Of a stretch of DNA of 64,000 bases, positions 1 to 64,000 are shown in pieces. Position 1 is the stretch's first letter. Every line of letters starts with the position of its first letter. The DNA is from Mycobacterium botniense (GTDB taxonomy: Bacteria > Actinomycetota > Actinomycetes > Mycobacteriales > Mycobacteriaceae). The translations under genes were made by a program, and so were the position numbers. Below the pieces are notes generated by a model. The model did no database searches, was not told the origin of the DNA, and saw nothing but the letters and a program-made list of their open reading frames with translations. The stretch covers positions 1 to 64,000 of the forward strand of contig NZ_BLKW01000004.1 in assembly GCF_010723305.1 (NCBI RefSeq), written 5' to 3'.

Positions 1-1420
1 TTTTGTCGTGCGCGACGTCGATGCGCCCGACCAGCGGCCGGCTCCCCTTCGAAATCGATCACCACGGGAACGACCGTTGTCTGACAAGTGATCGCAAGCT
101 CGGCCAGCGGGTCTTGTCCTTTGAGCGTCAATGTGCCGTCGGGCAGTTTCAGACGCGGGAAGGTGCAGGTGACTTCGATGTAGTCGCCGCACTGGTATTC
201 GGTGCGGTAATAGTTGTCGAACAGCCGCACATCCATGTTGATCGGCACGGATTCGTGCGGCCGGGCCAATTGCAGCGCACTCGACATCGCCGCGACGGGA
301 TCGGGCCCGGTCAGCGTAACCTGTTGCTGGTCAAGGCTGCTCATTCCGGCCACACCCTCATCGGTGTGATAGAGGCGACCATTTTCGATGCCGGGTTGCC
401 GCCGGTGATCGAGCACGCGATAGCCGCTGGCTGCGCGTATTGTGGCTGCGCCACACCGGGAATCGGGTTGGTGTAGTTGCCGGTGATCAGCGACGCCAGC
501 GGGCGGTCTGCGGCAGCGCCCCAACGCCGACTCGAACTGCTGCAGCAGCGGCGGCACGTTGTTGCCGCTGACAAAGTTGATGAGCGTGTCGAGCAGCGAC
601 GGCGACGCCGACTGCGGCGCCTGCGACCGTGGCGGGGTGAGGTCGACGACGCGCGGCAGCCGGGATAAAGTGTTGATCAGCGCAATGTCACCGGCGTTCA
701 GTGGTCCGAACGTGATCATCGTTGTCGAGCCGGGGCCGTTGGCGAAACTGAACGTGGCCCCGTCTTCGGTTCCCGCGTAGCACAGGATGGCGGGCCAGCC
801 GTCCTGGTCACCGATGTTGCCCAACTGCAACCAGCCGGAGCCCGAGCCGGTCCACCCCGACGTGTCACGCGGAAGGTGTCTGTCCACGGCACACCGAGCC
901 AGAACGCGAGATCGTTGCGGATCTTCTGCGTGAACTCCTGATGCAGCACGAGCCGCGGCAGCTGCGATCTGATCCGCCCACGGCTCGCCCCAGCCGGGAA
1001 CCACCAATAGCCGCGGTCAACCGTCCAATATTCCAGCGAGCCTTGCAGATTCGGGTTCCACGCACCGATCCACTCCGACACCAGGCGCGACATGCCTTGC
1101 GGGGTGGTGGCATGCGCCTGCAAACGCATCGTCAAGTTGCAGGTGTCATACATGGTGTAGGTCCAGGTGACGCCGGGCTGCCGCGCTCCTTTGAGGTCGA
1201 TGTGCTTGAAACCTGGTGTGACACCGGATAATCCGTCCACCAAGAGGATGCCGTCTTGGATTCCGGGCCACGGCGCCTCCGGCCCGCACAGCGTGAACTT
1301 CGAGTTTCCGTCGGGGCTGGTGAACTTGATAGTGGGCATTGCGCCGTCCAGCAGATCGGCTGCGCCCTGGGGCAGAATCGTGGCGTCGTTGGTGGCGTAA
1401 ATCAGAGGGTAGGTCGTCAT
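1..1420 (-). pseudogene. Minor tail protein, frameshifted and partial
   Basis: The ATG at 1420 overlaps the tape measure stop (ATGA). The first 185 or so residues read cleanly (MTTYPLIYATNDATILP at the start, then segments such as GVTPGFKHIDLKG and NPNLQGSLEYWTVDRGYWWF) and resemble distal-tail or baseplate proteins of actinobacterial siphoviruses. The frame is lost near 865 (after PWTDTF). It resumes in other frames, for example GWLQLGNIGDQDGWPAILCY, then ASLITGNYTNPIPG, then MSSLDQQQVTLTGPDP below about 345. At least three single-base shifts are needed to read through. The gene continues beyond the left edge of the window. Family assignment is by position and general resemblance only. Confidence 0.7.
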
Positions 1421-2162
1421 CGCGGCAATCCGTACGGCCTTGGGAATTGGCGTCCGGCAGTGTTGGACTGCGCGGTTTGCTCGGTCATTAACCGTTGACG
1501 GAACTCGTCGGGGTTGTTGGCTTGCACGACGATCGGCGCGTTGAACTGCGAGCCGATCCGGTCCCCGTTGTGCACGTCGCCGCCGCTGGCCGGGGTGAGC
1601 GGCTGCTGGGTCTGTCCCGCGGTGTTCGGCGTTGATGGGCGCACACCCGCGATACCTGTCAACAGGCGGCCAGGCAGTGTTTTGCCCCACTGCGACAGCG
1701 GGCTATCGGACGGGATCAAGGTGCTGAGAACGCCTTCGGCGGCGATGCCGCCCAGCTGCCCGGTATCCGGCGGTGCGGTTCAAATCCTGGAACACCACCT
1801 GCATCGCTCCCCGGCCGCTCCCCCGGCTCCTCCGAATGTGCCCATGTCTGCGCCCATCGACGCCGCCGACGCCGCTGCTGATTCGGCGGCGCCGATCAGG
1901 CCGCCCGCCGAGCCCCGGTGATGGTGGCAGCCCTTCGTCGGGCAACCGCTGCGGGCGCCGGGCTTAGCCACACCTTCCGGGGTGTGCGCTGAGCGGTCCT
2001 CGGCCGACACTTCGCTGGCCTGGGTGCCTTTGTTGCCCGGCCCGGCGATTTCGGCGCGCCGACCGGCAAATGAGGCTGCCCGCCTGACTTCTGTTGCGGC
2101 GCGGCCGGTGGTTTCGGCGTCGGCGGCGGCTGCGTCGGGTCACCGCCGCCGACCAAATAGAC

Positions 2163-2261
2163 CGCACCACCGTGATTGCGATGCAGGGCATTACGGAACG
2201 CATAGACCGCGTCCTGGCCGCCCATCGCGCGCACGTCGTCGGCGGTGAGCACGTGTTCGCC
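2163..2261 (-). repeat. Tape measure motif repeat, copy 2
   Basis: Encodes GEHVLTADDVRAMGGQDAVY followed by AFRNALHRNHGGA. It matches the copy at 3825-3923 at most positions over 33 codons with no gap. The copies are protein repeats inside one gene, separated by about 1.6 kb. Similar repeats are known in mycobacteriophage tape measure proteins. Confidence 0.75.
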
Positions 2262-3824
2262 CGGCGACAGCCACGCTGGGATGATGTCGGTGCCGGCCGG
2301 GCCGCCGGCAGCGAAGCGCGGCGCATCCATCGGCGCGAGATTCACCGCCCGGATGGGGCCCCATCGGGTGCGGTGGCATCGGTATCGGCGCGTGTGCCGT
2401 GGGCGGGCCGCCAACGTTTGACAGATCGAGCTGTTGCCGATTCGGCGGGGCTGTCGCTGGGCCGCCGAGCATTCCCGGCAGACTCAAGCGTGGCCCAGAC
2501 GCCCGGCCGGTAATAACTCCGAGATATGTCTCGATTGCCGGAGGTACCGGCTGCTGAGGCGCCGGGATCCCGGCGGCCATCAACCACGCCGGGCAGCGTT
2601 GGGAACGGCCCGAGCTGAGGCAGGGGACCGTGGGTCAGCGCCGGCTGCGGGGGCTGGAACATCGCCGGCGCCGGTGACGCTGGCCCCGGCGGTGCTGGCG
2701 TCGGTGGTGCTGGCGTCGGCGGTGCGGAAGATGCTTCGGGCGCAGCCGACGCGGCGCCTGTGCCGGTCGGCGAACCATCGGCCGGTGGGGCCGTATCGCC
2801 GCCGGCTCGCCATCCGGCCGTGGCGGCGCTGCTAGGCGGCAGCGGTGTGCCGTAGTCGCCGAGGTCTGCGTAACCGCCGGGAGCGCCGAAGTCAATCCAG
2901 CGTCCAAGCCGTAGTCGGCGCCCACTGCGCTGGAGCGGATGGCGTTGCCCAGCATGGCGCCCTCTATCGGGCCGATCGCCAGGTCGGCGAGGAAGGTGAC
3001 AAGCCACTCCCCTAAGCCTTTGACCCCGCCGGAGAGGCCGAAGCCTTCCGCGAGCGGTGCGCCGAACCGCAACCCGCCGAAACTGTTCGCGCCACCGCGC
3101 AGCGGTGGCGCGCCCGCTCGGCGTCTTCGAGCTTGCGCTGCGCCAGATCGCGCTCGGTGCAGGTGCTCGATCTCGTGGTCGAGCCGATCCCGCTCGGACT
3201 GCTTGGCGGTTGCTTTGAGTTCGTTGCGGCGTTCTTCGGCGTCGTGAATCTCGTTGTCGAGATGTCGCAGCCGTTCCCGCGCGGCCGCGACTTTCTCGTC
3301 GTCGCGCGTGTAGTAGCCCGGCTGGCCGCCGGGCCCGGTCCCGGGCGTTGCGCCGGCCGGGATGCCGGCCCGCCGATGCCGCCGCCGCCGAAACCTCCGG
3401 CGCCCCCGCCGAAGCCGCCGCCTGCGCTGTAGCCGGGTGGGCCTTGCAGGTCGCCGATCGGCAAAAACATGTGATGGTCGAACTGAGGGCTGTTCGCGCC
3501 CGCAGCGCCCGCTCCGACGAAGTTCCCGTGCGAGCCGCCGGCTTCGGCGTTCTCGCCGTCCGACAGCGTCATGGCGGCGTGCCCGGCGTTGCCGCCGCCG
3601 TGGTCGTACCAGCCGACGCTGATCGTGCCAGGGCCGCCGATGCCGGGCCGGAACCCCAGCGACGCCAGCCATTGGCCCATGTTGACGGTGGTGGGCAATC
3701 CGACGTTAGGGATGCCGAGCGCGCCGGCGATGACGCGGCCCACCATCCCCGAGCAGTCGTGGCGTGTGGCTTGACTGTAGGGCGTGCCGATCATCGAGTA
3801 AGCGGCCTGCACGTCGGGTCCGAT

Positions 3825-3923
3825 GGCTCCCCCGCCTTGACGGTGCAGCGCGCGCCGGAACGCGTACACCGCGCCGTGACCGCCCATCGCGTCCACGTCG
3901 TCAGCGGTGAGGACGTGCTCGCC
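3825..3923 (-). repeat. Tape measure motif repeat, copy 1
   Basis: Encodes GEHVLTADDVDAMGGHGAVY followed by AFRRALHRQGGGA. It precedes the NlpC/P60-like Cys/His segment. It pairs with the copy at 2163-2261. Confidence 0.75.
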
Positions 3924-6141
3924 GTCTGCGCCCCAAAACAGCGCCGAGTCTTTGCCTTTCGGCCCAGGAGCGCGCAGCGGGCCACCGCCGGAGTGGCCGG
4001 CGAGCTGATGGTAGAGCCCTACGCCCGCGCCGCCTATGCCGCCGATGGCGGTTCCCCAGGCCCGAACACCGATCCGAGGGCGGCACCGGTCGCGGCATCG
4101 GTGCCGACCACGGCCGCGCCGTGCCAGAACCCGCTGGGACCCGTCGCGTGTTGCAGCGCGTCACCGCCAAGCTGCGCGCCGAGAGCCAAGGCGCCCCCCT
4201 TGGCGAGACGTCCCAAAGCGCCGCTGAGGCGCCCCGTCGAGGCGGTGGCCGCGTCCTCCTCGGCGACGATCGTGCCGAGCCCGCTGGCGATTGGCGCGAG
4301 AACGGTTTCGGCGATCTTGGCGGCCTTGAATATCGCCCACGCGCCGCCCAGCGCGCCGAGCGCGTCGATGACGCCATGCATGATGCCTGGATGCTGCGCT
4401 AGGGCGTTAGCTACGTCCTTGACGACGTTCAGGGCGGTCGTCGCGGCGGGCAGGAAGTCGTTACCGATCGCAATCGCGGCCGCCCCGAACGCGGCCTTCG
4501 CGTCACGCATTTTCGCGTTGAGAGTTCCCTGGGATTCGTGGAATCCTTGACCGTTCCGTCCGCCTCCTGGGTGCTCTCGGCGATCCCTTTGATCCTGCCG
4601 TTGACCTCGTCGGTGTGCTCTCCGGTGATTTGCAGCGCGACCGCGGCGGCGGACATTGTTCCGGTCACTTCGTTGAGTGCCTGGTTCAGCGTCTCCAGGG
4701 TCTGCCGGCCGCCGGTTAGCCGCTTGCTGAAGCCTTCGACCTTGTCGTCGAGCGCCTGGTATTGCTTGAGCTGCGTCGCGTCCTGCTCGTTCGACTTACG
4801 AACAACCATCTGGTATTCGCGGTGCCCAATTGTGTGGTTGTGCAACGCCTCAGCGGCCTGCCTCGCGGCCGGCGACATCTTGGTCAGCATCTCGTTCATG
4901 TCGTTGACCGCTTGCGCGCTCTTGAGCACATCGCCGGTGTTGAGCAGCTTTGTCGACGGGTCTACCTTCTGTGCGAGCGTGTGTTGTAGAGTATGCATCG
5001 TGCCCGCCAGGCCGCGCCCGTTCGGGCCGCCGAGCTTCTGACACGTCGTCTGCGTCAATCCCCACACTGCATCGCCTGCCGCGCGGAGCGTCCGCCCCGG
5101 ACAGGGCGCGCATCGCGTTGTTCATTTGCTCGGCGCCCTGAGCCGCCGACGTACCAGACTGGGTGATCTGCGCCAGCGTCCCCCACACATCAGCCAATGA
5201 GAGGTGCAGTTGTGCGGCGGTCGGCTCAATCGTGTGTAGCGCGCCCGCGAATTCCTGCAAGGGAACCTTGGATTCGCCGACCGCGGTCACCAGCTGCGAC
5301 ATGACTTTCGCCGCCTGGTCGGCCGGGATGTGGAAGTCCTGAAGCGACGTCGTCAGCACGTTGACGACCTCGAGGCGGCGCCTGCTCCGCGTTGGCGCCC
5401 TGCGCCGCGGCCTGCAACACCTTGAACCCGTCGGCGGCCGGTATCCGGCCGGTGATGGTGTACATGCCCTCGGCCAGCTCACCGGTGTAGCCGACTTGGC
5501 CGGCCAGCTTCAGAATGCCGTCGGAGGCGGTTTTCAAGTCCTGTGCTGGAAGGCCGGCCGAGGCATGCAGTTTCATCATCGCCTGCTGGAAATCGCCGGC
5601 CTTCTTAGTGGTTTCGACGAACGCCACACCGAGGCCAGCTACGGAGGCGACACCGATCGCGTTGAACACCTGGCCGGCGCGGCTGGCCGAGGTCGCGCTC
5701 TTGTCCATCGCGCTGCCGAGCCGGCTGTGCGCGGCCTCGGCGGCGACCATCGCATCGACGTGATCACGTTGTGCTTTCGATGCGCGGGCATGCGAGTCGG
5801 CTAACGCCACGTTGGCTGCAGCGGCCTTGCTGCTGTCGGCGCCGTATTTCGCGGTGGTCTCGTTGAGCCGCTTTTGGGCCACCTCGACTTGGCCCATCGA
5901 CCGCATCATGCGCCGCGCGGCTTCTTCCTCGGCGGCTGCCGCAGCACATTCGTCTTGCAGTCCGCGCAACGGCGCGCGCGGCGCTGCCGTCGATCGCCGA
6001 CAACGCTCGTGTCAGCGCGCCGCCGAGGCCGCGTCCGATGTCGTCACCGGCGCGGCTGAAAATCGCTTTCGCTTCGCGGGCGGCCAGTTGGGCGGCCGCG
6101 ACATCGAGCCGTGACTTGACATCTAAATAGACCGGCACGGC

Positions 6142-6648
6142 TCACTCACCGCCTTTCATACCGTAGAGGCCGACGCTTATGTGGCTTTTAGCGCGCCGCA
6201 CTAACTCAGCGCGCTCTAACTCCTTGCGCTCAAGCAAGATCGCGTCCAATGGCTCCAACAGCGCCGCGATGTCTGGTTGCGGAGCGCCACGGTCCGCGCG
6301 TAAAGCCGCCAACTCACGGGTCATGCGCGCCAACAGTTTCCTGTCGTACGTCCAGTCGATGTAGGTGGCGATCACCTTCACGTCTTTGGGAGGAGCCCCG
6401 GCGGCCGGAATTCTTAGCAACTTGCCGGTGAGCTGCTTGTCCTCGCCGACATATTCAGCGACACGGAAGGTGCGCTCGGATGCTTCTTTAAATTTGGAGT
6501 TCTCTGGCAGCCCGTCGAGCAGCGCGAGCATTTCTCGGCTGCTCATCGTGCCCTGATGCCACTCCGCTATCCGCCTCCGGCAATGAATCTGTAGGTCGGC
6601 CTCAATCTGTGTCGGAAACAGCCTCCACAATTTGATCGCCTCGGTCAC
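6142..6648 (-). CDS. Tail assembly chaperone, downstream (gpT-like) part
   Basis: The reading frame begins at GTG 6648, which overlaps the stop of the upstream chaperone. It encodes VTEAIKLWRLFPTQIEADLQ through KSHISVGLYGMKGGE, 168 residues, ending four bases before the tape measure start. In siphoviruses the two tail chaperones are made as G and a G-T fusion by a -1 ribosomal slip at the end of G. Here the end of G reads CAA AAG TGA, and a -1 shift after AAG continues into this frame (ADQK-VTEAIK). Both the slip and simple restart at the overlapping GTG are possible. The frame is open and intact. Confidence 0.8.
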   Translation of the reverse strand: MTEAIKLWRLFPTQIEADLQIHCRRRIAEWHQGTMSSREMLALLDGLPENSKFKEASERTFRVAEYVGEDKQLTGKLLRIPAAGAPPKDVKVIATYIDWTYDRKLLARMTRELAALRADRGAPQPDIAALLEPLDAILLERKELERAELVRRAKSHISVGLYGMKGGE

Positions 6649-7078
6649 TTTTGGTCGGCTTTGCGCCGCTCCGCAAGCTCCCGGCCCATCTTCTGCCAGA
6701 TCAGGGTCACGTCGACAGCGCGACCGCCCGCCGCCCGGAAAGCCTCGTAACGGTCCCCGAAAATCGCCCGCGCTAACTGAATGTTGTAGTTTTCCACGAG
6801 CACACCGTTTTTGCGGTTCGGTTCCTTGAGTTCGCCGCGGCGGATAACTTTCCCGTTCTCGTCGATTTCGTCGTCCTCGCGGTCCCACGATTCCACTTCG
6901 AGCTGCAAAGCGTCGTAGCGACCAGCTGCTCGTCGTCGAGCAAAGAAGGGTTGGGTATCTCGAATACCTCGCCTTTGGGGGTGATGATGCGCTCGCTGGC
7001 GGTGAATCCCATGTATTCGGCGGCCTGTGCGCGCGCCGCCTCGAACGAATCGTGACTGTGGGAAACCTGCTCCTGCAT
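6645..7078 (-). pseudogene. Tail assembly chaperone, upstream (gpG-like) part, one frameshift
   Basis: ATG at 7078 has a good ribosome site (AGGAG eight to nine bases upstream). The first part reads MQEQVSHSHDSFEAARAQAA to NPSLLDDEQLV. The second part, in another frame, reads RYDALQLEVESWDREDDEID to RKADQK and stops at 6645. The length is two bases over a multiple of three, so one base appears lost near 6926. The product family (small acidic tail chaperone before the tape measure) is inferred from position and from the G/T overlap downstream. Confidence 0.75.
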
Positions 7079-7190
7079 AAATGTGTCTCCTGCCTGTTTG
7101 TCCTCTGCGCGGGTCTGCGTGGATCGCCGCGGCGGCCCGGCCACGGAGACAAACCGGCCGCCGCGGCGCGAATGTTCGTGTTGCGTTGTG

Positions 7191-8226
7191 TCAGGACGCG
7201 GTTGAGGTGAACGGAGCCGACTGCGGGCCGGTCACTGTGGCGTTGGCCCCTGTCGCGGTCACCTGAATCGCGTTATACGTGGTCGATGCGGTCAGGCCCG
7301 AAATCGTCAACGTCGTCAGGCCGCCCGACACCGACGGCGAACCGGACAGGGTTGCCGCCGACCACGCGCCGGTCGGTGTCTGCTGAATCTGCACCGAGTA
7401 CACCGGGGACGTGATGTCGATCGGTGTCGGGAACGTGATCGTCGCATTGAGGCCGGTCACCGGCGTGACCGTGGGAACCGCGGTCTCAAACTGCAGATTG
7501 CCCGCTCCCAGCCATGCCGTGCCGGCGCGGCACCCACATCGTCTGCTTGGTGAACGGGTCCGGCAGCACTTCGTAGGTGAGCTCCGAGGAATCCGGGTTC
7601 TTGCGGGCAAGCTCGTTCTTGCCCTTCTTGTCGGTGATGATGCGCGGGAACACGCGCGCCACCAGGTTCGCGTCGGTGTCAACACCGATCAGCACCAGCG
7701 TGCGCTCGCGTGGCACATCGGTGTTGCCGCGAGCCACACCGTAGCCAGGTGTGCCAAGCGCCGGGATCCCCGTCAGCGGGAGCTCGAACTTCAGGTAGTC
7801 GATCAGCGGGTTCGACTCGAGCGGAGTGAAGTTCACCTTGTCGTCGAGCTTGGTCAGCACGTTACGCACCGAGCGCACCAGCTGCGCTGATGGCGTCTGC
7901 TGCAGCGTTTGGTCCGGGGTCCAGTCGGTGGCGTCCTCTTTCAGCAGGCCGAGGTCGTAGAAGTTCACAGCACTGTTCGGTGACGTGACCAACAGGTCGC
8001 CACGGATCGACACGTTGTCGGCGGCGAACGGTGTGAACAGCTGCGCGGGTCCGCTGGCGGTTTGGACGGTGCCGAGCCCGACAGCCGGTGACGCCAGGTT
8101 GAACGTGCCGGTCGGATCGTAGTCGCGGATCAGCCCGTGGGTGATCTGCCAGTACCGAACATTCAGCGGGTTCAGGTTGTCTTCGAGGACTTCGGCCCAA
8201 GTGCCGCCGGTTGCGGGAAGTGTCAT
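7191..8226 (-). pseudogene. Major tail protein with C-terminal fibronectin-like domain, frameshifted
   Basis: ATG 8226 begins MTLPATGGTWAEVLEDNLNP. The N-terminal 240 residues resemble phage tail tube proteins (DWTPDQTLQQTPSAQLVRSV). Frame is lost at about 7527 (after MWVPR) and resumes as AGTAWLGAGNLQFETAVPTV. The C terminus (about 85 residues, GLTTLTISGLTASTTYNAIQ) is a fibronectin type III or Ig-like module, commonly displayed on tail tubes. The total length is one base over a multiple of three, so one base seems inserted. It lies between the tail terminator and the chaperones. Confidence 0.85.
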
Positions 8227-8296
8227 GATATTTCCTTTCGGGGCGCGATAGCGTCAAAGCCGAAAACAGCAAGACGCGCAGCGGGTTTTGCGCAAA

Positions 8297-8733
8297 CTAT
8301 GCGGAGAAGCGCAAAGGCAGAAAGTATCTCGCGTAGTACCGTTTGATGAACGGGTCTTCGTAGGGTTGGTAGACCGGCATCTGATGTGTTCGCGGCCCAA
8401 GACCGCTCACCGTCGCGGTTTCGCCGCTAGGAAGCCTAATAATGTCCCCCATTGTGAGGCTAATGATCTGGTGGTGGGCTTTCCACGCCCACTCGTCACA
8501 CTCGGCTATCGTGGCGGCCAGCGTATGCACGCTGATGATCGCGTTGCACCAGTACTTGTCGTCGTTGCCGGCGATGCCGTTGACGAGGTAGTACGGCAGC
8601 GCGACATCTGGCTCGCTGTCACCGGATCCGGCTCCCGGCTGGGGCGCTCACCGACACCTGCTGCGCCGAGCGGCAGCAACACGCCGATGCCGACCTGTGT
8701 CGGTGATGGCGTCGTGCCGTAGTTGAGGCTCAC
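8297..8733 (-). pseudogene. Tail terminator-like protein, frameshifted
   Basis: Starts at GTG 8733, overlapping the previous stop (GTGA): VSLNYGTTPSPTQVGIGVLL to AAGVGERP. A change of frame at the C4 run (G on the plus strand, 8641-8644) restores PGAGSGDSEPDVALPYYLVN and the rest to QPYEDPFIKRYYARYFLPLR. Adding one C would give an uninterrupted gene of about 145 residues. Position between the head-tail connectors and the tail tube gene suggests a tail terminator; that role is inferred from order only. Confidence 0.7.
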
Positions 8734-9269
8734 CGGCCGCGCCTGCCACGTGATCGTGCTGCTTTGAACGCGGCCGAGCGTGCGATGCGGGCCTGCCGCA
8801 CGTCGCGGGCAGCGGCCGCGATCTCATGCGCCGCGGCGCCTTCCGCGGACAGTTTCGCGAAACGCTCCAGCTCTGCGCGCAGATGCGCGTGCGCGTACGC
8901 GACACCCTCGTCGGCCATCGAGTCGCGGCCGGTCGACGAAAACGATGGGCCGCCTTCGGCGCCGAACATGGCGGCCGCTTTGGTGAACGGCGCGTACTCG
9001 GGCATGTGGCTGGTGCCGATCTCAATCCACACGGCTTTCTTGTCGCGGGAGATGACACGGCGGCCGCCGTCAGGCAGCGGCTCGACGTGCACAGCGTTGC
9101 GGGCATCTCCTATTTCGCCTTCTGCTGGCGCCGCCCGGTGCGGTGGCCGGTCACCGAAAACCGGGGTGAGCGCCTTCACCTGCTCGCACACCTCGCGCGC
9201 CAGCTCATCCACCGCGTCTTGCACTTCCGCGCTGGCCAGCCCGGCGGCGAACTCGTCTTCGACGCTCAC
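8730..9269 (-). CDS. HK97 gp10-like head-tail or tail completion protein
   Basis: GTG 9269 overlaps the stop of the upstream gene (GTGA). The 179-residue product starts VSVEDEFAAGLASAEVQDAV and contains AVWIEIGTSHMPEYAPFTKA, the pattern seen in gp10-type tail completion proteins, which join the head-tail connector to the tail. The C terminus is basic and Ala-rich (AAFKAARSRGRRGR). The frame is intact. Confidence 0.65.
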   Translation of the reverse strand: MSVEDEFAAGLASAEVQDAVDELAREVCEQVKALTPVFGDRPPHRAAPAEGEIGDARNAVHVEPLPDGGRRVISRDKKAVWIEIGTSHMPEYAPFTKAAAMFGAEGGPSFSSTGRDSMADEGVAYAHAHLRAELERFAKLSAEGAAAHEIAAAARDVRQARIARSAAFKAARSRGRRGR

Positions 9270-9676
9270 CCTGCCCTCCATTCGCAATTGACCAACACGT
9301 GATCGGGCAGGCCATCTATGTCGTAGTGGATTTGCGGCAGCCCGAGCACCTTGTAGTCGCGCTGGGCTTGCGGGTCCGCGCGTCGCGGCCTGATCCAACA
9401 CGAGTTAGTGATCGTCGCAGCGACTTGGTCGCCGTTGTCGTCCACACCGGGCACGCCGACACCAGCAACGTATGGCAGGAACGCCCACGCCTGCTCGGCG
9501 CTGGTGATGGTGTCCGTTTGTTTCTCGATCGCGGAAATGTGTGTGACCGGCTCAAATACGCACCCGTAGACCCATACCACCGACTCGGTTGTGATCGGCT
9601 GATTCATCGCGTCAACTCGACCGGTGGGCGCTTTCGTGACCACGCCCAGCGTGTCGGCGCCGGGATAGCTAGTCAT
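9266..9676 (-). CDS. Head-tail stopper-like protein
   Basis: A 136-residue product, MTSYPGADTLGVVTKAPTGR, rich in beta-strand residues with no membrane segment. It sits third in the connector block after the capsid, between the Gp6-like connector and the gp10-like protein, where phages keep the head closure or stopper protein. It overlaps both neighbours by a few bases. The function is inferred from position. Confidence 0.55.
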   Translation of the reverse strand: MTSYPGADTLGVVTKAPTGRVDAMNQPITTESVVWVYGCVFEPVTHISAIEKQTDTITSAEQAWAFLPYVAGVGVPGVDDNGDQVAATITNSCWIRPRRADPQAQRDYKVLGLPQIHYDIDGLPDHVLVNCEWRAG

Positions 9677-10136
9677 TGTCGTATTCCCACCAGTCCCAGC
9701 CGAGGTTACCGAACTGGTCCGACCATTGGGTCGGCCACCCTTGCTCTTGGTCCGCGGCGTAAAAATCGTTTGGGCGGCACGATGACATGGGCAGCGCCTC
9801 CAACGGGATCCCCAACAGCATCTTGTGGTTGTCGGTGAACTGGAGCGCTTTCATCGGGTCGGTGAAGCTGCCACCCTCAATGCGGTGCCCAACGGTGCGG
9901 GAAAACTGGCTGAGCTTGCTGTACCGCTGATAGCGCACGGCTGAGCTGACCACATCCCACACAACGAACTGCGCGGTCGGGTCGGTCGATGGCAACCCTG
10001 CGCCTTGCGGCCCGTTGGCGTATATCCACTGAGACGCCACCTGCAGCAGCAGGTGCACGATCGCCTGCTGCTGCGCGGTGAGCGGCGGCCCGTCCCACAA
10101 CGCCAGGAACTCCTGCAAGTTGAGAAACGGAATCAT
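9669..10136 (-). CDS. Head-tail connector (Gp6-like) protein
   Basis: A 155-residue product, MIPFLNLQEFLALWDGPPLT. A short helical N terminus with many Gln and Leu residues (LTAQQQAIVHLLLQVASQWI) is typical of Gp6-like adaptor proteins that bind the portal ring. The C terminus is acidic and Trp-rich (WDWWEYDND). It overlaps the next gene by 8 bases. The assignment rests on the position after the capsid and the helical pattern. Confidence 0.6.
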   Translation of the reverse strand: MIPFLNLQEFLALWDGPPLTAQQQAIVHLLLQVASQWIYANGPQGAGLPSTDPTAQFVVWDVVSSAVRYQRYSKLSQFSRTVGHRIEGGSFTDPMKALQFTDNHKMLLGIPLEALPMSSCRPNDFYAADQEQGWPTQWSDQFGNLGWDWWEYDND

Positions 10137-10142
10137 TCACAT

Positions 10143-10445
10143 TCACCAGCCCTCGATAAGCCGCAGCTCAAGCTGTGCGCCGGGGCCGTCCGCTATCGCG
10201 TACAACGGCAACTGCTGGCCGTTGCACGAGTCAATGAGGGGCAGCCGGCATATTTGGCCTGGCAGCAACCGGATACCGATCTGCTGGGGTTCTAGCGCGG
10301 CCGGGGCGCCAGCATTGACCACAACATTCGGCGCGGCGTTCCTATCCCCCAAACCGGCGCTGGAGTTGAGCACCAGCACCGCCGCAACGGGAGGCAACGC
10401 GATCTCGGTCACCGTCTCGCCGACGCTGATTGCCGGCGCGGTCAT
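10143..10445 (-). CDS. Small structural protein of unknown function
   Basis: A 100-residue protein (MTAPAISVGETVTEIALPPV), Ala, Pro and Val rich, probably all-beta. It lies between the capsid-proximal gene and the connector. Such small beta proteins in head operons can be minor capsid or fibre components; nothing in the sequence decides this. Confidence 0.6.
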   Translation of the reverse strand: MTAPAISVGETVTEIALPPVAAVLVLNSSAGLGDRNAAPNVVVNAGAPAALEPQQIGIRLLPGQICRLPLIDSCNGQQLPLYAIADGPGAQLELRLIEGW

Positions 10446-10457
10446 CCTGTCAGCCTG

Positions 10458-10781
10458 TCAGCCTAGAAGGTCGACGAGTTCTTGTTTGGACAGTGCTTCC
10501 AGTGCACGGCGGTCGTGGTTTTGGGCGACGCCATATTCAACCCACGTCTCCTTGGGGGCGACCCGCGGCGGTTTTTTCGGCTCATCCGGTTCGGGCTGCT
10601 CACTGCCGGGACTGGCGACGGTCGCGGGTGTGTCCACTTCCTCGACCAGCCCGTGGGCGAGGAAATGAGCACGCTGCTCATCATCAAGCCACGGCAGCCA
10701 GCCGCCGGCGTAAACGTGATGGTTGCGGCCTGTCTGATCTTTGGCCACAACCAGAGGAGCGATCACACGGTAGCCACTCAT
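10458..10781 (-). CDS. Head operon protein of unknown function
   Basis: A 107-residue product starting MSGYRVIAPLVVAKDQTGRN and starting three bases after the capsid stop. It has an N-terminal beta part (HHVYAGGWLPWLDDEQRAHF), a Pro/Glu linker, and a C-terminal helical tail (RRALEALSKQELVDLLG) resembling SAP-like or Rho N-terminal-like short helices. Genes of this kind follow capsid genes in many actinophages, but no function is known to me. Confidence 0.6.
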   Translation of the reverse strand: MSGYRVIAPLVVAKDQTGRNHHVYAGGWLPWLDDEQRAHFLAHGLVEEVDTPATVASPGSEQPEPDEPKKPPRVAPKETWVEYGVAQNHDRRALEALSKQELVDLLG

Positions 10782-10783
10782 TG

Positions 10784-11764
10784 TCAGAATCCCGTGATTT
10801 GGACGCCGGCTTTGGGTTCGATAATGATGGGAGTAGTGACGCGCCGGGCCCGGATACGCCAGCGGTCCTGTTTGTCCTCGCGCATCGTCTTCACCTGAAT
10901 CATGGAGCGACCGTCGTCGTCGCCGCTGTTGTCGGACTGTGCGCCAACGTAGCCGGGCGCAGGCAGCCGCTCGTCAACCATCGCGCCGAACACCTTTGCG
11001 TCGAGAACCGCAACATACGGTGTGGTCGGCAAGTTCGGGGTTGATAGCCATTTCTTCCCCGCGATATTGGCTTGGAAGCCGATTCCCTGGAACACCGGCA
11101 TTTCACGCACCCCGTGACCGAAATCTTCACGTGGCAACAGCAGCGCAAGCGTCGGGTCGGAGATCGCGGTGGCGAACGTGTTCAGGTCACAGAGCACCGT
11201 GTCAGCGATGTAGCCCTGTTTCAGCGCCCTCATCTGCTCCTCGGCGAGGAGGATGTCACGCAGAATGTTCGGGGCGCCTGAGCTGCCATTCCACGGCTTC
11301 GACGCGGGCTGTGTGGCTGTGATGGCGGCGACCACAGCCGACATCACCACCGAATCGACTTGCGCGACCATGCTGTTGACGAGCTTCGTGAATGCCCGCG
11401 ACAGCACGTCGAAGTTCTGCCGGCTGATGTCCTCATCGGTGATGATCGTGTCCAGACCCCACTTGACCACGTTTGCGATCTGCGCCGGACCTGTGGGAAT
11501 CGGAGACAGCGGGTATTCGTCGCCGGGTTGCACCGCTTGCGGGGTGTTCGCGGCGAAGATCGACTCGATCTGCTCGTAGATCACCGCGCCGTCTTCGGTG
11601 TAGAACTGGCCCGTCAGAACCTTATCGCCGACGAAAATCTGGTCGGCTATCGTCCGAAGGGCGCGCAATACCATCAACGGATCGTTGAGATAGCGGCTGA
11701 TCGAGTAGACATCTTGGGTTGCTAGATTCCCGGTAGGGAAACCGGGTGGTTCGAGGAACGGCAT
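10784..11764 (-). CDS. Major capsid protein
   Basis: A 326-residue protein starting MPFLEPPGFPTGNLATQDVY and ending KAGVQITGF. It contains GLDTIITDEDISRQNFDVLS, then REDFGHGVREMPVFQGIGFQ, consistent with an HK97-type capsid fold. The order decoration protein, capsid, connectors supports this. Unlike many neighbours it has no frameshift. An upstream hairpin on the same strand (11822-11851) may tune its transcription. Confidence 0.8.
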   Translation of the reverse strand: MPFLEPPGFPTGNLATQDVYSISRYLNDPLMVLRALRTIADQIFVGDKVLTGQFYTEDGAVIYEQIESIFAANTPQAVQPGDEYPLSPIPTGPAQIANVVKWGLDTIITDEDISRQNFDVLSRAFTKLVNSMVAQVDSVVMSAVVAAITATQPASKPWNGSSGAPNILRDILLAEEQMRALKQGYIADTVLCDLNTFATAISDPTLALLLPREDFGHGVREMPVFQGIGFQANIAGKKWLSTPNLPTTPYVAVLDAKVFGAMVDERLPAPGYVGAQSDNSGDDDGRSMIQVKTMREDKQDRWRIRARRVTTPIIIEPKAGVQITGF

Positions 11765-11821
11765 CTCGACCTGGTCCTTTCCTTAAACTGGTGCCGCGCA
11801 ACAGTTTTTCGTGGATAAAGA

Positions 11822-11851
11822 AAACCGGCGAAAACGGTTTTTCGCCGGTTT
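11822..11851 (-). terminator. Intrinsic terminator or attenuator between decoration and capsid genes
   Basis: A perfect 13-bp stem (AAACCGGCGAAAA and its complement) with the 4-base loop ACCG on the minus strand, followed on that strand by TTCTTTATCC after three stem Ts. It lies in the roughly 100-base gap between the decoration gene (stop 11869) and the capsid start (11764). A terminator inside a structural operon would reduce read-through from upstream or protect a processed mRNA end. Confidence 0.7.
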
Positions 11852-11868
11852 GGGGGTTTTCGCTTCCG

Positions 11869-12303
11869 TTAATGCTCGGCTAGGCGCACAACAGCAAGAC
11901 CATTCGACGCGGCGCTCCAAGCCCTTCCGATGATCTGGGAATACGTAGTGTTCGAGCTGGCGTCGGCAACAGCCCCGCTGGCTGCTGCCTGAACAGGATC
12001 GCCAGCCGAGATCGATCCGGATGCGGCGAGCACGTGAACGCCACCGAAGTAGACGCTCACCGGCTGCCCGGCGACCGCGTTGTTCGCCGCGACACCAACC
12101 TCTGCGGATGTGGCGTCCGAGGTGGGCGCCACGGTCGGGGTGACGGTGCCTGAATTAGGCTGGCCGCCAGCAACACCGGGCGTGCCGGGAACCAGAGTCC
12201 CACCGGTGATCTGCACCAGTTGTCCCGCTGTCACCGCCGACCCGGCGACGCACGACGCCTGGGTGCCGGCGACGTAGAGGGGCACATAATCCTGTCCTGC
12301 CAT
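11869..12303 (-). CDS. Capsid decoration or head fibre protein, DUF2190-like
   Basis: A 144-residue protein starting MAGQDYVPLYVAGTQASCVA. Composition is Gly, Ala, Ser, Thr and Val rich with repeated short beta strands (AVAGQPVSVYFGGVHVLAAS), as in DUF2190 capsid cement proteins. It lies between the protease/scaffold gene (stop 12305) and the capsid, the usual place. The frame is intact. Confidence 0.7.
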   Translation of the reverse strand: MAGQDYVPLYVAGTQASCVAGSAVTAGQLVQITGGTLVPGTPGVAGGQPNSGTVTPTVAPTSDATSAEVGVAANNAVAGQPVSVYFGGVHVLAASGSISAGDPVQAAASGAVADASSNTTYSQIIGRAWSAASNGLAVVRLAEH

Positions 12304-12304
12304 G

Positions 12305-13588
12305 TCAGTTCACGCTCGCTTTCTTGGTGGGAATACCCAAAGACGCCATGATCCGCGCGTGCACACGTTCCTTGGCTTCCTGCTCAGGGTCGGGCGCTGC
12401 TTCGAAACCGACCTGTCCGCGCACACCCTGATGGCCGATCTCGCTGGTGGGAATCAAACCAGCGGCCAAACTTTCGAGAACCTGTTTGGTGCCTTCCCGG
12501 TCTGCTCTCAGCGAGTCCAGCCAGTGCTGCTTGCGGGCGGGCGCGATCTTGCCTTGCTGAATAGCCGCCATCACGATCCGCTCATCTTCTTCGGCGATCT
12601 GCCGGGCGCGGGCCTCCACACCCTGGGCGGCGGCTGCTTTCAGCTCGTCGAGTTGAGCCTGCTCGATCTGCACCAGGCCGTTATCCGCGCCGCTGGCGGT
12701 GACCTTCGCCGCGTCAGCGCGTTGTTTCAGCTCCGCTATTTTAGTGAGGATGGTGTCTTCGTCTGCCGACGCGTCAACACCGATCGCCTCCGCAATATCG
12801 GGTGAGAGAGCCACTATGGAGCCCCTTTCTGTGTCAGAATTTGTTGCTGCTTCGGTCTTGCCGCCGTCGTCATCGTCGTCGTCGTCGCTGATTTTGATGC
12901 CGAACTTCTTCGCAGCGGACTTGATGCGGTCCTTGATACTGGCTAATTCCGCTGCGCTGTAATCTTTCTGATTCTTCGGCATGTTGATGTACGACCATGC
13001 TGCGCGAACATGCTCAGCGGTGTCGATCGGGTATTTGCCGTTCTTCGGGTCCGCATACTTCACGTTCCCGTACGGCTTCGGGGTGTCGGCGGCCTCGATC
13101 ACCAGCTCGATTGCCTTGCCGCCCATGCGCCCGGCGGCGGCGATGTCATACAGTCGGGCAACGTCCTGTAGGCTTTGCAGCGACTCGACACCAGGGCGTG
13201 TCGCTCCCAGCAGAGCCAACCCGGTCAACACGAACTCGTGCACGCTGCCATCAGGTGCGGTGTAGTCGTACAAACCTTCAATCGACCGGGACGGGTATGC
13301 GGACGGAAGAATCTCGGCCAGCCACTCGGGGACACCAACCATGTCCCCGATCAGCGCGCGACCGTCCTCAGATGCCCGCAGATTGTCCAGCCAGCCCACA
13401 GCCGGGTCGCCGGAGAAACGTGGATCGTTGTGCCCCAGCCTGATTACAGGCTTGCGCAGGATTCCTTTCTCATGGGCTTCGATCGCGGCCGCTATTTCCT
13501 TTTCGGTGCATTCCCATTCGCCGGTAGACAGATTCCACTTGCCCGTGCGCATCAGCTCCACACCGGGAACAGTTACGAGGTTCACCAT
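12305..13588 (-). CDS. Head maturation protease/scaffold, Mu gpI-like
   Basis: A 427-residue protein. The N-terminal 150 residues (MVNLVTVPGVELMRTGKWNL, then GDPAVGWLDNLRASEDGRAL and YPSRSIEGLYDY) resemble the Mu-like prophage I protease/scaffold family. A middle segment (KYPIDTAEHVRAAWSYINMP) resembles a small domain often appended to these proteins. A run of seven Asp near residue 235 comes from a GTC/CGT repeat. The C-terminal half is a charged helical scaffold region. It overlaps the portal stop by 7 bases. Confidence 0.75.
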   Translation of the reverse strand: MVNLVTVPGVELMRTGKWNLSTGEWECTEKEIAAAIEAHEKGILRKPVIRLGHNDPRFSGDPAVGWLDNLRASEDGRALIGDMVGVPEWLAEILPSAYPSRSIEGLYDYTAPDGSVHEFVLTGLALLGATRPGVESLQSLQDVARLYDIAAAGRMGGKAIELVIEAADTPKPYGNVKYADPKNGKYPIDTAEHVRAAWSYINMPKNQKDYSAAELASIKDRIKSAAKKFGIKISDDDDDDDGGKTEAATNSDTERGSIVALSPDIAEAIGVDASADEDTILTKIAELKQRADAAKVTASGADNGLVQIEQAQLDELKAAAAQGVEARARQIAEEDERIVMAAIQQGKIAPARKQHWLDSLRADREGTKQVLESLAAGLIPTSEIGHQGVRGQVGFEAAPDPEQEAKERVHARIMASLGIPTKKASVN

Positions 13589-15113
13589 AGTTTCAGTGCT
13601 CCTTTAGGGTTGCTCCTCGACCGCGGCGTTCGCCTGGCGTTGGCGGTGACTTTCGCACGCGACGAAAACGGTTGCTCCGGTTTGGCTTCCGTAATCGGCT
13701 CAGTGTCCGGCGGCGCGGGCAGCGGGTATTGCGCAGCATTTTCGCGTTGAAGTTGCGGGTCAACGGCAGGCAAACCCATCTGCTGGCGCTCGAAGGCTTC
13801 CAGCCGCGGGTCGGGGGTGATCAGGCCGGCGTTGACGAGCATCTGCAACGCGGCAGCCGAAGCGTCCTGGCGTGAACCGATCTCCTCACACACCAGCATC
13901 GGGCACGGCTCATCCTCACCGAAGTTGATATCCACAAGGTCTTCGACGATGTGCGCCTGGGCGGTGTCGCGTATATCGTCGGCGACCTGCTGGACGCCTT
14001 CGCTAAACGTGTCAGCCTGAACGCTGGCCAGCGCGTAACTTCCGCCGCGGTCAAGGTTGAGGAAATGTGCCAGTGCGGCCAGAGCCATCTGCTTGTCGTG
14101 ATACTCGACGGCCTGACGGATAAACCCAGAGGGCAAATTGCCTTCGACGCCGGCCAGTTTGAACTGGGCGCCGAACGGCAATGCCACACCGGCGTTGTTG
14201 CCGCCCCGATACTGGCGTGCGATGTCCAAGTACGGTTGCAGCGATTGATCGCCGACGCTGGCTTCCGACACCGACTCGGGCGCGATCACCACCGGGACAC
14301 CGACACCGTTACGCCGCGCAGCTGTGGCCTCGATACGAATGAACTCGTCTTTAGCAGCCAATGCTTGTAGGCGGGACGGAACAGGCTGTTTCCGATCCAC
14401 TGGCCGGGGTCTGGGTCGCGCACATACACCACGAGGCGATTGACCGGAATCTGCAATTGCAGCCCCTGCATGCCTCCGGTCACCCCCAGGGGAGTCCCGA
14501 ACGATGTGCCGGGCGGGAATTGGGTTATCCCGATCAAGCCGCCGTCTAAATCGATGTCCCAATACGCGATCGTGGACGACGGCCGCGGCGCCAGCTTGCG
14601 CAGATACGCGCGGCCATCCTCTCCGATCCGATACACCTGCTCGAACACTTGGTGACCGTACTGCAAATGCCGCAATGCCAGCTTAAGATGCTGCGACCAC
14701 GAAAACCTGTCCCTAATACGAGGCTTCGGCTTCGACTCGTCAGCGCCCACGATAGGCAGCCCGAGGTTAGCGGCGACAAACTCGGTGACCTCATCGCGCG
14801 CACCATTGGGGTCGATTCGCCACGCGGTGCGCAACACCGGCAACGCGATCGCGTAATACACGCTGGCAAGGCGTGAATCTTCCCGCCACATGCGCGTATA
14901 CGTGCGGACACTGTTCGGCCACAGCAGCTCTGGAACCTGCTCGAACTGGTCCCACTGTGAAAACGCCGACAGCATGCCAGGGAACGGGTTAGCGAACCCG
15001 GCTTCAGTTACCGGCACCGCTGTCTTCGTGTTATGTCCAGCTACACGCCGCGGAAGACGCTTCGCGGGGGTCCTAAGTGGTGCTGTAGCGGGAATACTGC
15101 GCTTCGGCGCCAT
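13582..15113 (-). pseudogene. Portal protein, DUF935-like, one frameshift
   Basis: ATG 15113 (MAPKRSIPATAPLRTPAKRL). The first 250 residues contain RTYTRMWREDSRLASVYYAI and GHQVFEQVYRIGEDGRAYLR. The frame changes at an AAA run (plus-strand 14350-14352) within the codons for YKHWLL, and the rest (KDEFIRIEATAARRNG, then ALAHFLNLDRGGSYALASVQ, DTFSEGV) continues to 13582. The length is one base short of a multiple of three, so one A appears lost. The fold matches the Mu-like DUF935 portal family, which forms the 12-fold ring for DNA entry. Confidence 0.85.
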
Positions 15114-15142
15114 ATATTCCCTCCTTTAGCCTTAAAACAGGA

Positions 15143-16586
15143 CTAGAAACGCACGCTCATCGCATCGAACTCGCGCTCAAACACGTCCTGCGACGACTTC
15201 GGCTCCTGCCGTTCCATCAGCGGGGACGGAGCCCGCTTCGGCGGCACACTGAATGTCAACAAACCCCAATGAGCCAACGTGACCGCCATCAACTGCACAA
15301 TCTGGCCGCCCGGCGACTTATCCCACGCGAAACGGCCACCCGGCAGCTCTCGTTTGACGGCTGAAACGACTGACGAATCCAGAATCTCCTGTCCCGGATG
15401 ACTGATCTGCCCAGCCAGCACCGCTTCGAGGAAACCCTCGCAGGCCATCGCCAAATCGGAGGCATTCGTCATGTGCGGTTCAATGCCCGCCTCAACTAGA
15501 TACGGCCTCAACACCGCAGCGGGGGAACGCTGGTCGATCACCAGCGCCACCGGATCAGCCTCTGTAACAACATCGACGATCCGCTCCGCGACCTCAGTCG
15601 GTGCACCCGACCCGCTCCAACCAATCTCGACGTGCACACCGCCGCCGCTTAAGAATTGCGCGCCAGAGATTGCCCACTGCTTGGTGACTGGATCGCGGTC
15701 CACGCCAAGCACCTGCGGATAAAGACCGGTGAGCGCAGGCGCCCGGTCAGCCAGGCTTCCCCACAGATCAGCACCAATAGGCGGCTGCGTGACCTCGGCC
15801 AGCGTCGGCCAGTCACCGATCCCCAACCGCTCAACGAGGAAGATTTTCGGTGTGTGGATGAGCGCCTGATACTCGTCTTCAATGTATTCCGGCGTTATCC
15901 GATAACCCATGCCGGGATTGGCGCGGGCACGCTCCCTTGGACTTGCGGGATCGGCCCCCTCCTCACACGAAAATTCGGCATAACACAGCCTCGGACTGCT
16001 GCCCTCCAACGCCCGCTTGCGAACACTGGCGAACACATACCCCTTGTCGTGGACCTCTTGGTCCACAGCGCTGCCCATGTACCACAGCTGCGGGTTAGGC
16101 CGCGCCGCCAGCGTCGGCATCAGCGCACCGATCGACGCGGACTCAAGGATCATGGCCTCATCGAGAATCACGCAATCACCAGACAAACCGCGGCCGCCGC
16201 CCTTGGTGCGCGTCTTGAACTTCACCCGCTGCCCCGTCGCGAGCTCGAAACCCTCCTTACCGTTTGACCGGCTCACCGTGAACTTCTCACCCGACGCGTC
16301 CAACCACTGCTCAAGCCGGCGCATCGTCTCCATCGCCGTGTCAAACAGGTGCGCCGAGTAGACGATCAGCTCCTCGCCGAACAAGAACAGCCCGGCAAGA
16401 ATCCGCGCCTCAGCCAACACCGACTTGCCATTCTGCCGCGGCACACACAAGCCGACCTCGAACGCCGACCATCTGCCGCCCGCCAGCTCGCCTAGACTGT
16501 GCTCAAGGATGAGCTTTTGCCACGGGTCAAAGGACCAGTCCCACCGACGCCGCGAACTCGACAGCCTCAGCCGCCGCGCTTGTCAC
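15143..16586 (-). pseudogene. Terminase large subunit, one frameshift
   Basis: The best start is GTG 16586 (VTSAAAEAVEFAASVGLVL), inside the end of the small subunit gene. The next bases read CTT TGA C at 16532-16526; removing one T gives LDPWQKLILEHSLGE and the long open frame that follows. Walker A is VPRQNGKS near residue 55, Walker B-like is DCVILDEAM, and the nuclease half contains LGVDRD, LVIDQRSPAA and FAWDKS. The gene is one base over a multiple of three. The motor packages DNA into the procapsid; in this form it would be truncated after about 19 residues unless translation restarts at TTG 16450. Confidence 0.88.
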
Positions 16587-16980
16587 CGCTGGCGGTACCA
16601 CCAGAATCCGCGGCGTCTGGTCGCCCAGCAGCGGCTTTTCGCTGACGCTCAGCACGTTTTCGGGCAAGTTCGTCCCTCTTGGAGATTCGCGGCTTCTCAA
16701 CGGCGTCGATCTGCGCGAGAACGTCCATCAATCGCGCAGACAGCGCCGCAACATCACGCGACGACTCGCAACCGTCGATTTCAGCGGCCAACTTGTCGCG
16801 CAGCGCCCGCAACGTGGCCGCGCGATCACCACGCCCGGCCACACCAGCCAACGTCTGCCGACGCACTCTCACCGGACCGTCACCGCCATGTTTTTTGCTT
16901 CGGGGAGAGAAATTGGTGACCCAGGTGCGGGTCGCTGGGGTGGGGGGGTGGTCGAACATTTTTTCGGGGGTGGTTGCCAT
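16567..16980 (-). CDS. Terminase small subunit
   Basis: A 137-residue basic protein (MATTPEKMFDHPPTPATRTW) with helical regions LRALRDKLAAEIDGCESSRD and KRDELARKRAERQRKAAA. Size, charge and position between HNH endonuclease and terL fit the small terminase that recognises the packaging site. Its 3' end overlaps terL by 20 bases. Confidence 0.7.
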   Translation of the reverse strand: MATTPEKMFDHPPTPATRTWVTNFSPRSKKHGGDGPVRVRRQTLAGVAGRGDRAATLRALRDKLAAEIDGCESSRDVAALSARLMDVLAQIDAVEKPRISKRDELARKRAERQRKAAAGRPDAADSGGTASGDKRGG

Positions 16981-17044
16981 GCGCCCATCTTCGGTGGTCA
17001 GAGGATGTGGGTTGGTTTGCTGACTGGTTGATCGGTGGCGGTGT

Positions 17045-17368
17045 TCACCACGGCCATTGCAGGGCTTGGTGTCCTAGGTCGAGGATTGGGTGTTTGCTAG
17101 GTTTGCCGGTTAGTGCTGGTCTTAAATGGTCGCGGGAGCCGTCGCCGCGTTCGCTGTTGCAGTGTGTGTGTAGCAGCCGGTCGGCGAGTTTGCCTCCTGC
17201 TGAGCGGGGCAGGCTGTGGTCGCCGGATAGTCCTTGGCTGAGGTACATGGGTTCGCCGCACCACCAGCATGGGGTGCCGTCTACGTGGTTTCGTTTGAGG
17301 CGTGCGACTTGTTGTTTGTGTCGGTATCCCAGTCCGCGTTGGCTGGTGGTGAGTTTGTGGGGTGCCAT
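17045..17368 (-). CDS. HNH endonuclease
   Basis: A 107-residue protein with a CWWC and later HTHCN zinc-binding set around LSGDHSLPRSAGGKLADRLL, the beta-beta-alpha-metal HNH core. HNH proteins next to terminase genes are needed for cos cleavage in many phages. It is placed 64 bases before terS and in the same direction. Confidence 0.88.
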   Translation of the reverse strand: MAPHKLTTSQRGLGYRHKQQVARLKRNHVDGTPCWWCGEPMYLSQGLSGDHSLPRSAGGKLADRLLHTHCNSERGDGSRDHLRPALTGKPSKHPILDLGHQALQWPW

Positions 17369-17393
17369 CGGATGCCGTCGGATTGGGTGGCTG

Positions 17394-17639
17394 CTATGCG
17401 CTGGGTTTGACGTGGATGGTGAGGGTGCCGTCGTCGTTGTGGGTGACGGTGGTGGTGATGGGTAGCCGGTCGTGGTTGTGCAGTGCTTGTGCCATGTGTT
17501 CGGCGAGCTGCATGCCTTCGTCGACGGTGTAGATCCGGGCGGCTGCCGCGGACCCTGTGGGTAGCTGTTGCATGGCCGCCATTTGTTGGAGGCGTTCGCG
17601 TAGTTGTTGCACCTGCTCCGGCGTGATCGGCGTCGTCAT
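17394..17639 (-). CDS. Small phage protein of unknown function
   Basis: Start ATG 17639 overlaps the upstream stop (ATGA). The 81-residue product has a glutamine-rich helix (TPEQVQQLRERLQQMAAMQQ) and a beta-rich end (PITTTVTHNDDGTLTIHVK). I do not recognise a family. It lies just before the HNH gene. Confidence 0.6.
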   Translation of the reverse strand: MTTPITPEQVQQLRERLQQMAAMQQLPTGSAAAARIYTVDEGMQLAEHMAQALHNHDRLPITTTVTHNDDGTLTIHVKPSA

Positions 17640-18010
17640 TCGTGCGGGCACTCCGGTTTGACCTGCGTGATGGAGCGGATTGCAAGCTGTGACAGATGGG
17701 CTTTCATGTCGTGGTCGACGGTGAGTGAAAGCAGGCGTTTGCCGCAGTGTTGGCAGTAGATGTTGGCGACCTTGTAGCCGTCTTGGTCGGCTGCTTTGGG
17801 GTCGTCGCGGTGGTTGATGGTGTAGCCGCGGCGCTCCAGCGTGTGTTGTGCGGCTTCGGCGAGGTCGGTGGCGAGTTTGCGGATTCGGCCTTGGGATTCT
17901 TTGGACTGATTGAATTGGCTGAAGTGCATGAGCCTGCGTGGCCGGCCGTCTGGGTGCGGAAGGTTGTGCCAGGACTCGGCGAGCAGTTTGGTGACGTCTG
18001 GGCGGGGCAT
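17636..18010 (-). CDS. Phage protein with a C-terminal cysteine pair, function unknown
   Basis: The 124-residue product starts at MPRPDVTKLLAESWHNLPHP; the open frame extends to 18118, so a longer form is possible. It has a basic N-terminal part (KESQGRIRKLATDLAEAAQH) and CQHCGKRLLSLTVDHD with a late Cys, which might bind zinc. No characteristic catalytic motif is visible. Confidence 0.55.
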   Translation of the reverse strand: MPRPDVTKLLAESWHNLPHPDGRPRRLMHFSQFNQSKESQGRIRKLATDLAEAAQHTLERRGYTINHRDDPKAADQDGYKVANIYCQHCGKRLLSLTVDHDMKAHLSQLAIRSITQVKPECPHE

Positions 18011-18202
18011 GGCGTGGCGGGCTTTCTGAGGAGTCGTTGGGCGATCAATCCCGCGACAGCAGCGTTGGGCATGGGAAGCTCCCAGGTGTTGGGCTGTGGT
18101 CGCGCGAGGCCGGTTCAACGTCTACGATGAGAAACGCCACCCGGTTTTGGGGACACGTGTGGCGTGGTTTCAGATGTTAGCTGATGAATTACAGGCGTGC
18201 AA

Positions 18203-18601
18203 TTAGGCTGAGTGCACGAGTTGTTGGGCGCGTTGGTGTGACACGTCGAGGACTTTGCCGATGTCGCGGACGGTTAGGCCGTTGGCTTTCAGTTCTCGGG
18301 CGGCGGCCCGGTATTCGGCGGCTGCTTCGGTTTGTGCTTGGGCGGCGCGGCGTCGCAGTTCGTCGGCGTGCTGCAGGTGTGCGCTGACGGAAGTGGGCAG
18401 TTCGATTTTGACTTCGACGTTGAATGAGTCTTCTGGCACGTCGAGGTAGACGGCGATGAGGTCGCGTGCCATCGGCTCGACGTCGGTGAGCCGGCGGGCC
18501 TGGGTCGGTAGTCCTTCATCGGGGTTGTTTCCGAGGCCAGGAATGCGGATGAACCACCATCTGCCCTCGTCGGGGCTGGCGATCGCCGTGTAGGTTTTCA
18601 T
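18203..18601 (-). CDS. hicB: HicB antitoxin
   Basis: ATG 18601 overlaps the hicA stop (ATGA). The 132-residue product has an N-terminal HicB fold (MKTYTAIASPDEGRWWFIRI) that should cap the toxin, a helical linker, and a C-terminal helix-turn-helix (LTVRDIGKVLDVSHQRAQQL) that would bind the promoter. Order toxin then antitoxin is usual for hicAB. It is likely to repress its own operon through the inverted repeat at 18821-18838. Confidence 0.85.
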   Translation of the reverse strand: MKTYTAIASPDEGRWWFIRIPGLGNNPDEGLPTQARRLTDVEPMARDLIAVYLDVPEDSFNVEVKIELPTSVSAHLQHADELRRRAAQAQTEAAAEYRAAARELKANGLTVRDIGKVLDVSHQRAQQLVHSA

Positions 18602-18813
18602 CGCCACCATCCTTTCCCGAGTTTGATCTCGCATTCTTTGTAGATGCCTTCGGCGTCGCGGTTGATGATTTCGCGGTGGCGTGGTATGGGGATTGGCGCG
18701 CCGTCGAGGTCGTAGATGTCGTGGTTGCCGCCGTGGCGTTTGATGGTGAATTGCATGTTGCGCGCTTTGGCTGCTTTTTGGATTTTCTTGATGACTTCTG
18801 TCCGTTTCGGCAT
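18598..18813 (-). CDS. hicA: HicA mRNA interferase toxin
   Basis: A 71-residue product, MPKRTEVIKKIQKAAKARNM, with the HicA signature RHGGNHDIYDLDG (catalytic His at about residue 31) and IPRHREIN. HicA folds as a dsRNA-binding-like domain and cleaves mRNA when HicB is lost. The length is typical. In a prophage, hicAB may stabilise the element or act against other phages. The start codon lies where transcription is predicted to begin. Confidence 0.88.
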   Translation of the reverse strand: MPKRTEVIKKIQKAAKARNMQFTIKRHGGNHDIYDLDGAPIPIPRHREIINRDAEGIYKECEIKLGKGWWR

Positions 18814-18819
18814 ACTACC

Positions 18820-18865
18820 AGTCTAGTCTGGACTAGACAAATCTGTCAAGATCGGGCTAGACAAA
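18820..18865 (-). promoter_or_regulatory. hicAB promoter with inverted-repeat operator
   Basis: On the minus strand a -35 TTGACA (18849-18844) and a -10 TAGACT (18825-18820) are spaced 18 bases apart. The expected start is at or next to the hicA ATG (18813), so the mRNA should be leaderless. Between and over the -10 lies GTCTAGTC TG GACTAGAC (18821-18838), an 8-bp perfect inverted repeat. A direct repeat CTAGACAAA occurs at 18833 and 18857. These fit HicB autoregulation. Confidence 0.7.
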
Positions 18866-18964
18866 ACGGTGTTCATTCGAGCACTCCAGCGGGCAGACGG
18901 CGTTTAAAGCATCCGGCTCGGGCCGTTTACCCTGCGCCGCCGGCACACAAGAAACCCTCTTGCT

Positions 18965-19645
18965 CTATTCCAGTACGCCGGCTGGAAGCTCGTAGCCCAA
19001 TACCTTGGCTAAAAACAGGAACCGCTCAGGGCCCCAGGTGGTGCGACAGTGCTGGCAGACGCAGCCGGCGGTGGTGATTTGGAGTGCTGGCTGGCGGACG
19101 AGTTCACCGGCGGAGTCATGGCGGTAGATGGTTTTCTTTCCGCATGCCGGGCAGGCCGCGGGCAGGTGTTTGACGGGTGTGTCGGTGAGCATGTTGGTGA
19201 TGCGTTCGGCCCATTTTCTGATCGCGCCGGTTTTGTCGTGGATGTCGGCGACGTCGTGGGGGCGCCATTTTCGGCTCTGTATGGCCCGTAGACGCAAGAT
19301 TGTCACTGGGGTGGATAGTCCGGCTGGGTTGCGGTGGTTTTGCGGCCAGGAGGGCTCCCAGTGGGCTACTGTGGCGTCGATTTCGCGTAGCAGGTCGAGG
19401 GCGTCGATCCACGCGGGTGGTTGGGAGGCTGCGATTCCGGTGCGGTCGCGTTTGGTGCCGGGCACGGCTTCGCGGAGCTGGTCGTAGAGGCTGTCCAGCC
19501 ACACGATTCTCGTGCCGGTGTGCTGTGGTTTGGGATCGATGAGGGCGCTGATGGCGTAGTCGAGCTGTCGGCGCGCGTCGGACAGCGGTGAGCTTCGCCT
19601 ACGTTTGGGTGACGCCATTGGTGCTGTGCGTGGTGCGCTGCTCAT
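18965..19645 (-). CDS. Phage protein with C-terminal zinc ribbon, function unknown
   Basis: ATG 19645 overlaps the stop of the 18-residue peptide gene (ATGA). The 226-residue product has an N-terminal helical region (SDARRQLDYAISALIDPKP) and a C-terminal ribbon with CPACGKK and CVCQHCRTTWG. Proteins of this design occur in the replication region of many mycobacteriophages without known function; the zinc site is inferred from the paired cysteines. Confidence 0.65.
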   Translation of the reverse strand: MSSAPRTAPMASPKRRRSSPLSDARRQLDYAISALIDPKPQHTGTRIVWLDSLYDQLREAVPGTKRDRTGIAASQPPAWIDALDLLREIDATVAHWEPSWPQNHRNPAGLSTPVTILRLRAIQSRKWRPHDVADIHDKTGAIRKWAERITNMLTDTPVKHLPAACPACGKKTIYRHDSAGELVRQPALQITTAGCVCQHCRTTWGPERFLFLAKVLGYELPAGVLE

Positions 19646-19698
19646 AGCGGTGTGCGCCAGTCGAGTGCGTCGATGGCCGTGTCATGCTGCGCTGTCAT
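19642..19698 (-). CDS. 18-residue peptide gene with ATGA overlaps at both ends
   Basis: ATG 19698 overlaps the upstream stop TGA (19697-19695) and its own stop overlaps ATG 19645. It would encode MTAQHDTAIDALDWRTPL. The same ATGA joint appears throughout this operon, so the frame is probably translated, perhaps only to pass ribosomes to the zinc-ribbon gene. There is no membrane segment or known motif. Confidence 0.55.
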   Translation of the reverse strand: MTAQHDTAIDALDWRTPL

Positions 19699-20120
19699 TG
19701 GGCGTGCTCCTGGTTGGCGGCTTGTTTGAGCAGGTTTTCCCACTCGTCTTGGCTGGCTGGGGTGGTGTGAGCGTTCAGGGCTGCCCAGTAGGCGTTGACG
19801 CGGTGTGTGGGTGTCCAGTGCGGTGGGTAGTCGGCAGGTTCGGCCGCAGGCGGCGCGGGCGGCGGTTCGTCGCTTGTGTTGTCGCGGCGTAACGCGCGGG
19901 CGATCGCCGACAGGTCGGCTGGCTGGAGCATCCGGTCGCGGGGTTCGCGGTGGTATTCGCTGACTGCGGCCAGCAGGTCTGCGCGTTGCACGGCTGGGGC
20001 GTACTGCTGGAAGTGCTCGACCCACGCGGCGATGAGTATGTTCGAGGTTTTCGGTGTGTGGGATGTGTCGTATGCGGCGGCTTTGGTGAGTGCGTCGAGC
20101 ACGTCTTCGGCGGTGATCAT
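19695..20120 (-). CDS. Phage replication-region protein, function unknown
   Basis: ATG 20120 overlaps the stop of the initiator-like gene. The 141-residue product starts MITAEDVLDALTKAAAYDTS and has helical segments followed by a Pro-rich tail (PPPAPPAAEPADYPPHW). The position directly after the replication initiator suggests a helicase-loading or replication accessory role, but no ATP-binding motif is present. Confidence 0.6.
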   Translation of the reverse strand: MITAEDVLDALTKAAAYDTSHTPKTSNILIAAWVEHFQQYAPAVQRADLLAAVSEYHREPRDRMLQPADLSAIARALRRDNTSDEPPPAPPAAEPADYPPHWTPTHRVNAYWAALNAHTTPASQDEWENLLKQAANQEHAQ

Positions 20121-21013
20121 GGCAGCTCCTGTTGCTGTCGTAGCTGTCGCAGCTGGCGTTTGAACGTTTCGTTTTCGGCTGCGCGAAGGTCCGCGCCTTG
20201 CAGCTGGTGGCCGTTGGTGGCTGGTGATGCGCGGCTGGCTTTGAGCACATCGGACAGCACGGTTGGCAGGTATTCGGGCCGTTCGCAGTTGGGGCGCCGG
20301 TCCCAGGCGGTGAGTGCTTGGCGGATGAGCGTGTCGGGCTGGCCTTCACGGGTGAGTCGGTCGACTTGGGTGGCGAGCCGGTCGATGGTGCTGCGCGGGT
20401 ATCCGGCGTGGCCGAGGGTTTGGCGCACTACGGTGCGGGCAGCGCTGCTGGGATGGTTGCGCGCGGGTCTGGCGGCGTTTTCGACGACGATGGCTTCGAC
20501 GGTGGTGGCGTTGTGGTGGGTTGCGTTGGTTGGTGAGTCGTCGTCTTTTTCCCCTGTTCCCCTGTTCCCCTGTTCCCCTGTTCCAGGGCCGGAAGTTCCG
20601 CGGAATTCTTCGGATGATCCGCGGCAAAGCGTCGGAGATTCCGACTCATGTCGTTGACGTGCTGCTATAGCGGATTGAGCCGCCGCTAGCAAGCTGTCGT
20701 TGGCCTTTGCTTTTTTCTCGGTGCGTTGATGCTCATCCCAGGCCGGGATGGCGAAATACCGGCGCCCGGCGTGCTCGAAGAACACCACTCCGTAAGCTCT
20801 CGAAACTTCCGAGAGAATCCTCGGATAATCCGACACTGGTATCTCGTCGTTGGGAAACGCGAACCCGATCAGCCGAACCGGGGTCGCATCGCCGATGCCG
20901 TAGTCGTCGGCCCAGTTCCACATGGCGATGTACAGCAGCCGCGTCCGCAGGTCGGCTGCTGCGGTGTCGGGCGAATCCCAGAACTCCGGTTTGATCGTGC
21001 GAATACGCGGCAT
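20117..21013 (-). CDS. Replication initiator-like protein with winged-helix N terminus
   Basis: Start ATG 21013 has an AGGAGG site upstream. The 298-residue product starts MPRIRTIKPEFWDSPDTAAA and then LLYIAMWNWADDYGIGDATP, the N terminus found in phage O/DnaD-type initiators that bind the replication origin. The middle (residues 120-165) is low-complexity and is coded partly by an 8-bp tandem repeat (20551-20584). The C terminus (TIDRLATQVDRLTREGQPDT) is helical and probably binds the host helicase system. The first half is well formed. Confidence 0.7.
   Translation of the reverse strand: MPRIRTIKPEFWDSPDTAAADLRTRLLYIAMWNWADDYGIGDATPVRLIGFAFPNDEIPVSDYPRILSEVSRAYGVVFFEHAGRRYFAIPAWDEHQRTEKKAKANDSLLAAAQSAIAARQRHESESPTLCRGSSEEFRGTSGPGTGEQGNRGTGEKDDDSPTNATHHNATTVEAIVVENAARPARNHPSSAARTVVRQTLGHAGYPRSTIDRLATQVDRLTREGQPDTLIRQALTAWDRRPNCERPEYLPTVLSDVLKASRASPATNGHQLQGADLRAAENETFKRQLRQLRQQQELP
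20551..20584. repeat. 8-bp tandem repeat CCCCTGTT, four copies, inside a gene
   Basis: Four perfect copies of CCCCTGTT (plus CC) in the middle of the initiator gene. On the minus strand it codes a GTGEQGNRGTGE tract. Because the unit is not a multiple of three, gaining or losing one copy shifts the reading frame. Confidence 0.95.
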
Positions 21014-21050
21014 TAGGCGCTCTCCTCCTTGGGTTGGGGTCAGGTTCGAT

Positions 21051-21116
21051 GCGACCACCGAACGCGGCCTCGACGGCGAGGTCTAGGCCGCCGGCCCCGC
21101 TGAACAACGAGCCGAT
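21051..21116 (-). pseudogene. Remnant of a C5-cytosine DNA methyltransferase N terminus
   Basis: The minus strand reads IGSLFSGAGGLDLAVEAAFG and GR, the SAM-binding motif I of phage C5-methyltransferases, where it normally forms the first residues of a protein of 200 or more residues. Here no start codon precedes it in frame, and after GGR it runs into the leader of the initiator gene. The rest of the enzyme is missing, so this is the edge of a deletion. The segment overlaps the end of the zinc-finger gene. Confidence 0.75.
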
Positions 21117-21298
21117 GTCGCCCCCACCCGGTAGCGGTGGACGATTCTTCCGGGCAGCGGACCGCCGTCGATGATGCTGTTGCAGTCCTCGCCAACGTTC
21201 GCGCCGCACATCCCGCATTTGCGGGACAGGGCATCCTGCACGGCCGCGACAACGCGGCCGGTCCAGAATGGGTTTCGTTCGGCGGCGCGGCGGCTCAT
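21083..21298 (-). CDS. Small zinc-finger protein, 3' end possibly altered
   Basis: ATG 21298 overlaps the recT stop. The 71-residue product contains RKCGMCGANVGEDCNSIIDG followed by GPLPGRIVHRYR. That is a zinc-binding pattern (CxxC plus Cys and His) common in actinophages beside methyltransferase or recombination genes. The last 15 residues (VGATSARCSAGPAA) are read out of frame over the methyltransferase remnant and are probably not original, because the deletion or a frameshift fused the two genes. Confidence 0.6.
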   Translation of the reverse strand: MSRRAAERNPFWTGRVVAAVQDALSRKCGMCGANVGEDCNSIIDGGPLPGRIVHRYRVGATSARCSAGPAA

Positions 21299-22140
21299 TC
21301 CAGCTCGCTTTCCCGTTTAACCAGCTGCTCCTCAGCAGCAATCGCCGCGGTGTTGAGGATTTCTTTCACCCGGCCACTGAGATTGCCTCGTTTGCGAAGC
21401 TCGTTGAGCGTGTGGACGACATCGCGCAGTTCCTCGTCGGTGAGACCGTCGCGGTGATCAAGGTCTTCGCGCCCGGTTAGGTGGCGCAGCACAATCAGCT
21501 GGTCTCCGCGATCATTGCAGTCCACCTCGTGTAGTAGCGCGAACATGCGGTTCAACCATTTGCGGCGGTGCGACTCGGCGGCTTTCGACGCAGGCTGTTC
21601 GGCGTCGCCACTAACGTCAGCGAACAACCGGCCCGTGTGGGGTGTTTCGTTGGCGGGTTCACGCTGCTCATCCAACGCCGGCAGCCCAGCCACCTCGAAC
21701 GCTCGGCGAAGCGCATGCGCCTCAGCGGCTTTCAGCGCCATCTCAGGCGCGTAACGATCGTTGCCGCCGTCAGCCGGGTAGCGGCCGGGATAGGTGAACG
21801 GGTGGCTCATGTCTTTGCGCCACACCGACACTCGTGCCACCCACTCGCCGCGCTCACCGTCGAGCACGGGTTCTTGCTCGACAACGATGCCGTCGAGCTG
21901 GCCGGAACGGTGCGCCACGTGCAAAAGCCCGTCGCGGGTGATGTACACCCCGGATCGGGGAATCACGACAACGTGTTTAAGCAGCGGGTCGAACCCGTAG
22001 TGCCGGCACACCGCGACCGCGGCCCGATCCTCCGGTTTGGCCGGATTCAGCCCCAGGTAGCGGATCAAATCAGTGTCCCGCTCGTCGAACGCGCCCATAC
22101 GCGCCGGTGTTTTCGAGACGATCGGCTGGTAACCGCTCAC
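21295..22140 (-). CDS. recT: RecT-family ssDNA annealing protein
   Basis: GTG 22140 overlaps the upstream stop (GTGA), giving 281 residues. The RecT core is clear: AVAVCRHYGFDPLLKHVVVI, GVYITRDGLLHVAHRSGQLD and YAPEMALKAAEAHALRRAFE. It would pair single strands made by the neighbouring nuclease for phage recombination. The C-terminal helical tail from about residue 200 is acidic and variable. The gene is intact. Confidence 0.9.
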   Translation of the reverse strand: MSGYQPIVSKTPARMGAFDERDTDLIRYLGLNPAKPEDRAAVAVCRHYGFDPLLKHVVVIPRSGVYITRDGLLHVAHRSGQLDGIVVEQEPVLDGERGEWVARVSVWRKDMSHPFTYPGRYPADGGNDRYAPEMALKAAEAHALRRAFEVAGLPALDEQREPANETPHTGRLFADVSGDAEQPASKAAESHRRKWLNRMFALLHEVDCNDRGDQLIVLRHLTGREDLDHRDGLTDEELRDVVHTLNELRKRGNLSGRVKEILNTAAIAAEEQLVKRESELE

Positions 22141-23132
22141 CGTGACTCCTTTCCCTGATGACGAAATACCCACTGCGGCAACGCAACCGGAACGATTTCA
22201 CTGTCAGCTGCGTAACCGGGCCATTCATCCCAGTCCCGGCAGGCCCGGAATACGTCGATGGCCTCCCGCATGCTCCGGTAGCCGAGCTGGTAGGCGTCAG
22301 CGTCAAGCTCGACAACGGACACAAGATGCGGCGGTGTTTTCTCGACCAGCACGAACACGAACACCGGGTTCGGGTCGAGTTCAAGCAGGCGCGCCACCGT
22401 GACGTACCACGCCATTTGCACGTGGTAGCCGAAATTGTTTGCGTTGCGGCCGAATTCGCGCGGGTCAGCGGATTGACACGTTTTCAAATCCACTAGCCAC
22501 AAACGGCCGTCGCGTTGGGTCATCCAATCCGGTCGGGCGCGCAGCCGCACACCCGTCGCCGGGTCTCTCACCCACATCGACATTTCCGGCTCGCCAGCAT
22601 CGAACAGCTCGGCTGCGAGCCGGTGATGGATTTTGACTGCGTCACGCAGGTCGACCGCGGCGTCATAATCAGCGCGCAGGATGGGAACGCGCCCGGCCGC
22701 GCGGGCTTTGTCGCGGCATTCCCGAGCATGCTTGCTGCGCCAGTCCTCGGCGTCGACGACCTCTATCTCGTCGCCGCAGCCGAGCACCAGCGTGTGCACA
22801 ACAGTCCCGATGTCAAAGTGGGTCGCCGGCTCGGGTGGGTGATCAAGCTGCCACGCGTATTTCGCGGGCGCGGACAGCAGCAGCCGCGCCCCGGACGCTG
22901 ACAGGCTGTCACGGTCACTGTGATAGTCACTGTTGGGGATGCCCGCGTAAACCCCGTCCTCAAGCGGGATCGGACTGTTTTCGCTGTGCAGTTGGCGCGC
23001 GTCCACGTACAGCAGTTCGCGTTCCCCGGCCGGCCGCACACCCACGAGCCGCTCGGACGGCTCGACCACCACGGCGCGCCGCTTGCACACTGGCGTGTGC
23101 CACCACCAAACCTTGTCACCAGCCGCGAACAT
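22137..23132 (-). CDS. RecE/ExoVIII-like PD-(D/E)XK exonuclease
   Basis: Start ATG 23132 (GTG 23135 is an alternative) overlaps the WhiB-like stop by one base; 331 residues. An N-terminal 45-residue segment (KVWWWHTPVCKRRAVVVEPS) precedes the nuclease fold: GVYAGIPNSDYHSDRDSLSA, IGTVVHTLVLG, then RARPDWMTQRDGRLWLVDLK with the D and DLK catalytic residues, and NFGYHVQMAWYVTVAR. This matches the exodeoxyribonuclease 8 family that pairs with RecT. Confidence 0.85.
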   Translation of the reverse strand: MFAAGDKVWWWHTPVCKRRAVVVEPSERLVGVRPAGERELLYVDARQLHSENSPIPLEDGVYAGIPNSDYHSDRDSLSASGARLLLSAPAKYAWQLDHPPEPATHFDIGTVVHTLVLGCGDEIEVVDAEDWRSKHARECRDKARAAGRVPILRADYDAAVDLRDAVKIHHRLAAELFDAGEPEMSMWVRDPATGVRLRARPDWMTQRDGRLWLVDLKTCQSADPREFGRNANNFGYHVQMAWYVTVARLLELDPNPVFVFVLVEKTPPHLVSVVELDADAYQLGYRSMREAIDVFRACRDWDEWPGYAADSEIVPVALPQWVFRHQGKESR

Positions 23133-23577
23133 CACAACGCTCTGCTCCGAAACGCTTGATGGTCAATAGATTTCGGTGACGCCTTGCGGAGCAGTCCGCG
23201 GCGTTCGTTTACCGACAGGCCGCCCCAAATCCCGTACCGCTCCCGGTGGGTTAGCGCGTAATCCAGGCATTCAACGCGAACCTCGCACACCATGCAAACC
23301 CGTTTCGCCGCGGGATTGGCGCCCTTTTCCGGGAAAAAGGCTTCTGGGTCGCCGCGGCACGCAACACCTTCGGATTGCCGAAGCGCGGCGGTGACGACGG
23401 TTGCCGTGGTTGGTGGTCCCCCGCCGCGGCGAGGGCCACGTCAGCCGCGGCAGGGGAAGACGCGCGCCGCAACCCGAGCGCGACACCCTCGGCAACAGCC
23501 TGGGCGAAACGGATCGGGTAGCAGCCGTATTCGGTGAGCAAGTCGCACGGCAACCGCAACCAGTCGTTGAACCTCAC
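23132..23577 (-). pseudogene. YPIR small protein (copy B) fused in sequence to a WhiB-like domain without a start codon
   Basis: GTG 23577 overlaps the upstream stop and begins VRFNDWLRLPCDLLTEYGCY, then PIRFAQAVAEGVALG. In a different frame, from about 23440, the strand encodes a full WhiB core: CRGDPEAFFPEKG, RVCMVCEVRVECLDY and YGIWGGLSVNERRGLLRK, stopping at 23132. Upstream of the first WhiB Cys this frame has no ATG, GTG or TTG back to a stop at 23443-23441. A G5 run (plus-strand CCCCC, 23418-23422) lies where one added base, or a -1 slip, would join the two. WhiB proteins bind an Fe-S cluster and regulate transcription; phage versions can alter host sigma factor use. Broken gene, slip or missing start cannot be told apart. 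Confidence 0.65.
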
Positions 23578-23711
23578 GCCGCCTCCTTTGCGCGTTCGGC
23601 TGTGATCCGCGCTCCCCGTTTGCAGCGTTTGCACTTGCCGTGCCGCGCCAGCCGGCATTTGTCACCACCGCATCGCCGCCACTGCGAGATCAGCGAGTCG
23701 AGGACATTCAC
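23574..23711 (-). CDS. CGGDKC cysteine-rich small protein, copy B
   Basis: GTG 23711 overlaps the upstream stop and the gene's own stop overlaps the next GTG. The 45-residue product VNVLDSLISQWRRCGGDKCR ends with a KCKRCKRGARIT segment. Four cysteines in CxxxxC and CxxC pairs suggest a zinc-binding knuckle. It is paralogous to the gene at 25347-25478. Function unknown. Confidence 0.65.
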   Translation of the reverse strand: MNVLDSLISQWRRCGGDKCRLARHGKCKRCKRGARITAERAKEAA

Positions 23712-23872
23712 CGCGCCACCTGCCCCCTCAGTTGCTGAGACGCGTGTTTGCGCTGCTGTTTGCGCGCGAACACCTGAAACTCGGCGGTGTCGGCAAACCC
23801 GAACACTGCGGCCAGGATTCGGCACTCAGCCGCGTTGAGCGCCAGCGAATCAACATCCACCGCCGGTTTCAT
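23708..23872 (-). CDS. Small phage protein, 54 residues, function unknown
   Basis: ATG 23872 overlaps the stop of the membrane peptide. MKPAVDVDSLALNAAECRIL begins a probably helical protein with a basic C terminus (KQQRKHASQQLRGQ). It takes the same slot as the coiled-coil gene of copy A but is not similar to it. Confidence 0.6.
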   Translation of the reverse strand: MKPAVDVDSLALNAAECRILAAVFGFADTAEFQVFARKQQRKHASQQLRGQVAR

Positions 23873-23958
23873 GCCGACCTGCGCAGCCACTCGAAACCAA
23901 CAAGGCAAGCCACCGCGCTCACCGCCGCCAGCGCGGCAGTCAGCAGATCGGCGATCAC
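23869..23958 (-). CDS. 29-residue membrane peptide, copy B
   Basis: GTG 23958 overlaps the antirepressor stop (GTGA) and the stop overlaps ATG 23872. The product VIADLLTAALAAVSAVACLV followed by GFEWLRRSA is one hydrophobic helix with a charged C-terminal end. It is paralogous to the peptide at 25780-25872 (both end CL-V/I-GFE-W/Y-LRR). The shared sequence and exact coupling support translation despite the length. Role unknown; holin-like or signalling functions are possible. Confidence 0.65.
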   Translation of the reverse strand: MIADLLTAALAAVSAVACLVGFEWLRRSA

Positions 23959-24812
23959 TGGACCACCCCGACTCGGCTGGTGTAGTCAGACAGCAGCCGC
24001 TGCAACCCCTTCGGCGTCACTCGGGGTTGCGGAGGGTCGAGCACGAGCACGCCGGTTTTCGGGTGGTAGTGCGACTGCGGCAGCACCGACATGTAGCCGG
24101 CGTCGATGGCGGATTGCATGACCCGGTAACGGCCGTCACCGACAGCGCGTCTGATCCAGCCGCGGCGGTCCAGCTCGGCGAACAGGCGGCGCTCCCCGAC
24201 TTTGATCCCAGCGCGCGTCAACGACTGGGCAGCGTCACGCACAGACAGGTCACCGTCGGCGTCTAGCAGCTTGTCGGCGACCTCGGCTTTGGGCTCGAGT
24301 TCGGCGATTCGCTCGTCTTTGGCGGCGAGCATCTTCTGCGCCTCCAGCACGGCATGGGCCAGGAGTTCAGGACCAGACAGTGCTGGCGCGGCTGTCTCGG
24401 CTTCGCGGGTCCGGATCGCGAAATACGCCTGCGCGGCGGCCACCTCGGTCTTGCGAGGGTCACCGTTCATCGCCACCAGGTAGGCGGCGAAGCGCGAGAG
24501 GTGGAAATCTTCGCGAGTGGTCTTAGCGATCGGTTCCCGCAGCCGGGAAACGTTCGCGTCGACATCGTGACCTTGGGCAGCCATCGAAACGACGGCGCGT
24601 TCCACCGCGTCAGCGAAGCGCTCCCACTTCTCGTAGCCGAGAAGCGGCATCAAGTCGCGCGCCGACCAGTACTCGAAGCCGTCTGGACGGACGCGGCGTA
24701 TGCGGTCGAATGGCGAGACTTCGGCCGGCCGGCTGCGCTCCAGCGCGGCGAAGTATCCGGGCGGCAGTTTCTGAAAGTCGCGGGGTGGTTGCGTGTATTC
24801 TGTGTCTGACAT
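23955..24812 (-). CDS. Phage antirepressor with DinD-like N terminus and KilAC C terminus
   Basis: ATG 24812 has an AGGAAG site upstream; 285 residues. The N-terminal half (YWSARDLMPLLGYEKWERFA, DFHLSRFAAYLVAMNGDPRK) is BRO/DinD-like. After a coiled-coil linker (KDERIAELEPKAEVADKLLD) the C-terminal half (LSVRDAAQSLTRAGIKVGER, RLFAELDRRGWI) is a KilAC domain. Antirepressors of this type inactivate the phage repressor or related host proteins. It heads the second small-gene cluster. Confidence 0.85.
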   Translation of the reverse strand: MSDTEYTQPPRDFQKLPPGYFAALERSRPAEVSPFDRIRRVRPDGFEYWSARDLMPLLGYEKWERFADAVERAVVSMAAQGHDVDANVSRLREPIAKTTREDFHLSRFAAYLVAMNGDPRKTEVAAAQAYFAIRTREAETAAPALSGPELLAHAVLEAQKMLAAKDERIAELEPKAEVADKLLDADGDLSVRDAAQSLTRAGIKVGERRLFAELDRRGWIRRAVGDGRYRVMQSAIDAGYMSVLPQSHYHPKTGVLVLDPPQPRVTPKGLQRLLSDYTSRVGVVQ

Positions 24813-24868
24813 CCGGACCAACTTCCTGTTGTCGGTGCCCTCGGCCGCTGATCCCGGCCGGGGGCGAT

Positions 24869-25144
24869 TTACTTGTGGGCTTGCAATCGGTCGGCGGCGC
24901 GGGATAGGTCGTTGGCGAGCGAGCAGCAGTAGTACGGTGCGGGGCAATCGATGTGCTTGGCCCATTCCGCGAGCTGGTGGGCGGCGGCGCGCAGAAGTTT
25001 TGGATGCCCCGCGCCGGCGGCCTCGGCAATGGCCGGATCCGGCGCGGGACGTTTGCTCGCCGCGCCGGGTCTCTCCACCGGGGCGAGCGAAGTCTGCAGA
25101 ATGTTGCGGATGTCCTCGACGAGGCCGACCAGGCGCCCGATCAT
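24869..25144 (-). CDS. Small phage protein of unknown function
   Basis: ATG 25144 overlaps the upstream stop (ATGA). The 91-residue product MIGRLVGLVEDIRNILQTSL has amphipathic helices and several cysteines (HIDCPAPYYCCSLANDLSRA). No recognised domain. It ends the first small-gene cluster, 56 bases before the start of the KilAC antirepressor. Confidence 0.6.
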   Translation of the reverse strand: MIGRLVGLVEDIRNILQTSLAPVERPGAASKRPAPDPAIAEAAGAGHPKLLRAAAHQLAEWAKHIDCPAPYYCCSLANDLSRAADRLQAHK

Positions 25145-25350
25145 GATGCCCGCCTCGCTGGATGGTCGGTATGCCAGGGCCGGATGATCAGCGTCTCGCC
25201 GTCGCTCGGCCGGGTGTATTTCCAGCCGAGCGCGACGCCGGCGGCGATCGCCTGTGCCAATCGGATTGGATATGAGCCGAACTCGGTGATCAGGTCAACC
25301 GGCAGGTGTGCGAGGCAGAGAGAAGAGCGTAGAAGCTGTTTGGGCGTCAC
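25141..25350 (-). CDS. YPIR small protein, copy A
   Basis: GTG 25350 overlaps the upstream stop and is preceded by AAGGAGGGA. The 69-residue product has LPVDLITEFGSYPIRLAQAI followed by AAGVALGWKYTRPSDGETLI. The motif DL-I/L-TE-F/Y-GxYPIR and AxGVALG recurs in copy B (23577 downwards). The fold and role are unknown. Here the gene ends cleanly, unlike copy B. Confidence 0.65.
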   Translation of the reverse strand: MTPKQLLRSSLCLAHLPVDLITEFGSYPIRLAQAIAAGVALGWKYTRPSDGETLIIRPWHTDHPARRAS

Positions 25351-25478
25351 GATCCCTCCTTCTGTGTGCGCGCCATCGTGATTCGGAGGCCGCGTTCGCA
25401 GCGCGGGCATTTCGCCCGCTTGCATTTGTCACCGCCGCAGCGGCGCCACTGCGCGATCAAGGACTCCAAGACGCTCAT
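25347..25478 (-). CDS. CGGDKC cysteine-rich small protein, copy A
   Basis: ATG 25478 (MSVLESLIAQWRRCGGDKCK) aligns with copy B and gives 43 residues; an ATG at 25580, coupled to the previous stop by ATGA, would add 34 unrelated residues. The cysteine spacing (CGGDKC, then KCPRC) matches copy B, and the DNA of the two is also clearly related. It is likely a zinc-binding protein. The start is uncertain. Confidence 0.6.
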   Translation of the reverse strand: MSVLESLIAQWRRCGGDKCKRAKCPRCERGLRITMARTQKEGS

Positions 25479-25576
25479 GCGGTCATTGCTTTTCGTCCAG
25501 CCGCGGCTGAATGGCGCGTCGAGCGCGGGCGATAAAGCAGACCCCGATCTTGTAGCCGGACAGCTTGAATGAACGT

Positions 25577-25783
25577 TCATGGCGTCATCCGGTTCGCGTA
25601 AGCCTGCGTCGTGAGGTGATCGCGCTGCGCTTGTAGCGCCACGACTTCGCGCTGCAGTCGGTCTCGTTGGGCGATGAGTGGGGCGACGCGTTCGTTGAGC
25701 TGGTCGACGCTGCGATACGACGCCGCGATCGTGCTGCCAGGTACCTCGTAGCGCTCGAAGCGAGCCATCCGCTCCGTACTCAC
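25577..25783 (-). CDS. Coiled-coil small protein
   Basis: GTG 25783 overlaps the membrane-peptide stop (GTGA) and has AGGA seven bases upstream; ATG 25768 is an alternative. The 68-residue product VSTERMARFERYEVPGSTIA ends in a coiled coil (LIAQRDRLQREVVALQAQRD). Function unknown. Confidence 0.6.
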   Translation of the reverse strand: MSTERMARFERYEVPGSTIAASYRSVDQLNERVAPLIAQRDRLQREVVALQAQRDHLTTQAYANRMTP

Positions 25784-25872
25784 TGGCTGGTCCTGCGTAG
25801 GTATTCGAAGCCGATGAGGCAGAGGAAGCCGGCCAGCAGCGCGCCGGCGGCGGTGATGGTGTCGAGGATCAT
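25780..25872 (-). CDS. 30-residue membrane peptide, copy A
   Basis: ATG 25872 overlaps the antirepressor stop (ATGA) and the stop overlaps GTG 25783. It encodes MILDTITAAGALLAGFLCLI and then GFEYLRRTSQ, one transmembrane helix with a positive C terminus. It is paralogous to the peptide at 23869-23958, in the same position after an antirepressor. Confidence 0.65.
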   Translation of the reverse strand: MILDTITAAGALLAGFLCLIGFEYLRRTSQ

Positions 25873-26570
25873 TGCTCGAACCCCTCTGCCGCCAGCTCCC
25901 ACACCCACACCGGGAAGCTGTTGACCATCCCGAACAGTTGGTGTTGCACCGGATTTGGCTCAACACCGTGGCGGCGCGCGATCGTCGCCGCGCACTTGCC
26001 GAGGCGCCGCAGGTAGCGGGTGTGGGTCGGCAGCCCGGCCTGCCGGGCGTAGGCGAGCGCCGAAAGCCAGTCGTGGCGGCCTTCGATGGCGGCGAGCCGG
26101 TCGTCGGCGCGCTGAGCGATGGCCTTGGCTTCGGCGGCGTCGCGCTGGGCGGCCTCAATCTGGTCCAGTGCTGCGCGCAACACGTCGAGCTGCGACATGC
26201 CGCTGGGCTGGACTGCGACGCCGCGGTAGAAGAAGTCGCGCAGCGCCCGCGCAGCCTCACGCTGATAGGCGATCAGCACCGGGCGGGCATGCTCGGCCAC
26301 GCGGTTGACGGCGATGGTTGCCAGCCACATGGGGATGCAGTCGGCGTGCAGCCCGTACATGCGGTACGTCTTGCCGTCCGATCCAGTTGCGGTGATCATC
26401 ACCCCAACTGCCCATTTCGCCTGGTCGAGCTTGGCGCGCTGGCTACGGTGGTCGATCCCGAGCGCTTCGCACATGGGCTTGAGCGCGACGAACGGCTCAC
26501 CGTCGACCAGTGATGCCTGCATCGGCACATCGGTGCCGGGCACCGGGACAGCGACCAGGTCGGCGCTCAT
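25869..26570 (-). CDS. P22-type antirepressor
   Basis: ATG 26570 overlaps the Cro-like stop (ATGA). The 233-residue protein starts with a P22_AR_N-like domain (VDGEPFVALKPMCEALGIDH, then IPMWLATIAVNRV and LIAYQREAARALRDFFYRGV), then a coiled coil (LDQIEAAQRDAAEAKAIAQR) and a C-terminal region with Cys and His. It probably binds and inactivates a repressor. It heads the first small-gene cluster and is transcribed with the Cro-like gene. Confidence 0.85.
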   Translation of the reverse strand: MSADLVAVPVPGTDVPMQASLVDGEPFVALKPMCEALGIDHRSQRAKLDQAKWAVGVMITATGSDGKTYRMYGLHADCIPMWLATIAVNRVAEHARPVLIAYQREAARALRDFFYRGVAVQPSGMSQLDVLRAALDQIEAAQRDAAEAKAIAQRADDRLAAIEGRHDWLSALAYARQAGLPTHTRYLRRLGKCAATIARRHGVEPNPVQHQLFGMVNSFPVWVWELAAEGFEQ

Positions 26571-26854
26571 GCGTCGCCACCCTGGGTTTGGGCCGCGCCC
26601 GGGGTGTGAGCCCGAAGCTCATCCCCGGACGCAGCCCCGGCTCCGACCGAGTCCTCGGTGATGAGGGTCGTAAGCGGGACTTTGAGGTAGTCCGCGATGG
26701 CCTGCAGTTCATGGAGACGGAACGGGACACGGCCGAGTAACCGCTGCGAAATGTTCTGGCGCTGCATTCCTAGCTGCGCGGCCAGATCCGCCTGAGTCTT
26801 GTTGCGGCGGGCCAACTCTGCACGGATATTGCCCGCTACGTGGGATTGCGCCAT
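26567..26854 (-). CDS. Cro-like helix-turn-helix regulator
   Basis: ATG 26854 is preferred, with TTG 26863 possible. The 95-residue product contains NIRAELARRNKTQADLAAQL and RQNISQRLLGRVPFRLHELQ, an XRE-type helix-turn-helix, then a short tail. Being the first gene of the leftward operon and divergent from the repressor, it takes the Cro position and probably binds the intergenic operators. Confidence 0.85.
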   Translation of the reverse strand: MAQSHVAGNIRAELARRNKTQADLAAQLGMQRQNISQRLLGRVPFRLHELQAIADYLKVPLTTLITEDSVGAGAASGDELRAHTPGAAQTQGGDA

Positions 26855-26857
26855 GGG

Positions 26858-26889
26858 TGACAAATGTAACAGTCAGCGTGCATTTGTCA
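26858..26889. promoter_or_regulatory. Perfect 9-bp inverted repeat, candidate operator
   Basis: TGACAAATG (26858-26866) and CATTTGTCA (26881-26889) are exact reverse complements separated by 14 bases. The arms cover the -10 and -35 of the leftward early promoter, so a dimeric repressor bound here would block it. A related half-site, CTTGTCACATG, is in the repressor promoter at 26953-26963. Confidence 0.75.
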
Positions 26890-26890
26890 A
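26864..26890 (-). promoter_or_regulatory. Leftward early promoter
   Basis: On the minus strand a consensus -35 TTGACA (26890-26885) and a -10 TTACAT (26869-26864) have a short 15-base spacer. The expected start falls a few bases before ATG 26854, so the Cro-like mRNA would have almost no leader. Confidence 0.6.
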
Positions 26891-26953
26891 TGACCACGCC
26901 GCTCACTCGGCGTGTCAAAACGCGCGGGCAAACATCATGCCCGCACGCTAGGC

Positions 26954-26983
26954 TTGTCACATGATCGCTGGGCGTGCAATAAT
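26954..26983 (+). promoter_or_regulatory. Repressor promoter, leaderless
   Basis: -35 TTGTCA (26954-26959), 18-base spacer, -10 AATAAT (26978-26983). The ATG at 26990 begins seven bases after the -10, so transcription and translation should start at the same base, a common arrangement in mycobacteria. Confidence 0.65.
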
Positions 26984-26989
26984 GTGGTC

Positions 26990-27343
26990 ATGACGACACA
27001 CTCTGCTGCTGGTAAGGGCGGCGAGGAAACACTGACCCAAGCCGTGGCGCGGCGTTTGCGTGGTCAACTCGCCGAGCTAATGATCAGCCGAAAACAGTTC
27101 AGCGAACTGACCGGCTGGGACCGAATGTATGTCTATCGCCGGCTACGCGGGGAAACGGCGATGGACACGGCCGAGCTCGAGCACATCGAGCGCACCGCGG
27201 GAATCGCCGCACATTTCCTACTCACCGGCAATGAGCCAACACCTTCGCCGGACCCTCCTCCGGGTCTCCCGAACCAATTGAAGACCCGCCGCAGAAACCG
27301 ACGAAGGGTTAGCTCGCGTACGAAGGACCAACCAACAGGTTGA
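26990..27343 (+). CDS. Immunity repressor-like helix-turn-helix protein
   Basis: ATG 26990 gives 117 residues. A helix-turn-helix (LTQAVARRLRGQLAELMISR, then KQFSELTGWDRMYVYRRLRG) is followed by LEHIERTAGIAAHFLLTG and a Pro-rich, very basic tail (KTRRRNRRRVSSRTKDQ). It is the only rightward prophage gene and ends 75 bases before fadA. In phages with integration-dependent immunity the attachment site lies in the 3' part of the repressor gene, so the tail may be partly host sequence. That reading is inference. Confidence 0.75.
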   Translation: MTTHSAAGKGGEETLTQAVARRLRGQLAELMISRKQFSELTGWDRMYVYRRLRGETAMDTAELEHIERTAGIAAHFLLTGNEPTPSPDPPPGLPNQLKTRRRNRRRVSSRTKDQPTG

Positions 27344-27418
27344 TCGGGCCTGTTAGGGTGACGGGCTGAACAGTAACGTCATTTGTGACCAGCCCGCACC
27401 TGGTATGAGGAACGAGCC
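27344..27418. other. Prophage-chromosome junction region and fadA leader
   Basis: 75 bases between the repressor stop and fadA. It contains a fadA ribosome site (GAGGAACGAGCC before ATG 27419). No tRNA gene and no recognisable att core can be seen; the left junction needed to define the core is outside the window. Confidence 0.5.
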
Positions 27419-28630
27419 ATGTCCGAAGAAGCCTTCATCTACGAGGCCATCCGCACGCCGCGCGGCAAGCAGAAGAACGGGTCGTTGCATGAGGTCAAGC
27501 CGCTGAGCCTGGTGGTCGGCCTGATCAACGAGCTGCGCAATCGCTACCCCGACCTGGACGAGAACATGATCAGCGACGTCATCCTCGGTGTGGTTTCACC
27601 GGTCGGCGACCAGGGCGCGGATATCGCGCGGGCCGCCGTCCTGGCGGCCGGTATGCCCGATACCACCGGGGGCGTGCAGCTCAACCGATTCTGCGCCTCG
27701 GGGCTGGAGGCCGTAAACATGGCCGCGCAGAAGGTGCGCTCCGGGTGGGACGACCTGGTGCTGGCCGGGGGTGTGGAGTCGATGAGCCGGGTGCCGATGG
27801 GCTCCGACGGCGGCGCGATGGCGCTGGACCCGGCCACCAACTACGACATCGGCTTCGTGCCGCAGGGCATCAGCGCCGACCTGATCGCCACCCTCGAAGG
27901 GTTTTCCCGCGAGGACGTCGACGCCTACGCGTTGCGTTCTCAGCAGCGCGCCGCTGCGGCCTGGTCGGGCGGGTATTTCGCCAAGTCCGTGGTACCGGTG
28001 CGCGATCAGAACGGGCTGGTGATCCTCGACCACGACGAGCACATGCGGCCGGACACCACGATGGACGGGCTGGCCAAACTCAAGCCGGCGTTCGAGACCA
28101 TCGGCGCGATAGGTGGTTTCGACGATGTCGCGCTGCAGAAATACCACTGGGTGGAGAAGATCAACCACGTCCACACCGGCGGCAACAGCTCAGGCATCGT
28201 CGACGGGGCGGCGTTGGTGCTGATCGGGTCGGAGGCCGCCGGCACAGCGCAGGGCCTGACCCCGAGGGCGCGTATCGTGGCCACCGCGACCAGCGGCGCC
28301 GAGCCGACGATCATGCTGACCGGTCCCCAACCGGCCACCCGCAAGGTGCTCGACCGGGCCGGTCTCACACTGGAGGACATCGACCTCTTCGAGCTCAACG
28401 AGGCGTTCGCCTCGGTAGTGCTCAAGTACCAGAAGGACTTAGGTATTCCCGACGAGAAGCTCAACGTCAACGGCGGTGCGATCGCGATGGGTCACCCGCT
28501 GGGCGCCACCGGCGCGATGATCCTGGGCACCATGGTCGACGAACTGGAACGGCGCAATGCGCGGCGTGCCCTGGTCACGTTGTGCGTCGGCGGCGGTATG
28601 GGTGTGGCCACCATCATCGAGCGAGTCTGA
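27419..28630 (+). CDS. fadA: Acetyl-CoA acyltransferase FadA
   Basis: A 403-residue thiolase. The nucleophile is Cys92 ([10 protein letters not shown]); His359 (GHPLGATGA) and Cys389 (TLCVGGGMG) complete the active site, with NEAFA between. It performs the last step of beta-oxidation, cleaving 3-ketoacyl-CoA. It is followed after 16 bases by fadB, with which it should form the trifunctional enzyme. The same pair occurs in M. tuberculosis as Rv0859-Rv0860. The prophage ends just upstream, so its promoter may have been changed. Confidence 0.96.
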
Positions 28631-28646
28631 GAGGCTGCGAAAACAC

Positions 28647-30779
28647 ATGGCAGACAACACTATTGTCTGGGACAAGGACGCTGACGGTATCGTCACACTA
28701 ACCATGGACGACCCCGCTGGGTCGGCCAACGTGATGAACGAGGCCTACATCGAGTCAATGGGCAAGGCCGTCGATCGCCTTGTCGCCGAGAAAGATTCGA
28801 TCACCGGTGTGGTGATCACCAGCGCCAAGAAGACCTTTTTCGCCGGCGGTGACCTGGCCGCGATGATCAAGGCCACGCCGCAGGACGCGGGAGCGTTTTT
28901 CGACACGGTCGAGCGGGTCAAAAAACAGCTGCGCACCCTCGAAACGTTCGGCAAGCCGGTCGTGGCGGCCATCAATGGCGCCGCGCTCGGCGGGGGATTG
29001 GAGATCGCTCTGGCATGCCATCACCGCATCGCCGCTGACGTCAGGGGCAGCCAGATCGGTCTGCCGGAAGTGACACTGGGTCTGTTGCCCGGGGGTGGAG
29101 GGGTGACCCGCACCGTGCGCATGTTCGGCATCCAGAACGCGTTCGTCAACATCTTGGCCCAAGGCACCCGGTTCAAACCGGCGCAGGCCAAAGAGATCGG
29201 TTTGATCGATGAGGTGCTGCCCACCGTCGAGGAGCTGGTGCCCGCGGCCAAGGCGTGGATCAAGGCCAACCCGGACGCCCACGTGCAGCCGTGGGACAAG
29301 CCCGGTTACACGATGCCCGGCGGCACCCCGTCGTCGCCGGCGCTCGCGGCGATCCTGCCGTCCTTCCCGTCGAACCTGCGCCGCCAGCTCAAGGGCGCAC
29401 CGATGCCCGCGCCGCGGGCCATCCTGGCCGCCGCGGTGGAGGGCGCACAGGTCGACTTCGACACCGCCACCCGCATCGAAAGCCGTTATTTTGCGTCGTT
29501 GGTCACTTCGCAGGTCGCCAAGAACATGATCCAGGCGTTCTTCTTCGACCTGCAACACATCAACGCCGGCGGCTCGCGGCCGGAGGGCTACGAGAAGACC
29601 ACGTTCAAAAAGGTCGCGGTGCTGGGCGCGGGCATGATGGGTGCCGCAATCGCCTACGTCTGCGCCAAGGCCGGCATGGAGGTGATCCTCAAAGACGTCA
29701 CCGCCGAGGCCGCGCAGAAGGGCAAGGGGTACTCGGAAAAGCTGGAAGCCAAAGCACTGGAGCGGGGTAAGACCACCGAGGAGAAGTCGCGGGCGCTGCT
29801 GGCCCGCATCCACCCCACCGCCGATGTAAACGACGCCGCCGGCGCCGACCTGGTGATCGAGGCCGTGTTCGAATCGGTTGAGCTCAAGCACCAGGTGTTC
29901 GGCGAGATCGAACCGGTGGTGGCGCCCGACGCGGTGCTGGGCTCCAACACCTCGACGCTGCCGATCACCGAGCTGGCCACCGGCGTCAAGCGGGCCGAGG
30001 ACTTCATCGGCCTGCACTTCTTCTCCCCGGTCGATAAGATGCCGCTGCTGGAAATCATCAAGGGCCACAAAACCTCTGACGCAACCCTGGCCAAGGCCAT
30101 CGACCTGGCGATGCAAATCGGCAAGACCCCGATCGTGGTCAACGACAGCCGCGGCTTCTACACCAGCCGGGTGATCGGCACGTTCCTCAACGAGGCGATC
30201 GCCATGCTCGGCGAAGGTGTGGAACCGGCCAGCATCGAACACGCCGGCAGCCAGGCCGGCTACCCGGCGCCGCCGCTACAGCTCTCCGACGAACTCAACC
30301 TGGAGCTGATGGCCAAGATCGCCAAGGCCACCCGCGAGGGGGTCGAGGCCGCGGGCCAGACCTACACCCCGCACCCGGCCGAAGCTGTCGTCACCACGAT
30401 GATCGAGCTGGGCCGGCCCGGCAAGCTCAAAGGTGCGGGCTTCTACGAATACGCCGACGGCAAGCGCACCCGGTTGTGGCCGGGACTGCGCGAGACGTTC
30501 AACTCCGGTTCGTCGCGGCCGCCGTTGCAGGACATGATCGACCGGATGCTGTTCGCCGAGGCGCTGGAAACCCAGAAGTGCCTCGACGAGGGCGTGCTGA
30601 CATCGACGGCCGACGCCAATATCGGGTCGATCATGGGCATCGGCTTCCCGCCGTGGACCGGCGGTACCGCGCAGTTCATCGCCGGTTACCCCGGCGGCAG
30701 GGCGGGTTTCGTCGCCCGCGCGCGTGAACTGGCCGCTAAGTATGGTGAGCGGTTCCTGCCTCCCGAGTCACTGACGTAG
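28647..30779 (+). CDS. fadB: Multifunctional beta-oxidation enzyme FadB
   Basis: Start ATG 28647 gives 710 residues. The N-terminal third is an enoyl-CoA hydratase ([20 protein letters not shown], then [20 protein letters not shown]). The rest is 3-hydroxyacyl-CoA dehydrogenase with the NAD site [20 protein letters not shown] and [17 protein letters not shown]. With FadA it forms the fatty-acid oxidation complex. The stop lies three bases from the stop of the convergent methyltransferase gene. Confidence 0.96.
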
Positions 30780-30782
30780 GGC

Positions 30783-31391
30783 TCAGGCCTGGCGCTGCAA
30801 CACGTAGCTGCGCGCCCGGAATCGGGCGGAGAACCTGTTTGCGTCTGGCGGCCGTGGCTCGTCGGTCGCCGACAGCAGCGACCATGCGGGTGTGAATCGG
30901 CGCTCGATCTCGGATTGCTCGACGCCGGCCGGCCCGAAACGGCCGCTGGGTCTGAAGGCCACCATGAATAGCCGCGCACCCGACGCGGCGACGGCGGTGA
31001 TCTCCTGAACGTAAAGCTCGCGATCGCTGCCACTCATCCCGTGGAAGCAACCGTTGTCCACGATCAACTGAAAACCCGGACCGATTCCAGCCTGGCTCAG
31101 ATGTGTGACGTCGGCGTCGACGAAGTTCACCGTGACCTGCGCGGCCCGGGCTTTGGCGCGCGCCTTACGCAGCGCCTTCGGCGTGAAGTCGACGCCGGTG
31201 ACCTGCCAGCCATGTTGGGCGAGATAAATTGACGCGTCCCCGGTGCCGCATCCGACATCCAGCGCCGATCCGGGTGGCAGCCGGTGGTTTCCCTCGACGA
31301 GTTCACGAAGCGTCGCCGACTGCGGATGACCGTCCCACGGAGTAAACCCCAGCGCGTAAAAAGCCCGAAACACCATGTGCCGTGACGCCAT
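30783..31391 (-). CDS. Class I SAM-dependent methyltransferase
   Basis: A 202-residue enzyme with motif I ALDVGCGTGDASIYLAQHGW, then VTGVDFTPKALRKARAK and FQLIVDNGCFHGM. The thiopurine methyltransferase or Tellurite-resistance TehB type is the nearest general resemblance. The substrate cannot be read. It is the first gene of a block not found between fadB and ercc3 in M. tuberculosis. Confidence 0.85.
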   Translation of the reverse strand: MASRHMVFRAFYALGFTPWDGHPQSATLRELVEGNHRLPPGSALDVGCGTGDASIYLAQHGWQVTGVDFTPKALRKARAKARAAQVTVNFVDADVTHLSQAGIGPGFQLIVDNGCFHGMSGSDRELYVQEITAVAASGARLFMVAFRPSGRFGPAGVEQSEIERRFTPAWSLLSATDEPRPPDANRFSARFRARSYVLQRQA

Positions 31392-31505
31392 TAGCCTACG
31401 GTATTACTCGCTCGGCGCTATTTGAAGCACCGCGGGAACGCTGCAGTGAAAAAGAGTATTCCCATCGAGTCCGCAGCGGCCGCGCCAACCGACATCGTGG
31501 TCCGG

Positions 31506-32369
31506 TCAACCAGCACACGCTGCGGCGATGCGCCGCCATTCGGCACGGGGAAAGGCTCTCTGATCGCTCACCAGCACCTGCAGGCAGACATGGTCGGCAC
31601 CAGCCGCCTGATGCTCAGCAACCCGGCGCATGATGGCCTCTTCGTCACCCCAGGCAATGACTGCGCTAAATAGCCGATCGCTCACGTGCGCGAGATCGTC
31701 GGCCGAAAACCCACTGCGCAGGAGGTTGTTGGCGTAGTTCGGCAGCGCCAGATAGGCCCGCAGCCAGTCGGTTCCGATGGCGCGAGCGTCGTCGGCGCTG
31801 TCGCAGACAATCACGGTCTGTTCCGGTAACAACAGCGGGCTCTCACCCAAAATCGAACGGGCTGTGGCGGTGTGCTCAGGCGTGACGAGATACGGGTGCG
31901 CTCCGCGGCAGCGGCGTGCCGCCAAGGCCAGCATCTTCGGCCCGAGCGCTGCTAACACGCGCTGCTGCTCGGGCACGGGTTGTTGCGCTGTGTCCAATGC
32001 ATCCAGGAAGGACGCCGTCGCCGCCAGCGGCTGGCGGTATCGCCCCGGCTGGACCGCGTCGATCAGCGGAGCGTGGCTGACGCCGATCCCCAGCAGGAAA
32101 CGCTCGCCGTGCTGAGCGGTCAGCGCCGCATACGATTCGGCGACATCGCTCGCCGAGTGCATCCAAAGGTTCAAGATCCCCGTTGCGACCACTGTTCTTT
32201 TGGTCGCGGCAAGCAGGCGTTGCACCGCGTCGAACACCGGTCCGCCGACATCGGGAATCCATAGCGCGGTAAACCCTAATTCCTCCAACTCCGCTGCTGT
32301 TTCAGCGGATTCCGATGGGTCGCCGTAGCGGAGTTGGCTGCTCCACACTCCAATACCGGTAAGCTCCAT
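31506..32369 (-). CDS. F420-dependent LLM-class oxidoreductase
   Basis: A 287-residue luciferase-like TIM barrel: MELTGIGVWSSQLRYGDPSE, AELEELGFTALWIPDVGGPV, TILNLWM-type strand (VATGILNLWMHSASDVAESY) and RFLLGIGVSHAPLID. This family in mycobacteria uses coenzyme F420. It lies divergent from the next LLM gene, separated by about 250 bases without another gene. Substrate unknown. Confidence 0.85.
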   Translation of the reverse strand: MELTGIGVWSSQLRYGDPSESAETAAELEELGFTALWIPDVGGPVFDAVQRLLAATKRTVVATGILNLWMHSASDVAESYAALTAQHGERFLLGIGVSHAPLIDAVQPGRYRQPLAATASFLDALDTAQQPVPEQQRVLAALGPKMLALAARRCRGAHPYLVTPEHTATARSILGESPLLLPEQTVIVCDSADDARAIGTDWLRAYLALPNYANNLLRSGFSADDLAHVSDRLFSAVIAWGDEEAIMRRVAEHQAAGADHVCLQVLVSDQRAFPRAEWRRIAAACAG

Positions 32370-32620
32370 TCGGACGGTCCTTTCCTGGCGAGTGCTGGCT
32401 GGCCTGTGGCGATCGTGTCAAACGTCGAGTGCCCCACCGGAAGCGGGCCATGTCGGGCACACACACGGTGTTCATGGTGGACTTCGCGCTGGCCGAGCCC
32501 GGCACCGGCCAGATTGCTGCCCGCAGTGTCCCACGCGCTCGATGAGATGGTGACAGGCCGCGGGCCCGATGGCGCGCTCACCGCGCTGGGGAATACGGCC
32601 AGGCTTTAGAGTCACATGCT
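32370..32620. other. Divergent intergenic region between two LLM genes
   Basis: About 250 bases with no convincing gene. It must hold promoters for both divergent genes, but I could not identify clear -35/-10 pairs. Confidence 0.5.
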
Positions 32621-33610
32621 ATGCGCTTCGGACTTTTCATCCCGCAAGGCTGGCGGCTGGATCTGGTCGGCATCGCACCCGAGAAGCACTGGACGGTGAT
32701 GCGTGACCTCGCGGCTTACGCCGACGGCGGTGCGTGGGATTCGCTGTGGGTCTACGACCACTTTCATACCGTTCCCATGCCAACGGGCGAAGCCACGCAC
32801 GAGGCGTGGTCGCTGATGGCCGCCTACGCGGCGACCACCTCCCGTATCAAGTTGGGCCAGATGTGCACGGCGATGAGCTACCGCAACCCCGTTTATCTGG
32901 CCAAGGTCGCCGCGACCGTCGACATCATCTCCGGCGGGCGCGTGCAGATGGGCATCGGCGCCGGCTGGTACGAACATGAGTGGCGAGCATACGGTTACGG
33001 CTTTCCGTCGGCCCGCGAGCGGTTGGCCCGTCTGGACGAGGGCGTGCAGATCATGCGCGCGGCCTGGCGCGACGGGAAAGTCAGCTTCCACGGTGAGCAC
33101 TATCACGCCGACGACGCGATCATCGCACCGAAACCGCTGCAGAACAATGGTATTCCACTGTGGATCGCCGGGGGTGGTGAGAAGGTGACGCTGCGGATCG
33201 CGGCGAAATACGCGCACTACACCAACTACACGGCCGAGCCCGCGGCCTTCGCCCGCAAGTCGGAGGCGCTGGCGCGGCACTGCCGTGACGTGGGCACCGA
33301 CTTCGACGCCATCGTGCGCTCCGTCAACGTCACCGCGCTTATCGGCACCTCAGCCGCCGATGTCGCTGAACGGCTGCGGCGGGTTCGTGACCGAGTGGTC
33401 GGCTGCGTGCCGGAGGCGGCCGCAGACGCGATGATCGCCGGCGGCACCGGCCCGGACTCGGCGACGGGCACGCCTGAGCAGGTAATCGAACGGTTGCAGC
33501 GCCTGCGCGGGCTGGGGTGTGACTATGTGATCTGCTATTTCCCCGAGGCCGCCTACGACCGCTCCGGGATCGAGGTGTTCGAACGGGAGGTGATTCCAGC
33601 CCTCAGCTAA
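32621..33610 (+). CDS. F420-dependent LLM-class oxidoreductase
   Basis: A 329-residue protein: MRFGLFIPQGWRLDLVGIAP, AWDSLWVYDHFHTVPMPTGE, IKLGQMCTAMSYRNPVYLAK and GGRVQMGIGAGWYEHEW. The barrel is complete. The family reduces or oxidises substrates with F420. It runs in the same direction as the DUF35 and thiolase-fold genes that follow and may supply or modify an acyl-CoA for them; this link is inference. Confidence 0.88.
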   Translation: MRFGLFIPQGWRLDLVGIAPEKHWTVMRDLAAYADGGAWDSLWVYDHFHTVPMPTGEATHEAWSLMAAYAATTSRIKLGQMCTAMSYRNPVYLAKVAATVDIISGGRVQMGIGAGWYEHEWRAYGYGFPSARERLARLDEGVQIMRAAWRDGKVSFHGEHYHADDAIIAPKPLQNNGIPLWIAGGGEKVTLRIAAKYAHYTNYTAEPAAFARKSEALARHCRDVGTDFDAIVRSVNVTALIGTSAADVAERLRRVRDRVVGCVPEAAADAMIAGGTGPDSATGTPEQVIERLQRLRGLGCDYVICYFPEAAYDRSGIEVFEREVIPALS

Positions 33611-33720
33611 GCTCGTGCGCACCTCTGGAGAACGCGATTTACGTTTTAGATAACCATGTTGTAGTTTGGTGACCAGCATTATTCTTGGCGACGTTCCCGG
33701 CGATGACGGAGGATCGCTCG

Positions 33721-34134
33721 ATGCAGAAGGCACTGGCACCTGACATCTCCACCTGGCCTGAGGAACACCCGCAACTGATCGGCAGCCGGTGCGAGGACTG
33801 TGGCGCCACCACGTTCCCAACTCAGCAAAGATGCCCGCGCTGCAGCCACGCCACGATGTCCGACCTGCTGCTGCCGCGCCGCGGGACACTGGTGGCGTGG
33901 ACGACCCAGGGGTTTCCGCCGGGGCCTCCCTACGCGGGTCCGACCGGCGAGGCTTTCACTCCGTTCGGGGTCGGTTTGGTTCAGCTCGGCGATGTGGTGC
34001 GTGTCGAGGGGCGGCTGACTGAAAACGATCCGGCCAGACTGCGGTTCGGCATGGAGGTCGAGCTGACCATGATCCCGTTCACTACCGACGGGGAGGGCAA
34101 CGAGATCGTCACGTTCGCCTTCCGGCCGGTCTGA
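33721..34134 (+). CDS. Zn-ribbon OB-fold (DUF35) acyl-CoA binding protein
   Basis: ATG 33721, with GGAGG eight bases upstream, is preferred over the in-frame ATG at 33703 and gives 137 residues. The zinc ribbon is CEDCGATTFPTQQRCPRC. The OB-fold follows (GTLVAWTTQGFPPGPPYAGP, GVGLVQLGDVVRVEGRLT). DUF35 proteins partner thiolase-fold enzymes such as Ltp2 or SCP-x-type thiolases. The partner here is the next gene, 18 bases on. Confidence 0.88.
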   Translation: MQKALAPDISTWPEEHPQLIGSRCEDCGATTFPTQQRCPRCSHATMSDLLLPRRGTLVAWTTQGFPPGPPYAGPTGEAFTPFGVGLVQLGDVVRVEGRLTENDPARLRFGMEVELTMIPFTTDGEGNEIVTFAFRPV

Positions 34135-34152
34135 GGCGAAAGGAGTTCCGCG

Positions 34153-35298
34153 GTGAATGACGTCGCCATCATCGGAGTGGGTCTGCACCCGTTCGGCCGG
34201 TTCGACGGCAAGTCTGCGATGGAGATGGGTGCCGAGGCGATCCAGGCTGCGCTGGACGATGCGTGTCTTGAGTGGAAGGACATCCAGTTCGGCGTCGGCG
34301 GCAGTCACGAGGTGTCCAACCCGGACGCTGTGACGCGGCTGGTGGGCCTGACCGGTATTCCCTTCACCGATGTGTTCAACGCCTGCGCTACCGCAGCCAC
34401 GGCGATCCAGGTGTGCGCGGAAACAATCCGGTTGGGCAAGTACGACATCGGTATCGCCGTGGGCATGGACAAGCATCCGCGCGGGGCTTTCACCGACGAC
34501 CCGGCGAAGCTGGCGCTTCCGGCCTGGTATGCGCAGAACGGCCAGTTCATCACCACCAAGTTCTTTGGAATGAAGGCCAACCGGTACCTGCACGAGCACG
34601 GGATCTCGACACAAACGCTGGCCAAGGTTGCCGCCAAGAACTACCGGAACGGGTCGTTGAACCCCAACGCGTTTCGGCGCAAGCCGCTCTCGGAGGAGGA
34701 GATCCTCGCCTCGCCGGTGCTGAACTACCCGCTGACCCAGTACATGTTCTGCGCTCCTGATGAAGGGGCCGCCGCGGTGGTCATGTGCTGCGCCGACATA
34801 GCGCACCGCTTCACGTCTAAACCCGTGTATGTCAAGGCCGTCGAGATCCGCACCCGCCGTTACGGAGCCTACGAGGTGCACGCTACCTGTGCTCCGATCG
34901 AGGAGGATGCGTCGCCGACGGTGTACGCATCGCGGGCGGCCTTCGAAGAGGCTGGGGTCGCCCCGGAGGATGTCGACGTCATCCAGCTGCAAGACACCGA
35001 CGCCGGGGCGGAGGTGATCCACATGGCCGAAGCCGGGTTCTGCGCCGATGGCGATCAGGAGAAGCTGCTGGCCGAGGGTGCCACCGAGATCACCGGTGCG
35101 CTGCCGATCAACACCGACGGCGGCCTGATTGCCAACGGCGAACCAATCGGTGCCTCGGGGCTGCGCCAGGTGCATGAACTTGTGCGCCAATTGCGCGGCC
35201 AAGCCGGGGACCGCCAGGTCGGCGGTACACCGCGGGTCGGTTTCGCACAGGTCTACGGCGCTCCCGGCACCGCCGCGGCCACCATCCTGGCCACCTAG
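34153..35298 (+). CDS. Thiolase-fold lipid-transfer/aldolase-like protein
   Basis: GTG 34153 with AGGAG seven bases upstream; 381 residues. The fold matches SCP-x thiolase/Ltp proteins (MNDVAIIGVGLHPFGRFDGK). A Cys is present at the nucleophile position (FNACATAATAIQ), but the motif that holds the catalytic His in thiolases (GHPxGA) reads GLIANGEPIGASG, with Glu for His. This favours a non-thiolase reaction, perhaps retro-aldol cleavage as in Ltp2 with a DUF35 partner. Substrate unknown. Confidence 0.82.
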   Translation: MNDVAIIGVGLHPFGRFDGKSAMEMGAEAIQAALDDACLEWKDIQFGVGGSHEVSNPDAVTRLVGLTGIPFTDVFNACATAATAIQVCAETIRLGKYDIGIAVGMDKHPRGAFTDDPAKLALPAWYAQNGQFITTKFFGMKANRYLHEHGISTQTLAKVAAKNYRNGSLNPNAFRRKPLSEEEILASPVLNYPLTQYMFCAPDEGAAAVVMCCADIAHRFTSKPVYVKAVEIRTRRYGAYEVHATCAPIEEDASPTVYASRAAFEEAGVAPEDVDVIQLQDTDAGAEVIHMAEAGFCADGDQEKLLAEGATEITGALPINTDGGLIANGEPIGASGLRQVHELVRQLRGQAGDRQVGGTPRVGFAQVYGAPGTAAATILAT

Positions 35299-35373
35299 TG
35301 GGAACCGGACACGAAATCATCAGAAGCGCCGCGAAATGAAAGCGTCTGCGTCTGGTGTGTTTCTGCTCGGCGG

Positions 35374-37026
35374 CTAGATCGCGGGACCCAGCAGGTCGTC
35401 GGCGTCCCGGATGACGTAGCCGTAGCCCTGTTCGGCTAAGAACCGCTGCCGATGCGCCGCGTACTCGGTGTCGAGGCTGTCGCGGGCCACCACCGAGTAG
35501 AAGGTGGCGCTTCCACCATCGGACTTCGGCCGCAATAACCGCCCTAACCGCTGGGCTTCTTCCTGGCGTGAACCGAACGTTCCGGACACCTGCACCGCTA
35601 CCGAGGCTTCCGGCAAGTCGATGGAAAAATTCGCCACCTTCGACACCACCAGCGTCGATACCTCGCCGCGGCGGAAAGCGTCGAACAACGCCTCCCGCTC
35701 GGCGATTTTGGTGGAGCCCTGGATCACTGGAGCGCCGAGCTCTTCACCCAGTTCGTCGAGCTGATCCAGGTAGGCTCCGATCACCAGCTTCTGGTCGTCG
35801 GGATGCTTGTCCAGAATAGACTTCACCACAGCGATTTTCGTGTGCGCGGTCGAGCAGACTCGGTAGCGTTCCTCAGGTTCGGCGGTGGCGTAAAGCATGC
35901 GCTCGTTGTCGGTCATCGTCACACGCACTTCGACGCATTCCGCCGGCGCGATCCAGCCCTGCGCCTCGATGTCCTTCCATGGTGCGTCATAGCGTTTCGG
36001 GCCGATCAGGCTGAAGACATCCCCTTCGCGGCCGTCCTCACGGATCAGCGTCGCCGTTAGCCCCAGCCGCCGCCGCGATTGCAGGTCCGCGGTCATCCGG
36101 AACACCGGTGCCGGCAGCAGGTGCACCTCGTCGTAGATGATCAGTCCCCAGTCGCGGCTGTCGAACAGCTCCAGGTGACGGTAGGCGCCCTTTTTGTTGC
36201 GGCGGGTGATCATCTGATAAGTCGAGATCGTGACGGGCCGAATTTCCTTGCGCTCACCGCTGTATTCGCCGACCTCGTCGGCTGTCAGCGAGGTACGCGC
36301 GAGCAGTTCACGCTTCCATTGCCGGGCGGCGACGGTGTTGGTGACCAGAATCAGGGTCGTCGCGCGGGCCTTGGCCATCGCCGCCACCCCGACCACTGTC
36401 TTGCCGGCGCCGCACGGGAGCACCACCACGCCCGAGCCGCCGGACCAGAACGACTCGGCGGCCATTTGCTGATAGTCGCGGAGCTGCCAGCCGTCTTGGC
36501 GCAGGCTGATGGGATGTGCCTCGCCATCGACGTAGCCCGCGAGATCCTCTGCTGGCCAGCCGATTTTGAGTAGCTGCTGTTTGATTCGGCCGCGCTCGCT
36601 GGGATGCACGACGATGGTGTCCTCGTCGATGCGAGCACCGAGCATCGGGGCGATCTTCTTATTGCGCACTACCTCCTCGAGCACCGCACGATCCAGGCTG
36701 ACCAGCGTCAGGCCGTGCGCCGGGTTCTTGACCAGCTGCAGCCGGCCGTAGCGGGCCATGGTGTCGACCACGTCGACCAGTAACGGTTGCGGCACCGGGT
36801 AGCGCGAATAACTGACCAGCGCGTCGACCACTTGTTCGGCGTCGTGGCCGGCAGCGCGGGCATTCCACAGCGCCAGCGGGGTGATGCGGTAGGTGTGCAC
36901 ATGCTCGGGTGCGCGTTCCAGCTCAGCGAACGGTGCGATGGCGGCGCGTGCCTCGGCGGCCTGCTCGTGGTCGACTTCGAGCAGCACCGTCTTGTCGGAC
37001 TGCACGATCAACGGTCCGTTGCTCAT
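35374..37026 (-). CDS. ercc3: XPB/Ercc3-type DNA repair helicase
   Basis: A 550-residue superfamily 2 helicase. The N-terminal part (residues 1-170) is a damage-recognition-like region; Walker A is VVLPCGAGKTVVG (near 205), the DEVH box is IIYDEVHLLP (near 299), the RED motif is LIREDGREGD, and motif VI is EEAQRLGRLLRPK. Mycobacterial XPB unwinds DNA 3' to 5' and acts in repair. It is followed on the same strand, upstream, by the helicase-associated gene. Confidence 0.93.
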   Translation of the reverse strand: MSNGPLIVQSDKTVLLEVDHEQAAEARAAIAPFAELERAPEHVHTYRITPLALWNARAAGHDAEQVVDALVSYSRYPVPQPLLVDVVDTMARYGRLQLVKNPAHGLTLVSLDRAVLEEVVRNKKIAPMLGARIDEDTIVVHPSERGRIKQQLLKIGWPAEDLAGYVDGEAHPISLRQDGWQLRDYQQMAAESFWSGGSGVVVLPCGAGKTVVGVAAMAKARATTLILVTNTVAARQWKRELLARTSLTADEVGEYSGERKEIRPVTISTYQMITRRNKKGAYRHLELFDSRDWGLIIYDEVHLLPAPVFRMTADLQSRRRLGLTATLIREDGREGDVFSLIGPKRYDAPWKDIEAQGWIAPAECVEVRVTMTDNERMLYATAEPEERYRVCSTAHTKIAVVKSILDKHPDDQKLVIGAYLDQLDELGEELGAPVIQGSTKIAEREALFDAFRRGEVSTLVVSKVANFSIDLPEASVAVQVSGTFGSRQEEAQRLGRLLRPKSDGGSATFYSVVARDSLDTEYAAHRQRFLAEQGYGYVIRDADDLLGPAI

Positions 37027-37087
37027 CGGCGCGGCTCCTTCTCGTCGCTGCGCGCTGCCTCGTCCCCGGCGCGGGTCATCGCCTCGA

Positions 37088-39340
37088 TTATCCGTCCTCG
37101 GCCGACATCACCGAGGTGATGCGGTGGACGGCGAAGTCGCGCAGCCGGCCAGAGGTGGAATCGAAGGCCACCAGCTGTCCGCCGTGCACGCTGATCGGCG
37201 ACACCACCCGCTGGGTGGCCACACCCGCCGCGTCGACGTAGCCGATCACGACCGTGCTCTGTTGGCGGACCGCTCGCTGGAGCAGCAATGTCGTCACAGC
37301 AGAGTCGACGCGCATATCGGCGAATGGTGCCGCGGCAACCTTACGCAGCACCGCGACGATCGCGTTCAGGATGTCGCCGTTCGGGCACGCCACCGGCTGC
37401 GGCGGCCGCCGGCGCTGCGGAGCAGGCACCCGTGCTCCGCGGGCCCGAACGTCGACGATGGTGCCGGAGGAATCTTCGGCGGCCGGGACGAAACCGGCGT
37501 GGCGCAATCCAGTGAGCACCTCAGCGATCGGTACGGGTGACACCGCCACAGTCGGGGCCAGCACCCGCAGCTGCAGGCCGTCCGCGGCGGCGACGGCCTG
37601 TGCCAGCAGGCCCGGGTCTTCGCATCGTACGAACGATGCCGCCAACCCAACCCGAAGCTGCCCGTGGCGACGTGCGACATCGTCGATAAGGTATGTAAGT
37701 GCTTGCGGTACAGGTGTTTTCGAGTGATTTCGGAAGAACTCGTGCAACTCGCCGGCGGTTTTGCCGATATCGAGTGCATGGCGGACGGAGTGTTCGCTGA
37801 TGCGGTACACCATTGCGGTGCCGGCAGATTCCACAGTGGCGACAGCGGCGAGCTGCTTGGCGAGATCACGTTCCAGCGGCCCGGGGACCACGACCGTCAA
37901 ATCAGCCTGCACCAGAAAGTGGTCGATCGGTTCGGGCATTGCTCGTGTCATGGCGCGGATCGCGGCGTCGTCGTCGGCGCATTGATCCAGCAGGACCCGG
38001 CCCGGCGTGCTGATCGCCCCACGGCCCACCAGCCCGAGGGAGTGCGCCTCGCGCAGCAGGTCGGCGACCGGCCCCGGCTGGAGCCGCCGCGACCAGCGTG
38101 GGCGCCGCCAGATCAGGGTCCGAGACGCCGTCACCGCGTCGACACCCGCCCCCGCGGGCAGTTCGGCGAGCAGGTCCAGCAGCAGTCGGCGATCCAGCGG
38201 AGCAGCCGTGGAGTACAGCGAATCCGATAGTGCGGCATAAGGTTTGGCGTCTGGCCCGCGAGTTCCTATCAGCGCCGGGCGGGCCGGCAAGTCAAGCCAG
38301 GTGCAGGCCAGGAGATGCCAGCGGTGGCCGGCGGACATCTCGGTGAATCGGTCAGCGGCGGTCGTCGGCGCCCAGTAGGGCCCGCCCCTGTCGGGTGGTT
38401 CCGGATCAGGTACGCCGGCCGCGATCAGTCCCGCGGCGGCGGCCACCTCGAGGATCAGCCCCAAGCGCGACTCCTCAATGCCGGTAACCCGGACTAACCG
38501 TTTGACTTCGCGTACCCCCAGCCCGCCACTACGAAGCTCGGGAACTGGTGCGGCACTGAGGGTTTCGAGCACGACGTCGAGCTCGCGGAGCAAGTCGATT
38601 ACGGCGCTGGCCGCGGCGGCGTCGACGTCGGCGGCTGGGGTGGTGCTCACTACCGGGTCAGGGGCGGCCAGCTGCGTGGGACCCGGATCCTCGCCGCGTA
38701 GCACATGCCCGACATGGCGCGGCAATATCACCGTCTCGGCGTCGACTCTGCGCAGCAGCCCGGCTGCTAACAGCCGCGGTACCGGCCGGTCCGGCGGAGC
38801 GCCGGGCGCAGCGTCGCGGGTGCGCCCAAGTGGAGAACCGTCGACCAGCTTTTTCAGCACCTCGAGCTGCGCAGCGTCGAGTTCGGTGAGCAGTTGGGCG
38901 ATCTGGTCACCGGTGCGTGAGGTGTCTTCCAATGTCACTTGTCCCGGGTACCACGGCAGCGCCGCGCCGGCGTCGGCAGATACCCGGACCGTCGTGTCGC
39001 CCCAAGCCAGGGCGCGTTCCTTGAGGTCATCGAGCGCGCCGAGCACATCTTTTTCGGGTGCACGCTCGCCGATCAGGGCGAGCAATTTGCCCACCGGCAC
39101 TGCCGCGGTGTCGGCATGCAGCACCAGCAGCGCGTCAAGCACCGCCAGCTGCAAAAAGTTCAGCTCATCGGTTGCGGCCTTGACGGACTGGCGGGCCTGC
39201 GCCCGCCCCGCCAGTGCCGCGATACTGCTCGGCGGCGGCTGGGCGAGGTCGGGCCGCAGTTGCAGCAGGCGCACCAGCCGCTCGTCGGGCAATTTGGCCA
39301 GCCAGGACCCCAGCGGGATGTCCGGGGTGTGTTCGGTCAT
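37088..39340 (-). CDS. Helicase-associated protein (Rv0862c-like)
   Basis: A 750-residue protein: MTEHTPDIPLGSWLAKLPDE, VRLLQLRPDLAQPPPSSIAA. It has an XPB/Ssl2-like helicase-associated region (IDHFLVQADLTVVVPGPLER, MVYRISEHSVRHALDIGKTA) but no Walker motifs, and a C-terminal WYL-like segment (VVIGYVDAAGVATQRVVSPI, LVAFDSTSGRLRDFAVHRIT). Constant linkage with ercc3 suggests a joint role in DNA damage response or its regulation. Confidence 0.85.
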   Translation of the reverse strand: MTEHTPDIPLGSWLAKLPDERLVRLLQLRPDLAQPPPSSIAALAGRAQARQSVKAATDELNFLQLAVLDALLVLHADTAAVPVGKLLALIGERAPEKDVLGALDDLKERALAWGDTTVRVSADAGAALPWYPGQVTLEDTSRTGDQIAQLLTELDAAQLEVLKKLVDGSPLGRTRDAAPGAPPDRPVPRLLAAGLLRRVDAETVILPRHVGHVLRGEDPGPTQLAAPDPVVSTTPAADVDAAAASAVIDLLRELDVVLETLSAAPVPELRSGGLGVREVKRLVRVTGIEESRLGLILEVAAAAGLIAAGVPDPEPPDRGGPYWAPTTAADRFTEMSAGHRWHLLACTWLDLPARPALIGTRGPDAKPYAALSDSLYSTAAPLDRRLLLDLLAELPAGAGVDAVTASRTLIWRRPRWSRRLQPGPVADLLREAHSLGLVGRGAISTPGRVLLDQCADDDAAIRAMTRAMPEPIDHFLVQADLTVVVPGPLERDLAKQLAAVATVESAGTAMVYRISEHSVRHALDIGKTAGELHEFFRNHSKTPVPQALTYLIDDVARRHGQLRVGLAASFVRCEDPGLLAQAVAAADGLQLRVLAPTVAVSPVPIAEVLTGLRHAGFVPAAEDSSGTIVDVRARGARVPAPQRRRPPQPVACPNGDILNAIVAVLRKVAAAPFADMRVDSAVTTLLLQRAVRQQSTVVIGYVDAAGVATQRVVSPISVHGGQLVAFDSTSGRLRDFAVHRITSVMSAEDG

Positions 39341-39478
39341 CGCTGACCAGCGTAAAGCAGCCGCGCTGGCCCGATCCGGCAGCCAAGCGGCCGGTTATGG
39401 GACGGTGTGGTGTGGCCCCGAGGCGCTCACTGGTCATTCGACCGGAGCACCGGAATACAGACCTGCAACAATGGAGCC

Positions 39479-39679
39479 GTGGCTGACATCGCTGAGAAGA
39501 AAGCGCGTAAGACGAGGTACGTCGACAACGGCTGGCCGACGACGGATCCCAACGATCACGCAGTGAGCGAACTGCGGACCGACCGGACCGGTGCGCTGTC
39601 ACCGTTCGGCGACCTGGTTTTCCCGCTGCCTGCCGACGACCTGCCTTACGTTCACCCGGTCACCGTCGTCAACCGATAG
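39479..39679 (+). CDS. Conserved small protein (Rv0863-like)
   Basis: GTG 39479 gives 66 residues ([20 protein letters not shown]), with basic N and proline-rich C halves ([15 protein letters not shown]). It is conserved in this place before moaC in mycobacteria. No known function. It is 10 bases from moaC and likely co-transcribed. Confidence 0.75.
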
Positions 39680-39689
39680 GCCGGTTCCG

Positions 39690-40184
39690 ATGTCGAAGGC
39701 TGCGGCGGGATCGGAGGTGGGTCAGCTTTCCCACCTCGACGATCGGGGCGCTGCCCGCATGGTCGACGTCACCGATAAGGGAGCCACCAAGCGCACCGCC
39801 GTGGCCGCAGGTGTTTTCCGTACGTCCGCGCAGGTGATATCGCTGATCTCCGCGGGCGGCCTGCCCAAGGGTGACGCGGTGGCCACCGCGCGGGTGGCGG
39901 GCATCCTGGCCGCTAAGCGCACCAGCGACCTCATCCCGCTATGCCACCAGCTCGCGCTTACCGGCGTCGATGTCGATTTCCGCGTCGGGGAGACGGATAT
40001 CGAGATCACCGCAACGGTGCGCAGCACCGACCGTACCGGTGTGGAGATGGAGGCACTGACCGCCGTGGCTGTAGCGGGTTTGACGCTTTATGACATGACC
40101 AAAGCGGTCGACCCGGCTGCCCGGGTGGATGACATCCGGGTGCTGCGCAAAGCCGGTGGCCGCAGCGGGACCTGGGTGCGCTGA
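39690..40184 (+). CDS. moaC: Cyclic pyranopterin monophosphate synthase MoaC
   Basis: ATG 39690, 164 residues. Signature segments: [40 protein letters not shown] and [20 protein letters not shown] with the catalytic Lys in MTKAVD. It forms cyclic pyranopterin in molybdenum cofactor synthesis. Its stop overlaps the mog start by one base (TGATG). MoaA is coded nearby on the other strand. Confidence 0.95.
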
Positions 40185-40666
40185 TGGGCGGCCGATCCGC
40201 GCGAGTGATCATTGCCTCGACCCGTGCGTCGGCCGGTGTATACCACGATCAATGCGGACCCATCATCGCCGAGTGGCTTGCCACGCAAGGCTTTACACCA
40301 GTGAAGCCGCAGGTGGTTGCCGACGGCGACCCGGTGGGGCAGGCACTGCGCGATGCTGTCGCCGCCGGAGTCGACCTCGTCATCACCTCGGGTGGCACCG
40401 GCATCGCGCCCAGCGATCACACTCCCGCCCAGACAGCTGCGGTGCTGGACTACGAGGTGCCCGGGCTCGCGGAAGCCATCCGGCGCGCGGGTCTGCCGAA
40501 GGTGCCGACGGCCGTGCTCTCGCGCGGACTGTGCGGTGTGGCGGGACGGACGCTGATCGTCAACCTGCCCGGCTCACCCGGCGGGGTACGCGACGGTCTC
40601 GCGGTACTCGCCGACGTGCTGGGGCACGCACTAGACCAACTCGCGGGCAAAGATCACCGGCGTTGA
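40184..40666 (+). CDS. mog: Molybdopterin adenylyltransferase, Mog/MoaB type
   Basis: 160 residues: [58 protein letters not shown]. The TSGGTG and LPGSPGG motifs define the MogA/MoaB family that adenylates molybdopterin before Mo insertion. Coupled to moaC upstream and moaE downstream. Confidence 0.93.
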
Positions 40667-41088
40667 CACGGATTTTGCGCGCAGCGGTCACCGACCAGCC
40701 GATTGTGCTGGCCGAACACGAGGAACTGGTGAGCCATCACGCCGCCGGCGCGATCGTCGGATTCGTCGGCATGATCCGCGACCACGACGGCGGACGCCGC
40801 GTGCTGCGGCTGGAGTATTCCGCACATCCGAGCGCTGAGCAGGTGCTCGCCGAAGTGTTGGCCGAGGTCGCCGCGCAGGCCCGTGGTGTGCGGGCCCTTG
40901 CGGCCAGCCACCGGATCGGCGCCTTAGCGATCGGTGACGCGGCCCTGGTCGCTGCGGTCGCAGCCGACCATAGGCAGGCGGCGTTTCACACCTGCGCGAA
41001 CCTGGTTGACACCATCAAGGCGCGGTTGCCGGTATGGAAGCACCAGTTTTTCGCCGACGGAACAGATGAGTGGGTGGGTTCGGCCTGA
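40663..41088 (+). CDS. moaE: Molybdopterin synthase large subunit MoaE
   Basis: TTG 40663 overlaps the mog stop (TTGA); 141 residues. The MoaE core is clear: [60 protein letters not shown] and [20 protein letters not shown] with the Lys residues that handle the MoaD thiocarboxylate. It transfers sulfur to precursor Z. The 23-base gap to the rpfA stop is convergent. Confidence 0.93.
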
Positions 41089-41111
41089 GCCGCCGGCCCG
41101 GGCCGATGGAG

Positions 41112-42300
<1,189 letters not shown>

Positions 42301-42478
42301 CGTTCGGAAAGGGTGGCAAGCCGTGCATGACGGTAGCGGCTTAAAGCCGGCGAGTCATGTGTTATCCAAACCCGGCGTTTCGAGCGCTGCGGTGCCACAA
42401 AAGACCAGGAAGCTACACTATCCGCGCAGCTCAGAGACTTCGCTACCGGCTCGTAGCCGAGCCGTAATCATTCCGTGA

Positions 42479-42494
42479 TGTGGTGCAAATCACA
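42479..42494. promoter_or_regulatory. CRP-like binding site upstream of rpfA
   Basis: TGTGGTGCAAATCACA matches the mycobacterial CRP palindrome TGTGA-N6-TCACA with one mismatch. It lies about 400 bases before the rpfA start, next to the moaD stop. rpfA is a known CRP (Rv3676) target in M. tuberculosis. Confidence 0.6.
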
Positions 42495-42499
42495 GCACA

Positions 42500-42778
42500 T
42501 CAGCCACCCGCAAAGGGCGGCAGCACGTCGACGGTGGCTCCGGAACAGAGGGGCCGTGAGGCTAGCAGGTCATCGCGGATGGCGATGCCGTCGCAGAGAT
42601 ACGAGCAACGGCTCAGCACCCTCGCCAGGCGAGAACCTCGGCTGGCAAGGCTGTCCACCAGTTCGGCGACCGTGGCACCGGGGCGCAGCGTCACGGTTTC
42701 CGATTCGGCGCCCGCCGCCGCGCGCGCGGCGGCGAAATACCGTACGGTGACCCGGATGTGGTCGGACACATCAACCAC
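42500..42778 (-). CDS. moaD: Molybdopterin synthase small subunit MoaD
   Basis: A 92-residue ubiquitin-like protein, VTVRYFAAARAAAGAESETV, ending in VDVLPPFAGG; the terminal Gly-Gly carries the thiocarboxylate. The start overlaps the moaA stop by 8 bases. It works with MoaE, coded on the opposite strand 1.4 kb away. Confidence 0.93.
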   Translation of the reverse strand: MVDVSDHIRVTVRYFAAARAAAGAESETVTLRPGATVAELVDSLASRGSRLARVLSRCSYLCDGIAIRDDLLASRPLCSGATVDVLPPFAGG

Positions 42779-43853
42779 CGATGGCGCTCATGGGACGGTC
42801 TGGCTGGATGAAGTCGGGCTCGTTGATGCCATGGCCTGCAGGTTTACCCCACATTGCCGCGCGCCACGCCGCCTCGATCGCGTCATCGCTTGCAGCTTCG
42901 CGCAGTAGGCGGCGAAGATCGGTTTCCTCGCGGGCGAACAGACAGCTACGGATCTGGCCGTCGGCTGTCAGCCGGGTGCGGTCACAGGTGGAGCAGAATG
43001 CGTGCGACACCGAGGCGATCACACCAACTTTTCCGGCCGGCCCATTCGGACCCGGGTCCACCAACCACAGCTCAGCCGGGGCCGAACCACGCGGCGACGG
43101 GTCTGGCTCTAACCGGAAATGGGGCCGCAACGCCTCCAGCACATCGTCTGCGCTGAGCGTCGCGTCCCGGCGCCACTGATGGCCGGCGTCGAGGGGCATC
43201 TGCTCGATGACGCGCAGCTGGTAGCCGTGCTCGAGGCAAAACCGCAGCAGATCAACCACGTCGTCACGGCCAGTCACCGGATCGAGTACCGCGTTCACCT
43301 TGACTGGCTCCAGACCAGCTGCCTTGGCGGCCGCTAAGCCGGCCACGACGTCCGAAAGCCGGTCTCGGCGCGTGATGGCGGCAAAGCGGGTGCGGTCCAC
43401 CGTGTCCAGCGACACGTTGACCCGGTCCAGGCCGGCGTGGGCGAGGGCGGCTGCCCGGCGTGCGAACCCCACACCGTTTGTGGTCATCGAAATCTCCGGA
43501 CGTGGCCGCAGATCAGCTGCCATAGCGACAACTTCTTCGAGGTGGCGGACCAGCAAGGGTTCACCCCCGGTGAACCGCACACTGGTGATGCCCAGGCGGG
43601 TGACCGCGATATTCAGCAGCCGGGCCAGCTCGTCAGGCCGCAGTAGCTGCTCGCCGGGTAGCCACTGCAGACCCTCCGCCGGCATGCAGTATCGACATCG
43701 AAGGTTGCACCGGTCCGTGAGTGACACCCGCAGATCGGTAGCCACGCGGCCGAAGGCGTCCACCAGTGGACCGGTGGTGGGCATCGTGCCGAATGGCGGG
43801 CGCTCGGCTGCGACCCGTCGCACCGTGGGAACACCCAACATGGTCACCGTCAT
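42771..43853 (-). CDS. moaA: GTP 3',8-cyclase MoaA
   Basis: ATG 43853 overlaps the YccF stop (ATGA) and gives 360 residues. The radical-SAM cluster is RCNLRCRYCMPAEG (Cys49, 53, 56); FTGGEPLLVRHLEEVVAMAA follows, and a second cluster is formed near CSTCDRTRLTADGQIRSC. It begins molybdenum cofactor synthesis from GTP. Downstream moaD is coupled. Confidence 0.94.
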   Translation of the reverse strand: MTVTMLGVPTVRRVAAERPPFGTMPTTGPLVDAFGRVATDLRVSLTDRCNLRCRYCMPAEGLQWLPGEQLLRPDELARLLNIAVTRLGITSVRFTGGEPLLVRHLEEVVAMAADLRPRPEISMTTNGVGFARRAAALAHAGLDRVNVSLDTVDRTRFAAITRRDRLSDVVAGLAAAKAAGLEPVKVNAVLDPVTGRDDVVDLLRFCLEHGYQLRVIEQMPLDAGHQWRRDATLSADDVLEALRPHFRLEPDPSPRGSAPAELWLVDPGPNGPAGKVGVIASVSHAFCSTCDRTRLTADGQIRSCLFAREETDLRRLLREAASDDAIEAAWRAAMWGKPAGHGINEPDFIQPDRPMSAIGG

Positions 43854-44257
43854 GCGGGCATCCCTTCGGATCGGGTTTCCGGTGAGCCGACGGGAACGAT
43901 CTGCACCCCCAGTGGCACCAGCGACACCGGGATCAATTTGAGGTTGGCCAGCGCCAGCGGTATGCCGATGATCGTGATCGCCATTGCCGCGGCACTGACC
44001 AGGTGCCCGATGGCCAGCCACATCCCGAACAACAGCACCCAGATGACATTGCCGATCAACGCGCCGGTCCCGGCGCTCGGCTTCGGCGCGATCGTGCGTC
44101 CGAACGGCCACAGCGCGAACGACGCAATGCGCAGGGCAGCAAAACCGAAGGGAATGGTGATGATGAGCAGGAAACAGACCAGTGCCGCGAACAGGTAACC
44201 CAACGCCAGCCAGAGGCCGCCCAAGACCAACCAGATGACGTTCAGTATGAGGCGCAT
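43850..44257 (-). CDS. YccF-domain membrane protein (Rv0870c-like)
   Basis: 135 residues with two YccF repeats: [20 protein letters not shown], then [20 protein letters not shown]. Each has two or more hydrophobic helices. It heads the moaA-moaD operon. Function unknown. Confidence 0.85.
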
Positions 44258-44406
44258 CTTTCCTCCCGGATGGTCTCAGCCTAGCGACTCAGAGGGGTGC
44301 TCGAGGGGCGGTCGTCCGAGTAGGATCAGCAATTGCGTCCTGCGCTGGCGGGACGCTTCATTGTGCAGCCGATGCTAGGGACCCGTCAGACAAGCAGGTG
44401 AGACCA

Positions 44407-44814
44407 GTGCCGACTGGCAAGGTGAAGTGGTACGACCCTGAGAAGGGGTTTGGCTTCCTGTCACAAGAGGACGGCGAGGACGTCTACATCCGTGCCTCGG
44501 CGTTGCCGGCGGGTGTCGAGGGGCTCAAGGCAGGCCAGCGAGTCGAATTTGGCGTAGCCACCGGTCGGCGCGGCCCACAGGCGTTGAGCCTCAAACTGAT
44601 TGACCCTCCGCCAAGTCTTGTCCGTGCGCGCCGGGAGAGTCACGCCGAGCACAAACACAGTCCCGACGAACTGCACGGCATGGTTGAAGACATGATCACC
44701 CTGTTGGAGACCACCGTGCAGCCCGAACTGCGCAAGGGCCGCTACCCCGACCGCAAGACGGCCCGGCGGGTGTCCGAGGTGGTCAAGGCGGTCGCCCGCG
44801 AGCTTGACGCTTAG
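44407..44814 (+). CDS. cspB: Cold-shock domain protein CspB
   Basis: GTG 44407 is chosen because the protein then starts [20 protein letters not shown], as in M. tuberculosis CspB; GTG 44398 would add three residues. The 135-residue product has a cold-shock fold (RNP motifs KGFGFLSQ and EDVYIRA) and a C-terminal extension ([20 protein letters not shown]) seen in this actinobacterial type. It binds RNA or single-stranded DNA. Confidence 0.9.
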
Positions 44815-45169
44815 CCCGGCGCGGACCCGCCGGACAGCGCGGCACGCACGGCCCCGCGTTAATGTCTGCGCGGCGCCGAAGTGGCCCGTTCAGTCAGGAG
44901 GCGCGTACGGTGGGCGCCGTCTCGGCCCACCCGCGGCCGGGCGGCGATGTCCGTGCGATATCGCCCGGGGCGGGGCCACCGGCGCCGGAGCCCGTCGACT
45001 CGGTAGCGAGACGCATTTGTGGAAACATCCCCGCAGCGGGTATGGAGGTGGTAGGGGTTGACCCCGGCGGTTGCCCCGGATCTCCGGAAAAGGTGTACCG
45101 GAGTGCGCCCGGTAAGCAGACTGGGAACGGAGCCTTCACGACAGTCGGCCGAAACGAAGGGGTATCCGA
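44815..45169. other. Intergenic region before fadE10
   Basis: 355 bases with no convincing gene on either strand; M. tuberculosis has PE_PGRS15 here and this window does not. A possible fadE10 promoter is TTGTGG (45017-45022), 18 bases, TATGGA (45041-45046), of low confidence. Confidence 0.5.
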
Positions 45170-47107
45170 ATGGCACAGCAAGCGCAGGTCACCGAGGAGC
45201 AGGCACGGGCCTTAGCTGAGGAGTCACGCGAAACCGGTTGGGAAAAACCCTCTTTCGCCAAGGAATTGTTCCTCGGTCGGTTTCCGTTGGAGCTGATCCA
45301 TCCGTTTCCCCGGCCGGCGGGCCACGAGACGGCTCGCACCGAGGCCTTTCTGGCTAAGCTGCGGGAATTCCTCGATACCGTCGACTGCGCCGTCATCGAG
45401 CGTGAGGCGCGGATTCCAGACGAGTATGTCAAAGGTCTTGCCGAACTCGGCTGTTTTGGCCTGAAAATTCCATCGCAATACGGCGGACTGGACATGTCCC
45501 AAATCGCCTACAACCGCGTGCTGATGTTGGTTTCGACAGTGCATCCCAGCCTCGGTGCTTTGCTGTCGGCCCACCAATCGATCGGGGTGCCCGAGCCGCT
45601 CAAACTTGCCGGCAGCGAGGAACAGAAGCAGAAATTCCTGCCGCGATGCGCTGCCGGAGCGATCTCGGCATTTTTGCTTACCGAACCTGACGTTGGCTCC
45701 GATCCGGCGCGTCTGGCCTCCACTGCGACACCGGTCGAGGGTGGGCAGGCCTACGAACTCGACGGTGTGAAGTTATGGACCACCAACGGCACAGTCGCGG
45801 ACCTGCTCGTGGTGATGGCCAGGGTGCCCAAGAGTGAGGGCCACCGCGGCGGCATCAGCGTGTTTGTCGTCGAGGCCGATTCGCCGGGCATCACCGTGGA
45901 GCGGCGCAACAAGTTCATGGGGTTACGTGGGATCGAAAATGGTGTGACCCGCTTCCACCGGGTGCGGGTTCCGCGTGAAAACCTGATCGGCCGTGAGGGT
46001 GATGGGCTCAAGATCGCGCTGACGACCCTTAACGCAGGTCGGTTATCCATCCCCGCAATGGCGAGCGGATCTGCGAAGTGGGCGCTGAAAATTGCGCGTC
46101 AATGGGCGTGCGAACGAGTGCAGTGGGGTAAGCCTATCGGCGAACACGCGGCGATCGCCAGCAAGATCGCCTTCATTGCGGCAACATGTTACGCGCTCGA
46201 AGCGGTACTCGAACTCTCCGGTCAGATGGCTGATGAGGGCCGTAACGACATCCGAATCGAAGCCGCCTTGGCGAAATTGTGGTCCAGCGAGATCGCTTGT
46301 GTGATTGCCGACGAACTGGTACAGATCCGCGGTGGCCGCGGCTACGAGACCGCCGAGTCGCTGGCCGCGCGCGGGGAGCGGGCGGTGCCGGCGGAGCAGG
46401 CGGTGCGTGACCTGCGGATCAACCGGATCTTTGAAGGATCCAGTGAGATCATGCGACTGCTGATCGCGCGGGAGGCGGTTGACGCCCATCTCACGGCCGC
46501 GGGGGAACTCGCGAACCCCAAAGCCGACTTGCGGCACAAAGCCAAGGCCGCCGTCAGTGCAAGTGGATTCTACGCAAAGTGGTTGCCGCAATTGGTTTTC
46601 GGAGAGGGACAGCGTCCGACGTCCTACCGCGAGTTTGGTAGGCTGGCGACTCATTTGCGCTTTATCGAGCGCTCATCACGCAAGCTGGCGCGCAACACGT
46701 TCTACGGGATGGCCCGCTGGCAAGCGAAGCTGGAGCAAAAGCAGGGCTTTCTCGGACGCATCGTTGACATTGGCGCTGAATTGTTCGCCATGTCGGCCGC
46801 GTGCGTGCGCGCCGAGTTTCAGCGGGTGGCAGATCCGGTTGAAGGCCAACAGGCTTACGAGCTCGCAGATGCTTTCTGTCGGCAGGCTACTCTGCGGGTC
46901 GAGACGTTGTTCCACGCGCTTTGGACCAACACTGACAGCACCGACGTCGGGCTGGCACGCCATGTGCTCGACGGTCGTTACACCTGGCTGGAGGAGGGAA
47001 TCATCGACCCGTCCGAAGGCACCGGGCCGTGGATCGCGCACTGGGAGCCCGGTCCGTCCACCGAGACCAATGTGGCCCGGCGGTTCTTGACAGCACCCCG
47101 ATCTTGA
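45170..47107 (+). CDS. fadE10: Acyl-CoA dehydrogenase FadE10
   Basis: 645 residues. Signature segments: GCFGLKIPSQYGGLDMSQIA, AFLLTEPDVGSDPARLASTA, GVKLWTTNGTVADLLVVMAR and RGGRGYETAESLAARGERAV; DLRINRIFEGSSEIMRLLIA follows. A C-terminal extension of about 150 residues sets it apart from short-chain enzymes. It is an FAD-linked first step of beta-oxidation. It is a single gene with its own leader. Confidence 0.93.
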   Translation: MAQQAQVTEEQARALAEESRETGWEKPSFAKELFLGRFPLELIHPFPRPAGHETARTEAFLAKLREFLDTVDCAVIEREARIPDEYVKGLAELGCFGLKIPSQYGGLDMSQIAYNRVLMLVSTVHPSLGALLSAHQSIGVPEPLKLAGSEEQKQKFLPRCAAGAISAFLLTEPDVGSDPARLASTATPVEGGQAYELDGVKLWTTNGTVADLLVVMARVPKSEGHRGGISVFVVEADSPGITVERRNKFMGLRGIENGVTRFHRVRVPRENLIGREGDGLKIALTTLNAGRLSIPAMASGSAKWALKIARQWACERVQWGKPIGEHAAIASKIAFIAATCYALEAVLELSGQMADEGRNDIRIEAALAKLWSSEIACVIADELVQIRGGRGYETAESLAARGERAVPAEQAVRDLRINRIFEGSSEIMRLLIAREAVDAHLTAAGELANPKADLRHKAKAAVSASGFYAKWLPQLVFGEGQRPTSYREFGRLATHLRFIERSSRKLARNTFYGMARWQAKLEQKQGFLGRIVDIGAELFAMSAACVRAEFQRVADPVEGQQAYELADAFCRQATLRVETLFHALWTNTDSTDVGLARHVLDGRYTWLEEGIIDPSEGTGPWIAHWEPGPSTETNVARRFLTAPRS

Positions 47108-47161
47108 TCAGCTGACGCCAGCGCGGGATGCCGGAAACGTTGAGCGGGTAGCAGAACAGAC

Positions 47162-48166
47162 ATGGGTTCCTACGTCGCCAAGACGGGTGAGTTCACCCGC
47201 GACACCGACTACATCTCCACTCGCATCACCGCCGATGGGCGTGACGGCTATCCGGTCGAGGCGGGGCGGTATCGGCTCATCGTCGCACGCGCGTGCCCCT
47301 GGGCTAACCGCGCGATCATAGTGCGTCGACTGCTCGGACTGGAAAAGGTTATGTCCATTGGCTTTTGCGGGCCCACTCACGACGAGCGCAGTTGGACATT
47401 CGACCTTGACCCGGATGGTGTCGACCCTGTCTTGAAAATTCCGCGGCTACGGGATGCGTACTTCAAACGTTTTCCCGGCTATCCGAAGGGAATCACCGTC
47501 CCGGCGATTGTCGACATACCCAGCGGCGAGGTCGTGACCAACGACTTCGCACAGATGACGCTGGACTTTTCCACCGAGTGGACCGCCTATCACCGCGACG
47601 GCGCCCCGCAGCTGTATCCCGAGCCGCTGCGGGCCCAGATCGACGAGGTGAATGAGCGGGTCTATAGGGAAATCAACAACGGCGTATACCAGTGCGGCTT
47701 CGCGGGCTCACAACAGGCCTACGACGACGCCTACGAGCGTTTGTTTTCCGCACTGGACTGGGTCAGCGAACGGCTGGCGGCGCAGCGATATCTAGTGGGT
47801 TACACCATCACCGAGGCTGACATCCGACTATTCACCACGCTGGTGCGCTTCGACGCGGTCTACCACGGGCATTTCAAATGCAACCGGTGCAAGCTCACCG
47901 AAATGCCGGTGCTGTGGGCCTACGCGCGCGACTTGTTCCAAACCCCGGGTTTCGGTGACACCGTCGATTTCGTGCAGATCAAGCGGCACTACTACCTCGT
48001 GCACAGCGACATCAATCCCACCGGCATTGTGCCGAAAGGCCCAGACCTGGCCGGGTGGCTCACAGCACATGGCCGGGAAGCTTTGGGCGGCAAGCCTTTC
48101 GGAAATGGTACACCGCCCGGACCGCCACCTGAGAACGAGCGGGTTCCCGCCGGCCACTCGGTGTAG
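47162..48166 (+). CDS. Xi-class glutathione S-transferase-like reductase
   Basis: 334 residues. The active-site segment ARACPWANRAIIVRRLLGLE (Cys45) and YLVGYTITEADIRLFTTLVR match glutathionyl-hydroquinone reductases (YqjG/ECM4 type). Mycobacteria make mycothiol rather than glutathione, so the thiol partner is uncertain. The gene is 55 bases after fadE10 and not part of the M. tuberculosis order here. Confidence 0.87.
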   Translation: MGSYVAKTGEFTRDTDYISTRITADGRDGYPVEAGRYRLIVARACPWANRAIIVRRLLGLEKVMSIGFCGPTHDERSWTFDLDPDGVDPVLKIPRLRDAYFKRFPGYPKGITVPAIVDIPSGEVVTNDFAQMTLDFSTEWTAYHRDGAPQLYPEPLRAQIDEVNERVYREINNGVYQCGFAGSQQAYDDAYERLFSALDWVSERLAAQRYLVGYTITEADIRLFTTLVRFDAVYHGHFKCNRCKLTEMPVLWAYARDLFQTPGFGDTVDFVQIKRHYYLVHSDINPTGIVPKGPDLAGWLTAHGREALGGKPFGNGTPPGPPPENERVPAGHSV

Positions 48167-48213
48167 CGTCTCAGCGTGCAGCAGCACGGATCGGTGCCGT
48201 CGTCACCGGCTGA

Positions 48214-48705
48214 TCAGTCCCATGCTGTGCGCACCGACCATTCCGCATGGGGGACGTCGCGCAGTTCACCGCTGGTGTCGAAAACCAGCGTCAGCAATTG
48301 CACCGCGATTCCGGCCAACCGCCCGCGGTGCGGGTCGACTGTGGGGATAGTGACGGCCAGACGGGTGCCCGGCCGAAACATCGTCGTCGCCGGGTTGGCC
48401 GGGTCGTCATAGACGCGCAGCAGCCGCCACGGTGCGCGGCCGATCGCGGCGGGAACCGACAGTTGTACTGGATCACGCTCGTTGACGGGCAGTTGGCCTT
48501 GGGTCTGCGGTTTCTGGCAATCGTCGAGGTTAAGCACATTGCAATACAGATACGGCCCCACTCGGGTCAAATGCCCATCCGAGTAGGCGCTGATTTCCGG
48601 CTGTTTCGGGCCAGAGTCGCGCACCAGCAGCCACGTGCCGGTCCCGGTGCCGGCGGATGCGAGCGCCACCAGCGCCGCACCCAGCAGCCGGAGGCCGCGT
48701 CTCAT
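48214..48705 (-). CDS. Secreted DUF2771-like protein (Rv0875c-like)
   Basis: 163 residues with a signal or anchor segment (LRLLGAALVALASAGTGTGT) and a beta-rich body with a Cys pair (YLYCNVLNLDDCQKPQ). It is coupled to the MFS gene upstream by ATGA. Function unknown. Confidence 0.82.
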   Translation of the reverse strand: MRRGLRLLGAALVALASAGTGTGTWLLVRDSGPKQPEISAYSDGHLTRVGPYLYCNVLNLDDCQKPQTQGQLPVNERDPVQLSVPAAIGRAPWRLLRVYDDPANPATTMFRPGTRLAVTIPTVDPHRGRLAGIAVQLLTLVFDTSGELRDVPHAEWSVRTAWD

Positions 48706-50300
48706 GCGGAAGGCACCGCCCCGCTGGGAACACCCCGGCGCCCGCCCTCCTGCTCGACCAGGACGGGCCGATTACCCCCGAAACCCGGTATCAGCGAGTC
48801 ACCGCGGAAGCTCACGACGGTCTGCGCTAGGCCCGGGATCAATAACGCGCTGATCGCGGTGAAGCCCACCCACAGCTTGGTGTAAAGCAGCACGCCGAGA
48901 GTGCCGCCAAGCACCCAGGCCAGCTGCAGTGTCGACTCGGACCGCCCGAACGCCGACGCCCGCGACTGTTCGGGCAGGTCATCTTGCAAGGAGGCGTCCA
49001 GTGATGCTTTGGCGATTGCGCTCGACCCCGATGTGACCAGTGCGGCAAGAGCGGTCACGAGCAGACTGCCGGTTATTGCAGCGGCCAACGCGGCGGCAGT
49101 CACCGCAACGGTGCAGCGCACCACGAGCACCGCGGGTCTGCCCAGTTGCAGTCGTGCGCTGGTGAAGTTGCCGGCGAAATTGCCGATCGCGGCCGCGGCG
49201 CCGATGAGGCCCAGAATGCCCAGCTGAACCCATCCGCTGCTGTCGTGTGCCTTAGCGACGAACGCTGGATACAAAAATAAGAACCCCACCATCACCTTGA
49301 TCGTGCAGTTACCCCACAACGCGGTAATGATGTTGCGCCCCAACGGTTGCCGTATACCGGTGACGTGTTTGACTTTATCCGGCCAATATCGGCGCGGCTG
49401 CTCGCTGCGGTGGCGATAGCTCAATGTGGTCGGCACTTCGCCGGTAGTCACCTCCACCCAGCGTGGGATCCGCATCGACAGCCAGGCCCCGGCAATCGTG
49501 ACCGCCACGATGACAAACAAAGCGCCGGGCAGGGCGAACAAGTGGCTGAAGGAAAACTCGACTCCGCTTGCGATGGCCCCACCGGCGATGGTGCCGCCGA
49601 GCAGACCGAACACCGTGAGCCGGGAGTTGACCCGCACCAGGTCGATGGTCGGCGGCATCACCCGCGGAGTCACCGCGCTGCGCAGTACGGAGAACGATTT
49701 CGACAGCACCATCATGGCCAGTGCACACGGGTACAGCACCCAGGACGGGAAGCTGCCGGTGGCACCGTCGTAGTTGGCGATCAACACCACCGCCAGTACG
49801 GTCCGTAGCACGAACGATGTCGCCAGCGCGACCCGGCGCCCGTGCTGGAGCCGGTCCAGCGCCGGGCCGATCAGCGGCGCGATGACCGCGAACGGCGCGA
49901 TGGTGATCAGCAGGTACAGTGCAACCCTGCTCTTGCTCTCTCCAGTGGCCGCGGCAAAGAAAAGTGTGTTTGCCAGCGCGACGGCCATCGCGGAGTCGAC
50001 CGCGAAATTCGCCATGACCGGCCACGTAAGCGCGGTCAGCCCGGATTTGTCAGCGCCATCGGCGGTGGCGGCCTTTTGAAACAACCCATACATCCGCGAA
50101 CCCATTTCGCGGCTCCGCTGGGCCGCAGCCCTGGTGACGGTAATGCGTTCGCTCGAGCCCGGACCACGTGGTGGCGGCTCACGTCGACGAGAGGCGTCGG
50201 GTTGCTGATACAGCGGCGGCAGGTAGCGGTTGGCACTGGGCATCGGCGGCGGGCGGCGCGGTTGGCGGGCGGCGGACTCGTCAGCCGGGTAGTTCGCCAT
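48702..50300 (-). CDS. MFS transporter (Rv0876c-like)
   Basis: ATG 50300 gives 532 residues; the first 110 are hydrophilic and Pro/Arg-rich, then some 12 hydrophobic segments, for example LTWPVMANFAVDSAMAVALA and APFAVIAPLIGPALDRL with GRRVALA. Typical major facilitator layout. The substrate is unknown. The long cytosolic N terminus is conserved in mycobacterial homologues. Confidence 0.86.
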   Translation of the reverse strand: MANYPADESAARQPRRPPPMPSANRYLPPLYQQPDASRRREPPPRGPGSSERITVTRAAAQRSREMGSRMYGLFQKAATADGADKSGLTALTWPVMANFAVDSAMAVALANTLFFAAATGESKSRVALYLLITIAPFAVIAPLIGPALDRLQHGRRVALATSFVLRTVLAVVLIANYDGATGSFPSWVLYPCALAMMVLSKSFSVLRSAVTPRVMPPTIDLVRVNSRLTVFGLLGGTIAGGAIASGVEFSFSHLFALPGALFVIVAVTIAGAWLSMRIPRWVEVTTGEVPTTLSYRHRSEQPRRYWPDKVKHVTGIRQPLGRNIITALWGNCTIKVMVGFLFLYPAFVAKAHDSSGWVQLGILGLIGAAAAIGNFAGNFTSARLQLGRPAVLVVRCTVAVTAAALAAAITGSLLVTALAALVTSGSSAIAKASLDASLQDDLPEQSRASAFGRSESTLQLAWVLGGTLGVLLYTKLWVGFTAISALLIPGLAQTVVSFRGDSLIPGFGGNRPVLVEQEGGRRGVPSGAVPSA

Positions 50301-50509
50301 ACCGGGGTGCTCGCCGACGGTTCGGTGGCCGCTCCGGCGTCTGGTGGGAGACGCCGGACGGCTGGGATGATCACGCCGCCGTCCAGACACAGGTCGATTG
50401 TCTCCCACGCCGAGCGCCCGGGTCTGCAGGCGAGCATGGTGTGGCTCACGGGTGCTGTCGTCGGGCACTATGGGAAAGGTACTGGAAAGAAGGGCAAAAG
50501 AAGGACAGC

Positions 50510-51298
50510 ATGACCGGGGCCAGTGAGGAATTGGGCGCGGCGACCGTGGCCGAGTGGCCAGCGGGGTTGGCTGCGGTGCTGACCGGTGCCGTCGACCAGG
50601 CCAGGGCGGCCATCGCAGAAGTCAGTGGCACTGACGCGGTGGGGGAATACCTGGGCGTCGCCTACGAAGACGCCACCGCCGCGACCCACCGGTTCCTCGC
50701 GCATCTGCCCGGTTACCAGGGCTGGCAGTGGGCCGTTGTCGTCGCCGCCTACCCGGGAGCCGACCACGCCACGGTCAGCGAAGTCGTCCTGCTTCCCGGG
50801 CCCACAGCACTGCTGGCACCGGCGTGGGTGCCATGGGAACAGCGGGTCAGGCCCGGGGATCTGGGCCCTGGGGATCTCCTCGCGCCGCCGGCCGATGATC
50901 CACGGCTGATTCCGGGCTACCTCGCGAGCGGAGACCCGCAGATTGATGAGACCGCCGCGGAGATCGGGCTGGGGCGCCGGCGGGTGATGAGCGCCTGGGG
51001 CCGCGCTCAGGTCGCCCAACGCTGGCATGACGGTGATTACGGGCCGGGTTCGGCGATGGCGCGTTCCGCCAAACGGCCGTGTCGCACGTGTGGCTTTTAC
51101 CTGCCGCTGGCCGGGTCGCTTGGCGCGAACTTCGGGGTATGCGGTAACGAGATGTCGGCCGACGGGCATGTTGTCGACGCCGAATACGGGTGCGGCGCCC
51201 ATTCCGACACACCCGCCGTGGCGGGCAGCGGCTCGCCGATCTATGAGCCCTACGACGATGGTGTCCTAGACATCACCGAAAGACCGGCGGAGTCGTAG
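50510..51298 (+). CDS. DUF3027 protein (Rv0877-like)
   Basis: ATG 50510 follows AAGGACAGC; 262 residues. It contains WQWAVVVAAYPGADHATVSE, an alpha region, and a C-terminal zinc-ribbon-like part with CRTCGFYLPLAG and CGNEMSADGHVVDAEYGCGA. It is divergent from the MFS gene with about 210 bases between. Function unknown. Confidence 0.83.
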   Translation: MTGASEELGAATVAEWPAGLAAVLTGAVDQARAAIAEVSGTDAVGEYLGVAYEDATAATHRFLAHLPGYQGWQWAVVVAAYPGADHATVSEVVLLPGPTALLAPAWVPWEQRVRPGDLGPGDLLAPPADDPRLIPGYLASGDPQIDETAAEIGLGRRRVMSAWGRAQVAQRWHDGDYGPGSAMARSAKRPCRTCGFYLPLAGSLGANFGVCGNEMSADGHVVDAEYGCGAHSDTPAVAGSGSPIYEPYDDGVLDITERPAES

Positions 51299-51332
51299 CT
51301 CATCGTGCGATCTTCACGTTCGCCTCGGTGGG

Positions 51333-51788
51333 CTAGCCTTGCTCGGCGGCGGCTTTGATCTTGGCCAGTGTTGCGTTCATACCGTCGACGAGCTCGCGTT
51401 CGAATTTCTCGACTCCGCCGAAAAGTGCGTTCACCGTCATGTTCGACACTGGTTTGACACCGTTTTCGGCGTGACGGGTCTCGATCACCCGGGTTCCCCG
51501 GTCGGTCGGCTCCAGTTCGTAACTCCAGATGGTGCCATTGGCGTTGACTTTGAACGCCAGCTTTTTCTCCGGGATGACTTCGGTGACCGTGCTCGTCGTG
51601 GGCCAGAATAGGTACTTGCGGCGGTTGAGGTTGACAGTGCGGGTGCCTGGGCGCAGCGGCCCGAGCTGCATCATCCACCGGCATTGCGGGCTCCACTGCC
51701 GCATCCGGCGAAGGTCTGATATTAAGGCCCAGACTTTCGAGACCGGTGCATTGATATCGACCTGAGCTTGCAAAAGCGGCGCTGCCAT
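51333..51788 (-). CDS. SRPBCC (polyketide cyclase-like) protein
   Basis: ATG 51788 with GGAGG upstream, 151 residues: VDINAPVSKVWALISDLRRM, then a hydrophobic-pocket sheet (TRTVNLNRRKYLFWPTTSTV) and a C-terminal helix. The START-like fold binds hydrophobic ligands. It replaces the PPE13 position of M. tuberculosis between Rv0877 and Rv0879c. Confidence 0.82.
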   Translation of the reverse strand: MAAPLLQAQVDINAPVSKVWALISDLRRMRQWSPQCRWMMQLGPLRPGTRTVNLNRRKYLFWPTTSTVTEVIPEKKLAFKVNANGTIWSYELEPTDRGTRVIETRHAENGVKPVSNMTVNALFGGVEKFERELVDGMNATLAKIKAAAEQG

Positions 51789-51821
51789 TGAACCTCCTTG
51801 GTCTGGACATTGGTCGCACAT

Positions 51822-52118
51822 TTATGTCTTTGATATCTGTCCCCGGCGGGATTGCAGGCCGGTTTGTGCCCCGCGCGCACCGCGGCGGGCGGCATCGCGC
51901 TGCCACAGAAAAATACCGGTGCCGAGCAGTCCGGTGCCCAGTCCGGCAACCGCCACCGGGCGCCAACTCTCAAAGGCGGGCACGGTGAACGCCAGCACTG
52001 CGGCAGCCAGCCATGCTATCGCGCCGACCGCGATCATCGGCCACACCTCCAGCACCGCGGCGGGCAGCGGCGGCGGCTCGGGAACTCGGTCAGGTTCGGC
52101 ATGCATCGCCAACAACAT
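51822..52118 (-). CDS. DUF2530 membrane protein (Rv0879c-like)
   Basis: 98 residues from ATG 52118 (ATG 52106 is an alternative). Two membrane helices: MIAVGAIAWLAAAVLAFTVP and VAVAGLGTGLLGTGIFLWQR, then a basic tail. Conserved next to the MarR gene in mycobacteria. Function unknown. Confidence 0.8.
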   Translation of the reverse strand: MLLAMHAEPDRVPEPPPLPAAVLEVWPMIAVGAIAWLAAAVLAFTVPAFESWRPVAVAGLGTGLLGTGIFLWQRDAARRGARGAQTGLQSRRGQISKT

Positions 52119-52219
52119 AGCCGGTGGCGGTGTCCGTCGGCAGGCGGCGCAGCGCGGGTTGTGCAGTCGATTGGTGACTACGGCACCCAGCCCCGACGTT
52201 CCGTTGTAACCTTCGCGCT

Positions 52220-52651
52220 GTGAGGGATGGGGACAGTCGGCTAGCGAGCGATTTAACGTTGGCGGTCATGCGGCTGGCCCGCCAACTGCGGTTCCGGCGT
52301 TCGCAATCGCCGGTGTCGCTATCGCAACTGTCGGCCCTGGCGACCTTGGCTACAGAAGGCCCGATGACCCCCGGCGCGCTGGCGGTCCGGGAACGGGTGC
52401 GCCCGCCGTCAATGACCCGCGTGATCGCCTCGTTGGCCGAGCTGGGCTTCGTCGACCGCACCGGACATCCCGTCGACGGACGCCAGGTACTGGTGTCGGT
52501 GTCGGACACCGGCGCGAAGCTGCTGGAAGCGGAACGCCGCGCCAGCCAAGAATGGTTGGCGCAGCGACTCGCATCCCTGGACACTACCGCGCGCCAGACA
52601 CTGCGCAGCGCCGCCGACATCATTCTCGCTTTAGTCGACGAAAGCCCTTGA
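52220..52651 (+). CDS. MarR-family regulator (Rv0880-like)
   Basis: GTG 52220, 143 residues with the winged helix [40 protein letters not shown] and the beta wing [20 protein letters not shown] -10-like TAACCT lies seven bases before the start, so the mRNA may be leaderless. It is directly followed by the rRNA methyltransferase gene. Confidence 0.9.
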
Positions 52652-53497
52652 ATGTCTCGGGTTTCGCTCACTGCCCGCTGTGACACGGGCGGCGTAAACG
52701 TTTACGACATCGACGACCCCGCCGACCCGCGGCTCGACCATTTTCGCGACTTGAACAGCGCGGACCGGCGTCCGGATCTGCCGCCGCGGGGCCTGGTGAT
52801 CGCCGAGGGTGTGCTGGCGGTGCGTCGCATGCTGGCATCGCGGTTCAGGCCGTTGGCTCTGCTCGGCACCGACCGCAGGCTCGCTGAGCTCGTCGACGAC
52901 CTGGCCGGCAGCGACGCACCCTACTATCGGGTTTCTGCGGAGGTCATGGCACGTGTCGTTGGCTTTCATCTGAATCGTGGTGTACTGGCCGCGGCACGCC
53001 GGGTGACGGAACCCAGTGTGGCGCAGGTGACCGATAGTGCGCATACGGTGGCAGTGCTTGAGGGTGTCAACGACCACGAGAACCTGGGCTCGATTTTCCG
53101 CAACGCGGCCGGGCTGGGGGTCGACGCGGTGATCGTCGGCGGCGGTTGTGCTGATCCGCTTTACCGCCGCGCTGTCAGGGTTTCGATGGGGCATGTGCTG
53201 CTGGTGCCCTACGCACACACACGTGACTGGCCCGCTGATCTGAAAATCTTGCGTGAACACGGCTTTCACTTGCTTGCGATGACACCTCATCCGCATGCCC
53301 AACCGCTTGCGGTGGCCATGGCGGCGGTGCGTAACAAGCGCGTCGCCGTGCTGGTCGGCGCCGAGGGCCCGGGCCTGAGCGAGCGAGCCATGCGGGCTTG
53401 TGATGTGCGTGTGCGTATCCCGATGTGGCGAGGCACAGACTCGCTTAATGTCGCCACCGCCGCCGCTCTGGCGTTTTACGAGCGGGTTCGGGGATGA
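52652..53497 (+). CDS. SpoU/TrmH-type RNA 2'-O-methyltransferase (Rv0881-like)
   Basis: Starts at ATG 52652, next to the MarR stop; 281 residues. The SPOUT knot shows as VAVLEGVNDHENLGSIFRNA, VLVGAEGPGLSERAMRACDV and VRIPMWRGTDSLNVATAAAL. The N-terminal 110 residues are a substrate-binding part. It methylates ribose in rRNA or tRNA; the site is not determinable. Confidence 0.92.
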   Translation: MSRVSLTARCDTGGVNVYDIDDPADPRLDHFRDLNSADRRPDLPPRGLVIAEGVLAVRRMLASRFRPLALLGTDRRLAELVDDLAGSDAPYYRVSAEVMARVVGFHLNRGVLAAARRVTEPSVAQVTDSAHTVAVLEGVNDHENLGSIFRNAAGLGVDAVIVGGGCADPLYRRAVRVSMGHVLLVPYAHTRDWPADLKILREHGFHLLAMTPHPHAQPLAVAMAAVRNKRVAVLVGAEGPGLSERAMRACDVRVRIPMWRGTDSLNVATAAALAFYERVRG

Positions 53498-53623
53498 TCG
53501 AAGCGTGTCGAAGAACTTGGCTTCCGCACCTGGTGGCGCTACCGGCCCGCACTCGGTTCCTGTCGGCAACCCGCGTTCACATGTGAGCGCGGTTGCCCAT
53601 CCCAGGTCGTTGAGGCTCGTGTT

Positions 53624-53902
53624 GTGATCAACCAGCCCACGCCGTGGGGGACGGGTTTGACGGTGGCCGGGTTCGTCGCCGCCGTGACCGGCGTCGCGGT
53701 AGTGGTGCTGGGTTTCGGGCTGATCCGGGTCCATCCGCTGTTAGCCGTCGGCCTTAACGTCGTCGCGGCTGGAGGGCTGGCACCTACCCTGTGGGGATGG
53801 CGGCGCACACCGGTTTTGCGGTGGTTCGTGTTGGGAACGGCGGTCGGTGTCGCGGGAGCCTGGCTGACGTTGCTCACGCTGACCGCGCTTGGCGCCGGTT
53901 AA
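53624..53902 (+). CDS. DUF2537 membrane protein (Rv0882-like)
   Basis: GTG 53624, 92 residues with three or so hydrophobic helices (GLTVAGFVAAVTGVAVVVLG; VLGTAVGVAGAWLTLLTL). Conserved in place. Function unknown. Confidence 0.8.
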   Translation: MINQPTPWGTGLTVAGFVAAVTGVAVVVLGFGLIRVHPLLAVGLNVVAAGGLAPTLWGWRRTPVLRWFVLGTAVGVAGAWLTLLTLTALGAG

Positions 53903-54113
53903 CGATTCGGGGTCTGCCAGGTGGCCGGTGACAGCTGTCGCAGAGGTACCCGGTGAGCCGCGCCGGCACCAGCCGAGGCCGGGCAAACCGTCATGTGGTG
54001 CCGTTATCGCTGAAAGCCGGGCACGTGAGATACCCGCAAAAAACTCAAGCCGCAAACGTCACTGCTGGGCATTTTGCACCGACAGCGTGGTTGTGCCACC
54101 CACCCTCCCGACT

Positions 54114-54878
54114 TTAGCGTTGTCCGCTCGAACGCACTCCCAGCAAAACATCTTCCCAGGCCGGAACCGGTGGTTTACCGCGGCGACTGCGGGCCGGCGG
54201 GTGTTTGTGCTCTGTTTCACCGGCGGGGGGCGAGGGTGCAGGCTCGTCGAAGTCGAGTTCGGCCACCGGCGCCAGTGGCCGCAGCGGGCGGTTGAAGTTT
54301 GGGTCGATGAGCTCGCTGGCTGCATCGTCGAGGGCGGTCACCGTCCCCCCGTGGGCGCCGGGAGTAAAGCAGAAATGCGCGACATTGTCGGATCGGCCGG
54401 CCTTCCAAGCCAGCTGCACCGTCCACCGGCCGTCTTCATTGCGCCAGGCATCCCAATTGGTGTTGTCGGGGTTGAGGCCCCGCGCCAGCAAGGCGCTCGT
54501 CACCGTTTCCAGTAGTGTCATCACCGCGGGACCGTCGGCGAGGACCGGGTGCGCCGCCGTTGCCAGCTCAGCGGCCCGTGAGCGTTCCAGCAACACGGGA
54601 TGAGCGAACCGCTCGACTCGCTCGACATCGACACCTGCGGCCGCAGCAACCTGCTCGACAGACGCACCGGCACGGATACGCGCCTGAATCTCCTTGGGAC
54701 GCAGCATGTTCGAAGCCTCGATCTCAATCTCAGTCTGCCCGATCCGCGCCGCGTCTCCGCGCACGGCCGCCCGCAGGCGCTCGTCGGCGCGCAACTTGAA
54801 CTTTTCCGATGGGTCATCGCCCTCGCAAATAATATGTTTGCCGTCAACGTCGAGGCCGATGACTTTGAGTTCCCGCAT
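54114..54878 (-). CDS. sepH: Septation protein SepH
   Basis: 254 residues: MRELKVIGLDVDGKHIICEG, then a helix-turn-helix-like segment (KEIQARIRAGASVEQVAAAA) and LTVDG-type beta part (DAWRNEDGRWTVQLAWKAGR) of DUF3071. Actinobacterial SepH binds FtsZ and promotes filament assembly. The C terminus is Pro/Arg-rich. Confidence 0.9.
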   Translation of the reverse strand: MRELKVIGLDVDGKHIICEGDDPSEKFKLRADERLRAAVRGDAARIGQTEIEIEASNMLRPKEIQARIRAGASVEQVAAAAGVDVERVERFAHPVLLERSRAAELATAAHPVLADGPAVMTLLETVTSALLARGLNPDNTNWDAWRNEDGRWTVQLAWKAGRSDNVAHFCFTPGAHGGTVTALDDAASELIDPNFNRPLRPLAPVAELDFDEPAPSPPAGETEHKHPPARSRRGKPPVPAWEDVLLGVRSSGQR

Positions 54879-55029
54879 GGCTTCTCCTCGGGAGGCTCTG
54901 GGCAGACCAGCGCGCCAGGTCTGTCACGTGCGCACTCTAGTGCAGCGAACGCCGTCGACTGCGCTGACACGCGGGCGAAACACCCCGATTAGCAGGCGCA
55001 TGCCGACAAGTGCCGGCGAACCGGCACTG

Positions 55030-56169
<1,140 letters not shown>

Positions 56170-56333
56170 TTAGTGAGCGGTGGGGATGCCGCCGAAGTGA
56201 CCGGTGTGAAGCACCTCACAGTGCCGGCTGCGAGGCGTCTGGGCCACAGCGCGGGGACGCAGTCTGGATCATTCCCGATACCTGCGGTACCGTCTACACA
56301 AGAAGCCGAAATGTAAAGCTTAGGAGGCTTTCG

Positions 56334-57350
56334 ATGGCTCGGACACGCATGGTGCAACGTTGGCGCCGCAACATGGAGGTGCGGGACGACGCCGAGTACG
56401 TGAGCATGCTCACCACGCTGTCCGAGGGGTCGGTGCGGCGCAATTTCAACCCCTACACCGACATCGATTGGAACTCAACGGATTTCGCAGTTACCGACAA
56501 TGATCCCCGTTGGGTCCTGCCGGCGACCGACCCGTTGGGCCGCCACCCCTGGTATCGGGCGCAGCCACTGGAGCGCCAGATCAAGATCGGCATGTGGCGG
56601 CAGGCCAATGTCGCCAAAGTGGGCCTGCAATTTGAATCCGTGCTCATCCGGGGACTAATGGAGTACGCCTTTTGGGTGCCCAACGGCTCTCCGGAGTACC
56701 GTTACTGCCTGCACGAGTCGGTCGAAGAGTGCAACCACACCATGATGTTTCAGGAGATGGTGAATCGCATCGGTGCCGACGTTCCGGGCGCGCCGCGGTT
56801 CCTGCGCTGGTTGTCGCCGCTGATCCCGCTCGTCGCCGGCCCGCTGCCGATTCCATTTTTCTTCGGTGTGCTCGCCGGCGAAGAGCCTATCGACCACGCC
56901 CAGAAAAACGTACTGCGTGAGGGCAAGACACTGCATCCCATCATGGAGCGGGTGATGGCGATTCATGTGGCCGAGGAGGCACGGCATATCTCCTTCGCCC
57001 ACGCCTACTTACGCAAACGGGTTCCGCATCTGACCAAACACCAGCGGTTTTGGCTCTCGCTGTACGTTCCGCTGGTCATGCGACTGCTGGGTCAGGCCAT
57101 CACTGTGCCGCCCAAAGCTTTCTGGCAGGAGTTCAACATTCCGCGCGAGGTCAAAAAGGAGCTGTTCTTCCGCTCACCGGAGTCCCGGAAGTTCTTGCAG
57201 GACATGTTCGCCGACGTTCGGATGCTGGCCTACGACACCGGGTTGATGAATCCTGTGGCCAAACTCATATGGCGGCTGTGCAAGATCAACGGCAAACCAT
57301 CCCGGTATCGCAGCGAGCCGCAGCGCCGGCGCTTGGTCGCGGCCGCCTAA
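56334..57350 (+). CDS. AurF-like diiron oxygenase (Rv0885-like)
   Basis: 338 residues. Iron ligands are suggested by YCLHESVEECNHTMMFQEMV and HVAEEARHISFAHAYL (two ExxH motifs), as in AurF-type N-oxygenases or ferritin-like enzymes. The 16-base gap to fprB suggests electrons may come from its product; this is inference. Confidence 0.85.
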   Translation: MARTRMVQRWRRNMEVRDDAEYVSMLTTLSEGSVRRNFNPYTDIDWNSTDFAVTDNDPRWVLPATDPLGRHPWYRAQPLERQIKIGMWRQANVAKVGLQFESVLIRGLMEYAFWVPNGSPEYRYCLHESVEECNHTMMFQEMVNRIGADVPGAPRFLRWLSPLIPLVAGPLPIPFFFGVLAGEEPIDHAQKNVLREGKTLHPIMERVMAIHVAEEARHISFAHAYLRKRVPHLTKHQRFWLSLYVPLVMRLLGQAITVPPKAFWQEFNIPREVKKELFFRSPESRKFLQDMFADVRMLAYDTGLMNPVAKLIWRLCKINGKPSRYRSEPQRRRLVAAA

Positions 57351-57365
57351 AAGACGGCCTGCGAC

Positions 57366-59063
57366 ATGCCGCACGTCATCACCCAGTCGTGCTGCAACGA
57401 CGGTTCGTGCGTTTTCGCCTGTCCGGTCAACTGCATCCACCCGACCCCGGACGAACCGGGCTTCGCCACTTCCGAGATGCTCTACATCGACCCGGTGGCT
57501 TGCGTCGACTGCGGGGCGTGCGTGGATGCCTGCCCGGTGGGCGCCATTGCATCCGATACACGGCTGACGCCTGAACAGATACCGTTCGCCGAGCTCAATG
57601 CCTCGTACTATCCGCCGCGGCCCGCGGGTGTCAAAACACCGCCGACCTCGAAGCTGGCTCCGGTGATACCGCCGCTCGAGATACGTGCGCGCCGCCATCC
57701 GCTCACGGTGGCGATCGTCGGCTCCGGCCCGGCGGGGATGTATGCCGCCGACGAGTTGCTCACCCAGTCCGGCGTTCGTGTCAACGTATTCGAAAAGCTG
57801 CCCACGCCTTACGGATTGGTGCGCGCCGGAGTCGCACCGGATCACCAGAGCACCAAACGGGTCACCCGTCTCTTCGACCGGATCGCAGACCATCGCGACT
57901 TCCGGTTCTTCCTCAACGTCGAGGTCGGTAAACACGTGAGCCACTCCGAACTGCGCGCGCATCACCACGCCGTGCTGTATGCCGTCGGCGCCCCGAACGA
58001 TCGCCGCCTCGACATCGACGGGATGGGCCTGCCGGGCACCGGCACGGCAACCGAATTCGTGGCGTGGATCAACGGGCATCCTGAGTTTGCCGCCTTGCCG
58101 GTGGATCTCCGCTACGAGCGCGTCGTCATCATTGGCAACGGTAACGTCGCGCTGGACGTTGCGCGTGTGCTCACCGCCGACCTGAACGAGTTGGCTCGCA
58201 CCGACATCTCCGATCACGCGCTGAGCACCTTCCGCAACTCGGCGGTCCGCGAGGTGGTGATCGCGGCGCGACGTACACCGGTGCATTCTGCGTTTACTCT
58301 TCCTGAGCTGATCGGCCTCGTCGCCGCATCCGAGGTCGTCATCGACGCCGCCGATCGCGATCGTGTCCGGCGCGATCTCGCCACGGTCTCCGACCCGGTG
58401 GCCAGGACCAAGCTGGAGATCTTGAGCACACTTCCTGACGGCTCCGCCCCCTCGTCGCGGCCGCGGATCCGGCTGGCGTACCAACTCGCCCCGCAACGGA
58501 TCCTGGGCAAGCAGCGGGTCAGCGGTGTGGAGTTCGTCGTCACCGGTACTGATGAAGTGCGTCGGATCGACACCGGCTTGGTGCTGACGTCGATCGGCTA
58601 CCGCGGCAAGCCGATCCGCGATCTGCCTTTCGACGATGCCGCCGGCGTCGTCCCGAATGACGGTGGCCGGGTAATCGACCCGGACTCCGGGCGGCCGTTA
58701 CCCGGTGCATACGTGGCGGGTTGGATCAAGCGTGGGCCGACCGGGTTCATCGGGACCAACAAAACGTGTTCGTTACAAACTGTCCGGGCCTTGGTGGCCG
58801 ACTTCAACGAGGGCCGGCTTTCTGATCCGGTAGCTGGCTCAGACGCACTCGCCAAACTGGTGCGGGCACGTCAGCCGAACGTGGTGGACGCCGCGGGCTG
58901 GCGCGCTATCGACGCCGCCGAGGTGATCAGGGGCAACGCTGATGGGCGCCCGCGCAACAAGTTCACCAGTATCGCCGATATGCTGGCCGCCGCCGCGGCA
59001 GCGCCGGTGCCGCCGCGGCGGCGCCTGACCGACCGTCTCCGTCACCTGACGCTGCCAAACTAG
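57366..59063 (+). CDS. fprB: Ferredoxin/ferredoxin-NADP reductase FprB
   Basis: 565 residues. The N-terminal 80 residues form a 7Fe or 2x4Fe-4S ferredoxin (CCNDGSCVFACPVNCIHP; CVDCGACVDACPVGAI). The rest is a ferredoxin-NADP reductase with FAD motif VAIVGSGPAGMYAADELLTQ and NADP motif VIIGNGNVALDVARVLT. The FprB fusion is typical of mycobacteria. It may serve the diiron enzyme upstream. Confidence 0.94.
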   Translation: MPHVITQSCCNDGSCVFACPVNCIHPTPDEPGFATSEMLYIDPVACVDCGACVDACPVGAIASDTRLTPEQIPFAELNASYYPPRPAGVKTPPTSKLAPVIPPLEIRARRHPLTVAIVGSGPAGMYAADELLTQSGVRVNVFEKLPTPYGLVRAGVAPDHQSTKRVTRLFDRIADHRDFRFFLNVEVGKHVSHSELRAHHHAVLYAVGAPNDRRLDIDGMGLPGTGTATEFVAWINGHPEFAALPVDLRYERVVIIGNGNVALDVARVLTADLNELARTDISDHALSTFRNSAVREVVIAARRTPVHSAFTLPELIGLVAASEVVIDAADRDRVRRDLATVSDPVARTKLEILSTLPDGSAPSSRPRIRLAYQLAPQRILGKQRVSGVEFVVTGTDEVRRIDTGLVLTSIGYRGKPIRDLPFDDAAGVVPNDGGRVIDPDSGRPLPGAYVAGWIKRGPTGFIGTNKTCSLQTVRALVADFNEGRLSDPVAGSDALAKLVRARQPNVVDAAGWRAIDAAEVIRGNADGRPRNKFTSIADMLAAAAAAPVPPRRRLTDRLRHLTLPN

Positions 59064-59169
59064 CCGCCCACTCGCGGATGTTGCCACGGCAGGGCCGGTT
59101 CGTCGGAAATCCTTATGGTAGCCGCCCGCAACACCATTCAGATCACCGGCACAGATGTTGTGCGCGCCG

Positions 59170-60288
59170 TCACGACTTCGTGATCTGGTGCCAGCCCTCG
59201 ACGGTTTCGGGGCTGCGTGGGCCTGGGCCGACGTAGATTGCTGAGGGGCGCACCAGCTTTCCCAGCCTCTTCTGTTCGAGGATGTGCGCGCACCATCCGG
59301 CGGTGCGACCACAGGTGAACATCGCGGGCATCATCTTGGCCGGCACCCTGGCGAAATCGAGGACCACGGCGGCCCAAAACTCGACGTTGGTTTCGATGGC
59401 GCGGTCCGGACGCCGCTCCCGCAGCTCGGACAACGCTGCTTGCTCTACCGCCAGGGCGACCTCGTAACGTGGCGCCCCCAACCGCTTGGCGGTCGCGCGC
59501 AGCACCCGGGCACGCGGATCCTCCGCGCGGTAGACCCGATGCCCAAAGCCCATCAGCTTATCGCCACGGTCCAGGATGCGCTTGACCAGACCGCGGGCGT
59601 CGCCGGTGCGCTCCACCTCTTCGAGCATGGGCAGCACCCGGGCCGGCGCCCCGCCGTGCAGCGGGCCGCTCATCGCCCCGATCGCCCCGGAGAGCGCCGC
59701 CGCAACATCCGCGCCGGTCGAGGCGATCACGCGCGCGGTGAACGTTGAGGCGTTCATGCCGTGCTCGGCGGCCGACACCCAATAGGCGTCGACGGCCTCG
59801 ATATGTTTCGGATCTGGTTCACCTTGCCAGCGCGTCATGAAACGGGCTGTGATCGTGGAGCATTCGTCGATGATCCGTTGCGGAACAGCGGGCTGGTAGA
59901 TGCCGCGCGCAGACTGGGCGACGTAGGACAGCGCCATCACCGATGCCCGGGCGAGCTGTTCGCGGGCGGTGGTGTCATCGATGTCGAGCAACGGCTGGTA
60001 TCCCCAGATAGGCGCCAGCATCGCCAGTCCGGCCTGCACGTCGACACGGACGTCGCCGCTGTGGATCGGCAGTGGGAAGGGTTCAGCCGGCGGCAGGCCA
60101 TGACCGAACTTGCCGTCGACTAGCAAAGCCCAGACATCGCCGAACGTGACTTGCCGGCTCACCAGATCCTCGATGTCGACGCCGCGGTAGCGCAGCGCCC
60201 CGCCGTCCTTGTCTGGCTCGGCGATCTCGGTGGTGAAGGCCACCACCCCGTCCAGACCGGCGACGAAGTTCTCAGGGACGACCGTCAT
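59170..60288 (-). CDS. citA: Citrate synthase 2, CitA
   Basis: ATG 60288, 372 residues. Catalytic region [40 protein letters not shown] and [18 protein letters not shown]. CitA is a second citrate or 2-methylcitrate-type synthase of mycobacteria. It is divergent from pdxH with an 83-base gap. Confidence 0.92.
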
Positions 60289-60371
60289 ACGGCGATTCTC
60301 GCACCCCGCCCATGACGCACCGCTACCGGTTGGTAATAAACAGCCGAGCCGGCCGAGGTAGCGTGGGCGCG

Positions 60372-61028
60372 ATGGCAGGTCCCAACAGCGAGCACCTTGC
60401 GGCGATGCGAGTGGAATACGGCCCGGAAAAGGACGGCTGCGGCGACCTCGACGTGGATTGGCTCGCCGAGGGCTGGCTGGCGCTGTTTCGACAGTGGATT
60501 GGCGATGCCGAACGTGCCGGTGTCGCCGAGCCCAACGCGATGGTGCTGGCCACCGTCGCATCGGGCAGGCCCGTCACGCGTTCGGTGTTGTGCAAAGGCG
60601 CGGACGAGAACGGGCTCACCTTCTTCACCAGCTATGAGTCGGCCAAAGCTGCCGACTTGGCGGCGACACCGTACGCAGCGGCAACCTTTCCCTGGTACCA
60701 GTTAGGGCGGCAGTTCCACATCCGCGGCCCGGTGACCAAGCTCAGCCGGCAAGCCGTGGAGGACTACTGGTCGACACGGCCGCGGGGCTCGCAGCTGGGC
60801 GCCTGGGCGTCGCACCAGTCACAGCCGATCGCATCGCGCGCTGCGCTGCTCGAGCAGCTGGCCGAGGTGAGCGCACGGTTCGCTGACCAGGAGCGCGTCC
60901 CGGTGCCACCGGACTGGGGCGGATACCGCATCGCGCCCGAGGTGGTTGAATTCTGGCAGGGCCGGGAAAACCGATTGCACAACCGGATTCGAGTCAGCGG
61001 CGGCCGTGTTGAGCGCTTGCAGCCCTGA
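60372..61028 (+). CDS. pdxH: Pyridoxamine 5'-phosphate oxidase PdxH
   Basis: ATG 60372, 218 residues: [60 protein letters not shown] and [21 protein letters not shown]-dependent, last step of PLP salvage or synthesis. In M. tuberculosis pdxH is elsewhere (Rv2607); here it lies between two citrate synthase genes. Confidence 0.92.
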
Positions 61029-61172
61029 CAGCGGCCGGGCGGGTCTTCGATACGGTACCGTCGACGTCCGCCAACCCACCCCCTGACGCCGCCCCCGACG
61101 GGCGCGCCGTCAGGATAACGACTACCTTCAGCTATAGATCAGCCATGTCAGCCAGAGCGCAAAGGGGTTCTC

Positions 61173-62468
61173 GTGGCCGCAACCGACGACACCGCCACCC
61201 TCCGGTATCCCGGGGGGGAGTTGGACCTGCCGATCGTCCACGCCACCGAGGGAGCCCACGGCATCGCGCTGGACTCCCTGTTGGCCAAGACCGGATACAC
61301 CACATTCGATGTCGGTTACGCCAACACCGCCTCCACCAAGAGCGCCATCACGTATATCGACGGTGATGCCGGTGTCCTGCGCTACCGCGGCTACCCGATC
61401 GAGCAGCTCGCCGAGAAGTCGACTTTCATCGAGGTCAGCTACCTGTTGATCTACGGTGAGCTGCCCAGCAAAGACCAGCTGGCGTCGTTTACCCGCCAAA
61501 TCCAGCGGCACACCATGCTGCATGAGGACCTGAAAAGATTCTTCGACGGCTTTCCGCGGAATGCGCACCCGATGCCGGTGTTGTCCAGCGTGGTCAATGC
61601 GCTTTCCGCCTACTACCCGGATGCGCTGGACCCGATGGACAACGGTCAAGTCGAGCTGTCGACGATCCGGTTGCTGGCCAAGCTGCCCACCATCGCCGCC
61701 TACGCGTACAAGAAATCGGTAGGCCAGCCGTTCCTGTACCCGGATAATTCGCACACGCTGGTGGAGAACTTCCTCCGCATGACGTTCGGGCTGCCGGCCG
61801 AGCCCTACGTCCCCGATCCCGAGGTGGTGCGGGCGCTGGACATGTTGTTCATTTTGCACGCCGACCACGAGCAGAACTGTTCGACGTCAACCGTGCGGCT
61901 TGTCGGATCCTCGCGGGCGAACCTGTTCACCTCAATCTCCGGTGGTATCAACGCGCTGTGGGGCCCCCTGCACGGCGGGGCCAATCAGGCGGTACTGGAG
62001 ATGCTTGAGAGGATCCGCGAAAGCGGCGGCGACGTCAGCGAATTCATCCGCAAGGTGAAAAACCGGGAAGCCGGGGTCAAGTTGATGGGATTTGGTCACC
62101 GCGTCTACCGCAACTATGACCCGCGGGCCCGGATCGTCAAGGAACAAGCCGACAAGATCCTGGCCAAGCTCGGCGGCGACGACGACCTGCTGGCGATCGC
62201 CAAGGACCTGGAGGAGACGGCGCTGACCGACGACTACTTCATCGAACGTAAGCTCTATCCGAACGTCGACTTCTACACCGGGTTGATCTACCGTGCGCTT
62301 GGCTTCCCGACCCGGATGTTCACCGTCTTGTTCGCGTTGGGCCGGCTGCCTGGTTGGATCGCACACTGGCGCGAAATGCACGACGAGGGGGACAGCAAAA
62401 TCGGCCGGCCACGCCAGATCTACACCGGTTATGGCGAACGGGACTACGTCGGTATCGAGGCGCGGTAG
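61173..62468 (+). CDS. gltA2: Citrate synthase GltA2
   Basis: GTG 61173 with AAAGGGG upstream, 431 residues. A strong -10 TATAGAT is at 61133-61139. Active site: [40 protein letters not shown] and [20 protein letters not shown], with the longer N-terminal domain of type II hexameric enzymes. The main TCA-cycle citrate synthase. Confidence 0.95.
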
Positions 62469-62782
62469 CACTCACTGGGCCGGCACTGCCGTCGCTGCGG
62501 GGACGCTCGATCCCCGAGCCCGCCCTGCCTCGGCGGGCAGCTGAGCCCACACCTGGATCTGCTGGCGTGCGGTGGCCACACTCCACTGCCGCGCAGCGGG
62601 TCGCCGTCGGCGAAGGATCCGGGGCGCCGGGAAAGATGTGGCCACCGCGTGCCATGGACGTGCACTCCACGGTGGTGTGATCAGGGTCTGAGTGGTCCGT
62701 CTAGCGGAGGTCATGCGGCCGTTCATCGGCGTGACCGACTACCGCGACTACCGCCGGTCGCCTCGACACCAGGCAGTGGCGG
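62469..62782. other. Intergenic region between gltA2 and PPE gene
   Basis: 314 bases between two converging genes. I see no convincing gene, RNA or terminator in it. Confidence 0.5.
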
Positions 62783-64000
62783 TTACCCGACGATCGTTTT
62801 CGGCATCACGGTGGGCCGGAACCCGTATCGGGGCATCCCGAAACCGAAACCGGCGCTGCGGGCGGCTGGACCGGCCACCGGCATCCCAGGCATGCCGGGC
62901 ATCCCGGGTAAGGCGGCCTGCGGGTCGGCACCCGCAGCGGCGCCGGGCATTGGGGTGGTCAACGGGCTCGCCGCATTCGCCGGGGTGATCGCGGGCCAAC
63001 CCGGTGGCACCGACAACGCTCCCACCGACCTGGCTTGGCTCATCCCGGCCGACACCGCCGCCCCCCCAAGACCGCCTCCCGGCACGGGTGGGGCCGCCGA
63101 TGCCAGGGTGACTGCCGCCCCCGGCACCGGGCCCCCGCCCACTGCCCCGGTGAGGCCGGCGCTTTTGCTCACCCCACTAACGACGGCGGCTCCGATCGGG
63201 CCGACGAGCCCGGTGTCCCCGACCGCTAACCCTCCGGTCAAGAACGAGGCCGGGAATCCGGTGTCGCCGGCGTCGACCAAGAAGGTTCCCGCGGAGTCAT
63301 GGGTCGCCCCATCGAGTGTGTTCAGCAGCCCGGAAAGCCCGGCGGTCGAGGTGTTCGAGTCGGGCGCGAAAATACTCGAGGACGCCGGATCGGCCGACGA
63401 CGAGGACTCCAGGGGTGATGCGAGTTGGTGTAATGCCTCCGTCAGCCGCGATAGCAGGTGGCCCGCTCCGCCAGTGGCCGTGCTGGCCGCCCGGGTGCTC
63501 GCGGCGGCTTGGCTGCCCTGTCCAGCCGGGTTAGTGGTCTGCGGGGGCGGGGTAAACAGCGCCGGTTGCGCGGCTGTCGCCGACGAACCGGCGTAGCGGT
63601 ACATCGCAGCTGCGTCTTGGGCCCACATTTCGCCGTACTGGGCCTCGGTGGCCGCGATGGCCGCGGCATTTTGGCCTAACACGTTGGTTGCGATCAGCGA
63701 TGCCAGCTGGGCACGGTTGGCCGCGATCACCGCCGGTGGCACGTGTTCGGCGAAAGCCGTCTCGTAGGCGGCCGCGGCAGACCTGGCCTGATTGGCGATC
63801 TGCTGCGCCTGCATCGCCGTCCTAGACAACCACTCGGTATAAGGATTGGCTGCGGTGGCCATGGAGCTCGACGCCGGGCCCAGCCATTCTTCGCTGGTCA
63901 GGTGGCCGATTACAGCCTGATAAGCCGTCGCTGCTGACTCCAGGTCAGCGGCCAGCCCATCCCACGCCGACGCGGCGGCCAACATCGGCGCCGACCCGGG
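62783..64000 (-). CDS. PPE-family protein, 5' end outside window
   Basis: 406 codons are visible before the window edge. The N-terminal PPE domain (residues [20 protein letters not shown] and [20 protein letters not shown], with W in EWLGPAS) lacks only its first 20 or so residues. A Gly/Pro/Ala-rich C part ends [20 protein letters not shown], as in the PPE-SVP group. These proteins are exported by type VII (ESX) systems, usually with a PE partner, not visible here. Confidence 0.93.

What the first reader, a model, noticed from the sequence alone, without database searches (positions are those of the whole stretch)
23132..26570. Duplicated five-gene cassette of antirepressor plus tiny proteins
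The same gene order occurs twice in tandem: antirepressor, about 30-residue membrane peptide ending GFE-(Y/W)-LRR, one variable small protein, a CGGDKC four-cysteine protein, and a protein with DL(I/L)TE-GxYPIR and AxGVALG. The membrane peptide, Cys protein and YPIR protein are paralogous between copies, also at DNA level, while the antirepressor type (P22-like or DinD/KilAC) and the third gene differ. Junctions are mostly 4-base stop/start overlaps (25580/25478 is the exception). A conserved trio carried behind exchangeable antirepressors looks like a module with its own function, such as control of induction or of competing phages.
Basis: partly seen in the sequence, partly recalled or inferred. 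Interest (0 to 1): 0.8.

Follow-up and report, generated by a model that had tools for sequence, protein, structure and literature searches.

The report
Doubled antirepressor cassette in mycobacterial prophage
A prophage in what looks like a mycobacterial genome carries two diverged copies, side by side, of an early gene set (a switch protein followed by tiny proteins of unknown function); the tiny proteins look real and conserved and one set seems to have been exchanged between phages as a block, but what they do is untested.

Summary
Two units lie in tandem on the minus strand: antirepressor > ~30-aa membrane peptide > variable small protein > 4-Cys protein > 'YPIR' protein. The unit has one more part: YPIR is the N-terminal piece of a larger protein whose C-terminal domain ('LRAAA...APYYC') is a separate overlapping ORF in unit 1, is fused in relative G372, and is missing from unit 2 through a deletion that also truncated WhiB. 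The small genes show purifying selection (dN/dS about 0.1-0.4, small samples). In unit 2 the stretch from the end of KilAC to YPIR differs from G372 at 5 of 737 bases, against 36 of 291 just before it and 97 of 2400 further on, so antirepressor end and small genes came together. The join lies in a spacer shared with a third lineage (G303). The exact trio is rare (2 lineages); the Cys family is wider (18 distinct neighbourhoods read), with an antirepressor-type gene nearby in 10 of 18. Best reading: a mosaic doubling of an early-lytic 'switch plus host-takeover' module giving one phage two antirepressors. Roles of the tiny proteins are inferred; none of eight small-protein sequences scanned has a convincing family match.

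The parts
26912..27343 (+). immunity-repressor-like HTH gene, divergent
   Evidence: PHROG 2328 transcriptional repressor 4e-11; Pfam BetR and HTH_3 below cut-off
26567..26854 (-). Cro-like HTH gene, head of the early operon
   Evidence: HTH_3 6.6e-9; its tail matches the G303 prophage
25869..26570 (-). antirepressor 1, P22_AR_N type
   Evidence: P22_AR_N 3e-28, PHROG 524 Ant
25780..25872 (-). membrane peptide 1, 30 aa, ends GFEYLRRTSQ
25577..25783 (-). variable third gene of unit 1, coiled-coil, 68 aa
   Evidence: only weak coiled-coil matches
25347..25478 (-). 4-Cys protein 1, 43 aa (alternative start 25580, 77 aa)
25141..25350 (-). YPIR protein 1, 69 aa
24869..25144 (-). LRAAA protein, 91 aa; C-terminal part of the YPIR-LRAAA gene of relatives
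24813..24868 (-). spacer between the two units, with a possible hairpin; 24875-24822 is 92.6% identical over 54 bp to the spacer after LRAAA in G303
23955..24812 (-). antirepressor 2, DinD-like Bro-N + KilAC
   Evidence: Bro-N 1e-6, ANT 6e-21; DinD model 2e-33, below cut-off
23344..24080 (-). stretch nearly identical to G372 (5 differences in 737 bp): probably a recently exchanged segment; its right end is hidden by the deletion
23869..23958 (-). membrane peptide 2, 29 aa, ends GFEWLRRSA
23708..23872 (-). variable third gene of unit 2, 'AECRILA' protein, 54 aa
   Evidence: relatives in L008, G303, G372
23574..23711 (-). 4-Cys protein 2, 45 aa
   Evidence: model
23251..23577 (-). YPIR protein 2; from about 23343 downwards its frame is read-through after a deletion of the LRAAA part
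23132..23293 (-). truncated WhiB remnant; N-terminus lost at the same deletion
   Evidence: Whib Pfam 2e-11 on profile 34-64 of 65; whole WhiB in G372; first ATG/GTG/TTG start in this frame is at 23293

Best explanation
This is the start of the early lytic operon of a temperate, probably mycobacterial phage in which two diverged versions of one exchangeable module stand in tandem through recombination. SHOWN: each version is an antirepressor followed by overlapping tiny genes (membrane peptide, a variable protein, a 4-Cys protein, YPIR/LRAAA); unit 1 has G303-like flanks, unit 2 a G372-like body; one stretch of unit 2 is far closer to G372 than its surroundings; unit 2 lacks the LRAAA part and the start of WhiB that G372 has. 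INFERRED: when repression fails, HTH and antirepressors are made first. The antirepressors bind and disable phage repressors (family knowledge), and two different types give two specificities, so the phage may also act on co-resident prophages (the same genome holds a second prophage with a related module). The coupled tiny proteins are made at the same moment and act on the host: the peptide in the membrane, the Cys protein as a small metal-binding, basic adaptor on a host protein or nucleic acid, as early takeover or superinfection-exclusion factors. Joint inheritance with the end of the KilAC domain suggests, but does not show, that peptide and antirepressor work together.
For: Gene order, overlaps and codon scores; domains. 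Relatives: G372 (L072), G303 (L070, L071), own second prophage (L008), IMGVR contig L041 (99.8% identical to G372 over the module). Co-transfer: against G372, 36 differences in 24371-24081, 5 in the 737 bases 24080-23344, 97 in the 2400 bases 23159-20760; no 737-column window of the downstream alignment has 5 or fewer (best 18; Fisher p 6e-7 against downstream; p 1e-7 for 35 of 417 KilAC bases against 3 of 385 TM-to-Cys bases). Selection. Junction spacer shared with G303, likeness ending about a dozen bases past the antirepressor 2 start codon. Precedents: mycobacteriophage genomes exchange the immunity cassette by recombination at lysis and RecE/RecT genes (PMC10700106, passages); antirepressors act across prophages (PMC3121763, abstract); frequently co-transferred genes tend to be functionally related in lambdoid phages (PMC9836094, abstract).
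Against: No expression, binding or phenotype data. Only 2 of 59 distinct antirepressor loci in viral contigs carry the Cys protein and 8 of 18 Cys neighbourhoods read show no antirepressor-type gene, so a functional tie is not general. Short downstream patches are also close to G372 (1-3 differences in some 150-base windows), and the right end of the exchanged stretch is hidden by the deletion. Metal binding is inferred from four Cys; the model is only moderate (pLDDT 79, pTM 0.45) and has no PDB fold match. dN/dS rests on 28-59 codons for the tiny genes, with synonymous sites near saturation in most pairs (3 of 10 Cys pairs undefined).
Confidence: 0.55

Rival explanations
1. Plain mosaicism: the tiny genes are filler in a recombination-prone early region. 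The doubling is a chance product with no joint function; each tiny protein has its own unrelated role or none.
For: 30 of 59 distinct antirepressor loci have some small TM protein within four genes downstream; gene content between regulator and recombination genes varies widely (output partly cut); unit 2 has lost a domain and WhiB is broken.
Against: The same unusual families recur in the same order in diverged prophages with purifying selection, and at E <= 1e-4 LRAAA was not found away from a Cys gene (5 places in 3 of 396 genomes; the query rows come from those same loci).
Confidence: 0.27
2. A superinfection-exclusion or anti-phage device: membrane peptide plus Cys protein form a two-part system that shuts down the membrane or an essential process when another phage enters; the antirepressor is only its neighbour.
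For: Position in an early operon, a tiny membrane peptide, recent exchange. In phage Girr 29 of 102 genes, many of them small, inhibit growth when overexpressed (PMC11075535, passages). Antirepressor 2 matches candidate defence models (PDC-S13 4e-38, PDC-S05 1e-17).
Against: No PADLOC match for the peptide, Cys, YPIR, LRAAA or AECRILA proteins; the coil matches LmuB at only 0.0015; the antirepressor 2 matches cover its DinD-like N-terminal domain, which also matches a type I specificity-subunit model (1e-19), so they say little about function. The genes sit behind the lytic switch and are probably silent in the lysogen (inference).
Confidence: 0.1
3. A regulated antirepressor: the membrane peptide and Cys protein bind the KilAC domain and hold the antirepressor at the membrane until a cue arrives.
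For: The end of KilAC and the tiny genes came together while the N-terminal half differs.
Against: The breakpoint lies inside KilAC, so co-transfer may reflect homology alone; no KilAC domain was detected in antirepressor 1, which is followed by the same peptide family.
Confidence: 0.08

Closest known systems
BRO/KilAC and P22-type phage antirepressors
   Same: Both switch proteins of the cassette belong here by domain; position next to a Cro-like gene and a divergent repressor-like gene
   Different: Two different types in tandem in one operon, each with its own set of tiny genes
TF-smORF induction modules of polylysogens (PMC10432266; abstract, outline and section 4 read)
   Same: Small proteins of prophages that decide prophage fate; polylysogenic host
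   Different: There a transcription factor activates a divergent small ORF that disables cI; here tiny ORFs overlap behind an antirepressor. No evidence that the small proteins touch the repressor
Trans-acting antirepressors of Salmonella prophages Gifsy/Fels (PMC3121763; abstract and outline read)
   Same: Several antirepressors and co-resident prophages, possible crosstalk
   Different: Those are small antirepressors, the Gifsy ones under LexA control and the Fels-1 one under its phage repressor; no call here compared their sequences
Immunity-cassette exchange in mycobacteriophages Butters and Island3 (PMC10700106; passages read)
   Same: Early region swapped by recombination, one crossover in RecE/RecT
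   Different: There a replacement, here a tandem joining of two versions
WhiB-like phage regulators (PMC8612146, PMC11075535; passages read)
   Same: A WhiB gene follows the module in the relative G372
   Different: The window's WhiB is truncated; the 4-Cys protein is not WhiB (no Pfam match)

Membership tests
BRO/KilAC antirepressor (antirepressor 2) | Bro-N and KilAC (ANT) domains above curated cut-offs | tested here: met
   Bro-N 29.6 bits (cut-off 25.6), ANT 75.3 (25.3)
BRO/KilAC antirepressor (antirepressor 2) | relieves repression | not testable with these tools
   needs a reporter assay
P22-type antirepressor (antirepressor 1) | P22_AR_N domain above cut-off | tested here: met
   98.7 bits, cut-off 30.7
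WhiB | complete Whib domain with four Cys | tested here: not met
   only profile 34-64 of 65 matched in the window remnant; first start at 23293; complete in G372
known small-protein families (Pfam, NCBIfam, PHROGs) | significant match of the Cys, YPIR, LRAAA, AECRILA or TM proteins | tested here: not met
   none for Cys, YPIR 1, AECRILA, TM; LRAAA only PHROG 33312 at E 0.07. TM peptides were not scanned with Pfam, TM 1 not with PHROGs, YPIR 2 with none
known anti-phage defence (PADLOC) | match to defence models | tested here: not met
   no match for 7 of 8 small-protein sequences, coil 0.0015 to LmuB; antirepressor 1 none; antirepressor 2 matches PDC-S13 (4e-38), Specificity_I (1e-19), PDC-S05 (1e-17) through its DinD-like domain
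TF-smORF induction module | transcription factor with a divergent small ORF that inactivates the repressor | tested here: not met
   small ORFs are co-directional and overlap the antirepressor; repressor inactivation not testable here
zinc-binding small protein (4-Cys) | four invariant Cys in a compact fold | tested here: inconclusive
   4 Cys invariant in 14 of 14 aligned; model helix-loop-helix, pLDDT 79, no PDB fold match

The most novel reading that the evidence does not exclude
The membrane peptide, 4-Cys protein and YPIR-LRAAA protein form, with the antirepressor, one portable membrane-linked induction device of Mycobacteriales phages that senses an event at the envelope (for example entry of another phage) and releases the antirepressor; carrying two versions lets one prophage respond to two cues or disable two repressors, including that of the co-resident prophage.
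Probability: 0.08. Interest if true: 0.8.

Novelty: new variant of a known kind. Interest (0 to 1): 0.42.

Why it matters
It describes several families of tiny phage proteins that the libraries scanned do not hold and that sit behind antirepressors in mycobacterial-type prophages, shows one such set probably exchanged recently between prophages together with the end of the antirepressor, and gives a natural genome with two antirepressor types in one operon beside a second prophage carrying a related module: a ready test of how antirepressors and their companions shape prophage crosstalk.

Tried and rejected
Chance ORFs: rejected; coding scores, overlaps, orthologues and dN/dS argue for genes. 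Recent tandem duplication: rejected; the copies differ too much (Cys 64% and YPIR 47% aa identity) and the two units resemble different lineages. WhiB as the identity of the Cys protein: rejected. Toxin-antitoxin or defence pair: no family support for the small proteins. The trio as a general companion of antirepressors: rejected by the census (82 of 83 loci gene-called, L150 dropped; 59 distinct by identical last 60 residues of the antirepressor, so near-identical loci may still count apart). Weak YPIR hits (22 genomes besides G000, best E 0.002, some with stops inside) were judged chance; the profile search of 396 genomes found only G000 and G372. Weak Cys hits not read: G552, G209, G342, G396; G066, G062, G022, G154, G060, G107, G197, G142 (G062, G154 and G060 were scanned with a motif without a match). 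Also unread: L168 (G008) and L047, where my motif scans printed nothing. Four of the six genome contigs pattern hits lie in unrelated bacteria and were not followed. Led nowhere: PDB sequence search, Foldseek PDB (none) and viral (6 matches, best E 2.8), LRAAA model (pLDDT 66.5), phage tblastn with YPIR, LRAAA and AECRILA (no match at E <= 1), spacer search in phages (none) and viral contigs (one 18-base match, not followed), literature search for the motif CGGDKC (0 papers). The outputs were cut in view; the census totals come, and one search shows again what cut for G090 and G104.
Full report
OBSERVATION. The window lies in G000:C4:1-64000 of a 4.34 Mb genome, in a genus of which 396 genomes were searched. 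The left part, up to about 27.4 kb, reads as a prophage that is cut by the contig start. On the minus strand follow HTH, P22-type antirepressor, 30-aa membrane peptide, coiled-coil, 4-Cys, YPIR and LRAAA; then, after a 56-base spacer, DinD/KilAC antirepressor, 29-aa membrane peptide, AECRILA, 4-Cys and YPIR. 9 of 11 junctions are 4-base overlaps; coil/Cys and the spacer are not. Cys and YPIR copies match at DNA level; the membrane peptides match as proteins only, against 0 of 2000 shuffles.

WHAT THE UNIT REALLY IS. In the relative G372 the gene after Cys encodes one 113-aa protein: YPIR at the N-terminus, 'LRAAAxQLxEW...C.APYYC' at the C-terminus. In G303 a 137-aa protein holds the same place with LRAAA but another N-terminus. 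In the window's unit 1 the two parts are separate overlapping ORFs. In unit 2 the LRAAA part is gone: the IMGVR contig L041 matches the window at 948-1974 and again from 4220 on, and the 2.2 kb between are absent from the window. The window's YPIR frame therefore runs on into WhiB sequence in another frame, and WhiB keeps only an internal start. In G372 WhiB is complete.

RELATIVES. The Cys family (four invariant Cys, 'SLIAQWRRCGGDKC...CKRCxRG') is found in few genomes: 12 of 396 genus genomes at E <= 1e-3, of which eight (G000, G157, G303, G372, G399, G295, G492, G383) lie at 1.7e-11 or better and the other four at 1.1e-4 or weaker; 13 of 201 family genomes at E <= 0.01 with a single sequence as query; 2 of 296 phylum genomes at E <= 1e-4, the own one and one of the same family. 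In phages it is in 5 records by tblastn at E <= 1 (GMA3 twice, Kuwabara, Gudmit, Dmitri), all of Gordonia. The Kuwabara copy (L004 2980-3117) is not annotated and overlaps the annotated start of the antirepressor gene.

I read 18 distinct neighbourhoods: window 1; window 2 with G372 and L041; G303; L008; L043; L044/G157; G295; L096; Kuwabara; Gudmit; Dmitri; GMA3; G104; G090; G141; G399; G492; G383. An antirepressor-type gene lies within about 3 kb in 10 of 18 (in Kuwabara it follows the Cys gene). In 8 of these the domains were tested; G104 (Rha-like) and G090 (BRO-like) were judged by eye, and a partial G104 protein gave no Pfam hit. The other 8 were judged by annotation or by eye, and for L044/G157 only 1.4 kb upstream is held. 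The GFE(W/Y)LRR peptide occurs in 3 of 18, AECRILA in 3, LRAAA in 4, YPIR in 2. LRAAA was found at E <= 1e-4 in 3 of 396 genomes, five places, each right after a Cys gene or, in unit 1, after the YPIR ORF that follows it; the query rows come from four of these places, so this shows a lack of stray copies rather than an independent link.

SELECTION AND EXCHANGE. Pairwise dN/dS: Cys 0.17-0.43 (7 of 10 pairs; 3 undefined); membrane peptide 0.21-0.43 (and 0 between copy 2 and G372, one synonymous change); AECRILA 0.11-0.38; YPIR copy 1 against copy 2 0.28; LRAAA-containing genes 0.29-0.79, where the linkers align poorly; KilAC segment 0.07. Copy 2 YPIR against G372 over its full length is 0.89, as expected where the read-through tail is included. 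Against G372 the antirepressor segment 24371-24081 carries 36 differences, the next 737 bases (24080-23344) only 5, and 23159-20760 beyond the deletion 97 in 2400; no 737-column window of the downstream alignment has 5 or fewer (best 18). Synonymous differences show the same contrast (0.26 per site in KilAC, 0 to 0.04 in the three tiny genes), so it is recency and not only constraint. Some shorter downstream windows are nearly as close (1-3 in 150), and the right end of the stretch is hidden by the deletion. The tiny genes thus came recently in one stretch with the end of the antirepressor; how much more came with them is open.

JUNCTION. The spacer before antirepressor 2 is 92.6% identical over 54 bases to the spacer after LRAAA in G303, and with gaps the likeness runs to about a dozen bases past the start codon (score 99, best of 300 shuffles 29). 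The HTH tail before antirepressor 1 is also G303-like (score 71, best of 300 shuffles 33). Unit 1 thus sits in a G303-like frame and unit 2 brings a G372-like body: a join of two lineages. The spacer may fold as a hairpin (z -2.0, 8 of 200 shuffles fold as well), which is modest.

CENSUS OF ANTIREPRESSORS. Of 83 viral-contig loci with a relative of either antirepressor (66, 17), 82 could be gene-called and 59 are distinct. The next gene overlaps by 1 or 4 bases in 33 of 59; a TM peptide of at most 60 aa follows directly in 5; some TM protein of at most 100 aa lies within four genes in 30; the Cys family is in 2. Small membrane proteins in this region are therefore common and prove little; the specific families do.

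MECHANISM. Antirepressor action is established knowledge for the domain families. Two types in one operon suggest two targets. The own genome holds a second prophage (L008) with Bro-N and KilAC proteins, AECRILA, Cys and LRAAA, so crosstalk is possible; Salmonella antirepressors do this (PMC3121763, abstract). The 4-Cys protein is modelled as helix, Cys loop, helix (pLDDT 79) with no PDB fold match; metal binding is inference. None of the eight small-protein sequences scanned (both Cys, both TM, YPIR 1, LRAAA, AECRILA, coil) has a convincing family match (not every sequence was scanned with every library). Antirepressor 2 matches candidate defence models through its DinD-like domain, which I read as shared domain and not as function.

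PRINT. Seven literature searches (at most 15 papers listed each) listed nothing that, by title and abstract start, describes this unit; CGGDKC occurs in 0 papers of the held library. Papers were seen as stated under Closest known systems; PMC9934374 was read in passages, PMC9836094 as abstract and outline.

VERDICT. A real and well-observed feature, best read as a doubled mosaic early-lytic module.

Noticed in passing
window 23132-23293: WhiB remnant behind the module, truncated at the deletion that also removed the LRAAA part of unit 2; complete in relative G372.
   Followed up: yes
L004 2980-3117 (Gordonia phage Kuwabara): Unannotated Cys-family ORF overlapping the annotated start of antirepressor gene 52 by 26 bases.
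   Followed up: partly
L070 and L071 (G303:C1): Two near-identical prophage early regions (99.87% over 11,154 columns, gaps only) about 47 kb apart in one genome; in one the antirepressor gene is called as two pieces.
   Followed up: partly
L008 (G000:C2:22000-36000): Second prophage in the same genome with a related module; no YPIR seen there.
   Followed up: partly
window 42081-42288: c-di-AMP riboswitch (Rfam RF00379, 54.9 bits) on the minus strand just upstream of the gene at 41112-42071, which looks like a resuscitation-promoting factor (by eye).
   Followed up: no
window 24813-24868: Spacer between the two units may form a GC-rich hairpin (z -2.0) and is shared with G303.
   Followed up: partly
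window 26912-27419: Repressor-like gene ends 75 bases before a thiolase-type gene (by eye); I saw no integrase at this end, without a dedicated search, and the contig begins inside the prophage.
   Followed up: no
L041: The IMGVR contig, 99.8% identical to G372 over the module, shows frame breaks in the antirepressor and YPIR genes where G372 is open.
   Followed up: no
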